Shown here: piece after piece, positions 1 to 49,747 of the stretch | How the letters are laid out: each line of letters begins with the position of its first letter | Numbering within the stretch: the first letter of the stretch is position 1 | Source: an uncultured Candidatus Thioglobus sp. | GTDB lineage: Bacteria; Pseudomonadota; Gammaproteobacteria; PS1; Pseudothioglobaceae | Length of the DNA stretch: 49,747 bases | Direction of reading: 5' to 3' | NCBI GenBank assembly: GCA_905614365.1 | Contig: CAJQSO010000019.1 | Span: forward strand, 86,259-136,005 | Notes under the pieces: model-generated | Database searches by the model: none | The model's input: only the letters and a program-made list of their open reading frames with translations | Told to the model about the DNA's origin: nothing | Position numbers and translations under genes: made by a program

Positions 1-198
1 GCTGTTAGTCAAGGGTTAATGGCTATTGAAGCCGCAAAGAAAAATAATTTAAAGGTTGAGTGTCTTGTGTTAAACGAAATTAATTCAAACTCACTTTCTA
101 ATAAAGATGCTCTCATTGGGTACACAGATGTTCCAATACTTCCATTTTCAAAAGGTAATTTGGAGTTTTTCTATTCTGAAATTGAAAGATTAATCTAA
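1..198 (+). CDS. C-terminal fragment of a CDS, possibly dethiobiotin synthetase (BioD-like)
   Basis: An open frame runs from the first base of the window to a TAA at 196-198, giving 65 residues with no start in the window, so the gene begins upstream. The fragment begins AVSQGLMAIEAAKKNNLKV and continues with a short VLNEI strand and a PILPF segment. This resembles the end of P-loop dethiobiotin synthetases, where a Ser/His-x-x-L helix is followed by a V-x-N strand and a PxLG/PxLP turn. If so, it would act in biotin synthesis, closing the ureido ring. The call rests on pattern similarity over a short tail; another member of the same CbiA/BioD/MinD-type superfamily is possible. The stop lies 9 bp inside the convergent sspB gene. 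Confidence 0.5.
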   Translation, partial: AVSQGLMAIEAAKKNNLKVECLVLNEINSNSLSNKDALIGYTDVPILPFSKGNLEFFYSEIERLI

Positions 199-549
199 GA
201 TAGTTAGGCTCGGCTTCTTATTTTTTTGATCAAGAAGTTCTGCTTTGTTATCAAAAAACATTCCTTCACCATTTTCTTTAGCATAAATAGATAATACCGC
301 AGTGCATGGCACGGTGATTTTTTCAGACCTTCCATTAAATCTCGCCTTAAAGCTAATAGACTCATTGGTTATTACTCGGCCTTCTGTTGCTGAGGCGGCA
401 ATGTTTAAAACAAGCTTACCTTCACTTGCAAAGCCTTCAGGAACCAAAACACCAGGTTTTTCAGAGTTAACTAGTATATGAGGCGTAAAACTAGAGTCCT
501 CTATCCAATCACAGTATGCTCGGATTAGATAGGGGACTACGCTTGACAT
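190..549 (-). CDS. sspB: SspB, ClpXP protease-specificity adaptor
   Basis: This 119-residue protein matches stringent starvation protein B, the cytoplasmic adaptor that tethers ssrA-tagged proteins to ClpXP. Family-typical stretches are PYLIRAYCDWIEDSSFTPHI (6-25), KLVLNIA (45-51), a FNG turn and AVLSIYAKENGEGMFF (84-99). The C-terminal KPSLTILD (112-119) resembles the ClpX-binding XB tail of the E. coli protein (PALRVVK). The folded domain ends near residue 100, so the linker to that tail is only about ten residues, against several tens of acidic residues in E. coli. The gene lies 8 bp downstream of sspA in a two-gene operon and overlaps the convergent upstream CDS by 9 bp. Confidence 0.93.
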   Translation of the reverse strand: MSSVVPYLIRAYCDWIEDSSFTPHILVNSEKPGVLVPEGFASEGKLVLNIAASATEGRVITNESISFKARFNGRSEKITVPCTAVLSIYAKENGEGMFFDNKAELLDQKNKKPSLTILD

Positions 550-557
550 GGGGATTT

Positions 558-1190
558 TTAATTGAAGTCCTTCTCAGCAAAAGTTAGGCTTTCGTGAAAA
601 CCTTCCTTTTCAAAAAGCCTGTTTGCATATTCCATAATTGGTTTTGCTTTTTTACCATCCAAAGATATACCTAAAAGATCAAGACGCCATAAAATAGGCG
701 CTATACAGACATCAACAAGAGTCATTGTTTCGCTTTTAAAATAAGGCTTGTGAGAAAATAAAGGCAATAGCTCTATAAGGTTTCCGTGCAAAGTTTTTCT
801 TGCGGCTTCACTTTCTTTTTTTGGGCCATGTAGAATTTTTTCTACAAGTTCGTACCAGCAGCCTTCTGATCTTGTGAAACGATAAATTAGAAGTCGTTTT
901 TCAGCTTTTTCAATAGGGTCGACTGGCAAAAGAGGAGGAAAGGGAAATCTCTCATCTAGATATTCCATAATTACGGAGAGATCATATAAAACCATTCCTC
1001 TGTCAAAAAGTGTTGGAAGAGTTTCACAAGGATTGAGCTCTAAAACCTCTTCTGGCATCTCATCAAACTTAAGCTCTATAACTTCTCGCTCAATTAACTT
1101 GTGAGCCATAATAAATCGAACTGCATGTGACTCAAGCTCTTCAGAAGCGGCATAGAGGGTCGTTGAAGATGGATTAGGTTTAGATAGCAT
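558..1190 (-). CDS. sspA: SspA, RNA polymerase-associated stringent starvation protein
   Basis: At 210 residues this is the usual length for SspA, a glutathione-transferase-fold protein that binds RNA polymerase and remodels stress transcription without GST activity. The N-terminal thioredoxin-like half includes CETLPTLFDRGMVLYDLSVI (55-74), and the helical C-terminal half follows. The surface motif that is PHP in E. coli SspA (ERFPHPPL) reads ERFPFPPL here, residues 80-87, with Phe84 in place of His. It precedes sspB by 8 bp, and the pair follows the bc1 genes in the same direction but behind a good terminator. The ATG at 1190 is the natural start. Confidence 0.93.
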   Translation of the reverse strand: MLSKPNPSSTTLYAASEELESHAVRFIMAHKLIEREVIELKFDEMPEEVLELNPCETLPTLFDRGMVLYDLSVIMEYLDERFPFPPLLPVDPIEKAEKRLLIYRFTRSEGCWYELVEKILHGPKKESEAARKTLHGNLIELLPLFSHKPYFKSETMTLVDVCIAPILWRLDLLGISLDGKKAKPIMEYANRLFEKEGFHESLTFAEKDFN

Positions 1191-1207
1191 AGTTTTTGCA
1201 CCAAATT

Positions 1208-1239
1208 AAAAAAAAATAACCTCACCTGTTAGGGCAAGG
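1208..1239 (-). terminator. Rho-independent terminator after petABC
   Basis: Read on the minus strand, a 7-bp stem (CCTTGCC with GGTGAGG, two G-U pairs) around the loop CTAACA is followed by TTATTTTTTTTT. It sits between the petC stop at 1268 and the sspA start at 1190, so it separates the bc1 operon from sspAB. Seen directly in sequence; strength not calculated. Confidence 0.75.
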
Positions 1240-1267
1240 GATGTAAAGTTAAAGATTGTATCAGATA

Positions 1268-1951
1268 TTAATCGCGCGGCCTCCATATGCCGTACTTAAC
1301 ATCTTTCCAATACTCTTTCTTAAGCATATAAGTAAGAATAAATAAGATACCAAGGAATAGTAATACCCATTTACCTAGTTTCAGCCGGATTAGTTTTGCT
1401 GGCTCACCAACGTAGTCTAAGAAGTTTGTTATATCAAGAACGCTTTGGTCAAACTCTTCTTCAGATTGACTTTCTCTTAATGACCATAAGACATCTGGCA
1501 TAGAAGCATTTACCAGAACCGTATTGTTTACCCCAAAAATTCTCTCTTCATCATCATAAAAGCTTCGCAGGTAAGTGTAAATCCAGTCCGTTCCTTTTGA
1601 TCGTGAAACTAAAGAGAGGTCTGGTGGGACGCCTCCAAACCATTTCGCTGCACCATCTTCTGGCATAGCTGTAGTTATGGCTTCCCCTACTTTATTTCCA
1701 GCAAACATTAGATTTTTAGCAACATGCTCTTCGGTTAGGTTTAGGTCCTTAGCAATTCGATTGTAACGCATCAAGCTTATCTCATGACAACCTGAACAAT
1801 AATTCATAAAAAGCTTTGCACCATTCTGTAAGGAGGCTTCGTCAAAAATATCAGTATTTGCATGATCTAAATGAACCTTACTAGCAGCAAAAATGTTTAC
1901 AGAAAAAAGAAGAACAGATAAACCAACTATTAATTTTAATTTTATTCTCAT
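1268..1951 (-). CDS. petC: Cytochrome c1 subunit of the bc1 complex
   Basis: This is the 227-residue membrane-anchored c-type cytochrome of ubiquinol-cytochrome c reductase. An N-terminal signal peptide (about 1-22, ending VNIFA-A) is followed by the heme-binding CSGCH at 52-56. Family hallmarks follow: KWFGGVPPDLSLVSRSKG, WIYTYLRSFY, and a SMPDVLWSL segment that carries the probable methionine ligand. One C-terminal membrane helix (about 193-212) anchors it, with the heme domain in the periplasm. It accepts electrons from the Rieske protein and passes them to soluble or oxidase-bound cytochrome c. It is last in petA-petB-petC, 3 bp after petB. Confidence 0.95.
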   Translation of the reverse strand: MRIKLKLIVGLSVLLFSVNIFAASKVHLDHANTDIFDEASLQNGAKLFMNYCSGCHEISLMRYNRIAKDLNLTEEHVAKNLMFAGNKVGEAITTAMPEDGAAKWFGGVPPDLSLVSRSKGTDWIYTYLRSFYDDEERIFGVNNTVLVNASMPDVLWSLRESQSEEEFDQSVLDITNFLDYVGEPAKLIRLKLGKWVLLFLGILFILTYMLKKEYWKDVKYGIWRPRD

Positions 1952-1954
1952 ATA

Positions 1955-3178
1955 TTATCCAGTAACCCTCTCTGGAACCTCTTTGGTTTTTCCAAGAGTG
2001 CTAAACCAGGGCATTAAGATAAAAAATGAAAAATACAAGGTCGTAAAAATACGAGCTAGTAATACATATAACGGAGTAACTGGTTGAACACCAAGCCAGC
2101 CTAACATAATAAAGCTTATAACAAAAGTCCCAAGAATCCACTTATAGATTGGGCTTCGATAGCGTATTGATTTAACTGGGCTTCTATCTAGCCAAGGAAG
2201 GAGGAAAAACACTCCAAGTGCTGCAAACATTCCTAATACTCCAGGAAATTGTGAGCCAAACAGGGGAGGAATTGCCCTTAATACAGAGTAATAGGGAGTT
2301 AAGTACCATAATGGCGCAATATGTTCTGGAGTTTTAAGTGGGTTGGCCTCGATGAAGTTCGGAGCCTCAAGAAAATACCCATTTAGTGCTGGCGCATAAA
2401 AAACAACTGCACAAAATATCCATAAAAATCCAACAACAACAACACTATCTTTAATTGTGAAGTATGGATGAAAGGGAATTCCATCTTTTGGAATGCCGTC
2501 TGCATCTTTATTTTTCTTTATTTCAATTCCATCTGGATTATTTGATCCAACGTGGTGAAGAGCAACAATATGCAAAAAAACAAGAACAACAAGAATAAGT
2601 GGAATGACAACAACATGTAAAGAGAAGAAGCGATTTAAAGTCGCATCACCAACAGCATAATCACCCAAAATCCAAACTAATAGATCTGGCCCTACAATCG
2701 GAACTGAGCCAAAAAGTGAAATAATTACTTGGGCACCCCAAAACGACATTTGCCCCCAAGGTAAAACATAGCCCATGAAAGCTTCAGCTAATAAAAGAAT
2801 ATATAGCACCATACCAAGTATCCATATCAATTCCCTTGGTCCCTTATAGGAGCCATATAATAGGGCGCGCATCATGTGAAGATAAATTATTACAAAAAAA
2901 GCAGAAGCCCCTGTTGAATGCATATAGCGTATAAACCAGCCCCATTCAACGTCTCTCATAATATACTCAACTGAGGCAAAAGCATACTCTGCGTCAGGCT
3001 TATAGTGCATAGTTAAGAATATCCCAGTAACCAGCTGCATTATAAGCATCACCACTGCTAAGCCACCAAAGAAATACCAGAAATTAAAGTTTCTGGGGGT
3101 GTAGTATTCTGCTAAATGCTCATTAATAACTTTACTTAATGGAAATCTTTGGTCTATCCAACTTTGTTTATTATTCAT
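1955..3178 (-). CDS. petB: Cytochrome b subunit of the bc1 complex
   Basis: This 407-residue multi-span membrane protein carries both heme b groups and the quinol and quinone sites. Visible family motifs are the first heme helix region (FIRYMHSTGASAFFVIIYLH, then MM RALLYGSYKGPRE), GYVLPWGQMSFWGAQVI, RFFSLHVVVIPLILVVLVFL with the later heme histidines, and the Qo-site Pro-Glu-Trp equivalent, here APLWYLTPYY. It is full length as a single polypeptide, the proteobacterial form rather than the split b6/IV form. It lies 8 bp after petA and 3 bp before petC. It works with the aa3 oxidase encoded further along the window. Confidence 0.96.
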   Translation of the reverse strand: MNNKQSWIDQRFPLSKVINEHLAEYYTPRNFNFWYFFGGLAVVMLIMQLVTGIFLTMHYKPDAEYAFASVEYIMRDVEWGWFIRYMHSTGASAFFVIIYLHMMRALLYGSYKGPRELIWILGMVLYILLLAEAFMGYVLPWGQMSFWGAQVIISLFGSVPIVGPDLLVWILGDYAVGDATLNRFFSLHVVVIPLILVVLVFLHIVALHHVGSNNPDGIEIKKNKDADGIPKDGIPFHPYFTIKDSVVVVGFLWIFCAVVFYAPALNGYFLEAPNFIEANPLKTPEHIAPLWYLTPYYSVLRAIPPLFGSQFPGVLGMFAALGVFFLLPWLDRSPVKSIRYRSPIYKWILGTFVISFIMLGWLGVQPVTPLYVLLARIFTTLYFSFFILMPWFSTLGKTKEVPERVTG

Positions 3179-3186
3179 ATTTTCTC

Positions 3187-3804
3187 TTATGTTTTTTGTT
3201 GGTCAACTCCAATACGAATCAATGAATCAGTGACGTATTGATACGGAGGTATTACTAGGTTGGTTGGAGCAGGTACTCCTGCATAAACTCTTCCAGCAAG
3301 GTCAAACTTAGAGCCGTGACATGGGCAATAAAAACCACCTTTCCAACTGTCTCCACCAAGATCAGCTGCGCCAGGCTCTGGCCTATATGTTGGAGAGCAG
3401 CCTAAGTGCGTGCAAACTCCAACGATAACAGCAACACTTTCTTTGTTTTTAATAGCTCGAAAATTAGATGTTACATAATTTGGCTGTTGGTTTTTAGAGT
3501 TGCCTGTACCATCTGGATCATCAAGATTTTTAATTAGGTCTTCTGAGTCAAGAGACTCTAGTGCTTTTTCATCACGTTTAAATATCCAAACAGGTTTTTT
3601 ACGCCATAAGACACGAACAAGCTGACCAGCCTCTAATTTAGAAATATCAACATCTATGGGCGCTCCAGCCGCTTTAGCTTTAGCCGACGGTTTCCATGTT
3701 GATAAAAAAGGCCATGCTGCAAAACCAACACCAACCGCACCAACTACACTAGTAGCTTTGGTTAAAAAACGTCTTTTCTTTAGGTCGATTGTCTGTTCTG
3801 ACAT
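3187..3804 (-). CDS. petA: Rieske iron-sulfur subunit of the bc1 complex
   Basis: This is a 205-residue Rieske protein. The [2Fe-2S] ligands are in CTHLGC (131-136: C131 and H133 ligands, C136 disulfide) and CPCHGSKFD (150-158: C150 and H153 ligands, C152 disulfide). The N-terminus has a twin-arginine-type sequence KKRRFLTKAT (9-18) before the single membrane anchor, as expected for Tat-dependent Rieske proteins that fold before export. It transfers electrons from quinol to cytochrome c1. It is the first gene of petABC, with a candidate promoter about 40 bp upstream. Confidence 0.96.
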   Translation of the reverse strand: MSEQTIDLKKRRFLTKATSVVGAVGVGFAAWPFLSTWKPSAKAKAAGAPIDVDISKLEAGQLVRVLWRKKPVWIFKRDEKALESLDSEDLIKNLDDPDGTGNSKNQQPNYVTSNFRAIKNKESVAVIVGVCTHLGCSPTYRPEPGAADLGGDSWKGGFYCPCHGSKFDLAGRVYAGVPAPTNLVIPPYQYVTDSLIRIGVDQQKT

Positions 3805-3842
3805 TAAAAATTCCGAATGATATTTAGGTGAAAAACCGCACT

Positions 3843-3871
3843 ATTATAATGTAAATGGTTGATATTTAAAA
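3843..3871 (-). promoter_or_regulatory. Candidate sigma-70 promoter of petABC
   Basis: On the minus strand a perfect TATAAT (3848-3843) is preceded at 17 bp by a weak TTTTAA (3871-3866). The predicted 5' leader to the petA ATG is about 30-35 nt. The -10 match is strong and the -35 poor, so this is a moderate call. Confidence 0.5.
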
Positions 3872-3891
3872 GCAAAAAATGACTCAAATGC

Positions 3892-4197
3892 TTAGTAGTT
3901 TTTTTTATCAACTTTAATCGTGATTGATTTTATATTTGTTAGGCCCTCAATTTGTTTAATTAAAGAGAGTAGCTTTGTTTTTTGTTTTTCAGCTCGGAAG
4001 GCTATAGATGAGTTTTTAGCAAGTAGAGTTGCATTTTGAGAGTCTAAAAAGCAAAGATTAAGGCCTTTAAATTGGTCAGAGAACTGCGCCTTAATTAATG
4101 CGTTTAAGTGGTTGTGCTCTTTTGCTTTTGCAAATAAAGAGCTTAGATTGCTGCCAACTTTAAAATTTGTAGGGTTTCCTTTTGTTTTGTCTTGCAT
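3892..4197 (-). CDS. DUF721 family protein, DciA-like helicase-loader candidate
   Basis: This is a 101-residue basic protein. The segment FLDSQNATLLAKNSSIAFR (about 50-68) followed by a helix and a short ITIKV strand matches the DUF721 pattern, in which a strand such as LxLxADSPAWATRL precedes a helix. DUF721 proteins are typically encoded beside secA in gammaproteobacteria, and this gene is divergent from secA with 47 bp between the starts. Some members (DciA) recruit the replicative helicase DnaB. At 101 residues this is a short form with little beyond the core domain. Family membership rests on context plus modest sequence resemblance; the replication role is inferred from the family. Confidence 0.65.
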   Translation of the reverse strand: MQDKTKGNPTNFKVGSNLSSLFAKAKEHNHLNALIKAQFSDQFKGLNLCFLDSQNATLLAKNSSIAFRAEKQKTKLLSLIKQIEGLTNIKSITIKVDKKNY

Positions 4198-4244
4198 ATA
4201 TGAGAAAATACCCCAGTTTTATTAATTAATTTCGTTAGTCTTCT

Positions 4245-6908
4245 ATGAGTATTATAAATAATGTTTTATCAAAAGTTTTAGGGTCTCATAATGACCGGCT
4301 AATAAAAAAGTATAACGGCCAAGTTTCTAAAATTAATTCGTTTGAAGAAAAGATGCACTCGATGAGCGATGATGAGCTTGTCTCAATGACATCAGAGTTA
4401 AAAGAGAGGCTAAGCAATAAAGAGAGTGAGGAAAGCATTTTAGCGGAGTCTTTTGCTGTTGTCAGAGAAGCAAGTCAAAGAGTTTTAGGTTTGCGGCATT
4501 ACGATGTCCAGCTTATTGGCGGAATGGTTCTTAACGAGGGCAGTATTGCGGAAATGGGAACTGGTGAAGGAAAAACATTGGTTGCAACATTGCCAGCTTA
4601 TCTGAATGCACTTGCTGGAAAGGGCGTCCACATTGTCACTGTCAATGACTACTTAGCAAAGCGTGACTCTGAATGGATGGGAAAAGTGTTTTCTTTTCTC
4701 GGGCTTTCAGTTGGAACAGTTTTTTCAGGAATGTCTGGCGATGAAAAACAAAAAGCATATTCTTGTGACATCACTTATGCAACTAATAATGAGCTTGGTT
4801 TTGACTATCTTAGAGATAATATGGCTTTTTCTCAAGATCAAAAAACACAGAAAGCTCTGGCCTTTGCGGTTATTGACGAGGTTGATTCAATCTTAATCGA
4901 CGAAGCCAGAACGCCACTAGTTATATCTGGCCCTACAGGCGATCACGCTGAGGTTTACATTGCGATAGATAAAATGATTCCAAGCTTCACACTGCAAACT
5001 GAAGTTGGAGAGGGCAAGGAGATTGAGGTTCTAATTGCAGGGGACTATACGCTCGATGAAAAACATAAACAGGTTTTTCTTACTGATGATGGACATATTA
5101 AAGCCGAAGATATGCTTATAGAGGCTGGTGCTTTACCTCCAGAGTCAAGCTTATACGATTCCAGCAATATTATTTTGATGCAGCACTTACTGTCAGGACT
5201 AAGAGCTCACATATTGTTTAAAAAAAATGTTGATTATCTAGTTAAAGATGACGAAGTTGTTATTGTTGATGAGTTTACTGGAAGGACAATGGAGGGCAGA
5301 AGGTGGTCTGAAGGACTGCATCAGGCGATAGAGGCAAAGGAAAATGTAAGCATTAAAAAAGAAAACCAAACACTGGCGTCGATTACATATCAAAACTATT
5401 TTAGGCTTTACGAGAAGCTATCAGGAATGACTGGAACGGCTGAAACAGAAGCGTCAGAGCTTCAAGCTATTTATGGCCTGGAGGTTGTTGTTGTCCCCCC
5501 TAACACAATCTCCTCAAGAGTTGATCACTCAGACCTAATTTATGGGACGATGGATGAAAAGCTTGACGCAGTAATGAAAGATATTCAGGCGTGTCAAAAA
5601 AATATGCAACCAGTTCTTGTTGGAACAAACAGCATTGAAAGCTCTGAAAGTGTTTCTGCTCTTCTGACAAAAAATAAAATTAAGCACGAAGTTCTTAACG
5701 CTAAGCAGCACCAACGTGAAGCTGAGATTATTGCAAATGCTGGAGCTCCAGGAGCTGTAACTATTTCAACAAATATGGCTGGAAGAGGAACAGACATTGT
5801 TTTAGGGGGAAGGCCGTTAGAGGGTTCTAGTGAGGCTGAAACAGAGTTGTGGAAAGCCAAACATCAAAGTGTTATAGACTCAGGTGGCTTGCATATAATC
5901 GGTACAGAGCGTAATGAATCACGAAGGGTGGATAACCAACTGCGTGGAAGATCAGGAAGGCAGGGTGATATTGGATCAACACGATTTTATCTGTCACTTG
6001 AAGACAGCTTAATGAAGATATTTGCATCTGAAAAAACAGCCTCAATGATGAAAAAGCTTGGCATGAAGGAAGGAGAAGCTCTTGAGCATAGTTGGTTAAA
6101 TAAAACAATTGCTAATGCACAAAAGAAAGTAGAGGGAATGCATTATGACGCACGAAAACACCTTCTTGAGTACGATGATGTGGCAAACGACCAAAGAAAA
6201 GTGGTTTATCAGTTAAGAGATGAGTTGATGGGCACTGAAGACGTTAAGGAGCGTTATGAGACTATTAGAGACGGCGTACTTAGTGATCTATTTTTTGAAT
6301 ATATTTCTCCAAAAGTGCTTGAGGCGGATTGGGATGTTGAGGGTCTTGAAAGTGCTTTAGCTTTAAATTATTCTTCGAACATACCTATACAAAAAAGTAT
6401 TGATGAAGGTCTAGATGTTGACCAGCTTTTAAAAATAATCTTAGAGGGTTTTATGCTTTCTCATCAAGCTAAAGAATCTGCTATAGGCAGTGAGACTATG
6501 AGGACTTTTGAAAAAGCAGTTATGCTTCGAGCTCTTGATCAACATTGGAAGGACCATCTTGCGGTTATGGACCAATTAAGACAAAGTGTAAATTTGCGAG
6601 GGTATGGGCAGAAAAACCCTGTACAGGAGTATAAACGAGAGTCTTTTTCGATGTTTACAGTTTTGCTTGACACAATCAATGGTGAAATGGTTCAAGCGCT
6701 TTGTAGTCTTAATGTTGATCAGGCTAATGCGCAATCTGCCCCATCTTCTGGTGAGCTGCAAAGCCAAGAAAAGACCGGCCCCGCACAGGCAAAAAAGCCT
6801 ATAGCGCCAAGACCAAGGATTACTAGACAGCCCTCCAAGTTAAAAGTTGGAAGAAACGATCCCTGTCCATGTGGTTCTGGAAAAAAGTATAAGCAATGTC
6901 ATGGATAA
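4245..6908 (+). CDS. secA: SecA, preprotein translocase ATPase
   Basis: At 887 residues this is full length for gammaproteobacterial SecA, the cytoplasmic motor that drives unfolded preproteins through SecYEG. The N-terminal MSIINNVLSKVLGSHNDR is typical. NBD1 carries the Walker A GTGEGKTLVAT and the DEVD box (VIDEVDSILID). The preprotein cross-linking domain includes FTGRTMEGRRWSEGLHQAIE. NBD2 has the helicase-type TNMAGRGTDI and RGRSGRQGD. The C-terminus ends with the zinc- and SecB-binding motif CPCGSGKKYKQCH after a proline-rich linker. No secM-like leader gene precedes it; a DUF721 gene lies divergently instead. pyrC follows 31 bp downstream in the same direction. Confidence 0.98.
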   Translation: MSIINNVLSKVLGSHNDRLIKKYNGQVSKINSFEEKMHSMSDDELVSMTSELKERLSNKESEESILAESFAVVREASQRVLGLRHYDVQLIGGMVLNEGSIAEMGTGEGKTLVATLPAYLNALAGKGVHIVTVNDYLAKRDSEWMGKVFSFLGLSVGTVFSGMSGDEKQKAYSCDITYATNNELGFDYLRDNMAFSQDQKTQKALAFAVIDEVDSILIDEARTPLVISGPTGDHAEVYIAIDKMIPSFTLQTEVGEGKEIEVLIAGDYTLDEKHKQVFLTDDGHIKAEDMLIEAGALPPESSLYDSSNIILMQHLLSGLRAHILFKKNVDYLVKDDEVVIVDEFTGRTMEGRRWSEGLHQAIEAKENVSIKKENQTLASITYQNYFRLYEKLSGMTGTAETEASELQAIYGLEVVVVPPNTISSRVDHSDLIYGTMDEKLDAVMKDIQACQKNMQPVLVGTNSIESSESVSALLTKNKIKHEVLNAKQHQREAEIIANAGAPGAVTISTNMAGRGTDIVLGGRPLEGSSEAETELWKAKHQSVIDSGGLHIIGTERNESRRVDNQLRGRSGRQGDIGSTRFYLSLEDSLMKIFASEKTASMMKKLGMKEGEALEHSWLNKTIANAQKKVEGMHYDARKHLLEYDDVANDQRKVVYQLRDELMGTEDVKERYETIRDGVLSDLFFEYISPKVLEADWDVEGLESALALNYSSNIPIQKSIDEGLDVDQLLKIILEGFMLSHQAKESAIGSETMRTFEKAVMLRALDQHWKDHLAVMDQLRQSVNLRGYGQKNPVQEYKRESFSMFTVLLDTINGEMVQALCSLNVDQANAQSAPSSGELQSQEKTGPAQAKKPIAPRPRITRQPSKLKVGRNDPCPCGSGKKYKQCHG

Positions 6909-6939
6909 GACTTGTTTTTTTGGAGGCTGCGCTTACTAA

Positions 6940-7977
6940 ATGGAGAAAATAACGCTCACTAAGCCGGACGACTGGCACCTTCATCTTAGAGGAGGGTCTG
7001 CAATGAAGTCTGTTGTTGGCATGAGTGCGTTACAGATGGGACGGGGGGTTATTATGCCAAACCTATCTCCGCCGATAAAAAACGCATCTCAAGCAATAGC
7101 TTATCGCAAAGAGATCATGAGCGCATTGCCAATAGAAACAACTTTTAACCCTCTGATGGTGCTTTATCTTACAGACAGCACAACTAAAAATGAAATAATT
7201 GAGGCAAGTGAGGCTCAAGAGGTTCATGCAGTGAAGTTTTATCCTGCAGGAGCTACAACTAATTCTGATAGTGGAGTAACAAAACTATCAAGCACCTATC
7301 CTGCTTTAGAGCAAATGCAAAAAGAAGGCGTACCTCTTCTTATACATGGAGAGGTTACTGATAATGATATTGATATCTTTGACCGAGAAAAGGTTTTTAT
7401 AGACAGAACGCTAACTAAACTAGTTCAAGACTTCCCTGGCCTCAAGATAGTTCTTGAGCACATAACAACTAAAGATTCTGTTGACTTTATAAATGAATGT
7501 GAAATAAATATAGCGGCAACAATAACTCCTCATCATCTTTTAGCAAACAGAAACCATATGCTTGTAGGTGGAATTAAGCCACATTATTACTGCTTACCTG
7601 TTCTGAAAAGACAATCGCCTCATCAAGAGTCACTAATAGCAGCAGCCGTCTCAGGAAGTCCAAAATTTTTCCTAGGCACAGATTCAGCCCCCCACGAGAA
7701 GCATCAAAAAGAGTCATCATGCGGATGTGCAGGGATCTTTAGCGCACATGCTGCCATTGAGCTTTATGCTGAAGCCTTTGATAAGGCTGGAAAAATTGAA
7801 AAGCTAGAGGGGTTCGCATCTTTTTTTGGTGCTGACTTTTATGGTCTTCAGAGAAATCAAGAAAAAATTACACTAGGGAAAGATACCTGGCGAATACCTG
7901 AGAGCTTTAATTTTTCTGGCTCACATGTGGTACCTTTTTTTGCTGGAGAGGAGCTCTCTTGGAAGCTATTAACTTAA
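6940..7977 (+). CDS. pyrC: Dihydroorotase
   Basis: This 345-residue class II dihydroorotase interconverts carbamoyl-aspartate and dihydroorotate in pyrimidine synthesis. The metal-site residues are visible: HLH in DDWHLHLRGG, the carbamylated lysine in VKFYPAGATTNSDSG, H in LIHGEVTD, H in LEHITT and D in LGTDSAPHEKHQKES. A TGGAGG at 6921-6926 precedes the ATG by 13 bp. The gene follows secA closely and its end overlaps the convergent ribF by 9 bp. pyrB, which makes its substrate, lies elsewhere in the window (40568-41527), so the two pyrimidine genes are not in one operon. Confidence 0.96.
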   Translation: MEKITLTKPDDWHLHLRGGSAMKSVVGMSALQMGRGVIMPNLSPPIKNASQAIAYRKEIMSALPIETTFNPLMVLYLTDSTTKNEIIEASEAQEVHAVKFYPAGATTNSDSGVTKLSSTYPALEQMQKEGVPLLIHGEVTDNDIDIFDREKVFIDRTLTKLVQDFPGLKIVLEHITTKDSVDFINECEINIAATITPHHLLANRNHMLVGGIKPHYYCLPVLKRQSPHQESLIAAAVSGSPKFFLGTDSAPHEKHQKESSCGCAGIFSAHAAIELYAEAFDKAGKIEKLEGFASFFGADFYGLQRNQEKITLGKDTWRIPESFNFSGSHVVPFFAGEELSWKLLT

Positions 7978-8898
7978 AAAGCCTATGCTTCTAAAGTAAT
8001 CTTGGCTTTTTTCAACATCATTTTTAATTTGACTTTTAAGTTCTTCAAATGAATTAAATTTAAACTCATCCCTGCTTTTTTGTTTAAAAATAACAGTCAC
8101 GTATTCACCATAAATTTCTTGATTAAAGTTAAAAATAAAAACCTCTAAAAGTACCTTGGTGCCGCCTATTGTTGGTCTTTTCCCTATATTACAGACACCA
8201 GTATATGAAGTATCATTGATTTTAATTAGTACACTATAGACTCCAAGAACAGGACTTAGTTTTCGTCTGATGCTTATATTTGCAGTAGGAAATCCAATTG
8301 TTCGTCCTATTTTTTCACCATGAGCAACCCTACCACTTATTGAGAAAGGCCTACCAAGATAAGTTTCGGCTTTTTTAAAATCTCCCTGTGAAAGTAGTTT
8401 TCTTATTGCTGAGCTGCTAATTCTTTGGCCATCAAGATTCACGCCATTAATTTTATCAACTAAATAGCCATTTTCAGATGACATCTCTTGAAGCATTGAA
8501 AAATCTCCAAGACGGTCCTTTCCAAAACGAAAATCATCACCAATGAAGCAATGCTTTACGCCAACTTTGTTAACTAAAGTTTGGTTAATAAAAGACTCTG
8601 CACTTATTTCAGAAAAAGTTTTATTAAATCTTATTAAAAGGTGTTTGTCTATCCCAAGTGACTCTAGAAAGAGGTGTTTGTCCCTAAAGCTGCTTAATCT
8701 TGCCTTTGTCCTTCCAAAAAAAGACTCAGGTGTCACAGAAAAAGAAATTACAAGAGAGGGAATGCCTTTATTTTTTGCAGTTGAGACAAGTTTTTTTAGT
8801 ATTTCTTGATGACCCACGTGGACGCCATCAAAGTTGCCAATTGTAAGAACACAACCAGATTGATGTTTAAGATTATGAAGGCCTCGTATTAGTTCCAT
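7969..8898 (-). CDS. ribF: Bifunctional riboflavin kinase / FAD synthetase
   Basis: This two-domain cytoplasmic enzyme makes FMN and then FAD. The N-terminal nucleotidyltransferase domain has CVLTIGNFDGVHVGHQEIL and a later ISSSAIRKLLSQG. The C-terminal riboflavin kinase domain has GRTIGFPTANISI, GVYSVLI and GVCNIGKRPTIGG. I chose the ATG at 8898 (MELIRGLHNL), which matches the family's usual MxLIRGxHNL start and gives 309 residues; a GTG at 8916 would add six residues. It is last in the long minus-strand run, 22 bp after mutY. In E. coli ribF neighbours ileS and lspA; neither is present here. Confidence 0.95.
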   Translation of the reverse strand: MELIRGLHNLKHQSGCVLTIGNFDGVHVGHQEILKKLVSTAKNKGIPSLVISFSVTPESFFGRTKARLSSFRDKHLFLESLGIDKHLLIRFNKTFSEISAESFINQTLVNKVGVKHCFIGDDFRFGKDRLGDFSMLQEMSSENGYLVDKINGVNLDGQRISSSAIRKLLSQGDFKKAETYLGRPFSISGRVAHGEKIGRTIGFPTANISIRRKLSPVLGVYSVLIKINDTSYTGVCNIGKRPTIGGTKVLLEVFIFNFNQEIYGEYVTVIFKQKSRDEFKFNSFEELKSQIKNDVEKSQDYFRSIGFLS

Positions 8899-8920
8899 TA
8901 TGCGTATTTTACGCACAGCT

Positions 8921-9952
8921 TTAATGATGGTTTATTAAATCAAGTGAATGAATAATTTTTTTAACTGGAGCGGGAACGCCAAGAGTAATATTGTTTGTTT
9001 TATAGTAATTATCAAATAATCCTGGGGAGCTTACAATAATTGGATTAATCCAAAGAGTGTAATGACTAAAGGTATGTTTGAATTTAGCAAGTGATTCGAC
9101 GATTTTTGCCTTAGGGTTGTGGATAACAATCTTCTCTTGTATTTCTGCTTTATTTTCTGAACACTCAGCAAAGCTCCATAGCCCTCCCCAAATTCCTTGG
9201 CTTGGTCTTTTTTTAAGATAAATTTCGCCTTTTTCATTTTTATAAATTAAGAACACAATGTTTCGTTCAGGTTTAATTTTTCTAGGTTTTTTATTTGGAT
9301 AGATGTCCTGTTGATTGTGAATAAAGGCGCCACAATTTTTTAATATGGGACAGCTTTGACAGGTTGGTTTTCTTGGGGTGCAAACAGTAGCCCCAATATC
9401 CATTATTGCTTGTGTGTATTCTGCATTTTGTTTTTTAGGAGTATGAAGTTCTGCAAGTCGCCATAATTCATTCATAACACCACTCGAGCTATAATGACCT
9501 TCTACCCTGTGATATCTTGCTAAGACGCGTTTAACATTTCCATCAAGGATTGCATGAGGCTGGTTGAACGTAAGTGACAAAATAGCTCCAGCAGTTGACT
9601 TACCAATCCCAGGAAGTGCAATAACCTCTGAATAGGTTTTGGGAAAAATACCCCCATAAAGAGATAAAGTAATTTGTGCAGTTTTATGCAAATTACGAGC
9701 TCGGCTATAGTAGCCAAGGCCAGCCCATGCAGCCAAAACATCATCTTCACTTGAATTAGCGAGAGAAGTTATATCTGGAAATTTTTTAATGAAGTTGTTG
9801 AAATAATCAATAACAGTTTTAACTTGAGTTTGTTGCAACATAACCTCGGAAAGCCATACGTGATATCCATTTGGAGGGCTGGACTGCCAAGGAAGATTTT
9901 TTCTGCCATGTTTTATAAACCAACTTAATAGGCCACTCGTTAACTCCGTCAC
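8921..9952 (-). CDS. mutY: A/G-specific adenine DNA glycosylase
   Basis: This 343-residue base-excision enzyme removes adenine mispaired with 8-oxoguanine. The N-terminal domain has the catalytic glutamate region LSEVMLQQTQVKTVIDYF, the helix-hairpin-helix LPGIGKSTAGAILSL and the catalytic aspartate in AILDGNVKRVLARY. The [4Fe-4S] cluster cysteines have the expected C-x6-C-x2-C-x5-C spacing (CTPRKPTCQSCPILKNC). A C-terminal Nudix-like domain (YLKKRPSQGIWGGLWSF) reads the 8-oxoG. Its ATG overlaps the metA stop by 4 bp, suggesting coupled translation. Confidence 0.96.
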   Translation of the reverse strand: MTELTSGLLSWFIKHGRKNLPWQSSPPNGYHVWLSEVMLQQTQVKTVIDYFNNFIKKFPDITSLANSSEDDVLAAWAGLGYYSRARNLHKTAQITLSLYGGIFPKTYSEVIALPGIGKSTAGAILSLTFNQPHAILDGNVKRVLARYHRVEGHYSSSGVMNELWRLAELHTPKKQNAEYTQAIMDIGATVCTPRKPTCQSCPILKNCGAFIHNQQDIYPNKKPRKIKPERNIVFLIYKNEKGEIYLKKRPSQGIWGGLWSFAECSENKAEIQEKIVIHNPKAKIVESLAKFKHTFSHYTLWINPIIVSSPGLFDNYYKTNNITLGVPAPVKKIIHSLDLINHH

Positions 9953-11007
9953 TTCTCTAGGTTTAGCGGATTATTTGGGTCAATACTCTGCATAAAAGGC
10001 TTTTTAATGTTTTCATTAGTTACTTGATAAACACAGCCAATCCAGTTATTAATAATAGCACTAGCACTGTCATGCCAGGTATTATCTAGGGTTTTTGTAA
10101 GAAGCTCTTCTGGAAATTCTTTAATAGTCGCTGTTTTATTTATAAGCCTGGCGCGATACTCTGCCAAGATGGCGCGACTTTGAAGTGATAAATAATTACT
10201 TGGAAATGGCGGGTAGTCTGAGGTTCTTTTTTCAAGGTAAAGTAAAACTTCTCTCTTGTATTCCTTTAAAAGACTTACGGAGTCATACTCAGGGTGCCCT
10301 TGAAAGAAGACAATTCTAAAAAGATCAGGACTGACAGCAAGGTGAACGCCAATAGGGCTTTTAGCTAAAACTACAGCCTTTGCCTCTTCAAATTGGGATT
10401 CAGCGATCTCGTTAAATCGTGAGTGTGGTATGTCAAAGCGAGTATTAACGCCCTTGACAAGAGGATGTGTTCTATCAATTACCTGATGAGGAAAGACGCC
10501 CCAATGTTTTTTTCCAACGGCCTTTCTTTTCTGGCCATACTTAAACTCTAAAACAGCATGGGTTGCAAGACAAGAGCACAAGGTCGAGGTTACGTTTTCA
10601 TAAGACCAGTCAACTACCTCTTTCAGCTGTTCATAAAATGGAGCGAGCTGAAGATCTGGATCAGTTACATTAGCACCCGTAATAATTAGTGCATCAAGCC
10701 CTTGAAGTTTAATTTCTTCAAAGGTTTTATAGTGCTCTTCAATGTGCAATGTTGAGCGCTTTCCTCTTTTAATGCTTGAAAGTGAAAATGGATGAACATA
10801 AAATTGAGCAATTTGATTTGAATGGCCTATTAAACGAAAAAATTGCCTCTCTGTTGCTTCAAGCGCAGGATCGGGCATCATATTTAATAACCCAATATGA
10901 AGCTCTCTAATAGTTTGATTTTGAGCCCTCTCAATAGAAAGAATGGTTTCGCCTTGTTTTGCAAGGCGCTCAAATGAAGGAAGTTTAGAGTGTGCTATTA
11001 GAGGCAT
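9949..11007 (-). CDS. metA: Homoserine O-acyltransferase, MetA type
   Basis: This 352-residue enzyme of the MetA family acylates homoserine in the first step of methionine synthesis. Visible hallmarks are IGLLNMMPDPALEATERQF near the N-terminus, the nucleophilic cysteine region STLCSCLATHAVLEFKYG, HSRF and the catalytic FFQGHPEYDS. The variant sequence around the cysteine and the GANVTDPDL strand differ from E. coli MetA (GAPLG, WAVQAAL). Whether the donor is succinyl-CoA or acetyl-CoA cannot be settled by eye, because family names do not track donor use reliably. It sits between a P-loop ATPase gene (1 bp gap) and mutY (4 bp overlap), with no S-adenosylmethionine riboswitch visible. Confidence 0.9.
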   Translation of the reverse strand: MPLIAHSKLPSFERLAKQGETILSIERAQNQTIRELHIGLLNMMPDPALEATERQFFRLIGHSNQIAQFYVHPFSLSSIKRGKRSTLHIEEHYKTFEEIKLQGLDALIITGANVTDPDLQLAPFYEQLKEVVDWSYENVTSTLCSCLATHAVLEFKYGQKRKAVGKKHWGVFPHQVIDRTHPLVKGVNTRFDIPHSRFNEIAESQFEEAKAVVLAKSPIGVHLAVSPDLFRIVFFQGHPEYDSVSLLKEYKREVLLYLEKRTSDYPPFPSNYLSLQSRAILAEYRARLINKTATIKEFPEELLTKTLDNTWHDSASAIINNWIGCVYQVTNENIKKPFMQSIDPNNPLNLEK

Positions 11008-11008
11008 G

Positions 11009-11857
11009 TTATTTAAGCGCGCTAGAGATTAAATTTAAGACGTCCTTTGCAGAACTGCACTCATGAAGCGCATCACTTTCTATTGTGCAGCCGTATTCTT
11101 CTGCAAGTGTGCTGTATTTTTTAAGCCTATCTGCAACTAGTTTTGGAAATACCCAGCTAACAAAAGCATTTGGGATAATTTGAGCTGCGTAAGCTAAACT
11201 ATTCTCTTTTAAGTAGGTATGTAGAGCTTCCTTAAAAAACTTTGGATTGTAGTACATTGGTTTTAGCTGGCTTTTAGCTCTGTCAATAAGCACTCTCTCA
11301 TTTTCCTTGCTTGTTTTAATATAAATAATTAGTGTTTTTTCTGACAGAAGTTGATAAAGTTTTTTGTCTTCTAGCTCGCACAGACTTCCTCCAGCATCAT
11401 TAATAAAATGGCTATAACCGTCTTTTAAAGACTGGCTAATAAAATGAGGAACCTCATACATTGTCTTTTTTTCTGCCTCCAAAAAAAGACTTTGACGGTG
11501 AATAAACTCCTCAATAGGAAGCCCACCCTCTTCAGGATTGCCAATTTTCCCAAGGAACGCAGAAATTGGCTCTAAGTTATCAAAAGTAACCTGACTATTA
11601 ACACTTATAGAGTTGTTTTCTAGAAGTGGTTTAAGCCATGAATCATTTTTCATTTTATTAGCTACATTATCAATGATGGCTTCTTTAAGATGAGTCGCAC
11701 CAATTCTATAATCTCCAGAAAAATGGTACCACCCGCCTTCTTCACCAATAAGTTTAGCAAGATGAGTCTTACCTACACCAGACATGCCAAGAAGCGTTAA
11801 TCGCTTATTTTTTTGATTTATAAATTGTTTGGCAGAATTTATCATATTGACTTTCAT
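11009..11857 (-). CDS. P-loop ATPase of unknown function
   Basis: This 282-residue protein has a clear Walker A motif, GMSGVGKTHLAKLIG (24-38), right after the N-terminus. Next comes GGWYHFSGDYRIGATHLKEA, and later a Walker B-like hydrophobic strand LIIYIKTS and a FINDAGGSLCE segment. There is no signal peptide or membrane segment, so it is cytosolic. The layout (kinase-like P-loop, a bound strand, then an RAKSQ arginine region) recalls small-molecule kinases or chaperone-like ATPases, but I do not recognise a characterised family. It is packed between a DUF2797 gene (7 bp gap) and metA (1 bp gap), so it is co-expressed with housekeeping genes. Start could also be the Met at residue 5. Confidence 0.75.
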   Translation of the reverse strand: MKVNMINSAKQFINQKNKRLTLLGMSGVGKTHLAKLIGEEGGWYHFSGDYRIGATHLKEAIIDNVANKMKNDSWLKPLLENNSISVNSQVTFDNLEPISAFLGKIGNPEEGGLPIEEFIHRQSLFLEAEKKTMYEVPHFISQSLKDGYSHFINDAGGSLCELEDKKLYQLLSEKTLIIYIKTSKENERVLIDRAKSQLKPMYYNPKFFKEALHTYLKENSLAYAAQIIPNAFVSWVFPKLVADRLKKYSTLAEEYGCTIESDALHECSSAKDVLNLISSALK

Positions 11858-11864
11858 TAGTCCG

Positions 11865-12665
11865 TTAGCTGCTAATTGTAAGGTGATACGAGCTAAATTT
11901 TCTTATATTAAGCACTCCACTGTCTAACAATAAATATTGTCCTTTTATGCCCTCTAGAACACCTGAGATGATAGGTGTTTTATCCAAGTTTAAAGACACA
12001 ACCTTTGTAGGATATTTTAGCACAGGGTAGTTTATATTTACCTCATCATCGCTGAGGACTATGGCCTCAGTTTCTTTTATTGTAGCTGCAATTTCAATAA
12101 GTAAGGCCTCTTTTAGAGAAGGCAGATCTGATAGCTCCACTTCATTTTTAAGCATATTTCGCCAGTTTGTTTTGTCAGCAACAAATTGTTTTAATGCAAC
12201 CTCAATCTTCCCAGAGTCTAGACGTGACTTTGCCTCAAGTATAGGCAGCGCAGAAATGGCTCCTTGTTCAATCCAGCGACTATAAACTCTTTTTTTATTA
12301 GTGATTCCAACCTTGGGCTTAGACGTGTTTGCAAGATAAATAACTGTTGGCTGAAAACAGTAGTTAAGGCCCCATTGAGGCTCTCTACAGGTACCTTCAG
12401 AATAGTGACAAGTCTCAGGCCTCATGATGCACAAGTCACACCTAGCTAAAACTCGCGTGCATGGAAAGCAATAGCCTCCAGACCAGCTTTTTTTAGTTCT
12501 CACTCCGCAGTTAGAACAAAGTATTACGTCATTATATTTGAGCTCAATATGCTTTCCTACAAGAGCGTTCATGTCTATTAGATTTTCTCCAATAGGAAGG
12601 CTATAGCTTGCAGTGCTACCCTCAAGAGAGGTATTCATCATTTGTATGTGACCACTTAACTGCAT
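11865..12665 (-). CDS. DUF2797 family protein with cysteine-rich zinc-binding segment
   Basis: This 266-residue protein matches DUF2797. A cysteine-rich stretch at about 50-105 has CSNCG, CFPC, CDLC and two further Cys pairs before GTCREPQWG, suggesting one or two zinc sites. It is followed by VIYLANTSKPKVGITNKKR (about 108-126), which resembles the start of a GIY-YIG-like fold, and then a SRWIEQGA helix. The function is not established for the family. Its ATG overlaps the end of purC by 10 bp, and the ATPase gene follows after 7 bp, so the three are probably translated from one message. Confidence 0.8.
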   Translation of the reverse strand: MQLSGHIQMMNTSLEGSTASYSLPIGENLIDMNALVGKHIELKYNDVILCSNCGVRTKKSWSGGYCFPCTRVLARCDLCIMRPETCHYSEGTCREPQWGLNYCFQPTVIYLANTSKPKVGITNKKRVYSRWIEQGAISALPILEAKSRLDSGKIEVALKQFVADKTNWRNMLKNEVELSDLPSLKEALLIEIAATIKETEAIVLSDDEVNINYPVLKYPTKVVSLNLDKTPIISGVLEGIKGQYLLLDSGVLNIRKFSSYHLTISS

Positions 12666-13531
12666 AATATCGATTGAATGTCTCTATATTTTTCAGCGGT
12701 TTTATTCATAAGTGACCCTGGAATAATGGGTGCAGGAGGAGTCTTATTCCAGTCAAGCGTTTCAAGGTAGTCTCTAATAATTTGCTTATCAAAGCTTTTT
12801 GGACTTTTTCCTTTAGCATAGTCGGCCAAAGACCAAAATCTTGAAGAGTCTGGAGTTAAAATTTCATCCATTAGAGTCAGCTTATTTTCAGAGTCTAGGC
12901 CAAATTCAAACTTTGTGTCAGCAATAATAACGCTTCGAGATAGCGCATGTTCTTCAGCAAAATTATAAAGAGTAAGGCTTATTTTTTTGATTTGCTCCGC
13001 AATGTCTTCACCCACTAGGGACGCAACTTCCTTGAAAGATATATTGGCGTCATGCTCACCAGCTGCAGCTTTTGAAGAAGGTGTAAAAATAGGATTTTTA
13101 AGTTTTTCAGCAAGCACCATATTAGGAGGGAGGTCTATTCCACAAACAGACCCAGACTCTAAGTATTCTTTCCAGCCAGAGCCAATTAAGTAGCCTCTCA
13201 CAACAGCTTCAATAGGCAGTGGTTTGAGTTTTTTTACAACAATTGCTCTCCCTTCAAGCGCTTCAGCTTCATTGCCTGGCAACACTTCATCAAGCCCAAC
13301 GTTTGTTAGGTGGTTTTGAATAATGTGCTCAGTTTTATCAAACCAATAGTTTGCTATTGATGTGAGAATTTTTCCTTTTTCTGGAATAGGCTGATCAAAA
13401 ACAACATCAAAAGCTGAAAGCCTGTCGGTTGTAACTATAAGCATGTTGTCTTTGTCAATATCAAAAATATCCCTTACCTTTCCACGATGAAGAAGAGGCA
13501 GAGACAGCTTTGTTTGCAAAGTGGAATGCAT
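12656..13531 (-). CDS. purC: Phosphoribosylaminoimidazole-succinocarboxamide synthase (SAICAR synthetase)
   Basis: This enzyme joins aspartate to CAIR in purine synthesis. The sequence has LLHRGKVRDIFDID near the start, DRLSAFDVVFDQPIPEKG, RGYLIGSGWKEY, FTPSSKAAAGEHDANISF, and the DEILTPDSSRFW signature. It belongs to the longer, about 290-residue SAICAR synthase class seen in many bacteria and fungi rather than the 237-residue E. coli form. I chose the ATG at 13531 (MHSTLQTKLSLPLLHRGKVRD, 291 residues) because family members begin about here; an upstream start at 13609 adds 26 unlikely residues. It overlaps the DUF2797 gene by 10 bp. Confidence 0.94.
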   Translation of the reverse strand: MHSTLQTKLSLPLLHRGKVRDIFDIDKDNMLIVTTDRLSAFDVVFDQPIPEKGKILTSIANYWFDKTEHIIQNHLTNVGLDEVLPGNEAEALEGRAIVVKKLKPLPIEAVVRGYLIGSGWKEYLESGSVCGIDLPPNMVLAEKLKNPIFTPSSKAAAGEHDANISFKEVASLVGEDIAEQIKKISLTLYNFAEEHALSRSVIIADTKFEFGLDSENKLTLMDEILTPDSSRFWSLADYAKGKSPKSFDKQIIRDYLETLDWNKTPPAPIIPGSLMNKTAEKYRDIQSILCS

Positions 13532-13616
13532 AATAATCATAAAACGAACTAAAGTATTCATTTTAATCGATTGCGCTATAGCCGTGGTATAGATACAACT
13601 GAAGAACAAAAGAACG

Positions 13617-14735
13617 TTAACCTATATTTAAATCCTGAAGAATTCTTCGCGCTCTTTTTTGAAACTCTGGCATAGCGCTAGTTGGTACGAAAGATTGTTT
13701 AGGTAGTTTTATCTTTTCAGCATCTTGGTGGACCCCATTAACTCTAATTTCATAATGAAGGTGAGGGCCAGTTGATTGACCTGTAGTTCCTACATAGCCA
13801 ATTAACTCGCTTTTTTTAACTTTTTTTCCAGATTTTAGGTTTTTAGCAAATTTAGATAAGTGGGCATAGACGGTAAGATATTTTGAGCCATGCTTTAAAT
13901 ATACAACGTTACCATAGCCAGATAACGTAGCTCTATATTTCACAATACCTTTTGCGGGGGCATATATTGGAGTCCCAGAAGGTGTTGCAAAATCAGTACC
14001 CCGATGTGAGCGATAAATCTTTAGCGTAGGATGAAAGCGTCTTTTTGAAAAGCTCGAACTAATTCGATTATATTTCGCAGGCGCAAAAGCAAAGGTGTCA
14101 TTTATGGTAGCGCCTTTTGAGGTGAAGTATTTCTTTTGACCAAGTGTATTTTTATATGAAAAAAGTGCAATAGTTTTTCTACTTCCAACGTAAACCATTG
14201 CAATTGGAGTCTTTTCTCCATTCCAAGACAACATAAATTTGTCACCCTTTCTGAGGTCCCTACTAAAGTCCATCTCCCATGAAAAGTGATCGACCATCAT
14301 CTTGATAACTTCAGCACCTACCCCAGCTTTTTTGGCATCATAGTTTAGAGATTTTTTGATTGTAATTATAGTTTGAGATAATTCCCCAATTTTCTGGATA
14401 CTGGTTTTTCCATAATTAAAAGATTGGCCATCATAGGTTATAAATAAGGGGTTGTCATTGGCTGGACTATAAATAATCTGGTCTAGCTCGTGATTAGCAT
14501 TAAGGACTATCCTAAACTTATCACCAGGATAAATCTTGTTGAGTTTCTGAGCTCTTTCATCAGAGGCCATAAGTTTTTTGAGAAGCTTTCCTGATAGACC
14601 TGTACTAAAGAAGAATTTGTAAAATGCATCGCCTCTTGATACTTTAAAACTATAGTCATGCGTTCCACTTGCAGCAGAAGGAGTGCTTAAAAAAACGCAA
14701 AATAATAACAAAGAGAGTAAAAAAGATTTATACAT
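13617..14735 (-). CDS. Periplasmic M23 family peptidoglycan endopeptidase (MepM-like)
   Basis: This 372-residue exported protein has a signal peptide (about 1-22, LLLFCVFLSTPSAASG). An OapA/LysM-like N-terminal region carries a YPGDKFRIVLN motif (69-79), and a central domain precedes the C-terminal M23 metallopeptidase domain. The zinc ligands are visible as HRGTDFA (H244, D248) and HLHYE (H325, H327). Enzymes of this type cut D,D-crosslinks to allow cell-wall growth. The gene follows dxr by 13 bp, the place that rseP and bamA occupy in many gammaproteobacteria. Close orthology to E. coli MepM is likely but not proved. Confidence 0.88.
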   Translation of the reverse strand: MYKSFLLSLLLFCVFLSTPSAASGTHDYSFKVSRGDAFYKFFFSTGLSGKLLKKLMASDERAQKLNKIYPGDKFRIVLNANHELDQIIYSPANDNPLFITYDGQSFNYGKTSIQKIGELSQTIITIKKSLNYDAKKAGVGAEVIKMMVDHFSWEMDFSRDLRKGDKFMLSWNGEKTPIAMVYVGSRKTIALFSYKNTLGQKKYFTSKGATINDTFAFAPAKYNRISSSFSKRRFHPTLKIYRSHRGTDFATPSGTPIYAPAKGIVKYRATLSGYGNVVYLKHGSKYLTVYAHLSKFAKNLKSGKKVKKSELIGYVGTTGQSTGPHLHYEIRVNGVHQDAEKIKLPKQSFVPTSAMPEFQKRARRILQDLNIG

Positions 14736-14748
14736 TAAGGGCAGTTTG

Positions 14749-15903
14749 TTATGAATGGCTAGGCTTAATAAAAGATTGAGCTATTTTACGAGAAAGATGG
14801 TCATTTTCCACAACACTTGCAAGAGTGTCAAGGTTTGAAATAGGAGTTGTGGCTAAGGTTTTTTCTATAGTTTTGCTAATGTCTAGAAACCCTATTTTTT
14901 TATTTAAAAAAGCCTCTACTGCAACTTCATTGGCGGCATTAAGCGTTCCAGGAACACTTTTTCCTTGCTCTAAAGCATCATATGCTAGGCCTAGGCACTT
15001 GAATCTATCCATGTCGGGCGATAAAAACTCTAGTGATGATTGCTTGGTCAGGTCAAGATCTTCAACGCCTGAAATTTGTCTGCTTGGGTAGGACAGTGCA
15101 TAAGATATTGCGCTTCTCATATCTGGAAGACCTAGTTGTGACAAAACACTACCATCATTAAAATAGACAAAAGAGTGAATAATACTTTGAGGATGAATAA
15201 CTACCTCGATTTTAGAAGGTGAAAGTTGAAATAAGAAATGAGCTTCAATTACCTCAAGACCCTTATTCATCATGGTGGCAGAGTCAACTGATATTTTTTG
15301 ACCCATCTTCCATTTTGGGTGGTTACAGGCCTGTTTTGGAGTGACATTATAAAGTTCTGTAGCCGGCGTTTTTAAAAAAGGACCACCCGATGCAGTTAGC
15401 TGTATTTTATTGAGGCCCTCTTTACCAGCCTGAAGGCATTGAAATATTGCGCTATGTTCTGAGTCTACTGGGATTAATTCTGCGCCAGATGCTTTGGCAG
15501 TATTAATTAACAAATTACCACCTAAAACTAGAGACTCTTTGTTAGCAAGCATAACCCTTTTTCCAGAGGTTGCCGCTGCAAAAGTAGATGATAGCCCAGC
15601 ACTCCCAACTATTGCCGCCATGACAAAATCTGTATTTTGATGTGAGGCTATATCATTTAAAGCGGCCTCACCCTGTAAGACCATAACTCCATCTGGCGCA
15701 ACTTTTTTCAAGTTTTCTGCAGCCTCTTCATTAACCATTACTGCAAATTTTGGCAGGTGTTTAATGCAAAGCTTTTCCATTTTTTCCCAGCTATCATTAG
15801 CGCTTAAGGCAAAGACATTATATTTCTCTGGATGACGAGACATAACATCTAGTGTATTGATTCCAATTGAGCCTGTCGCTCCTAAGATAGTTACATTTTT
15901 CAT
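14749..15903 (-). CDS. dxr: 1-deoxy-D-xylulose 5-phosphate reductoisomerase
   Basis: This 384-residue enzyme of the MEP isoprenoid pathway converts DXP to MEP with NADPH. The N-terminal nucleotide-binding motif is GATGSIGINTLDVM. Substrate and metal-site motifs are LANKESLVLGG, PVDSEHSAIFQCL, LTASGGPF and SVDSATMMNKGLEVIEA. It overlaps cdsA by 4 bp and lies downstream of uppS, so one message encodes an early isoprenoid step, the undecaprenyl carrier synthase and CDP-diacylglycerol synthesis. Confidence 0.97.
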   Translation of the reverse strand: MKNVTILGATGSIGINTLDVMSRHPEKYNVFALSANDSWEKMEKLCIKHLPKFAVMVNEEAAENLKKVAPDGVMVLQGEAALNDIASHQNTDFVMAAIVGSAGLSSTFAAATSGKRVMLANKESLVLGGNLLINTAKASGAELIPVDSEHSAIFQCLQAGKEGLNKIQLTASGGPFLKTPATELYNVTPKQACNHPKWKMGQKISVDSATMMNKGLEVIEAHFLFQLSPSKIEVVIHPQSIIHSFVYFNDGSVLSQLGLPDMRSAISYALSYPSRQISGVEDLDLTKQSSLEFLSPDMDRFKCLGLAYDALEQGKSVPGTLNAANEVAVEAFLNKKIGFLDISKTIEKTLATTPISNLDTLASVVENDHLSRKIAQSFIKPSHS

Positions 15904-16706
15904 ATTAAGAATGTAAATAAAATAAAAAATAATGGCGCAGACGATGTTAAGCTATCTATTCTATCTAGCAATCCACCATGTCCAGGAAGAATATTACCAC
16001 TATCTTTTACTTCTGCAATACGTTTTAAAACGCTTTCAAATAAATCACCAAGAACAGACACAAGAGAAACCGATAAGGCTAAAAAGCTAAATATAAGAAA
16101 ATCATTTAATAATGGAGTTTGAGTCGTAATATATACGTAAGTAATCGCGACTACTTGGGTGAGAGCAATTCCACCATAAACCCCCTCAAGCGTTTTTCCA
16201 GGACTTACATTTGCACATAGTTTATTTTTACCAAAAGACTTGCCCGCAAAGTAGGCGCCAATATCTGCCGCCCATATTAAAATCAAAAGAAATAAAACTA
16301 GGGCCTTGTCTTGCAAGTGAAGCGCCATTAATGAGATTGCCATAGGCACGAATATAAATAAGCCATTGATTAGCCTAACTGTTAAAGTTTTTCTGAGCAG
16401 GTTAGAGCCTTTTGGAAACAGTGCCACCCAAATTAAGGCGATTAGCCACCAAACTACACCAGCATATAAAACTACAGTTAAATATGAAGGCACACTACTT
16501 AGAGAATAAGTTACTGCCAATATAACTAAAGAGTAAAGGACTTTGCCTGCTAAATGTTTTATTTGAATTAGATCGCAATACTCCCAAGAGCCAATAATAA
16601 GAAGTAAAGCAAGGGCTAATGCAAACCCAGTTTGAGTTAATATCAAGATACCAAAAACTACAATTGGCGCAATAATAGAGGCCGTTAAGATTCTTTTAAG
16701 AAGCAT
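15900..16706 (-). CDS. cdsA: Phosphatidate cytidylyltransferase (CDP-diglyceride synthase)
   Basis: This 268-residue polytopic inner-membrane enzyme makes CDP-diacylglycerol for phospholipid synthesis. About eight hydrophobic helices are evident, and the family signature near the C-terminus is present: SVLKRIAEVKDSGNILPGHG followed by GLLDRIDS. It overlaps uppS by 1 bp upstream and dxr by 4 bp downstream, indicating translational coupling. Confidence 0.95.
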   Translation of the reverse strand: MLLKRILTASIIAPIVVFGILILTQTGFALALALLLIIGSWEYCDLIQIKHLAGKVLYSLVILAVTYSLSSVPSYLTVVLYAGVVWWLIALIWVALFPKGSNLLRKTLTVRLINGLFIFVPMAISLMALHLQDKALVLFLLILIWAADIGAYFAGKSFGKNKLCANVSPGKTLEGVYGGIALTQVVAITYVYITTQTPLLNDFLIFSFLALSVSLVSVLGDLFESVLKRIAEVKDSGNILPGHGGLLDRIDSLTSSAPLFFILFTFLI

Positions 16707-17452
16707 TATTTTTCACCATTTCGCTCCCCAAATCGACGTTCCCTTAGGTGGAAAGATTCTATGGCAGCGTCTAATTCATGTTCATCAAAATCAGGCCACA
16801 AGGTGCTGCAGAAGTATAGTTCGCTATATGCAATTTCCCATAGCAAGAAGTTGCTTATCCTTACTTCTCCACTCGTTCTAATTAACAGATCAACTCTGGG
16901 AAATGCTGCTAAAGATGAATGTTCATGAAAAAGCGAAGTATCAATCTTTTCAGGATCAATTTCACCATTGACAGACTTAATAGCAATTTTTTTTGCAGAT
17001 TCTGCGATATCCCACTGACCACCATAGTTTGCAGCTATAACAAGATTAAGACCATTATTATTCGCGAGCTGTTTTTCTGCAGTAGTAGCTAGCTCTTGTA
17101 TTTCAGGAGTAAAAACTGAAAGATCTCCAATAATTTTGAGCTTAATATTGTTATCTTTTAGTTTCTTTGTTTCATTTTTCAAAACAGTTAAAAAAAGCTT
17201 GAATAGAAGGCCAACTTCTTCACTAGAGCGATTTAAGTTTTCACTACTAAAGGCAAATAGAGTTAAAGTATTAACGCCGAGTTGAGCACAATGTTTTACA
17301 ATTTTTCTAACGCTTTGAACCCCTCTTTGGTGACCACTAGAGCGAGGCAGATGCTTTGATTTTGCCCATCTTCCATTTCCATCCATAATTATGGCTATAT
17401 GCTTAGGTGGTAGTTTTTCGTCTCTAAATGAACCCAGTTTTTTTTCAGTCAT
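16706..17452 (-). CDS. uppS: Undecaprenyl diphosphate synthase
   Basis: This cis-prenyltransferase makes the C55 lipid carrier for peptidoglycan and O-antigen precursors. The catalytic start HIAIIMDGNGRWAK is clear, followed by RSSGHQRGVQSVRK, LTLFAFSSEN, AANYGGQWDI and the C-terminal DLLIRTSGEVRISNFLLWE. I chose the ATG at 17452 (MTEKKLGSF, 248 residues); the longer frame opens with a TTG at 17461. It is the first gene of the minus-strand run, and a perfect -10 hexamer lies only 8 bp upstream of the ATG. Confidence 0.95.
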   Translation of the reverse strand: MTEKKLGSFRDEKLPPKHIAIIMDGNGRWAKSKHLPRSSGHQRGVQSVRKIVKHCAQLGVNTLTLFAFSSENLNRSSEEVGLLFKLFLTVLKNETKKLKDNNIKLKIIGDLSVFTPEIQELATTAEKQLANNNGLNLVIAANYGGQWDIAESAKKIAIKSVNGEIDPEKIDTSLFHEHSSLAAFPRVDLLIRTSGEVRISNFLLWEIAYSELYFCSTLWPDFDEHELDAAIESFHLRERRFGERNGEK

Positions 17453-17460
17453 GGGGCGCA

Positions 17461-17466
17461 ATTATA
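17461..17466 (-). promoter_or_regulatory. Candidate -10 element for the uppS run
   Basis: A perfect TATAAT on the minus strand ends 8 nt before the uppS ATG, so a transcript from it would have almost no leader. The matching -35 is weak (TTAAGT at 18 bp). Two 11-bp direct repeats AGACTT(A/G)ATCT lie upstream at 17483-17493 and 17510-17520. Confidence 0.4.
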
Positions 17467-17579
17467 CCTATCAGGCTCTTTAAGACTTAATCTAAAGCAA
17501 GCTACGTTGAGACTTGATCTTTTAACTAACATATTGCACTAAAAAATATGGCTACATTTATGCGGTAAAATCATTCTCC

Positions 17580-18353
17580 ATGAGCTTAGCAAAAAGAATA
17601 ATTCCATGCCTAGATGTCCGTGACGGAAGGGTTGTCAAAGGCGTTAAATTTATTGATATCAAAGATGCTGGGGATCCAGTAGAGATTGCAAAGCGTTATG
17701 ATAATGAAGGTGCTGACGAGATAACATTTCTTGATATTACCGCCTCACATGAAGGAAGAAATACCACGATAGAAATGGTTGAGAAGATTGCTGACCAAGT
17801 CTTTATTCCACTTACTGTTGGCGGCGGAATTCGTAAAGCAGAGGATGTTCGCGTAATGTTAAAGGCAGGCGCAGATAAAGTTGCAGTCAACTCTGCAGCA
17901 ATTTTTAATCCACAACTTATTAATGAGCTTTGCGCTATATTTGGCTCTCAGTGCATCGTCATAGCTATTGATGCGAAGAGGGTATCTTCTAATCCATCGA
18001 GATGGGAAATATTCACTCATGGAGGTCGAAAACCAACAGGTATTGATGCCATAGAGTGGGCAGTAAAAATGACAGAAGGAGATAATGGTGCTGGAGAGAT
18101 CCTTCTCACATCAATGGATAGGGACGGTACTAAAGATGGGTTTGATCTTGAGCTTACTAAGGCAGTATCTGAGGCAGTTGATGTTCCTTTAATTGCTTCT
18201 GGCGGGGTTGGTAATTTATCACATTTATCCGAGGGCATTATTGAAGGTGGGGCGGATGCAGTTCTTGCAGCAAGCATCTTTCACTTTGGAGAGTTTACAG
18301 TGCATGAAGCTAAAAAAGCAATGCAAGAAAACGGAATAGAAGTTAGGCTTTAG
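17580..18353 (+). CDS. hisF: Imidazole glycerol phosphate synthase cyclase subunit HisF
   Basis: This 257-residue beta/alpha-barrel enzyme closes the imidazole ring in histidine synthesis using ammonia from HisH. The catalytic aspartates are in [14 protein letters not shown] near the N-terminus and IAIDAKR in the middle. The phosphate-binding loops are VGGGIR and ASGGVG. It is full length and intact. It stands alone: no hisH, hisA or hisI is adjacent, although HisF normally needs HisH, which must be encoded elsewhere. It is divergent from uppS, with 127 bp between starts. Confidence 0.96.
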
Positions 18354-18357
18354 TAAG

Positions 18358-18386
18358 TTGAGTTTTTAACTTCATAAGCGTATCAT
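18358..18386 (+). promoter_or_regulatory. Candidate promoter of the SCO-like/cyoE/DUF2970 operon
   Basis: TTGAGT (18358-18363), a 17-bp spacer and TATCAT (18381-18386) form a plausible sigma-70 promoter just after the hisF stop. A GAGGGAAG ribosome-binding site follows at 18403-18410 before the ATG at 18413. Confidence 0.5.
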
Positions 18387-18412
18387 TACGCAGTTTTGAG
18401 TCGAGGGAAGAC

Positions 18413-18949
18413 ATGACAGTGAAAAAAGATTTTTGGGTTTTATTATCGATATTTATTCTGCCCATAGCCATTGGTACTTTATTCTTTTATTTGAATCCGA
18501 CCTATTTCAGTCAGAACACGATTAACTATGGGGAGCTTATTCGTCCAGTTATAACAACTGAAAAAACAGATATTGAATTTCAAGACGATGCCACGTTTAA
18601 TGGTTTTTGGACGCTTGCATATGTTTCAAAGAGTTGTGATAGTGTCTGTGAACAGGCTGTTGACGATATTAAAACGATTCGCACCCTTATAAATATGGAT
18701 ATGCGTCGAATTCAAAGAGTCCTGATTACTGAAGATGGCTCACTGCCAATGAGTAACGATGAAAACTTGCTTATAGCTAAAGTAACTAATGAAAAGTTAG
18801 CCGCTAGACTTGTAAAGTTTCCAGAAAACTCAATTTTTCTAATTGATCCAATCGGCAACTTTATGCTGTATTACAACTCAAAAGAGATCAACATTAAGTT
18901 TGTGTTAAAGGATCTGAAGCGCCTACTTAAATATTCCAGGATAGGCTGA
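18413..18949 (+). CDS. SCO-like thioredoxin-fold cytochrome oxidase assembly protein
   Basis: This 178-residue protein is anchored by one N-terminal membrane helix (about 8-28), and the rest is predicted periplasmic. It has a CxxxC motif (C75 and C79 in SKSCDSVCE) spaced as in SCO1/SenC copper chaperones, and a TLAYVSKSC strand like their FGYTxCPDVCP. It is shorter and more diverged than the second SCO gene at 20031, and lacks an obvious SCO-type DHxxxxYL histidine. It overlaps cyoE by 1 bp and belongs to the oxidase assembly cluster, where such a gene often lies between ctaA and cyoE. A role in copper delivery or thiol redox for the CuA site is inference. Confidence 0.75.
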   Translation: MTVKKDFWVLLSIFILPIAIGTLFFYLNPTYFSQNTINYGELIRPVITTEKTDIEFQDDATFNGFWTLAYVSKSCDSVCEQAVDDIKTIRTLINMDMRRIQRVLITEDGSLPMSNDENLLIAKVTNEKLAARLVKFPENSIFLIDPIGNFMLYYNSKEINIKFVLKDLKRLLKYSRIG

Positions 18950-19845
18950 TGGGAAGCCTTCCCTCCATTACAGATCTTTTGGGTCTTTGTAAGCTGAAAG
19001 TTGTTTCGCTTATTTTGCTTACAGCGGTTGTTGGGATGTTGTTAGCAGTTCCATACCTGCCTAATATCTTTTTAATAGTTGTTGCTTCTGCAGGGATTTC
19101 ATTAGCTGCAATGTCTGCTGCAGTTTTTAATCATGTGGTCGATGAGAAAATTGATGTAAAGATGTCTCGCACTGATCGCCGTCCTCTCCCTGAGGGAAGG
19201 GTAACAAGAAATCAGGCTCTTATATGGGGCTTCTTTTTAGGTATTGTAGGTATTGCTCTATTAGTAATTTATGTTAATTTATTGACTGCATTTTTGACGC
19301 TTACTTCTTTGATTGGCTATGCTGTTTTTTATACAATGTATTTAAAGAGAGCTACGCCTCAAAATATTGTTATTGGCGGCGCTGCAGGCGCTGCTCCTCC
19401 GGTTCTTGGGTGGACCTCTATAGCAGGCTCTCAAGGAATTGAATACGCACTTTTGCTTTTTTTAATCGTCTTTATTTGGACGCCCCCACACTTTTGGGCG
19501 TTAGCTATTCATAGGCGAGAAGAGTATAAGAAGGCTGAGATACCAATGCTGCCGGTTACTCACGGCCTTGAATTTACTCGAGTACAAATTCTTCTATATA
19601 CAGTGCTATTATTTTTAGTTGCCCTATTGCCCTATCTTACTGGGATGAGCGGCTTAATCTACTTAGTTTCTGCTGCAACTTTAGGCATACTTTTTTTAGG
19701 CTACTCTATCAAGATTTTTATAGAGCCTGAAAATCCTCACATTGCATTTAAAACCTTTAAATTCTCGATTAATTATTTAATGGTTTTGTTCCTAGCCTTG
19801 CTGCTTGATCACTATCTTTTGATGACTTTTGGAGTTTCTTCCTAG
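18949..19845 (+). CDS. cyoE: Protoheme IX farnesyltransferase (heme O synthase)
   Basis: This 298-residue inner-membrane prenyltransferase (also called CtaB) converts heme b to heme O, the precursor of the heme A used by the aa3 oxidase nearby. The first polyprenyl-binding motif is NHVVDEKIDVKMSRTDRRPL, the second region is WALAIHRREEYKKAEIPMLP, and about nine membrane helices are evident. Its ATG overlaps the preceding SCO-like gene's TGA by 1 bp. CtaA at 20695 carries out the next step. Confidence 0.96.
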   Translation: MGSLPSITDLLGLCKLKVVSLILLTAVVGMLLAVPYLPNIFLIVVASAGISLAAMSAAVFNHVVDEKIDVKMSRTDRRPLPEGRVTRNQALIWGFFLGIVGIALLVIYVNLLTAFLTLTSLIGYAVFYTMYLKRATPQNIVIGGAAGAAPPVLGWTSIAGSQGIEYALLLFLIVFIWTPPHFWALAIHRREEYKKAEIPMLPVTHGLEFTRVQILLYTVLLFLVALLPYLTGMSGLIYLVSAATLGILFLGYSIKIFIEPENPHIAFKTFKFSINYLMVLFLALLLDHYLLMTFGVSS

Positions 19846-19847
19846 TA

Positions 19848-20039
19848 ATGGGATCTTTATTACAAGTTTTTAGAGCGGTAGCTTCGGCAATGATTGGGGT
19901 TGGAAAAAAGAAACATTTAGCGCAAGATTTTGAGTCTACAGAGAAGACTGGTCCTTGGCCTTACGTTATCGTTGGAATTATTATGACCGCGCTTTTTATT
20001 GGATCTATTCTGTTTGCAGTAAGGCTTGTATTACCTTAG
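19848..20039 (+). CDS. DUF2970 small membrane protein
   Basis: This is a 63-residue protein with a soluble N-terminal half (FRAVASAMIGVGKKKHLAQD) and one membrane helix (about 38-61). The AxxGVgkkk..xDFe..gPWPYVIVGIIMTALFI layout matches DUF2970, often found beside oxidase genes. It starts 2 bp after cyoE and its end overlaps the convergent SCO gene by 9 bp. Function unknown; the context points to respiratory complex assembly. Confidence 0.75.
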   Translation: MGSLLQVFRAVASAMIGVGKKKHLAQDFESTEKTGPWPYVIVGIIMTALFIGSILFAVRLVLP

Positions 20040-20732
20040 ATTTTCGATAATTATATCAATTGCCTTTGCCATTGCTACAGGCTCATGAGGGCTTGTTAAA
20101 AGAGCTGTTAGCTTTAATTCTGGGTTAAAAAGTAAATAGCTGCTTGTATGATCAATGTCATAGTGATCACCATGATCATGATTGCTATGATCTTCCAGCG
20201 CTAATTTTTGTGACTCAACTACTTCATGATAAACCCCTAACGAGCTGCTAATTGACATCAGCTCATCTTGATGTACTGTCAAACCTAAAAAGGTAGGGTT
20301 AAATGCGCCTGCAAACTGATTAAGTTTTCCAATATCACGCTTAGGGTCTACTGATATAAAAACAACTTGAAGTTTCTTTTTATTTTCCAACATCTGGTAT
20401 GTCAGATTGATCTTTGAAAGGTCTATTGGGCAAACGTCTGGACACGATGTGTAGCCAAAATATAACAGCACCCATTTTCCTTGAGACACATCTGATAAGT
20501 GCGTCGCTATTGATTCATCATTAATAAATTTTAGCTTCTCCGAAACAGACTTTGCTTCAGGGTATAAAGATGCTGCAGGGGCCACAGATTTTTTGAGCTC
20601 CTGCATATTTGGCTTACCACCAAAATAAAAAAAAGTTGAAATAGCACTAATTGTAACTAGAAGAAGTAGCGATATTTTAGCTATAGTACTCAAACTATGA
20701 GGCAGTATCTTGGTTAAACATTTTATGTGCAA
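20031..20732 (-). CDS. SCO1/SenC family copper chaperone for CuA assembly
   Basis: This 233-residue membrane-anchored periplasmic protein has an N-terminal helix (about 17-38), then the SCO domain with YFGYTSCPDVCPIDLSK (C97, C101 copper ligands), FISVDPKRD and the conserved distal histidine in DHTSSYLLF. A histidine-rich insertion, LEDHSNHDHGDHYDIDH, lies just before that ligand and may bind extra metal. It would deliver copper to subunit II (coxB). The ATG at 20732 overlaps the end of ctaA by 38 bp; a TTG at 20693, immediately after the ctaA stop, would give a 220-residue form with the membrane helix intact. It is convergent with the DUF2970 gene. Confidence 0.92.
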   Translation of the reverse strand: MHIKCLTKILPHSLSTIAKISLLLLVTISAISTFFYFGGKPNMQELKKSVAPAASLYPEAKSVSEKLKFINDESIATHLSDVSQGKWVLLYFGYTSCPDVCPIDLSKINLTYQMLENKKKLQVVFISVDPKRDIGKLNQFAGAFNPTFLGLTVHQDELMSISSSLGVYHEVVESQKLALEDHSNHDHGDHYDIDHTSSYLLFNPELKLTALLTSPHEPVAMAKAIDIIIENLR

Positions 20733-21669
20733 GGCTTATTAGGCTTAGTAAAAGTCCGAGTGCAACCGCGTTATGCATTACTGCGGCAAACATTGGTAAT
20801 GACATGACTACATTAACAATTCCAAGCGCAACCTGAACACCTAAAAGAGCCAGAACTATGACAATATTTTTCTGAAAAGCCAGGTAGTTTTTTAGGGCAA
20901 AAGATAAAGCTATTATCGCCGCAGTAATAACTAGCGCGCCAACTCTATGTACCATCTGAATGGCAGTTCTAGTTTGATTTTCCAAAATTCCAAACTCATA
21001 ATCCACTCCAAGCTCACCCCAATAATAGGCATTTTTAAAGTCCATGTCTTCAGGCCACATCTCACCCAAACAAGTAGGAAAATATTCACCACAAGAAAGT
21101 GCTGCATAGTTAGTGCTTGTCCAGCCGCCCAGAAATATTTGGAATATTAGTAAAGCCGTTACTATGATGAGCATTAATTTATGGCGTTTTAAAACAGGCT
21201 GCCCAATTTTTAGTTGTGGACGCTGATTCAAAAAAAGCCAAAATAATAAGGCGGTTGTTGAGAAGCCTCCAAACAAATGCATAGTAACTATTCCAGGGTG
21301 AACCTGTTCGGTAACAGTCCACATTCCAAGCGCACCTTGAAAGCCAACCAGTAAAAGTAAAGCTGTGGGAAGCTTAATAGATTGCTTTCTTTCGGTTTTA
21401 CGAAGTACTGCCAGTAAAAATATAACAAGTATTGAAAGTCCGAGTGTTGAGGCGGCGTACCTATGAACCATTTCTTTCCAAGCCTTTGCAATATCAAGAG
21501 GCCTTTCATATTCACTCGAAATAACATCTGGAACTAATAACTCACCATAACATCCTGGCCAATCTGGACAGCCAAGTCCTGCATCTGCAAGCCGAGTATA
21601 GGCCCCAAGAATGACAACTATAAGAGCTAAGATTAAGGAAATATTAATGGTTTTACTGAACATAGGCAA
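20695..21669 (-). CDS. ctaA: Heme A synthase
   Basis: This 324-residue COX15/CtaA enzyme oxidises the C8 methyl of heme O to make heme A. About eight membrane helices in two similar halves are visible. Conserved elements are GAYTRLADAGLGCPDWPGC, MVHRYAAS and the second-half MVHRVGALVITA and MHNAVALGLLL, with heme-ligand histidines in each. The proteobacterial cysteine loop CGEYFPTC is present. It is divergent from coxB and followed by sco1, so heme A and copper supply are expressed next to the oxidase subunits. Confidence 0.95.
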   Translation of the reverse strand: MPMFSKTINISLILALIVVILGAYTRLADAGLGCPDWPGCYGELLVPDVISSEYERPLDIAKAWKEMVHRYAASTLGLSILVIFLLAVLRKTERKQSIKLPTALLLLVGFQGALGMWTVTEQVHPGIVTMHLFGGFSTTALLFWLFLNQRPQLKIGQPVLKRHKLMLIIVTALLIFQIFLGGWTSTNYAALSCGEYFPTCLGEMWPEDMDFKNAYYWGELGVDYEFGILENQTRTAIQMVHRVGALVITAAIIALSFALKNYLAFQKNIVIVLALLGVQVALGIVNVVMSLPMFAAVMHNAVALGLLLSLISLAHKMFNQDTAS

Positions 21670-21988
21670 TAATTAGTTTAAGCAGAAAGATATTTTAAAT
21701 GAACTAAGTTAAATTTTGAAAAATTACGATAATTATTTTTTAATAACAAATAATATATATGGCCCTTGATTGCATTTTCAATCTTTTGACCTCTCTTTTT
21801 TAAAGCTAGAATAGTAAGCGAAAAAAGTTCAACCAATATTGAGAATAAAGGTGAATTTTTACTTGGTAAAAAGACGATAAACAGGTATCATTTGGTTGCA
21901 TTTTTTATTTGATAATTGAAATTGCATATTTAAGAACTATATATATTATTGGCAATATGGCTATACAAAGATTTAATTCGGAGATTCT
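21670..21988. other. Intergenic divergent control region between ctaA and coxB (319 bp)
   Basis: This is the only gene-free stretch over 300 bp. It is very AT-rich and carries no convincing ORF or RNA gene. A candidate coxB promoter lies at its right end. A TTGATTGCATTTTCAA at about 21767-21782 looks FNR-like but has the wrong half-site spacing. I see no strong hairpin. Confidence 0.6.
21916..21945 (+). promoter_or_regulatory. Candidate promoter of the cox operon
   Basis: TTGAAA (21916-21921) is followed by TATATA hexamers at 16 bp (21938) and 18 bp (21940). An overlapping run of TA steps makes the exact -10 uncertain. A CGGAGA ribosome-binding site at 21979-21984 precedes the coxB ATG. Confidence 0.45.
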
Positions 21989-23110
21989 ATGAAATTATTG
22001 TTTAAACTTACCGGCGCATTTACTGCACTTTTGAGCTCCAAGTCTGTCTTGGCAGAATACACATTCAATATGACCAAAGGCGTTACAGATATTAGTAACG
22101 ATATATGGGGCCTTCACATGATGGTATTTTGGGTTTGTGTTGGTATTGGTGTTGTTGTTTTTGGTGCAATGTTTTATTCAATTATTGCACACAGAAAGTC
22201 AAAAGGAGCTAAAGCATCTAACTTTCATGAGAGCACGACAGTAGAGTTTTTATGGACAGGAATACCAGTTTTGATTCTAATTGCAATGGCTATCCCAGCT
22301 TCAAAGACACTTATTGACATTGAGGTTCTGGATAAGGCTGATATGACTATAAAGGTAACTGGAGTAAGGTGGAAGTGGCAATATGACTATCCTGAAGAGG
22401 GCATAAGCTTTGCTTCGAATCTCGCACAATCTTCTATGGATGTTATCAAGGGAACTCCTGAAGAGCGTGAAGCTGTTCATAAAGAGGGCGGCTACCTTCG
22501 CGAAGTTGATAAGCGTTTAGTCGTTCCAGTAGATACAACAATTCGTTTTTTGATTACATCAAATGATGTAATTCATAACTGGTGGGTTCCAGCGTTTGGC
22601 CTTAAGCAAGATGCAAACCCAGGATTTATAAATGATGCATGGGCAAAACCCAACATAATTGGAACTTATAGAGGTCAGTGTGCTGAGCTGTGTGGAAAAG
22701 GCCATGGCTTCATGCCTATTGTTGTTGATGTTGTCTCTAAAGCTGACTACGCTGAGTGGGTTGAAAGTATGCAGGCTGAAAAAGTTGCTGAACTTGCAAG
22801 CGCTACTCAAGTTTGGACTGAGGCAGATCTTGTTGCTAAGGGAGAAACTGTATACAACGCAAACTGTTCGGGCTGCCATCAAAAAGATGGTACCGGTATT
22901 CCGGGTGTCTTTCCTGCAATGATTGGGTCAGAGGTAGCCAATGGCCCAGCAGCATACCAACTTAATCTAGTTATAAATGGAATGGGCGGAATGCCTTCAT
23001 TTAAGGCGCTAAGTGATTCTGACATAGCTGCAGTAATAACATACGAAAGAAGATCTTTTGGTAATAATGGATCAGTTGTTCAACCTTCAGATGTTACATC
23101 TGCACGTTAA
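21989..23110 (+). CDS. coxB: Cytochrome c oxidase subunit II with fused cytochrome c domain
   Basis: This is a 373-residue subunit II of the caa3-like layout. It has a signal peptide (cleavage near VLA-EY, about residue 22), two membrane helices (about 40-65 and 85-107), then the periplasmic CuA domain with the binuclear copper ligands in CAELCGKGHGFM. A C-terminal heme-binding domain carries CSGCH and a distal GGMPSF methionine. The fused cytochrome gives the oxidase its own electron entry site. It is first in coxB-coxA-peptide-ctaG-coxC and divergent from ctaA. Confidence 0.96.
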   Translation: MKLLFKLTGAFTALLSSKSVLAEYTFNMTKGVTDISNDIWGLHMMVFWVCVGIGVVVFGAMFYSIIAHRKSKGAKASNFHESTTVEFLWTGIPVLILIAMAIPASKTLIDIEVLDKADMTIKVTGVRWKWQYDYPEEGISFASNLAQSSMDVIKGTPEEREAVHKEGGYLREVDKRLVVPVDTTIRFLITSNDVIHNWWVPAFGLKQDANPGFINDAWAKPNIIGTYRGQCAELCGKGHGFMPIVVDVVSKADYAEWVESMQAEKVAELASATQVWTEADLVAKGETVYNANCSGCHQKDGTGIPGVFPAMIGSEVANGPAAYQLNLVINGMGGMPSFKALSDSDIAAVITYERRSFGNNGSVVQPSDVTSAR

Positions 23111-23125
23111 TTTAAGGAGAAATAT

Positions 23126-24736
23126 ATGAGCTCAACTACAACGGCAGCATACGATGATCACGGTCATGGCCCTGAAAAAGGACTTCTAAGATGGGTTAAA
23201 ACAACCAATCATAAAGATATTGGAACGCTATATATGTGGTTTGCATTTGCAATGCTTCTTATAGGTGGTTCACTTGCAATGGGAATTCGAGCAGAGCTTT
23301 TACAGCCTGGTTTGCAATTATTTGAACCACAGTTTTATAACCAGCTGACTACAATGCATGGTTTAATTATGGTTTTTGGAGCGATTATGCCGGCCTTTGT
23401 TGGTTTGGCAAACTGGCTTATTCCTTTGATGGTAGGAGCGCCTGATATGGCTCTGCCAAGAATGAATAATTGGAGCTTTTGGATCTTGCCGTTTGCAGGA
23501 GCAATTCTTTTGAGTACGTTCTTTATGGAGGGTGGAGCGCCTGCTTTTGGTTGGACTTTTTACGCACCACTTTCAACGACCTTTGCTCCAGACTCAACTG
23601 ACTTCTTCATTTTTGCAATTCACTTGCTAGGATTTTCTTCAATTATGGGAGCGATTAACATTATTGCTACGGTTCTTAATATGAAGGCCCCAGAAATGCG
23701 ATTAATGGACATGCCACTTTTTGTATGGACATGGCTAATCACATCGTTTTTATTAATTGGCGCAATGCCAGTTCTAGCAGGAGCAGTTACCATGATGCTG
23801 ACGGATCGAAACTTTGGCACAGCATTTTTTGATGCTGCAGGTGGCGGTGATCCAGTAATGTTCCAGCATATTTTTTGGTTCTTTGGTCATCCAGAGGTTT
23901 ATATTATGATTTTGCCAGCCTTTGGTATCATCTCCCATATTATTCCAACCTTTGCTAGGAAGCCTCTTTTTGGTTACTCTTCAATGGTTTATGCAACTGC
24001 ATCGATTGCATTTTTGTCATACATAGTATGGGCTCACCATATGTTCTTAACAGGAATGCCTGTGGCAGGCGAGCTTTACTTTATGTACGCAACAATGTTA
24101 ATTGCAGTCCCAACTGGAGTAAAAGTTTTTAACTGGGTTGCAACGATGTGGAAGGGCTCTTTGAGCTTTGAAACTCCTATGCTTTGGGCGCTTGCGTTTG
24201 TATTTTTATTTACGATTGGTGGTTTTTCTGGGCTAATGCTTGGCATCGCTCCAGCCGATATTCAGTACCACGATACTTATTTTGTAGTTGCTCATTTTCA
24301 TTATGTTCTTGTAACTGGAGCCCTATGGGGAATCATTGCAGCAGTATTTTACTGGCTTCCTAAGTGGACAGGAAAGATGTACAACGAGCCCCTTGCTAAA
24401 TTTCATTTCTGGTGGGCGCTTATCTCGGTTAACGTAACGTTCTTCCCTCAACACTTCTTGGGCCTAGCTGGGATGCCACGTCGTATTCCTGACTATTCAC
24501 TTCAGTTTGCTGACTTTAACTTTATCTCTTCAATTGGTGCATTTTCTTTTGGACTGTCATTCTTATTGCTTACTTACATTGTTGTAAATTGCATCCGTAA
24601 TGGTAAGCCAGCAGATGCAAGACCTTGGGAAAGTGCTAAAGGTCTAGAGTGGACTTTAGCGTCACCAATTGCTTATCATACGTTTGACGTTCCGCCAACA
24701 AGAGCAGAAATTTTGGCAGAGTCGCAGAGTAATTAA
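23126..24736 (+). CDS. coxA: Cytochrome c oxidase subunit I
   Basis: This 536-residue catalytic subunit of the proton-pumping aa3 oxidase contains heme a, heme a3 and CuB. It is A-type, as shown by the [19 protein letters not shown] helix (CuB His and the crosslinked Tyr region, with the D-channel glutamate). [10 protein letters not shown] carries the paired CuB histidines, and VVAHFHYVL carries the heme a and a3 ligands. [20 protein letters not shown] gives the first heme a ligand. It lies 15 bp after coxB with a TAAGGAG site in the gap, and its stop overlaps the start of a 33-residue peptide gene by 1 bp. Confidence 0.97.
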
Positions 24737-24837
24737 TGGTAGATAAAAAAAACAATAGAGGTGTTGGCATAACTGCATTGATAGTTGCTGTTGTTGCAAT
24801 AGGACTATATACGCTAACCATTGCCCTTAACTCCTGA
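24736..24837 (+). CDS. Small single-helix oxidase assembly peptide (33 aa)
   Basis: An ATG at 24736 that overlaps the coxA TAA by 1 bp opens a 33-residue frame ending in TGA at 24835-24837. The product has a charged head (MVDKKNNRG) and one hydrophobic helix (VGITALIVAVVAIGLYTLTI). Many gammaproteobacteria carry an unnamed cytochrome oxidase small assembly protein of this size between coxA and ctaG, and the position, size and topology fit. It is too short for normal ORF finding. Expression is not shown, but the tight coupling on both sides argues that it is real. Confidence 0.7.
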   Translation: MVDKKNNRGVGITALIVAVVAIGLYTLTIALNS

Positions 24838-24838
24838 C

Positions 24839-25360
24839 GTGGAAAGAAAAAAAATTACGAAAAGTTTTTGGATAAAGCTAGTTTCTGTTCCAATCTTGAT
24901 GTTCTTTTTTGCCTACGCGATGGTGCCTTTATATGATGTGCTGTGCGACCTAACAGGTTTTAATGGAAAGACTGGTAGAGTAGAAACAGAAAAGCAGTAT
25001 CAAGTAAATGAAGAGAGATTGGTGAGTGTTAGTTTTTTTGCGGCAACTACTCCTGGCTTCCCAGTTCAGTTTGCGCCGAAAGTAAGCTCGATGGAAGTTA
25101 TACCTGGAAAGTTTTATACTACCAGCTACATTGCTAAGAATACGACCGATGAAATAATTTATGGTCAAGCAATTCCAAGTGTTGCGCCTACAGATGCGGC
25201 TCTTCACTTTAAAAAGCTAGAGTGTTTTTGTTTTGTAAAGCAGGCATTTCAACCTAATGAAGAGGTCGAAATGACACTTCGATTTGTAATTGAGCCTGAA
25301 ATGGATGAGTGGATCAAAGATGTTAGTTTGTCCTATAATTTTTATAAGTTAGATAGTTAA
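24839..25360 (+). CDS. ctaG: CtaG/Cox11 copper chaperone for CuB assembly
   Basis: This membrane-anchored periplasmic protein delivers copper to the CuB site of subunit I. It has one N-terminal helix (VSVPILMFFFAYAMVPLYDVLC) and then the immunoglobulin-like domain, with VPLYDVLCDLTGFNGKTG at the junction and the copper-binding CFCF in KKLECFCFVKQ. I chose the GTG at 24839 (173 residues, VERKKITKSF), placed 1 bp after the stop of the preceding peptide. The longer frame opens at a TTG (24821) that overlaps that peptide by 17 bp. It precedes coxC by 15 bp, with a GAAAGGGGAAG site before coxC. Confidence 0.93.
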   Translation: MERKKITKSFWIKLVSVPILMFFFAYAMVPLYDVLCDLTGFNGKTGRVETEKQYQVNEERLVSVSFFAATTPGFPVQFAPKVSSMEVIPGKFYTTSYIAKNTTDEIIYGQAIPSVAPTDAALHFKKLECFCFVKQAFQPNEEVEMTLRFVIEPEMDEWIKDVSLSYNFYKLDS

Positions 25361-25375
25361 GAAAGGGGAAGAAAA

Positions 25376-26254
25376 ATGAGTAACGAAAAATATTATGTAC
25401 CTCATGGCACCTACTGGCCGATTATTGGATCAATTGGTGTTTCAACTTTATTTGTAGGGTTTGCGAACCAAATGCATGATGTAAGTTGGGGCTGGCCTGT
25501 GATGGTTTTGGGTTTTGCAATAATTGCATTTATGTTATTTGGATGGATTGGAACTGTTGTCAGTGAGAGTATTGGTGGACTCTACAATTCACAAGTTGAC
25601 AAATCTTTTCGATGGGGAATGAGTTGGTTTATCTTTTCTGAGGTAATGTTTTTCGCAGCATTCTTTGGAGCCCTTCTGTACGCAAGAGTTTTGAGTGTGC
25701 CCTGGCTTGGTGGTGAGTACAATAATATTTATACGCCAGAGCTGTGGGAAGGATTCAAATCAGCTTGGCCGCTTATTACTACTCCCGGTGAAGTAGGACA
25801 GAACGGCGTTACTTTTGCTACTAACTTTAAATTAGTAGATACGTGGGGGCTTCCAGCTTTAAATACAGGGCTTCTTCTGACTTCAGGAGTGACTCTAACT
25901 TATGCTCACCATGCTTTAAGAGCTGGCCATAGAAATGCACTGATGGCTTGGATGCTAGCAACGATAGCGCTGGGCGTTGTGTTCCTAGGTTTTCAAATCA
26001 CTGAGTATGGACATGCCTACCATGATGGATTAAAGCTAACTTCTGGAATTTATGGCTCAACGTTTTATTTGCTTACAGGATTCCACGGTTTCCACGTAAC
26101 AATTGGCGTGATTATGCTGACAGTAATTCTTTACCGTATTCAAAAAGGACACTTTAACTTAGAGAACCACTTTGCCTTTGAAGGGGTTGCTTGGTATTGG
26201 CATTTTGTTGACGTAGTCTGGCTAGGGCTATTCATATTCGTATACTGGATATAA
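25376..26254 (+). CDS. coxC: Cytochrome c oxidase subunit III
   Basis: This 292-residue integral-membrane subunit stabilises the oxidase core. Family hallmarks are YYVPHGTYWPIIGS at the N-terminus, MSWFIFSEVMFFAAFFGALL with the conserved glutamate, ALNTGLLLTSGVTLTYAHHA, YGSTFYLLTGFHGFHV and the C-terminal WYWHFVDVVWLGLFI. It is full length with about seven helices. A terminator-like hairpin follows 20 bp after the stop. Confidence 0.96.
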   Translation: MSNEKYYVPHGTYWPIIGSIGVSTLFVGFANQMHDVSWGWPVMVLGFAIIAFMLFGWIGTVVSESIGGLYNSQVDKSFRWGMSWFIFSEVMFFAAFFGALLYARVLSVPWLGGEYNNIYTPELWEGFKSAWPLITTPGEVGQNGVTFATNFKLVDTWGLPALNTGLLLTSGVTLTYAHHALRAGHRNALMAWMLATIALGVVFLGFQITEYGHAYHDGLKLTSGIYGSTFYLLTGFHGFHVTIGVIMLTVILYRIQKGHFNLENHFAFEGVAWYWHFVDVVWLGLFIFVYWI

Positions 26255-26274
26255 TTACGAATAAGAAGTTTTAT

Positions 26275-26304
26275 AAAAGGCTCCTTAGTTGGGGTCTTTT
26301 TTTT
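26275..26304 (+). terminator. Terminator or attenuator after coxC
   Basis: A 10-bp stem, AAAAGGCTCC with GGGGTCTTTT (two G-U pairs), closes a 6-nt loop, TTAGTT, and the T run continues to 26304. It lies between coxC and the DUF2909-surf1 pair, so it may reduce read-through from the abundant structural-subunit message into the assembly genes. Confidence 0.7.
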
Positions 26305-26323
26305 CAATTTACTTAGGAAAACT

Positions 26324-26542
26324 ATGGATTATTTTGTAATAGCTATAATTGTATTAATATTTTTCTTTTTAGGCGCCGCTGTTATTGGCTTACTAAAAGG
26401 TGGCAGAGAGGGTTCTGACAAAATGTTTAAAGCTTTAAGAATGAGAATTATTCTTTCAGTTTTCTTGTTTGTCTTTTTACTATTTGCTAATTATATTGGA
26501 TGGATAGAGCCTAATAACTTTAACCTTCTGCCAACCCAATAA
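26324..26542 (+). CDS. DUF2909 twin-transmembrane protein
   Basis: This 72-residue protein has two hydrophobic helices (about 3-23 and 43-62) joined by a basic loop (KGGREGSDKMFKALRMRI). The pattern and its place between coxC and surf1 match DUF2909. The function is unknown; oxidase assembly is suggested by consistent context. Its TAA overlaps the surf1 ATG by 1 bp. Confidence 0.8.
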   Translation: MDYFVIAIIVLIFFFLGAAVIGLLKGGREGSDKMFKALRMRIILSVFLFVFLLFANYIGWIEPNNFNLLPTQ

Positions 26543-27240
26543 TGAGCTTACGTTTTCTTCTTCCTTCGATTCTAATAACTGCGACTTTTGCTTTTCTAGT
26601 CTCTCTTGGTTTTTGGCAGCTAGATCGTGCCGATGAGAAACGCGGCATTGAGGTCTCAATAAAACTGGCGAATACTGGAAGTGTTGAGCTCATCGTGGAA
26701 GAAGGCAGCCTTAAAAATAAAGAGTACTATGAGGTTCGACTTCAAGGAAAGTACTTAAGTGATAAGCAGTTTATCTATGACAACCAAATTGTCAATCAAG
26801 TCTCAGGCTATTATGTTTTAACACCTTATGCTTTAGAGGGCCAGTCAAAAACTATCCTAATTAATCGAGGCTTTATTCCATGGAATGGACGGCGAGACAA
26901 ATTAGCAGATATAGATATTGGGCAAGATGCCAGAGAAATTAAAGTACTAATCTCAAAACCAATTAAGAGAATGGAGTTAAAGCCCACTGAGATTGGCATT
27001 CAATTTCCGATTTTAATCCAGTCAATTGACCTACAAGATATGGCTAGTTTAGCCAGCGTGGATTTTTCAAGTGTCATTGGCTTATTAGATCCTTCCACTT
27101 CTAATGGATTTGTTAGAAAGTGGGAGCCTTATACAGGGAGTATTGAAAAGCATATAGGGTACGCTGTTCAATGGTTTTTAATGGCTCTTGTTCTTGCAAT
27201 TATTGGAATTCGTATTGCTATAAAGCAGAGAAAAAAATAA
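26542..27240 (+). CDS. SURF1 family cytochrome oxidase assembly protein
   Basis: This 232-residue inner-membrane protein has helices at both ends (about 5-23 and 208-226) and a periplasmic domain between. Family features are SLGFWQLDRADEKRG right after the first helix, ILINRGFIPW in the middle and the C-terminal HIGYAVQWFLMALVLAII. SURF1 proteins help insert or hand over heme A to subunit I. It is the last gene of the oxidase cluster, before tRNA-Thr. Confidence 0.93.
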   Translation: MSLRFLLPSILITATFAFLVSLGFWQLDRADEKRGIEVSIKLANTGSVELIVEEGSLKNKEYYEVRLQGKYLSDKQFIYDNQIVNQVSGYYVLTPYALEGQSKTILINRGFIPWNGRRDKLADIDIGQDAREIKVLISKPIKRMELKPTEIGIQFPILIQSIDLQDMASLASVDFSSVIGLLDPSTSNGFVRKWEPYTGSIEKHIGYAVQWFLMALVLAIIGIRIAIKQRKK

Positions 27241-27287
27241 TCAAATTTTGATGGTATAAAACATTCTTTAAATAAAAAACCTTACTG

Positions 27288-27293
27288 TATAAT
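27288..27293 (+). promoter_or_regulatory. -10 element of the tRNA-Thr gene
   Basis: A perfect TATAAT lies 10 bp before the tRNA. The -35 region (TCTTTA at 17 bp) is poor. The surrounding string GTATAATTTCCC resembles those before the other two tRNAs in this window. Confidence 0.5.
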
Positions 27294-27303
27294 TTCCCAC
27301 TAA

Positions 27304-27379
27304 GCCGAAGTAGCACAGTTGGTAGTGCAACTGATTTGTAATCAGTAGGTCGCCAGTTCGAGTCCGGCCTTCGGCACCA
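27304..27379 (+). tRNA. tRNA-Thr (anticodon TGT)
   Basis: This 76-nt cloverleaf has a 7-bp acceptor (GCCGAAG with CTTCGGC), D stem GCAC/GTGC, anticodon stem ACTGA/TCAGT around loop TTTGTAA (anticodon TGT), T loop TTCGAGT, discriminator A and an encoded CCA end at 27377-27379. The T stem, GCCAG against CCGGC, contains one A-C mismatch at pair 52-62. Everything else pairs normally. Confidence 0.95.
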
Positions 27380-27392
27380 GCATTAATAAATT

Positions 27393-27420
27393 AAAGAGAC
27401 CCTCTAGGTCTCTTTTTTTT
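27393..27420 (+). terminator. Bidirectional terminator between tRNA-Thr and the DmdA-like gene
   Basis: A perfect 9-bp stem, AAAGAGACC with GGTCTCTTT around CTCTA, is followed by a T run to 27420. On the other strand the stem is followed by TTTAATTTATT, so it can also end the converging minus-strand operon whose last stop is at 27436. Confidence 0.85.
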
Positions 27421-27435
27421 GTCATTTTTGTTAGG

Positions 27436-28575
27436 TTAAGACGCCGAAGTAATTTTTTTCTTAGGGTCGTAGAATGGTTTTTGCACAACCTTAATAGAAT
27501 GATTGCCATCTGACGATCTAACTTCTGCAACCGTGTCTATAGCCGAATAGTCAGCATCCATAATCGCAAGCGCAATATTTTTGTCAAGTCTAGGTGAGTA
27601 AACTGCTGACGTTATGTAGCCAATCTTATTTGAATCTATAAAAATTGGCCAATAGCTTGTATTGGGGTGCTGAAGAGGTGGACATGTTATTTCTACGCCA
27701 ACTTGCCTGCGCTTAACTCCCTCAGATTGAATTTTTTTAAGCGCGTCTTTTCCAATAAAGTCTGCATCCATTTCAAGGTCAACGAGTCGGCCTAATCCAA
27801 GCTCAAATGGGTTTACAGTGTAGTCCATATCTGCCTGGTAAGAAAGCATGCCGCCCTCAATTCTTCTTATTGTTGAAGTATGTCCAGGTACCAGCCCCAT
27901 TGGTTTGCCAATTTTCATAATGTGGTCCCAGAGTTCATTTCCTCGAGAACCATCACGTAGGTATATTTCATAACCTAACTCACTTGACCAGCCTGTTCTG
28001 GAAATAATTAATGGAATACCATTCAGTTCAAACTTTTCTAGCCAGTAATATTTAAGGCCATCTATTCTTTCACCAAAGATTGCTTTTGCAATGTCACCTG
28101 ACTTAGGCCCTTGAAGCTGAAGTGGAGATACATCTGGCTCACCTAAATTAACATTTAAGCCAGAGTTGACAGCAACACCTTTGGCCCACATCAAAATATC
28201 ACTATCAGCTAAAGATAGCCAGAAGTGATTTTCACCAAGCCTTAAGAGTACGGGATCATTTAATACGCCACCATTTTCATCAGTAATAAGTACATACTTA
28301 CACTGCCCAACCGCACATTCAGAAAGGTTACGAGGGGTTAGTAATTGAACAAATTTAGCAGCATCTGGGCCCGTTATTTCAACTTGACGTTCAACTGCAA
28401 CATCACAAAGAATGGCCTCATTTACAAGATTCCAAAAGTTTTGTACTGGATCACCAAAGTCTCGAGGGATATACATGTGATTGTAAACTGAGAAGCCTTT
28501 TGCTCCCCACTTTACAGTTGCATCAAAATAAGGGGACTTACGTACTTGAGTGCCAAAACTAAATTCTTTTTTCAT
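27436..28575 (-). CDS. DmdA-like tetrahydrofolate-dependent methyltransferase (putative DMSP demethylase)
   Basis: This protein of about 379 residues belongs to the aminomethyltransferase (GcvT) fold. Several stretches resemble SAR11-type DMSP demethylase as I remember it: VRKSPYFDATVKWGAKGFSV near the N-terminus, WNLVNEAILCDVAVERQVEI, GPDAAKFVQLLTPRNLSEC, GQCKYVLITD, LNDPVLLRLGEN, SPLQLQGPKS, RTGWSSELGYEIYL and RIEGGMLSYQADMDY. DmdA moves a methyl group from dimethylsulfoniopropionate to THF, giving methylmercaptopropionate. I chose the ATG at 28575 (MKKEFSFGTQ), which has a GGA upstream; another ATG is at 28587. It is the last gene of the importer/M24 operon. It could instead demethylate another methylated compound, such as dimethylglycine or a betaine; no dmdB/C/D is in view. 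Confidence 0.68.
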   Translation of the reverse strand: MKKEFSFGTQVRKSPYFDATVKWGAKGFSVYNHMYIPRDFGDPVQNFWNLVNEAILCDVAVERQVEITGPDAAKFVQLLTPRNLSECAVGQCKYVLITDENGGVLNDPVLLRLGENHFWLSLADSDILMWAKGVAVNSGLNVNLGEPDVSPLQLQGPKSGDIAKAIFGERIDGLKYYWLEKFELNGIPLIISRTGWSSELGYEIYLRDGSRGNELWDHIMKIGKPMGLVPGHTSTIRRIEGGMLSYQADMDYTVNPFELGLGRLVDLEMDADFIGKDALKKIQSEGVKRRQVGVEITCPPLQHPNTSYWPIFIDSNKIGYITSAVYSPRLDKNIALAIMDADYSAIDTVAEVRSSDGNHSIKVVQKPFYDPKKKITSAS

Positions 28576-28613
28576 TATTTTTTCCATTGAAGTTAGGTCT
28601 AATAACGGTATAG

Positions 28614-28629
28614 ATTATCGGCAGATAAT
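28614..28629 (-). promoter_or_regulatory. 16-bp palindrome upstream of the DmdA-like gene, possible operator
   Basis: A perfect inverted repeat with 6-bp arms (ATTATC and GATAAT around a 4-nt centre) lies 38 bp before the start. On the minus strand it overlaps a TATTAT that could serve as a -10. The gap to the preceding M24 gene is 87-99 bp, the largest within the operon after the dppA-dppB spacer, so a secondary regulated promoter is possible. Confidence 0.4.
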
Positions 28630-28674
28630 ACACTTTTTAGAAAAAAATGCTAGATTTTCCTTGTAAATGGGAGG

Positions 28675-29760
28675 TTAATTTATAACATTTAATTTACGAG
28701 AAAGCTCTGAAAGAATTTCTGGACCATCAGCTCTCAAAATTACAATCTCCTCTAGTCTGACACCAAACCTACCTTGAAGATAGACACCAGGTTCAATTGA
28801 GAACACCATTCCTTCATCAAGAATTACTTCGGATGTTGCAGTTATATAAGGTGGCTCGTGAATGTCAATACCAAGCCCATGTCCTAAACGATGAACAAAG
28901 AATTCTCCATAGCCAGCTTCAGTAATGACGTCTCGTGCAGCGGCGTCAACATCTTTTGCCATTACTCCAGGTCTTGCAGCCAACATTGCAGCTTGCACAG
29001 CGCGTTCAACAATAGCATGAATCTCGAGGTAGCCTTCTGGTGGCTCTCCTAGAACTGACATACGAGTCATATCGCTTGGAAATGTTCCTTTTCTTCCGCC
29101 TATATCTATCAAGATAGAATCCCCATACTCAACTTTTCTATTACCAGTATGATGATGAGGAAAGGCACCATTTGGACCTGAGCCAACAATACAAAATTGA
29201 GGCTTTGCACCTTCAGATATAAAGTGTTTATTTATCGCCTCCCCAATTTCAAGCTCAGTTACACCCACTTTAATTGCTGCAAAGCCAGCTTGCATTGCTC
29301 GATCATCGATTAGCGCATTTTCTTTAAGGTTGGTGAACTCAGCTTGATCTTTACGCATTCGCAAAGCGCCAATTGTTGAGTTGGTGAATTCATAAGATGG
29401 ATTTGATAACGACTCAAGAAGAATTAAGGCAAAGTGAGAGCGCATAGCTTCATCTATAGCAATATGTTTTGCATTTGATGAGTCAGTATAGGTCAGTGCA
29501 TCCTTAAGAGCTTGATCTGGGCCATTTGCATCATTCCAGCAATTCATAGCTATTGTAGTTTTCTGTCTTATGCCTTCTTCATTAACTGCTGGCATAAGAA
29601 ATGCCTCTTTTTCTTTTCCAATCAAGAGCAAACAAGGGCGTTCATCAGGAGAGGGGTTGAAGCCTAATAACCAATTCATATGGCTACCAGGACCCAGAGC
29701 AACTAAATCAACATGATTGTCTTTCATTCGAGCGCGCACAGAATTTATTTTATGTTGCAT
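28675..29760 (-). CDS. M24 family metallopeptidase (Xaa-Pro peptidase type)
   Basis: This 361-residue cytoplasmic protein has the creatinase-like N-terminal domain (about 1-135) and the pita-bread M24 catalytic domain. All five dinuclear metal ligands are present: D219 (LIDIGG), D230 (FPSDMTR), H294 (RLGHGLG), E323 (FSIEPGVY) and E337 (RLEEIV). H204 in PHHHTG is the usual substrate histidine. That supports a metallopeptidase cutting before proline, unlike creatinase, which lacks the metal site. The DMSP lyase DddP also uses this fold with metals but is longer (about 450 residues). It follows the fused ABC ATPase by 35 bp, which points to intracellular cleavage of an imported peptide-like substrate. 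Confidence 0.85.
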   Translation of the reverse strand: MQHKINSVRARMKDNHVDLVALGPGSHMNWLLGFNPSPDERPCLLLIGKEKEAFLMPAVNEEGIRQKTTIAMNCWNDANGPDQALKDALTYTDSSNAKHIAIDEAMRSHFALILLESLSNPSYEFTNSTIGALRMRKDQAEFTNLKENALIDDRAMQAGFAAIKVGVTELEIGEAINKHFISEGAKPQFCIVGSGPNGAFPHHHTGNRKVEYGDSILIDIGGRKGTFPSDMTRMSVLGEPPEGYLEIHAIVERAVQAAMLAARPGVMAKDVDAAARDVITEAGYGEFFVHRLGHGLGIDIHEPPYITATSEVILDEGMVFSIEPGVYLQGRFGVRLEEIVILRADGPEILSELSRKLNVIN

Positions 29761-29795
29761 AAGTTTTTCTCTGTTTAATTAATTTAAAAAAATAA

Positions 29796-31517
29796 TTAAA
29801 TTATAGATTCAATTTTAGGCATTAGCCTAATAAGTTCCTTAGTATATGGATGTGCTGGATTGTTAAATAATTCCTCAGTTTCTTTTGTCTCACAAACACT
29901 TCCATTTTTAAGCACTACAATTCTATTACACATTTGTCTAATTACAGGAAGATCGTGACTAATAAATAACATAGTAAGGTGAAGCTCATCTTGAATATCT
30001 TTTAAAAGATTTAATACCTGTGCTTGAATACTAACATCCAAGGCAGAAGTAGGTTCATCACAAATTAATAAGCGTGGTCTTGTGGCTAAAGCTCTAGCAA
30101 TTGATATTCTTTGTCTTTGTCCTCCAGAAAATTCATGGGGGTATCGATCCAATGATTGTCTTGTCATTCCAACAATATCTATCAAATCATACATATTTTG
30201 TGTGAGTTCATTCTTATTAATATTTTTTTGAAAAAGCTTTATTGGTTCAGATATTATGTCTCTTACTTTAAATCTTGGGTTCAAAGATGAATATGGATCT
30301 TGAAATATCATCTGAATTTGCCCCCTACTCTTATCAATTTGATATTTTCTTTTTGAATTATAAAGTGAGATATCATTATAAAAAATTTCTCCATTACTTG
30401 GCCCCACTAGCCCTGTAATAATTTTTGCTATTGTTGATTTTCCTGAACCAGATTCACCAACTAAACCTAGAGTTTCGCCTTCAAACAATTCAAAAGATAC
30501 ATTATCAACTGCCTTTTCTACTTTATTAGTAGACTCAGCCTTTGATCCAAATGAAAAATTACTTACCAAAGACTTATCATCAAAAATTTTAGTAACAGCT
30601 GTCAGTTGTAATATTTTTTTATTTTTATTTTTCTCTCTAACTCCCCAGGTTTTAATAATTTTTTTTGTTAAATTTTTAGAATCAGCCGTAATTTCTTTTC
30701 CATCAGGACTAATAAGTCTGAACCTATCAATTTTTTTATTTGTAGGCGGTACAGAAATAACTAGGCTTCTAGCCTCATTAGATTTAGGGTTCGTTAACAG
30801 TTCTTTAGTATCACCTTGCTCAACAATAAGTCCATGTCTCATAACAATAACTCTATCTGTTGTCTCAGCAATAACTCCCATGTCATGGGTAATAATAATT
30901 ACACCTAAATTTCTTTTTTTAGTAAGATCTTTAAGCAGCTCCAGTATTTGATGTTGAATACTTACATCTAAAGCAGTTGTTGGTTCATCAGCTATAATTA
31001 AATCTGGTTCACAACTTATTGCTAAAGCAATAACAACCCTTTGGCGCATACCTCCACTAAATTGATGAGGATAATCTTCAATTCTTTTTTCAGCGTTATC
31101 TATCCCTACTTCTTTTAAGAGTTGAATTGATTTTTTTAACGCATCTTGATAGTTTAAATTTAGATGTGTTTGAATAGTTTCAATTAATTGATCTTTTATT
31201 CTAAATAATGGATTTAAGGATGTTTGAGGATCTTGAAAAACAAATCCGATTTTCTTTCCTCTAATTTTTTGAATGAGCTCTTCGTTATCTCTTAATTCAT
31301 TATTATCCATTTTAATGGATCCACTTGTTATTTCTCCTGGCGGATCAATTAAATTTATGATGGCATTTGCAATAGTAGATTTTCCAGAGCCAGATTCACC
31401 AACTATGCCTAATATTTCACCCCTTTCCAATGTAAATTCAACGTCCTTACTGGCAACAATTGTTTCTTTTCTAGTTGGGTAACTAATATTTAAATTTTTA
31501 ACCTCTAAAAAACTCAT
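29796..31517 (-). CDS. Fused double ATPase of a peptide-type ABC importer (DppD-DppF/GsiA-like)
   Basis: This protein of about 573 residues contains two complete ABC cassettes in tandem, as in GsiA and other fused oligopeptide importers. Each has a Walker A GESGSGKSTIA, a Q-loop FQDP(Q/Y) and its own signature: SGGMRQRVVIALA in the first half, SGGQRQRISIARA in the second. The Walker B strands (LIIADEPTTALD and LLICDEPTSALD) are intact, so both sites should hydrolyse ATP. I chose the ATG at 31517 (MSFLEVKNL), whose ATGA overlaps the preceding permease stop by 4 bp; the longer frame from 31556 adds 13 unlikely residues. The gene looks unusually rich in A/T and in Lys/Asn codons compared with its flanks. 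Confidence 0.93.
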   Translation of the reverse strand: MSFLEVKNLNISYPTRKETIVASKDVEFTLERGEILGIVGESGSGKSTIANAIINLIDPPGEITSGSIKMDNNELRDNEELIQKIRGKKIGFVFQDPQTSLNPLFRIKDQLIETIQTHLNLNYQDALKKSIQLLKEVGIDNAEKRIEDYPHQFSGGMRQRVVIALAISCEPDLIIADEPTTALDVSIQHQILELLKDLTKKRNLGVIIITHDMGVIAETTDRVIVMRHGLIVEQGDTKELLTNPKSNEARSLVISVPPTNKKIDRFRLISPDGKEITADSKNLTKKIIKTWGVREKNKNKKILQLTAVTKIFDDKSLVSNFSFGSKAESTNKVEKAVDNVSFELFEGETLGLVGESGSGKSTIAKIITGLVGPSNGEIFYNDISLYNSKRKYQIDKSRGQIQMIFQDPYSSLNPRFKVRDIISEPIKLFQKNINKNELTQNMYDLIDIVGMTRQSLDRYPHEFSGGQRQRISIARALATRPRLLICDEPTSALDVSIQAQVLNLLKDIQDELHLTMLFISHDLPVIRQMCNRIVVLKNGSVCETKETEELFNNPAHPYTKELIRLMPKIESII

Positions 31518-32437
31518 CTTATTTTTAATTTTGGATTTAAGGCATCTCTCATCCAATCTCCTAATAGGTTAATAGATAAAGCTAAAATTATTAAAAAGAT
31601 AGCTGGAAAAAATGTTATCCACCATTCACCTGAAAATAAAAAACTATTTCCAAATCTAATTAATGTTCCCAGTGAAGGCGTAGTCGGTGGAACCCCAACC
31701 CCTAAAAAACTTAATGTAGATTCAGTGATTATTGCAAGAGCCAATCCAATTGTAGCAATCACCAAGAGAGGTCTAAGTATATTTGGCAAGATATGTTTAA
31801 ACATAATTAGAATATTTGATAGTCCTATAATTCTCGAAGCTGATACATATTCTTTATTTTTTTCAACCAGAGTAGACGCTCTAGAAACTCGAGCAAACTG
31901 CGGCCATTCAGAGATACCGATCGCAAAAATTAATACGTAAATTGCCATGTCATTATGCATTGATTGTGAAATGAATGATTTGGCGATACCATTTACAAGT
32001 AGAGCCATTAGAATGCTTGGTATTGTTAATTGGACATCTGTAACTCGCATGACAACTATCTCATATTTGCCTCCTATATAACCAGCAGTAACGCCAAGAA
32101 ATACTCCAAGCACCATCGCAAAAAGTATTGATGCAAATCCGACGATTAATGAAATCCTTGAGCCATAGATAATCGTTGAGAACATGTCTCTTCCCTGTTG
32201 ATCTGTTCCAAGAATAAAGCTAGAGCTTCCACCCTCAGACCATGAAGGTGGGGTAAATGCATCCATTAAAGAAACTGTAGCTGGGTCAAAAGGATTGTAG
32301 GGGGAAACTACGCCAGCAAAAACTGAACAAAGTAAAATAATAAACAAGATAGTAGAAGAGATAACTGCAATTTTTGACTTAAAAAAGCTATACCCTATAT
32401 CGGTGTCATAAATTTTCTTAAAGGTTTTGTATATCAT
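31514..32437 (-). CDS. Peptide-type ABC importer permease, DppC family
   Basis: This 307-residue inner-membrane permease has an N-terminal helix plus five more. It carries the DppC-type LGTDQQGRDMFSTIIYGSRI before the helical core and the EAA-loop (ASRIIGLSNILIMFKHILPN) that contacts the ATPase. It pairs with the DppB-type permease encoded 2 bp upstream to form the substrate channel. Its stop overlaps the ATPase start by 4 bp. Confidence 0.94.
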   Translation of the reverse strand: MIYKTFKKIYDTDIGYSFFKSKIAVISSTILFIILLCSVFAGVVSPYNPFDPATVSLMDAFTPPSWSEGGSSSFILGTDQQGRDMFSTIIYGSRISLIVGFASILFAMVLGVFLGVTAGYIGGKYEIVVMRVTDVQLTIPSILMALLVNGIAKSFISQSMHNDMAIYVLIFAIGISEWPQFARVSRASTLVEKNKEYVSASRIIGLSNILIMFKHILPNILRPLLVIATIGLALAIITESTLSFLGVGVPPTTPSLGTLIRFGNSFLFSGEWWITFFPAIFLIILALSINLLGDWMRDALNPKLKIR

Positions 32438-32439
32438 CT

Positions 32440-33417
32440 CTAACTCGCCTCTTCCTTAAGTCTTATTCTTGGGTCAATAAAATAATAGGTGATATCAACA
32501 ATGAAATTTATCATCACAAAAATAAAAGCAACCATAATCATATAGGCTGACATTATTGGTATATCAACAAAGTAGACTGCGTTGATAAATAGTAAGCCCA
32601 TACCTGGCCATTGGAAAACTGTTTCAGTAATAATTGAAAAGGCTATTAAGGTTCCAATATTAATACCGGTAATAGTAATTACTGGTATTAAGCCATTTTT
32701 AAGAGCATGCTTATAATAGATAGTATTTTCTTTAATGCCTCTTGCTCTAGCAAACTTAATATAATCCGTTTGAAGTATTTCCATCATTTCCGCACGAACT
32801 AATCTGATGATATATGTCATCTGAAATAAACTTAATGTGACTGAGGGTAATATTAATGCCTTAAGTCCAGAAGCAGTTAAAAAACCTGTTGCCCAAAAAC
32901 CTAACTCTACAACTTCACCTCTTCCAAAAGACGGAAGAACTCCCAGTATTACTGAAAATAAATAAATTAACAGTATTCCTATAATGAATGTAGGAAGAGA
33001 AACACCAACAAGTGAAACAACAAGGATGATGTTTGAAATAAAGCTATCTCTATGGATACCTGTATAGACCCCTAGAATAACGCCAGATACTATTGCCAGA
33101 ACAGCAGATACAAATACTAATTCTAGAGTAGCTGGCATTCTTTCAGCAATTAAATCTGAAACCTCTCTTTTTAGTTGATAAGATATGCCGAAATCGCCTT
33201 GAATAACATTACCTAAAAATCTTGAAAATTGAATATAGACTGGATCATTTAATCCTAGAATCTCTCTAACCTCAGCTTGTCTTTCATATGAGGCATCTAT
33301 TCCAGTCATGCTATTTACTGGGTCTCCAACAAAATTGAATAAAGAAAAGGAAACAAAAGCCACAACAATCATTACAAGAATTGATTGTAAGAGTCTTTTA
33401 AAGAAATAGATAAACAT
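32440..33417 (-). CDS. Peptide-type ABC importer permease, DppB family
   Basis: This 325-residue inner-membrane permease begins MFIYFFKRLLQSILVMIVVA as DppB proteins do, followed by the periplasmic loop with GLNDPVYIQFSRFLGN and GDFGISYQLKREV. The EAA-loop, FARARGIKENTIYYKHALKN, is near residue 240. It is separated from the binding protein gene by an 89-bp spacer containing a strong hairpin, and it lies 2 bp before the DppC-type gene. Confidence 0.94.
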   Translation of the reverse strand: MFIYFFKRLLQSILVMIVVAFVSFSLFNFVGDPVNSMTGIDASYERQAEVREILGLNDPVYIQFSRFLGNVIQGDFGISYQLKREVSDLIAERMPATLELVFVSAVLAIVSGVILGVYTGIHRDSFISNIILVVSLVGVSLPTFIIGILLIYLFSVILGVLPSFGRGEVVELGFWATGFLTASGLKALILPSVTLSLFQMTYIIRLVRAEMMEILQTDYIKFARARGIKENTIYYKHALKNGLIPVITITGINIGTLIAFSIITETVFQWPGMGLLFINAVYFVDIPIMSAYMIMVAFIFVMINFIVDITYYFIDPRIRLKEEAS

Positions 33418-33466
33418 GGAGAGCTTGGTGATGTAAAGGACGTTTATGTTACATCAACTTGAAATG

Positions 33467-33496
33467 TTTTTCTGGCCAGATAACTGACCAGAAAAA
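33467..33496 (-). promoter_or_regulatory. Strong hairpin between the binding-protein and permease genes
   Basis: A 13-bp stem (TTTTTCTGGTCAG with CTGGCCAGAAAAA on the minus strand, one G-U pair) closes a TTAT loop. There is no U run after it, so it is more likely an RNA-stabilising or processing element that keeps the binding-protein message abundant than an intrinsic terminator. A second inverted repeat, GATGTAA/TTACATC, lies at 33430-33455. Confidence 0.65.
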
Positions 33497-33506
33497 TATA
33501 ACTTTT

Positions 33507-35081
33507 TTAGTTTACGTTTGCAAATCTAAATAATGGTTCGTTGTTCATCCTAATTGGAACATCGACATTACTTTTTGCTGCTTGGTTAACAACTTGGTGA
33601 TGTAAAGGAAGATATGTTACGTCGTCTTGAGTAATATCCCAAGCTTCAGCAATCATAGCATTTCTTTTATCCAGGTCTGTTTCAACACCCATTGCCGCAA
33701 CTAATTCGTCGACTCTAGCATTACTGAAATTTACTTTATTCCAGCTACCAGAGCTTTCAAACAAGTATGAATATACATAGTGACTATCAAAAGTTGGAAC
33801 ACCCCAACCTAACATGTACATGTCACTAGTCATGCCATTAGCATCACCTTCTTTTACTTCAGAGAAATGCTGACTCTTAGTTTTTGCATCAAGATTTACT
33901 GTAACACCAATTTTTGCAAACATACCAATAGCTGCTACACAAATTGCTTCATCGTTGATATAACGATCATTAGGGCAATCTAATGTGACCTCAAATCCAT
34001 CAGGATATCCAGCTTCAGCTAAAAGTTTTTTTGATGTCTCAGGATCGTAAGCCATTCTTTGGTCACGAGCTGCTGTGTGTCCATTAACACCAGGAGCAGT
34101 AATAATACCTGCAGGCACACTTTGCCCTCTCATTACCTTATCCTGAATAGCATCCATATCTAAAGCATGGTACATTGCTAGACGAACTCTTTTATCTGCA
34201 AAAGGATTTTTTCCTTTAATATTAGATGAATTCAATTCAGCTGAACCTTGATCCATACCAAAGAAAATAGTTCTATTTTGAGGAGTCATTTTCACACTAT
34301 GACCTGAAGAAGAGTTGATTCTTTTAATATCTTGAACAGGTACAACATTAGTGTAATCGATTTCTCCAGAAAGAAGTGCTGCAACTCTTGTTGCATCATT
34401 CTTAATTGGAAGTAATTCAATTTTATCTATGTTGTGTGCGTAATGATTTCCCCACCAGTTGTTATTTTTTTCAAAAACAGTTCTTACGTCCTGCTCTCTG
34501 AAAGTAATTTCAAATGGTCCAGTTCCATTGGCATTAGATGCGCAATACGATGTCTCACCTGCATCCCAATTATATGAAGCTTCACAATTGTTTGCTTTTG
34601 CCCAACCTTCAGACATTACAAATATCTGAGTTAATTCGTTTAACAGAATTGGATTTGGTCCATCAGTTTTTATTTCAACAGTATGATCATTAAGAGCTGT
34701 TGCTGATGTAATACTTTTAATTAAATCAACCATATCAGATGGAGCAGTTCTTGCTCTGTTGATACTAAAAGCAACATCACTTGCTGTTAAAGACGATCCA
34801 TCATGAAACGTAACACCCCTACGAATGTTAAATATCCAAGTATCATCTGCTGTTGCAACCCATGACTCTGCAAGCTGAGGAAGTATTTCCATATTAATAC
34901 CTGGAGTTACCAAGCCCTCATATATTTGACGAGAAACCATATGTGTTGGTCCTTCGTTTTGTGCATGCGGATCAAGTGTTAAAGAATCACCAGGCATCGA
35001 CCATTTTATCGAATTAGCAAAAGCTGATGAAAAAATACCAATGAGCATGAATGACAAAACAATTTTTAAAGTTTTTTTCAT
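33507..35081 (-). CDS. Peptide-type ABC importer substrate-binding protein (SBP family 5)
   Basis: This 524-residue periplasmic binding protein has a signal peptide (about 1-22, ending SSAFA-N). Its family-5 features include MPGDSLTLDPHAQNEGPTHM, IYEGLV, LAESW, WIFNIRRGVTFHDGSSLTA, NGTGPFEITFRE and the C-terminal PLHHQ. The family mostly binds di- and oligopeptides, but members also take opines, nickel chelates, aminolevulinate and other ligands, so the substrate is open. It is the first gene of the operon, with a good promoter and an AAGGAG ribosome-binding site 8 bp before the ATG. Confidence 0.93.
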   Translation of the reverse strand: MKKTLKIVLSFMLIGIFSSAFANSIKWSMPGDSLTLDPHAQNEGPTHMVSRQIYEGLVTPGINMEILPQLAESWVATADDTWIFNIRRGVTFHDGSSLTASDVAFSINRARTAPSDMVDLIKSITSATALNDHTVEIKTDGPNPILLNELTQIFVMSEGWAKANNCEASYNWDAGETSYCASNANGTGPFEITFREQDVRTVFEKNNNWWGNHYAHNIDKIELLPIKNDATRVAALLSGEIDYTNVVPVQDIKRINSSSGHSVKMTPQNRTIFFGMDQGSAELNSSNIKGKNPFADKRVRLAMYHALDMDAIQDKVMRGQSVPAGIITAPGVNGHTAARDQRMAYDPETSKKLLAEAGYPDGFEVTLDCPNDRYINDEAICVAAIGMFAKIGVTVNLDAKTKSQHFSEVKEGDANGMTSDMYMLGWGVPTFDSHYVYSYLFESSGSWNKVNFSNARVDELVAAMGVETDLDKRNAMIAEAWDITQDDVTYLPLHHQVVNQAAKSNVDVPIRMNNEPLFRFANVN

Positions 35082-35167
35082 TTTTTTCTCCTTAATAAAC
35101 GCCTAAGATAAGGCGCAATAAATTTTTAATAAAAAACCAGCTACTATAATTTTCGCTGGTTAAGAAC

Positions 35168-35196
35168 ACTATATAGTATCAAAAATGTCAGGTCAA
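35168..35196 (-). promoter_or_regulatory. Promoter of the importer/M24/DmdA-like operon
   Basis: On the minus strand TTGACC (35196-35191), exactly 17 bp, then TATAGT (35173-35168) form a near-consensus sigma-70 promoter. The predicted leader to the binding-protein ATG at 35081 is about 80 nt. It contains two inverted repeats: AACCAGC/GCTGGTT (35135-35161) and CGCCT/AGGCG just before the ribosome-binding site. Confidence 0.65.
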
Positions 35197-35353
35197 GGTT
35201 AATTTTGGTTAATGGTTGGCAGTAATCTTATAAATTAATTCATCTAAAAGCTAATCAAAAAAAACTATATTTCAAAAAAAACCATAAATAAATTACGTGT
35301 AATAAGGGGTCTTTAAGTCTATTATCTAGTTTGACAAAAAAACTAGAAAAATT

Positions 35354-35932
35354 ATGAAAAAAATTCTGACCTTTATAACACTCCTATTAGTCTCTACGTA
35401 TGCAAGCGCACACAAGCCAGTAATGAATGAAAATTCAAGCTATCCAGCCGACGCACCCTACGAGATTGAAGAGCCTGAAATCTCAAAAGCTATATATTCA
35501 ACTCTCAGTGGAGAGCCTCATTTTTATCGAATTGAGTCTGAAACTGATTTTAACTTTTATGCAGGTATTCTTGCTGCAAAGATTGGAGAGTGCACGCTAG
35601 AAGAAACGTTTTCTTTTGAAGTTCTAGACTCCGATTTCCATCCGTTATATATGGCTGATGGCGAAAACTTTGAGTGGACACCATGGTATGAAGAGTATGG
35701 AAAACAGTGGTATTGGAATGGTCCAGAAGTTGGAAAAAGCTTTCTTTCAGATCGAGTTTTTAAAGCTGGAACCTACTACATAAGAGTATTTAATAACTCT
35801 AATACAGGTCAATATATTATTGCTGTTGGCGATATCGAGAAGTTCTCGTTTACTGATATTGTGGGATTAATTTTTTCTATGGGTAAAATCGAAGATGAAT
35901 TTTGGAATCCTAGTCTATGCCCTAGTGGCTAA
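35354..35932 (+). CDS. Secreted protein of unknown function
   Basis: This 192-residue protein has a clear signal peptide (MKKILTFITLLLVSTYASA, cleavage before HKP). The mature part is acidic and aromatic, with an unusual tryptophan/tyrosine-rich stretch, FEWTPWYEEYGKQWYWNGP, and two cysteines far apart (C80, C189). Segments such as HFYRIESETDFNFYAGI and KAGTYYIRVFNNSNTGQYII resemble the beta-sandwich of pre-peptidase C-terminal (PPC-like) domains; that is a weak structural inference. I do not recognise a named family. It is a lone plus-strand gene, divergent from the importer operon and overlapping the convergent ftsK end by 4 bp. Confidence 0.75.
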   Translation: MKKILTFITLLLVSTYASAHKPVMNENSSYPADAPYEIEEPEISKAIYSTLSGEPHFYRIESETDFNFYAGILAAKIGECTLEETFSFEVLDSDFHPLYMADGENFEWTPWYEEYGKQWYWNGPEVGKSFLSDRVFKAGTYYIRVFNNSNTGQYIIAVGDIEKFSFTDIVGLIFSMGKIEDEFWNPSLCPSG

Positions 35933-38262
35933 GTTTCATCTGGATCAATAGGCTCTGGTGCTAAAACATCTCTATTGCCTGCACTATTCATAGAGCTAAC
36001 GATTCCGCTGGCCTCCATATCTTCGATAATTCTGGCAGCGCGGTTATAGCCAATTCGCATTCTTCTTTGCAGACTGGAGATTGATGCTCTTCTTGTTGAG
36101 GTGACAATTTGCACTGCTTCATCAAAAAGTGGATCTAATTCACCAGAGGATTGTCCAGAGTCTTTGTTGGTGACAACCTCAGTTTGTGCTTTAAGAACTC
36201 CCTCTAAGTAGTTAGGGCTTGAGTTTTTCTTAAGATGCTTAACGACTCGCAGAATTTCGCTGTCCTCAACAAATGCTCCATGAACCCTAGTAAGGTGAGT
36301 CATGCCTGGCGCCATATAAAGCATATCACCCATTCCAAGAAGCTGTTCAGCTCCTGACTGATCCAAGATAGTTCTTGAGTCAGTTTTTGATGAAACTTTA
36401 AAAGACATTCTTGTTGGTATATTGGATTTAATTAGGCCGGTGATAACGTCAACACTAGGGCGCTGCGTTGCAACAATAAGATGTATTCCAGCTGCTCGAG
36501 CTTTTTGAGCAATTCGAACAATAAGACCCTCAACTCGCTTAGACTTAGCACGATCTTCCTGTGCAAGAGCGCCAAGCATATCCGCATATTCGTCTATCAC
36601 TATAACGATAAGTGGAAGCGCTTCTAGTTCTGGATGTTGCTCACCTTCTTTTGCGTTATCTGGATTAAATGAAGGGTCTAATAAAGGTTTTCCAGACTCT
36701 TTAGCTCGGTGCTGCTTTTCATTAAATGATTCGATATTTCTAACACTAAACTTAGCTAAAAGGCTGTAGCGCCTCTCCATCTCATTGACACACCACCAAA
36801 GTGCACTTGCAGCCTCATTCATATTAGTAACAACTGGAGTAAGGAGGTGTGGAATATCTGCATAGGATGCAAGCTCAACAATTTTTGGATCAATCATTAT
36901 GAATCTAACTTGCTCTGGTGAAGCTTTATATAAGATGCTGAGAATAATTGCATTAAGACCAACGGATTTACCCATTCCCGTAGCGCCCGCAACTAAAAGA
37001 TGCGGCATTTTTGCAAGATCCACAACAATTGGTAATCCATTGATGTCTTTACCAAGACCCATAGAAAGAGTCGACTTAGCTTTTGTGAATACTTCGCTTG
37101 AGAGGATTTCTTTAAGTCCAATCATCTCCCTGTTATTATTTGGAATTTCAAGACCAATAACTGGCTTTCCTGGAATCACATCAACTATGCGAACACTTTC
37201 AACAAGCAATGCCCTAGCTAGGTCTTTGTTAAGGTTCATGATCTGGCTAACTTTAATTCCTGGAGCAAGCGAAATCTCAAATTGAGTCACTACTGGCCCT
37301 GGAGTTACGGCAGTTATTGTTACGTCAAAGCCAAAATCTTTTAATTTAATTTCAACTTGTTGGCCCATTTCAACAAGGAACTCATCTGTGTATCCTAAGC
37401 CAGAATTACTCACGTCATCTAAAAGCGAAAGACTTGGAAGTCCACCTGACATTCCTGATTTGTATAGATTACTTCCCTGTTCTTTTTTAGGCTTCTCAGT
37501 TTTTTCAGCTTTCTCAGTTTTCGCAGTTTTTTCCACTTTTTTAGGCTTATCAGTTTTTTCCACTTTTTGAGTTTTCTCAGTAGCAGAATTAGAGCTGATA
37601 ATTTCAGGCCTAGTTTTTAAACTACTTGAATTTACAGCAGTGCTTTTTTCCCGATTAAAGACTTTTCTAAAAAGGGACGTGCTTATGTTTCTCCATGACG
37701 CGCTAGAGGCGATACTAAAACTAACAAAAATAATGCCGAAATATATTATTGTAGATGAGCTTCCAAAAATTTCATAAAAGACCAAATCATGCATTGACAT
37801 TCCAATCCATCCTCCTGCTAAAAATGTAGCTTTAAGGCCTTCAATAACTTTTATCTCTGGTGCGAATTGATGTGCAAGTGCCGCTGTAAAGAAAAGCATG
37901 ATGAGAAAAGCAATCAAACGAAGTAAGAAGGTAATCTGACTGCTGCGCTCTTTATTTGCATCTCTATGAAAGTTATATCCAAGCCATATTAGAGCTATAG
38001 GAATTATGTAAGAGACATAACCAAGAACTCCAATACTTATATCACTCAGATAAGCGCCAAACATTCCTGCGCTATTTATAACTGGCTTAATTAGTTGCGC
38101 TCCACCAGTCCATGGGTCTTCCTCTGGTACATATGTCACAAGTGCAATGAGGAAAACGACACCGAGTGTCAAGAGTAATATAAAAATCGACTCACTCGCA
38201 ATCTTTGAGCGCGGATTATTTATGGGGGTATTAAGAGTTGTGCGTTTATTATTTTTTTTCAA
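35929..38262 (-). CDS. ftsK: FtsK DNA translocase
   Basis: This 777-residue protein coordinates chromosome dimer resolution with septation. Four or so N-terminal membrane helices lie in residues 25-190, then a short Lys/Glu/Thr-rich linker (about 228-264), the motor domain with Walker A GATGMGKSVG (426-435) and Walker B LIVIVIDEYADML, and a C-terminal gamma winged-helix domain (SISSLQRRMRIGYNRAARII) that reads polar DNA motifs and activates XerCD. The linker is much shorter than E. coli's several-hundred-residue one and consists of imperfect EKT(x)K/KPKK repeats. It is divergent from trxB, with 47 bp between starts, as in related genomes. Confidence 0.97.
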   Translation of the reverse strand: MKKNNKRTTLNTPINNPRSKIASESIFILLLTLGVVFLIALVTYVPEEDPWTGGAQLIKPVINSAGMFGAYLSDISIGVLGYVSYIIPIALIWLGYNFHRDANKERSSQITFLLRLIAFLIMLFFTAALAHQFAPEIKVIEGLKATFLAGGWIGMSMHDLVFYEIFGSSSTIIYFGIIFVSFSIASSASWRNISTSLFRKVFNREKSTAVNSSSLKTRPEIISSNSATEKTQKVEKTDKPKKVEKTAKTEKAEKTEKPKKEQGSNLYKSGMSGGLPSLSLLDDVSNSGLGYTDEFLVEMGQQVEIKLKDFGFDVTITAVTPGPVVTQFEISLAPGIKVSQIMNLNKDLARALLVESVRIVDVIPGKPVIGLEIPNNNREMIGLKEILSSEVFTKAKSTLSMGLGKDINGLPIVVDLAKMPHLLVAGATGMGKSVGLNAIILSILYKASPEQVRFIMIDPKIVELASYADIPHLLTPVVTNMNEAASALWWCVNEMERRYSLLAKFSVRNIESFNEKQHRAKESGKPLLDPSFNPDNAKEGEQHPELEALPLIVIVIDEYADMLGALAQEDRAKSKRVEGLIVRIAQKARAAGIHLIVATQRPSVDVITGLIKSNIPTRMSFKVSSKTDSRTILDQSGAEQLLGMGDMLYMAPGMTHLTRVHGAFVEDSEILRVVKHLKKNSSPNYLEGVLKAQTEVVTNKDSGQSSGELDPLFDEAVQIVTSTRRASISSLQRRMRIGYNRAARIIEDMEASGIVSSMNSAGNRDVLAPEPIDPDET

Positions 38263-38267
38263 GATAG

Positions 38268-39263
<996 letters not shown>

Positions 39264-39310
39264 CAGGCTTTAAGAGCCTAAATTCAAACTCACTTTTGAT
39301 TTCCATTGTG

Positions 39311-39316
39311 TATAAT
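39311..39316 (+). promoter_or_regulatory. -10 element of the tRNA-Phe gene
   Basis: A perfect TATAAT is followed by TACGCGAT, a G/C-containing discriminator like those of stringently controlled stable-RNA promoters. The -35 region is weak. The tRNA begins 10 bp further on. Confidence 0.5.
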
Positions 39317-39326
39317 TACGCGATTT

Positions 39327-39402
39327 GGCCATATAGCTCAGTTGGTAGAGCAAGGGACTGAAAATCCCTGTGTCCCTAGTTCAATTCTAGGTGTGGCCAC
39401 CA
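39327..39402 (+). tRNA. tRNA-Phe (anticodon GAA)
   Basis: This is a 76-nt cloverleaf. The acceptor GGCCATA pairs with TGTGGCC (one G-U), D stem GCTC/GAGC, anticodon stem AGGGA/TCCCT around CTGAAAA (anticodon GAA), T stem CCTAG/CTAGG around TTCAATT, discriminator A, encoded CCA. All stems pair fully. Confidence 0.97.
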
Positions 39403-39408
39403 TTTTTT

Positions 39409-39444
39409 AAAGCCGAATTAGACTTTTGTTTAATTCGGCTTTTT
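39409..39444 (+). terminator. Terminator after tRNA-Phe
   Basis: A perfect 12-bp inverted repeat, AAAGCCGAATTA with TAATTCGGCTTT, closes a 10-nt loop and ends in a short T run to 39444. It lies 6 bp after the tRNA and 8 bp before the converging membrane protein gene. Confidence 0.85.
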
Positions 39445-39452
39445 ATTACTTA

Positions 39453-39821
39453 TTAGCCAGTAGCGCGAGTTTTCCAAAAGAATAAAGCGGCTAAAAGTAG
39501 GGCTGGAATCATTCCCATTGGGTCAAAATTTGCAGCTCCTGTTGAGATATGAAAAACTTGAACTGCAGCTAGTGCAAGATTAACATAGACACCAAAAATC
39601 ATACCAACTTTATTAATGTTATCTCCTACCCAAGATGGCGCCATCCAAGCGAATAATCCTAAGGCAAGTAATGGAATCGCTAGTACTTGTCCAAAAGACA
39701 CCATGTTTGCAGTTAAAGTCCATCCTGGACCTTGAGCAGCCATTTGAGGTGCTACCCAAAACATTACCGCATAGAGCCATATAAATATTGCTTGTGCTTT
39801 AAATAAATTTCCTAAAGTCAT
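39453..39821 (-). CDS. Small polytopic membrane protein of unknown function
   Basis: This 122-residue, Ala/Gly/Met-rich protein has four hydrophobic helices (about 8-25, 40-60, 70-92 and 100-118). The helices are joined by short loops such as APQMAAQGPGWTL and APSWVGDNINKVG. There are no cysteines or obvious catalytic residues. I do not assign it to a characterised family. It is a single minus-strand gene between tRNA-Phe and the ygfB operon, and its upstream region contains the 45-bp tandem repeat described below, so that structure may control it. Confidence 0.7.
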   Translation of the reverse strand: MTLGNLFKAQAIFIWLYAVMFWVAPQMAAQGPGWTLTANMVSFGQVLAIPLLALGLFAWMAPSWVGDNINKVGMIFGVYVNLALAAVQVFHISTGAANFDPMGMIPALLLAALFFWKTRATG

Positions 39822-39855
39822 TTTATTACCCCTTATATTATTTAAAAAGTACCTT

Positions 39856-39945
39856 TGAGCTCTTATTTCTAATAGAGCTAGAAATAATTATAGTCCTTAA
39901 TGAGCTCTTATTTCTAATAGAGCTAGAAATATTTATAGGCCTTAA
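39856..39945. repeat. Two tandem copies of a 45-bp structured repeat
   Basis: Copies at 39856-39900 and 39901-39945 differ at two positions only. Each begins TGAGCTCTTATTTCTAATAG and contains two overlapping inverted repeats, AGCTCT/AGAGCT and ATTTCTA/TAGAAAT, which cannot both form at once. They lie between ygfB and the small membrane protein gene. No third copy is seen in the window. Confidence 0.9.
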
Positions 39946-39982
39946 TAGGAATAATTCTTATTAAACTGATTGATTAGTTTAA
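39945..39982. repeat. Two palindromes flanking the tandem repeat
   Basis: A near-perfect 19-bp palindrome (AATAGGAATAATTCTTATT) at about 39945-39963 overlaps the end of the second repeat copy by a base. It is followed by TTAAACT/AGTTTAA around an 8-nt loop at 39961-39982. Read on the minus strand they lie 26 bp after the ygfB stop and may end that operon, though neither has a strong T run. Confidence 0.6.
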
Positions 39983-40007
39983 CGAAGTAGTGAGCAATTT
40001 CTGCTTT

Positions 40008-40565
40008 TTAGTGGAGCTGAGTAGGGCTAATAAAGTCCTGTTTAGAGGGCTGAAGGGTCTCTTGAATAAATAGCACACCTATACGAACAAACTCAACGAT
40101 TTCATAAAAGTCTTGAGTGTTTTCTTCGTTATCCAGAAGATCAGCATCCATCTTAGAAATCTCACTAATGTCTTTGATCATTTCTAATACTTCTTCATCT
40201 GATGCTTCTACCGAGCTTAATCCAAGGCCAACTAATAGTCCTTGACACCACTCAATAAGAGTGTTTGCTTGTTCTCTTAATGGTGATTCATCATCTGCAA
40301 TAACAGGCCAAAAATTTAAAGTAGGATCAGAGAGCTGTTCACTCGTATTATTAAATATTTCTGCAAGTACGTGATGAGCTTCCTTTTCAATTAGATTATT
40401 TAAATCAATAGTGACCAGTATTTCATTTAGCCAATCGTCTAATTGGATGTCTTGTTTGACGCAGTAAAATCCGCATAATAACCCATGGGCTGAAGAAATT
40501 GTGTCATCGGTATTAAGCTTTTGAAGGGCGTCTTTTGCTAGATCATAATTGATAGGTTGACTCAT
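40008..40565 (-). CDS. UPF0149 family protein, YgfB-like
   Basis: This 185-residue acidic, all-helical protein matches the YgfB/YecA (UPF0149) family: AHGLLCGFYCVKQD (about 26-39), FWPVIADDESPLREQANTL and WCQGLLVGLGLSS. It lacks the C-terminal SEC-C zinc motif of the longer YecA-type members. In Pseudomonas, YgfB modulates gene expression, but a general function is not agreed. It follows pyrB by 2 bp. Confidence 0.85.
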   Translation of the reverse strand: MSQPINYDLAKDALQKLNTDDTISSAHGLLCGFYCVKQDIQLDDWLNEILVTIDLNNLIEKEAHHVLAEIFNNTSEQLSDPTLNFWPVIADDESPLREQANTLIEWCQGLLVGLGLSSVEASDEEVLEMIKDISEISKMDADLLDNEENTQDFYEIVEFVRIGVLFIQETLQPSKQDFISPTQLH

Positions 40566-40567
40566 TT

Positions 40568-41527
40568 TTAAAACGCTCCAGCCAAAATTTCCATAACAGC
40601 CATTCGCACTGCGATGCCATTAGTTACCTGTTGAAGGATAACCGATTGAGGACCATCTGCAACTGATGACTGAAGCTCAATTCCTCTATTAACTGGCCCT
40701 GGATGCATAACAATTGCATCGGGCTTTGCAAATTTTAAGGTCTCATTTGTAATTCCAAAGCTATCAAAGTAAGTCTGCTCATCTGGGATATCCGCACCAA
40801 TCATTCTTTCTTTTTGAAGTCTTAAAGAGATAATGACGTCAGCCCCTTCGATGCCTTTTTTAAGATTATCAAAGCGCTCTAAGCCAGGCGTTTCTTCTTT
40901 GTAATGAAGAGTTTCAGGAGCAATCAAGCGAATATCCGTTGTACCTAAAGTCTGCATCGCTTGGATTCCAGATCGCGCAACTCGAGAATGCCTTATGTCC
41001 CCAACAATTGCAACAGATAAGTTATCAAAGGTTTTTTTATGCTGCCTTATGGTTAACATATCCAGAAGAGCTTGAGTAGGGTGAGCATTAATGCCGTCCC
41101 CTGCATTGATAATAGATACCCCTTTCATATTTTCTGCAACATGATGCGGGAGTCCGTTTTGTTTGTGACGAATCACAAACATATCAATTTGCATGGCCTT
41201 GAGGGTATGCATAGTATCCATCAAGGTTTCATTTTTTTTAGTTGCTGAATTTGCAAGGTCAACATTAATTGTTTTAGCGCTTGTTCGTTTCCCGGCTATT
41301 TCAAAAGTATTTCGTGTTCTAGTTGAGGGCTCAAAGAAGAGGTTGGCGACAGACATATCTCTTAAGATTTTAGATTTCTGGAGGTTGCCTTTTTTATCGA
41401 CACGATCATCTGCTACGTCTAATATTTTTTCGAGTTGTTTTTTTGGAAGGCCTTTTAAACCAAGAAGATGGGCTAATCGACCGTTTGAGTCTAGTTGAGA
41501 TTCGTTGCTAATCGTGTGTGGTTTCAT
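40568..41527 (-). CDS. pyrB: Aspartate carbamoyltransferase catalytic subunit
   Basis: This 319-residue enzyme condenses carbamoyl phosphate with aspartate, the committed step of pyrimidine synthesis. Carbamoyl phosphate is bound by FFEPSTRTRNTFE (about 67-79) and HPTQALLDML. The aspartate side has MHPGPVNRGIEL. No pyrI regulatory subunit or pyrC-like partner follows; this class is commonly accompanied by an inactive dihydroorotase homolog, which is not seen here. The start overlaps ruvX by 20 bp. Confidence 0.96.
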   Translation of the reverse strand: MKPHTISNESQLDSNGRLAHLLGLKGLPKKQLEKILDVADDRVDKKGNLQKSKILRDMSVANLFFEPSTRTRNTFEIAGKRTSAKTINVDLANSATKKNETLMDTMHTLKAMQIDMFVIRHKQNGLPHHVAENMKGVSIINAGDGINAHPTQALLDMLTIRQHKKTFDNLSVAIVGDIRHSRVARSGIQAMQTLGTTDIRLIAPETLHYKEETPGLERFDNLKKGIEGADVIISLRLQKERMIGADIPDEQTYFDSFGITNETLKFAKPDAIVMHPGPVNRGIELQSSVADGPQSVILQQVTNGIAVRMAVMEILAGAF

Positions 41528-41936
41528 TGAGCCAAGTCTGCAAAATTAGTTCAGCTGATCGCTTATCTACATCACCTCTGTCAGCGTTCTTGTGGGCGTA
41601 GTGCCATTTTAGTTGTTTTTTTGCTTCTGAAGAGGATAAATACTCGTCTATAAAAAAGACCTCAATATTAAATCGTTTTGTTAGTTTTTTACCAAATGAT
41701 TTTGCTATAAAGGTCATCTCTTGTTCTTTATTTTCTTTATCAAGAGGGAGTCCAACAATGAATGCATCAGCCTTATGCTGATTAATGATTAGCTCAAGAT
41801 GCTCCCAATTTGTAGAGCCATCTTTGTGATGAATTACTGTATCAATTCCGCTTGCATGTGAGATCAGGCTGTTCGCAATAGCAATACCTGTGCGCTTAGT
41901 TCCTACATCAAAACCAAGGTAGGTTTTGACCTTCAT
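41508..41936 (-). CDS. ruvX: RuvX/YqgF family RNase H-fold nuclease
   Basis: This 142-residue protein begins with the RNase H-like LGFDVGTKRTGIAIAN. FIVGLPLD is in the middle, and FFIDEYLSS and the C-terminal DKRSAELILQTWL carry the remaining acidic residues. Family members process 16S rRNA precursors (as YqgF) and resemble Holliday-junction resolvases. It overlaps mltB by 4 bp and pyrB by 20 bp, so translation is coupled across all three. The yqgE gene usually found upstream is replaced by mltB. Confidence 0.93.
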   Translation of the reverse strand: MKVKTYLGFDVGTKRTGIAIANSLISHASGIDTVIHHKDGSTNWEHLELIINQHKADAFIVGLPLDKENKEQEMTFIAKSFGKKLTKRFNIEVFFIDEYLSSSEAKKQLKWHYAHKNADRGDVDKRSAELILQTWLNETTHD

Positions 41937-43099
41937 TGAAGCTGTTGAAATAATTCATAACCAACATAGCCATCGGCCGTGAGACCAATATCAGACTGAA
42001 ATTTTCGAGTTGCTTGTCGCGTCTTAGATCCTGCCATACCATCTGGAGTGCCAGTATCATAGCCCAGTAAATTCAAAGTATTTTGAATTTGCATAATGTC
42101 TTCTTTGCTAAGCAGGGGCTCATCAATAGTTTTTGCAGATAGCTTTGCGTTTCCGTTAAGTCTGTCCGATAAGTAGGCAACCGAAAGAGCATACAAGATG
42201 GAGCGATTCCATCCCATTATTGCATCAAAATTTCGATACACTAAGAATGCTGGTCCTTTGTGTCCCATTGGCACAATTAAAGAGGCCTTAAAGTTTGATT
42301 TTGGCAGGTTTGAGTTGTTGCCACGTCGAACGCCAAGTGCTGCCCATTCATTAACGGTCTTTTCATTATTTAGTCCAGTTAATTGATAGTTAAAGTTTTT
42401 AGGAATTAAGGCTTCTCTCCCCCACTTTTCACCTTTTTTCCAGCCAAGCTTGTTAAGAAAATTAGCAGCGCTTGCATAAATATCAGCCTTTTCATTCCAA
42501 AGATCTACTTTGCCATCATTATTGGCATCAACGCCATAAGCGATGACATTGGTTGGCATAAATTGAACTGCTCCCATTGCTCCGGCCCAAGATCCAGTTG
42601 CATCAAACGGAATGGTTTTTTTATCCATCAACTTTAAAACAGCAATTAGCTCTCGTGTAAAAAACTTTGATCGTCTTTGGTCATAGGCAAGTGTTGCCAA
42701 GGAGCGAATAAGACTCTCACTTCCCATATAATTTCCATAGTTACTTTCAAGGCCTAAAAATGCAACTATAACGTAGGTTGGAACGCCATACTTTTCAGAG
42801 GCTTTAGTTAGTAACGAGGCATTTTTCTTTAATGTATCTTTGCCATTATTAAGGCGAACTTTACTAACTCTTTTGTTTACATAATGCCAAAAGTTTTGAT
42901 TAAACTCGGCTTGAGCTTTATCAGATGTAATAGCGGAAGGCCTCGGCGTGAGCTCAAAGAAAGCCTTATCAATGGTTGGTTTAGAAACGCCCTGCTCAGT
43001 TGCGGTTTTGCGTACCTGGTCTAGAAATTCTTCAAATGAATGTGAATTAGCAAAAACGCTTGAAGTAAGAAAAACAAGACAAAAAAATCTTAAAAACAT
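41933..43099 (-). CDS. mltB: Lytic murein transglycosylase B with peptidoglycan-binding domain
   Basis: This 388-residue exported protein has a signal peptide (about 1-17, FLTSSVFA-N), so it is probably soluble in the periplasm. No lipobox is seen after it, unlike E. coli MltB. The catalytic glutamate is E118 in LGLESNYGNYMG. Family elements SWAGAMGAVQFMPTNVIAYG and VDANNDGKVDLW (calcium-binding loop) follow. A PG_binding_1 domain occupies about 334-388. It cleaves glycan strands, releasing anhydromuropeptides. It opens the mltB-ruvX-pyrB-ygfB operon. Confidence 0.93.
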   Translation of the reverse strand: MFLRFFCLVFLTSSVFANSHSFEEFLDQVRKTATEQGVSKPTIDKAFFELTPRPSAITSDKAQAEFNQNFWHYVNKRVSKVRLNNGKDTLKKNASLLTKASEKYGVPTYVIVAFLGLESNYGNYMGSESLIRSLATLAYDQRRSKFFTRELIAVLKLMDKKTIPFDATGSWAGAMGAVQFMPTNVIAYGVDANNDGKVDLWNEKADIYASAANFLNKLGWKKGEKWGREALIPKNFNYQLTGLNNEKTVNEWAALGVRRGNNSNLPKSNFKASLIVPMGHKGPAFLVYRNFDAIMGWNRSILYALSVAYLSDRLNGNAKLSAKTIDEPLLSKEDIMQIQNTLNLLGYDTGTPDGMAGSKTRQATRKFQSDIGLTADGYVGYELFQQLQ

Positions 43100-43269
43100 A
43101 AGTAAATTATAGTGTGTGAATACGTTCTTATTTTAATACCTTTTTTTGCAGTAATGATGGCATTGGAAGGGAAAAATAATATTGTTTAGAAATAAATTAA
43201 AATTATCTGCGGTATTAATATCAAATAAAGAAGATAATTATAAAATTATAAAAATTAATCCTTAATTTA

Positions 43270-44523
43270 ATGTCAACCTATAGACCTCTTGCAGAAATAC
43301 TAAGACCCAGTGAGCTGAGTGAATTTATAGGCCAGCGTCATTTACTTGATCCTGATAAACCTATTGGCAAGGCTCTGGCTGACAATCAACTCCACTCAAT
43401 GATTTTATGGGGCCCTTCCGGCGTTGGAAAGACAACTCTTGCCCGTATTATATGCTCGCAGATGGGTGCCCACTTTGAACAAATGTCAGCTGTACTTGAT
43501 GGCATTAAAGAGCTTAGAAATGTAATAGAGCATGCTCAGCTTTATAAGCATCAGGATAAAAATACAATACTTTTTGTTGATGAAATTCATCGTTTTAATA
43601 AAGCGCAGCAAGATGCTTTTTTGCCTCATATTGAGTCTGGTTTAATTACATTAATCGGCGCAACTACTGAAAACCCCTCTTTTGAAATTAACTCGTCTGT
43701 ACTCTCAAGATCAAGGGTCTATATTCTGGATAAGCTTAACGAAAAGGATTTATCAACTATTGCGACAAGGGCTATAAAGAACCAGGGCATTATTCTTGAT
43801 GATGATGGATCTTTGTCATTGATCGTTAACAGCAGTGATGGGGATGCGAGGCGCCTAATAAATATCATTGAGCAGCTCACTGAAACATCAGACAAAACTC
43901 TAAATAAAAACGATATAGCTAAAACGCTCCAAGAAAAAGTAAGCAGCTTTGATAAGGGTGGTGATATTTTTTACCATCAGCTCTCTGCATTTCATAAGTC
44001 TGTAAGAGGCTCTTCACCAGATGGTGCTCTTTATTGGATGGCCAGAATGATTGTTTCAGGTTGTGATCCAAAGGTTATTGCTCGAAGGCTTTTAGCAATT
44101 GCATCCGAAGATATAGGCAATGCAGACCCAAGGGCGCTTCAAATTACTATTAATGCTTGGGACGTTTATGAGCGACTTGGAGATAAAGAGGGAAATAGGG
44201 CAATCGCTCAAGCGGCTGTTTTCTGTGCTTGCGCGCCAAAATCTAATGCAGTTTATAGCGCATTTAATCAAGCTATAGAGGTAGCAAAAAATACAGGTGA
44301 TTTTGAAGTACCAATTCATCTTAGAAATGCAAGTACTAAGTTGATGAAGGAGTTAGGCCATGGCGAAGGTTATCGTTATGCTCATCATGAGCCTGATGGT
44401 TTTAGTAGAGGCCAAACTTATTTTCCTGAGGAGATGGGGGAGCAAATATATTATGAGCCTACTGAGCGAGGACTAGAGATTAAAATTAAAGAAAAATTGA
44501 AACAGCTTAGGTCAAATTTATGA
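43270..44523 (+). CDS. rarA: RarA (MgsA) replication-associated recombination AAA+ ATPase
   Basis: This 417-residue clamp-loader-like ATPase acts at stalled replication forks. [20 protein letters not shown] opens the protein, followed by Walker [12 protein letters not shown], Walker [21 protein letters not shown], sensor 1 [10 protein letters not shown] and the C-terminal tetramerisation part with [20 protein letters not shown]. It is usually preceded by lolA; here the 170 bp upstream has no gene and is very AT-rich. Its TGA overlaps the crcB ATG. Confidence 0.96.
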
Positions 44524-44921
44524 ACACTTTAACATCTATTTTAAGCATTAGTATAGGCGCTACTGTTGGAGCTACTTGCCGATACTATATTGGCATTTTT
44601 TCACTTCAATACTTTGATAAAGCCTTTCCGTATGGAACTTTAATTTCTAATATTATTGGATCATTTATTGCAGGACTATTAGTAGTTTTTGTCTTAGAAA
44701 AACTCTTTCTTAGTGAAACATATCGTCTAATGTTGCTTGTTGGATTGGCAGGTTCTCTAACTACTATGTCAGCGCTTTCAATTGAATCTGTTGAGATGCT
44801 TAGCAGCGGTAACTATAGTGAGGCATTATTAAATATCTTGTTAAACTTAGGGTTATCACTTCTTGCTGCAAGCCTTGGCGTAATGCTTGCAAAATATGGC
44901 TTTAACCTAGCGCAGAGCTAA
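44520..44921 (+). CDS. crcB: CrcB/FluC family fluoride channel
   Basis: This 133-residue protein with four membrane helices belongs to the family of dual-topology fluoride exporters. Recognisable elements are GATVGATCRYYIG (13-25), PYGTLISNIIGSF (37-49) with the conserved asparagine, and the broken-helix segment GLAGSLTTMSALSIES (75-90). In most members the last reads TTFSTFS; here the two pore phenylalanines are Met83 and Leu86. No fluoride riboswitch is visible. It is coupled to rarA by a 4-bp overlap and converges with gshB, overlapping it by 15 bp. Confidence 0.87.
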   Translation: MNTLTSILSISIGATVGATCRYYIGIFSLQYFDKAFPYGTLISNIIGSFIAGLLVVFVLEKLFLSETYRLMLLVGLAGSLTTMSALSIESVEMLSSGNYSEALLNILLNLGLSLLAASLGVMLAKYGFNLAQS

Positions 44922-45863
44922 CTTATCCTCTATCTCATCTAAGAGCATAGAAGAGATATTGAGATCAAACTGACTATCCAGCTCTCTAATACAGGTCGGA
45001 CTTGTTACGTTTATTTCTGTAATGTAATCACCGATAACATCAAGCCCAACAAACATAAGCTCTTTCTCAATGAGCATTGGAGCAATTTGACTGCATAAAT
45101 GTCGGTCCCTTGCTGATAGTGACTGACCCACTCCCTTTGCTCCTGCAGCTAAATTCCCCTTAAAGCTTCCTGCTGCTGGTATTCGAGCGAGCGCATAATC
45201 AACAGGCTTTCCATTAATTAATAAAATACGCTTATCGCCATTCTTAATTTCAGGCAAAAACTCCTGAGCCATAATAAAGCGGCTCCCTTGATTTGTTATT
45301 TTTAGAAGCACTTCCTCAATATTTTTATCACCTTTTGTAAGTTTAAATATATCAGTCCCACCCATTCCATCAAGCGGTTTAACAACTGCTGTTTTAATTT
45401 TAGAGATAAACTCTGAAAGCTTTTTTATATTGGAACTAACAAGAGTTTCTGGGATGCATTCTGGGAAATTTAAAGCAAACAGTTTTTCATTAGCATCCCT
45501 TAAAGAGCTGGGCTTATTAACGACTAAAGTACCGCTATTCTCTGCCTGCTCTAGAAGATAAGTTGCATAAATATAATCCATATCAAACGGAGGATCTTTG
45601 CGCATAAAAACAATATCTATATTATTTAGTGGGAGCGCTTTTATGTCTTCACACTCGTACCAATCTTGCTCAGAATCTCTGACTAATGTCTTTCGTGCAT
45701 TAGCGAAAACTATCCCGTCTTTATAAAACATATCAGGAGTATCAAAAGTAAAGATCTCCCAGCCACGTTTTTGCGCTTCAAGCATCATGGCAAATGAGGA
45801 ATCTTTAATTGGCTTAATGCTGGAAATGTCATCCATCAGCACGGCGAGTATAATTTGCTTCAT
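44907..45863 (-). CDS. gshB: Glutathione synthetase
   Basis: This 318-residue ATP-grasp enzyme adds glycine to gamma-glutamylcysteine. Family sequences are FMRKDPPFDMDYIYATYLLE (about 85-104), VVNKPSSLRDANEKLFAL, VVKPLDGMGGTDIF for ATP binding, and FVGLDVIGDYITEINVTSPT near the C-terminus. It is a single gene in its own transcription unit, divergent from the tRNA-fMet operon and converging with crcB; gshA is not in the window. Confidence 0.95.
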   Translation of the reverse strand: MKQIILAVLMDDISSIKPIKDSSFAMMLEAQKRGWEIFTFDTPDMFYKDGIVFANARKTLVRDSEQDWYECEDIKALPLNNIDIVFMRKDPPFDMDYIYATYLLEQAENSGTLVVNKPSSLRDANEKLFALNFPECIPETLVSSNIKKLSEFISKIKTAVVKPLDGMGGTDIFKLTKGDKNIEEVLLKITNQGSRFIMAQEFLPEIKNGDKRILLINGKPVDYALARIPAAGSFKGNLAAGAKGVGQSLSARDRHLCSQIAPMLIEKELMFVGLDVIGDYITEINVTSPTCIRELDSQFDLNISSMLLDEIEDKLALR

Positions 45864-45919
45864 TGGGATAGTATAAAGTATTCAGATTAATTAATAATAT
45901 ACATGCCCGTCAAAATATG

Positions 45920-45948
45920 TTGAAGTAGCGAGGTTAAGGGCGTATAAT
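45920..45948 (+). promoter_or_regulatory. Promoter of the tRNA-fMet-rimP-nusA-infB operon
   Basis: TTGAAG (45920-45925), exactly 17 bp and TATAAT (45943-45948) make a strong sigma-70 promoter. The tRNA starts 13 bp after the -10. The surrounding GTATAATTTCGC closely matches the sequence before tRNA-Phe. Confidence 0.75.
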
Positions 45949-45961
45949 TTCGCCTCTTTAG

Positions 45962-46038
<77 letters not shown>

Positions 46039-46044
46039 ATTTAG

Positions 46045-46066
46045 ACCCCCTTTTTTGGGGGTTTTT
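46045..46066 (+). terminator. Terminator between tRNA-fMet and rimP
   Basis: ACCCCC and GGGGGT close a 6-T loop, followed by a T run to 46066. It lies 6 bp after the tRNA. In E. coli the equivalent position also carries terminators that let only part of transcription read into the nusA operon, so it probably sets the tRNA to mRNA ratio. Confidence 0.75.
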
Positions 46067-46080
46067 ATTAGGAATTTTTT

Positions 46081-46542
46081 GTGGCCAAGATATCTGATAA
46101 AGTAGTTTTGTTAATTAATCCAAGTATCAATGATTTGGGTTACGAGCTGGTGGGCGTTGAATACGTTGCCAGTGGAAAACACTCTATTTTGAGGCTTTAT
46201 ATTGATTCAGAAGAAGGAATTGGGGTGGACGATTGTGAGATTGTTTCTCGCCAGGTAAGTGCAATAATGGATGTTGAGGACCCAATAAGTGGGCAGTATA
46301 ATCTCGAGGTATCATCGCCTGGTATCGAGAGGCCTCTTTTTAGTGTCGCGCATTACCAACGTTTTTTGGGCCATGATGTTCGTTTGAGAACATTTAGACC
46401 CATTGATGGAAGAAGAAACTTCAGTGGCGCTATTGGTAGCGTTAGTGAGACTAGTAATTCACTAGAATTAGTAACAGAGCTTGGCCCTGTTACTTTAGAA
46501 ATAGATTTAATCGAAAAAGCAAATTTAGTTGCTCATTTTTAG
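46081..46542 (+). CDS. rimP: Ribosome maturation factor RimP
   Basis: This 153-residue protein helps assemble the 30S subunit. The N-terminal domain has GYELVGVEYVASGKHSILRL and YIDSEEGIGVDDCEIVSRQV. The central SSPGIERPL motif is typical, and a C-terminal SH3-like barrel follows. The start is GTG at 46081, with AGGA seven bases upstream. It stands between tRNA-fMet and nusA, 9 bp before the latter. Confidence 0.96.
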   Translation: MAKISDKVVLLINPSINDLGYELVGVEYVASGKHSILRLYIDSEEGIGVDDCEIVSRQVSAIMDVEDPISGQYNLEVSSPGIERPLFSVAHYQRFLGHDVRLRTFRPIDGRRNFSGAIGSVSETSNSLELVTELGPVTLEIDLIEKANLVAHF

Positions 46543-46551
46543 GAGAAGCGC

Positions 46552-48027
46552 ATGGATGGTAAAGAGTTATTTTTAATGGTTGAGGCAATCTCAAACGAAA
46601 AGAATATAACCAAAGATGATGTTATAGAATCATTAGAAGAGGCGTTAGCTGTTGCAACAAAAAAGCGAAATAATATTGAGGTTCGTGTTGAAGTTGACAG
46701 GCATACTGGTGAATTTAATACCTTTAGGCGGTGGCTAGTTATTGAGGATGGTGAAAAATTTGTTGATGATGATGGAGAGATGTTTGATCCAGAGCTTCAT
46801 ATCTATCAAGCAGATGCTAACGGTCAAGATATTGATGCCTTTGTTGAAGAACCTATGGAGTCTCTGGAATTTGGAAGAATTGCGGCTCAAGTTGCTAAAC
46901 AAGTAATCATTCAAAAGGTCCGTGAAGCTGAAAGAACAGTTATTGTTGATAACTATACACAGCGTGTCGGTGAAGTTGTTATGGTTACAGTCAAGAGAGT
47001 TGATAGAGGAAATGTTTTTGTAGATATGGGAGGTATTGACGGCATGATTTCAAAGTTTGACTTGATACCGAATGAGTCAATTAGAAAAAATGATCGTTTA
47101 AGAGCTTATATTAAAGAAGTTAAGTCCACACCTCGCGGTGCACAAATTTTTCTAAGCCGAACGGTTAACGATATGATGATTGAGCTCTTTACTATGGAAG
47201 TCCCTGAAATTAGTGAAGGCGTAATAGAAATTAAGGCTGGAGCGAGAGATCCTGGTCTTCGTTCTAAGCTCGCAGTTAAGGCAAAAGATAAGAGAATAGA
47301 TCCGATTGGTTCATGTATTGGTATGAGGGGTGCACGAGTTCAAGCTGTCTCAAACGAATTAAATGGCGAGAGAGTGGATATTATTCTTTGGGATGAAGAC
47401 CCTGCGCAGTTTGTAATTAATGCCATGGCTCCAGCAGAAGTCAGCTCAATAGTGGTTGATGAAGAGAAAGGCTTTATGGATATTGCGGTTGAGGAAGATC
47501 AATTAGCACTAGCAATTGGTAGGGGCGGTCAAAATATTAAGCTGGCAAGTAGACTTACTGGGTGGAAACTTAATGTAATGTCTATTAGTGATGCAGATGA
47601 GATTCAGGCAAAAGAGCTTCAGAAAACAGGCGAAAAACTTGCTGAGAAACTTGGTGTTGATGCAGAAGTGGCAGCTGTTTTGATTGATGAAGGCTATACA
47701 AATCTTGATGAAATAGCTGAAGCTGAATCAGATGCATTATCTAAAATTGAAGAATTTGATTCTGACATGGTGGGCGAGCTTCAAGAAAGAGCTCAGGATG
47801 CACAGTTAGTTAAGGCCTTAACGGATGCTGAGTCTACAGAAATCTTGCTTAGTGTTGAGGGTGTTGAAGACTCACTAGCAACAGCTCTTGTTGATGCTGA
47901 AATTACTACAGTTGATGCGCTAGCTGAGCTATCAATTGTTGAGCTTTTGGAAATTCAAGATGTTGGGAATGATAGCGCTTCTGCTGTTATCATGGCAGCC
48001 AGAGAAAAAGAAGGCTGGTTTGACTAA
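46552..48027 (+). CDS. nusA: Transcription termination/antitermination factor NusA
   Basis: This 491-residue RNA polymerase-binding factor promotes pausing, termination and antitermination. The order is an N-terminal RNAP-binding domain (1-130), an S1 domain (about 135-200, VMVTVKRVDRGNVFVDMGGI), KH1 and KH2 (IDPIGSCIGMRGARVQAVSN and LALAIGRGGQNIKLASRLTG), and two acidic C-terminal repeats (about 365-490) as in gammaproteobacteria. AGGAGAAGCGC precedes the ATG. It is intact. Confidence 0.97.
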   Translation: MDGKELFLMVEAISNEKNITKDDVIESLEEALAVATKKRNNIEVRVEVDRHTGEFNTFRRWLVIEDGEKFVDDDGEMFDPELHIYQADANGQDIDAFVEEPMESLEFGRIAAQVAKQVIIQKVREAERTVIVDNYTQRVGEVVMVTVKRVDRGNVFVDMGGIDGMISKFDLIPNESIRKNDRLRAYIKEVKSTPRGAQIFLSRTVNDMMIELFTMEVPEISEGVIEIKAGARDPGLRSKLAVKAKDKRIDPIGSCIGMRGARVQAVSNELNGERVDIILWDEDPAQFVINAMAPAEVSSIVVDEEKGFMDIAVEEDQLALAIGRGGQNIKLASRLTGWKLNVMSISDADEIQAKELQKTGEKLAEKLGVDAEVAAVLIDEGYTNLDEIAEAESDALSKIEEFDSDMVGELQERAQDAQLVKALTDAESTEILLSVEGVEDSLATALVDAEITTVDALAELSIVELLEIQDVGNDSASAVIMAAREKEGWFD

Positions 48028-48078
48028 CTTTTATATAGGTATCTTAAGTATCAATAACTAGAATATATAGGCAAAAAT

Positions 48079-49747
48079 ATGGCACATACTGTAGAAAGTT
48101 TATCAAAACTACTCAAAAAAACACCTGATCAGGTTATATCTATTTTATCTGGAGCAGGTATTTCAGGAAAAACAGCTGAATCGAATATTTCTGCAGATGA
48201 AAGACAGGTTCTAATGTCAAGTTTGAGCAAACGCTCTAGCACTAAATCAAGTATCTCTGTTTCCAGAAAAACAACAAAACCTGCTGCTAATACATCATCT
48301 TCTGGTGGTGTAAAGATTCAGGTGAAAAAGAAGCGTGAGGTTCCTCAGGCCGCTCCCACTGAACAAGTCGACGACGCTGCAATATTAAAAGCTAGAGAGG
48401 CTCTAGAGGCTGGGAGACTTTCTGAAGAAAAAGATGAACAGCATGATGCGAAGAGAAATGACGTGGTTCGCCAGCAAAAAGTTAAAAATGAAGAGCTATT
48501 GGCTCAAAAAACACAAAAAGAATTAACTGATAAGGAAGAACAGGCTAAAAAAGAGAAGGAAAAGTTAGAAGCAGAAAAATCTAATGATTCAAAGAAGAGT
48601 CCTAAGCGACTAAGAACTTCTCCATCACCTGCATCGAATCGAAAACAACTCCACGTTGCTAGGCATAATCCAAATCGAAAACTTAAGAAAAAAGAAAGAA
48701 CGCATATTTCACAAAAAACTCAGGATGAGCAAGCCCAGCATGGTTTTCATATGCCAGTTGAGCCAGTGAAGCACGAAATTTTAATTCCAGAGAATATTAA
48801 AATATCTGAGCTAGCTTTGAAGATGACTACTAAAGCTGGTGAAGTATTAAAAGTTATGATGGGCATGGGCGTTATGGCTACTCTCAATGATGTAATCGAT
48901 CAAGATACAGCGATGCTTGTAGTTGAGGAGATGGGACATACTCCTGTAGCAAGTAGTGAAGAGACAGTTGAGGATACTTTGGTTCAAGAGGCCTATGATA
49001 ATTCGGATTCTGCACCAAGACCTCCAATAGTAACTATTATGGGCCATGTTGATCATGGAAAAACATCACTTCTAGATTATATTCGTAAGTCAAAAGTAGC
49101 TTCTGCTGAAGCGGGTGGAATTACTCAGCATATTGGTGCATACCAAGTTGAACAAAATGGAAACTTAATCACGTTTATTGATACTCCAGGCCATGCTGCA
49201 TTTTCAAAAATGCGACTTCGCGGTGCAACTGCAACAGATATTGTAATTCTCGTAGTTGCTGCAGATGACGGTGTTATGCCGCAAACTATTGAATCTATTA
49301 AGCATGCTAAGGCTTCAAATGTTCCTATTATTGTTGCTATTAATAAGATGGATAAAGATGGGGCAGATCTTGATAAAGTGAAACAAGTCCTGTCAACACA
49401 CGATGTTATCTCTGATGAGTGGGGCGGTGATGTTTTAATGGTTGGCGTTTCAGCTCATACAGGTGATGGTATTGATAAGCTTTTAGAAAGCATATCTTTA
49501 ACTGCTGAAATGTCAGAAATTAAGGCTGTTGTTGACAAGCCAGCAAGTGGTGTAGTTCTTGAGGCTCGATTAGATAAAGGGCGTGGAAAAGTGACTACTG
49601 TTCTTGTTCAGTCAGGAACACTTAAGAAAGGTGACATTGTTATTGCGGGTCAAGAGTACGGAAAAGTTAAGCAAATTATTGATGACAATGGTAAGCCAAT
49701 TAATAAAGCAGGCCCATCAACTCCAGTCGAAATTCTAGGTCTTTCAG
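48079..49747 (+). CDS. infB: Translation initiation factor IF-2, 5' part (runs off the window)
   Basis: The frame opens at the ATG at 48079 ([20 protein letters not shown]) and runs without a stop to the window end, giving about 556 residues. It shows the IF-2 N-terminal subdomain, a charged Lys/Glu-rich linker, a second IF2_N domain, and the GTPase domain with G1 [17 protein letters not shown]3 [11 protein letters not shown]4 INKMDK and the start of domain II ([20 protein letters not shown]). IF-2 positions the initiator tRNA, whose gene heads the same operon. It is 51 bp downstream of nusA. The remaining domains lie beyond the window. Confidence 0.97.

Follow-up and report, generated by a model that had tools for sequence, protein, structure and literature searches.

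A tandem repeat that probably duplicates the promoter and leader hairpin of a small membrane-protein gene in a marine Candidatus Thioglobus genome

In Escherichia coli, leaders of the ompA/papA type carry a 5'-terminal stem-loop that stabilizes the mRNA. The locus described here lies in a 49,747-nucleotide stretch of DNA (the window) from the 75% complete genome (G000) of a marine SUP05/Pseudothioglobus-group bacterium. It resembles the ompA/papA leaders in that a predicted stem-loop starts at the predicted mRNA 5' end, or no more than about two bases from it, and precedes a membrane-protein gene in an organism that bears RNase E. In contrast to those leaders, its start is a predicted one, the sequence of the stem varies between species, and the copy in the window is a modest 6-bp stem that has been duplicated. 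The arrangement also resembles tandem promoters that arise by local duplication, with two -10 box/start regions head to tail before one gene; here, however, the promoters are predicted and have poor -35 elements. Small dispersed intergenic repeats, such as those of the REP, ERIC, and MITE kinds, provide a third comparison. The locus shares short intergenic inverted repeats with these elements, but is found at one locus in the genome and as one orthologous unit in the genus.

The 45-bp repeat, its promoter-like elements, and its age

The repeat spans positions 39856-39945 and is composed of two 45-bp copies that mismatch at 2 of 45 positions in the copy alignment (Table 1). Tandem Repeats Finder reports it at 39856-39946 with a period of 45, 2.0 copies, and a score of 168, the highest in the window, in agreement with the initial annotation, which had described a 45-bp tandem pair with two differences. 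This repeat is far above chance: using +2/-5 scoring, the period-45 score of the window is 78, whereas 20 dinucleotide shuffles of the full window reach 36 at most. It sits between a UPF0149 (YgfB-like) gene and the gene for a 122-amino-acid membrane protein, and since both flanking genes are on the minus strand, the repeat falls on the upstream side of the membrane-protein gene. Elsewhere in the window, 27-bp tandem repeats at 37482-37581 lie within an FtsK-like gene and encode a linker rich in lysine, glutamate, and threonine.

The initial annotation knew of no feature type that would explain the repeat, and an answer is supplied by -10 boxes on the minus strand, the sense strand of the membrane-protein gene. 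Read on this strand, each unit contains a -10 box, seven bases, and then AGCTCT...AGAGCT, such that the hairpin begins 8 nt after the box; each unit also holds a predicted start point. Based on this layout, the unit is likely a core promoter with a 5'-terminal leader hairpin that was duplicated in this lineage, which accounts for an otherwise odd repeat. The duplication presumably yields two tandem promoters, here predicted and named P1 (distal) and P2 (proximal). At the level of sequence elements, promoter-like elements that are single in relatives are found head to tail in the window, as in a tandemly duplicated promoter. The -35 matches are poor (at most 4/6 for P2 and 3/6 for P1), and a promoter scan returned sites no more numerous than those in shuffles. 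Just upstream of P1, there is a near-palindrome, AATAAGAATTATTCCTATT, which loosely resembles a Fur-type box. A search of the genome for this pattern as a possible operator gave 16 matches per strand (up to 3 mismatches), compared to 12 for the reversed pattern; it is not clearly enriched, and a genome-wide operator was rejected. As a consequence of the duplication, the proximal promoter is shifted 45 bp away from this near-palindrome.

Table 1 Positions of the features discussed, in window coordinates
Feature	Position	Strand	Remarks
Proximal (downstream) 45-bp unit	39856..39900	-	Tandem Repeats Finder, copy alignment
Distal (upstream) 45-bp unit	39901..39945	-	Tandem Repeats Finder, copy alignment
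P2 (proximal promoter, predicted) -10 box TATAAT	39887..39892	-	Predicted start near 39880; box position kept in relatives
P1 (distal promoter, predicted) -10 box TATAAA	39932..39937	-	Predicted start near 39925; TATAAT in the G024 counterpart
Near-palindrome AATAAGAATTATTCCTATT	39944..39962	-	Just upstream of P1; outside the duplication; similar in G024, G006, and G002
Proximal leader hairpin AGCTCT/AGAGCT	39858..39879	-	Stem also in G024; other stems at the equivalent place in relatives
Distal leader hairpin AGCTCT/AGAGCT	39903..39924	-	22 bases identical to those of the proximal unit; fold computed
Second overlapping stem TTATTTCTA/TAGAAATAA, proximal unit, 9 bp	39863..39887	-	-5.7 kcal/mol; not kept in G024
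Second overlapping stem, distal unit, 8 bp	39909..39931	-	Sequence, copy alignment
122-amino-acid membrane protein served by the leader	39453..39821	-	Four long helices, AlphaFold2 (mean pLDDT 95)

A search of the genome and its relatives for copy-number variation, as the initial annotation had proposed, found two copies of the unit here, a single one in the closest relative (G024), and none in the rest of the 75% complete source genome. Among the 28 other genomes of the genus, G024 is the only one with a clearly related stretch, present once and at the orthologous place; its membrane protein is 97% identical to that of the window. When the intergenic region was used as a query, bases 1-47 and 80-186 both matched G024 and overlapped by 13 G024 bases, which corresponds to one unit. 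A count by eye puts the difference between the G024 unit and either window copy at 3 of 45 positions; the G024 unit has GGCC as in the distal copy and TATAAT as in the proximal copy. This sharing pattern implies one private change in each window copy, and thus the duplication is most simply dated after the split from G024. No comparable tandem repeat was detected in the other 41 leaders of the membrane-protein family (best score 20), and the two-copy state is found in one of 29 genus genomes, this one. Across the genomes compared, the repeat is therefore a recent, one-off, lineage-private 45-bp duplication, ordinary in itself, and not a repeat family. The earlier suggestion of a species-specific small repeat holds in that two copies are present in this genome only, but fails in that they occupy one locus and are not dispersed. 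Absence from close relatives and from the rest of the genome, together with the lack of a transcript, had been regarded as a sign of chance duplication: the duplication is indeed private, but the region that was duplicated has a layout kept by relatives.

The leader hairpin in relatives

Both of the overlapping stems described in the initial annotation are present in each copy, with computed RNA stabilities of -6.1 kcal/mol for the AGCTCT/AGAGCT stem and -5.7 kcal/mol for the second stem (ATTTCTA/TAGAAAT in the initial annotation). The whole repeat and the single unit fold no better than their own shuffles (z of -0.5 to -1.0), and consequently the hairpins alone are not beyond chance; the leader hairpin of the window is itself weak (z -0.32). 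The credibility of the first stem instead comes from the comparison with relatives. In all 20 homologues examined (at least 49% identity), 15 of which adjoin ygfB, a TATAAT-like box, picked by eye, is found 56-77 nt before the ATG, and the hairpin of the MFE fold starts 5-12 nt past this box, where the start site is predicted. Each leader was folded against its own dinucleotide shuffles, and the mean z is -1.79 for 18 leaders, which comprise 17 orthologues and the paralogue L026 following removal of the near-duplicates L005, L010, and L023. For the 17 orthologues, which are related to each other and are not independent, folding lengths of 28, 34, 40, 44, and 50 nt gave mean z values of -0.98, -2.05, -1.88, -1.67, and -1.36, respectively, and z is above -0.4 in three of these leaders. 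When a 40-nt segment was slid along the leaders, the signal was confined to starts from about -5 to +5 relative to the end of the box. As controls, 74 other TATAAT sites have a mean z of 0.03, and 13 further promoter-like sites in intergenic DNA of the window have a mean z of -0.37 (Mann-Whitney p 0.012).

The leader segments share a mean pairwise identity of 50%, and 28 of the 196 stem pairs counted in the 20 leaders are G-U pairs; these two properties are a better fit to RNA than to a DNA operator. A test for compensatory changes, also suggested in the initial annotation, gave no such result: RNAalifold, applied to a MAFFT alignment of the leaders, found no consensus pair, and hence no formal covariation support. 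In the wider family, 47 of 49 matches were fetched, and as 5 of these 47 loci had no usable start, 42 leaders were obtained. The 22 paralogue leaders, for which an automatic box finder was used, are mixed. Some contain strong hairpins (z -3.66 for L026 and -3.71 for L063, the paralogue in this genome), and many are short leaders without one. In Rfam, only tRNA reaches its gathering score, and the S15 leader, with an E value of 2, is below the cut-off; a known Rfam riboswitch or leader was accordingly rejected as a candidate. The idea of a structured leader, one of several offered by the initial annotation, is supported, as the unit is a likely promoter/5' leader and a hairpin recurs at that spot in relatives. 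As judged from these comparisons, a -10 box followed by a predicted hairpin of changing sequence has kept its position in relatives, and this positional leader hairpin, whose place but not sequence is fixed throughout a marine group that is mostly uncultured, is a more lasting observation than the repeat.

Proposed role and competing explanations

The locus is probably best explained by a tandem duplication, private to this lineage, in which the core promoter of the gene at 39453-39821 was copied along with its 5' leader hairpin. Each unit would contribute a -10 box, a predicted start, and a stem-loop that begins at about the first transcribed base. Both copies would act as promoters, P2 with TATAAT and P1 with the weaker TATAAA, and would give rise to two mRNAs that bear one or two leader hairpins. 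With 0-2 unpaired bases left at the 5' end, the hairpin would be expected to slow 5'-end-dependent decay by RppH and RNase E. Both of these enzymes depend on single-stranded 5' ends, which accounts for the stabilizing effect of 5' structures, at least as outlined in the review PMC3997798. The RNase E gene is present in this genome. For RppH, 22 of the 29 genus genomes have a match above cut-off; this 75% complete genome and G024 have none. We infer promoter activity and any benefit of its doubling; the hairpin would most likely protect the mRNA 5' end, a putative stabilizing role of the ompA type. If it does protect the mRNA, single-copy and double-copy genomes would provide a natural pair for tests of promoter doubling.

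A neutral duplication is quite possible, at somewhat short of an even chance. In this case, slippage or illegitimate recombination would have copied 45 bp of promoter and leader, with expression unaffected and one promoter in use. The occurrence of the two-copy state in one of 29 genomes and the divergence that has already taken place between the copies, with a distal TATAAA box relative to TATAAT in G024, are both consistent with such an event. However, the duplication took in the promoter/start region, in which an additional copy would be expected to matter, and the TATAAT box and the stem are retained in the proximal copy. Since a neutral duplication with one used promoter is compatible with the promoter/leader identity of the unit, it is a live rival. 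A broader reading, which we consider unlikely, is that the leader hairpin serves the four-helix family as a regulatory element throughout the genus, free in sequence and fixed in position. It would perhaps be recognized by a structure-specific factor or sense a condition such as temperature, and in this genome it would be doubled, with P1 mRNAs carrying two hairpins able to pair with each other and expression tuned by the choice of promoter.

The remaining explanations assign other roles to the inverted repeats. That each unit is a palindromic operator, and the pair a protein-binding array for a DNA-binding regulator, is very improbable: inverted repeats are located at the predicted transcription start and the additional near-palindrome lies just upstream, but the arms vary by species while pairing persists, G-U pairs included, and the unit is found nowhere else in the genome. 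A switch in which one or the other of the overlapping stems forms in the RNA and so regulates the gene, as implied by the mutually exclusive hairpins of the initial annotation, is very improbable. The folds differ little in stability and each copy holds both stems, but two of the nine base pairs that make up the second stem cannot form in G024 (TTAATTCTA, TAAAAATAA); this stem was either gained in the window lineage or lost in G024. Moreover, the second stem could form from P1 transcripts only. Most of its 5' arm precedes the predicted P2 start and would be missing from P2 transcripts. P1 transcripts would contain the proximal second stem whole, and their best fold pairs the two copies together. 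The breaks in G024 and the position of the predicted P2 start rule against a conserved two-stem switch. The region downstream of the hairpin, which includes the SD, also folds unremarkably (windows +10 to +35), and with no excess folding there, an SD-sequestering hairpin was likewise rejected. Finally, it is hardly credible that the unit is a mobile element of this species or one of its dispersed small repeats. The inverted repeats and tandem layout are like those of small intergenic repeats, but no other copy is present in this genome and the 28 other genus genomes together contain only the one orthologous unit, that of G024; many copies were not found, which refutes this explanation save for the missing quarter of the genome.

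The membrane-protein family

The product of the downstream gene belongs to a membrane-protein family that is covered by no Pfam or NCBIfam model. Sequence searches of Pfam, NCBIfam, and the PDB with this protein gave weak matches only, none over a curated cut-off, and a Foldseek search of the PDB with its model gave no match at E <= 0.001. The best VIA-align Z of 8.5 is within the stated range of common helical bundles. Of 58 genomes searched, this one among them, 25 contain homologues, which fall in 2 of 30 genera, and a class-wide draw of 369 genomes contained a homologue in the source genome alone; in these searches, the family is nearly restricted to one genus. Nothing on the leader hairpin or the membrane protein appeared among the papers that literature searches listed. 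Several paralogues are present per genome, and the family proteins end in a common LFFWKSR-like motif. This genome has a second locus of the family (G000:C2:4727-5074), and adjacent paralogue pairs occur in three relatives (G003:C17:11779-12639, G007:C115:1961-2781, and G025:C15:20481-21341). In the window, a strong terminator-like stem-loop is located at 39409-39442, between tRNA-Phe and the membrane-protein gene.
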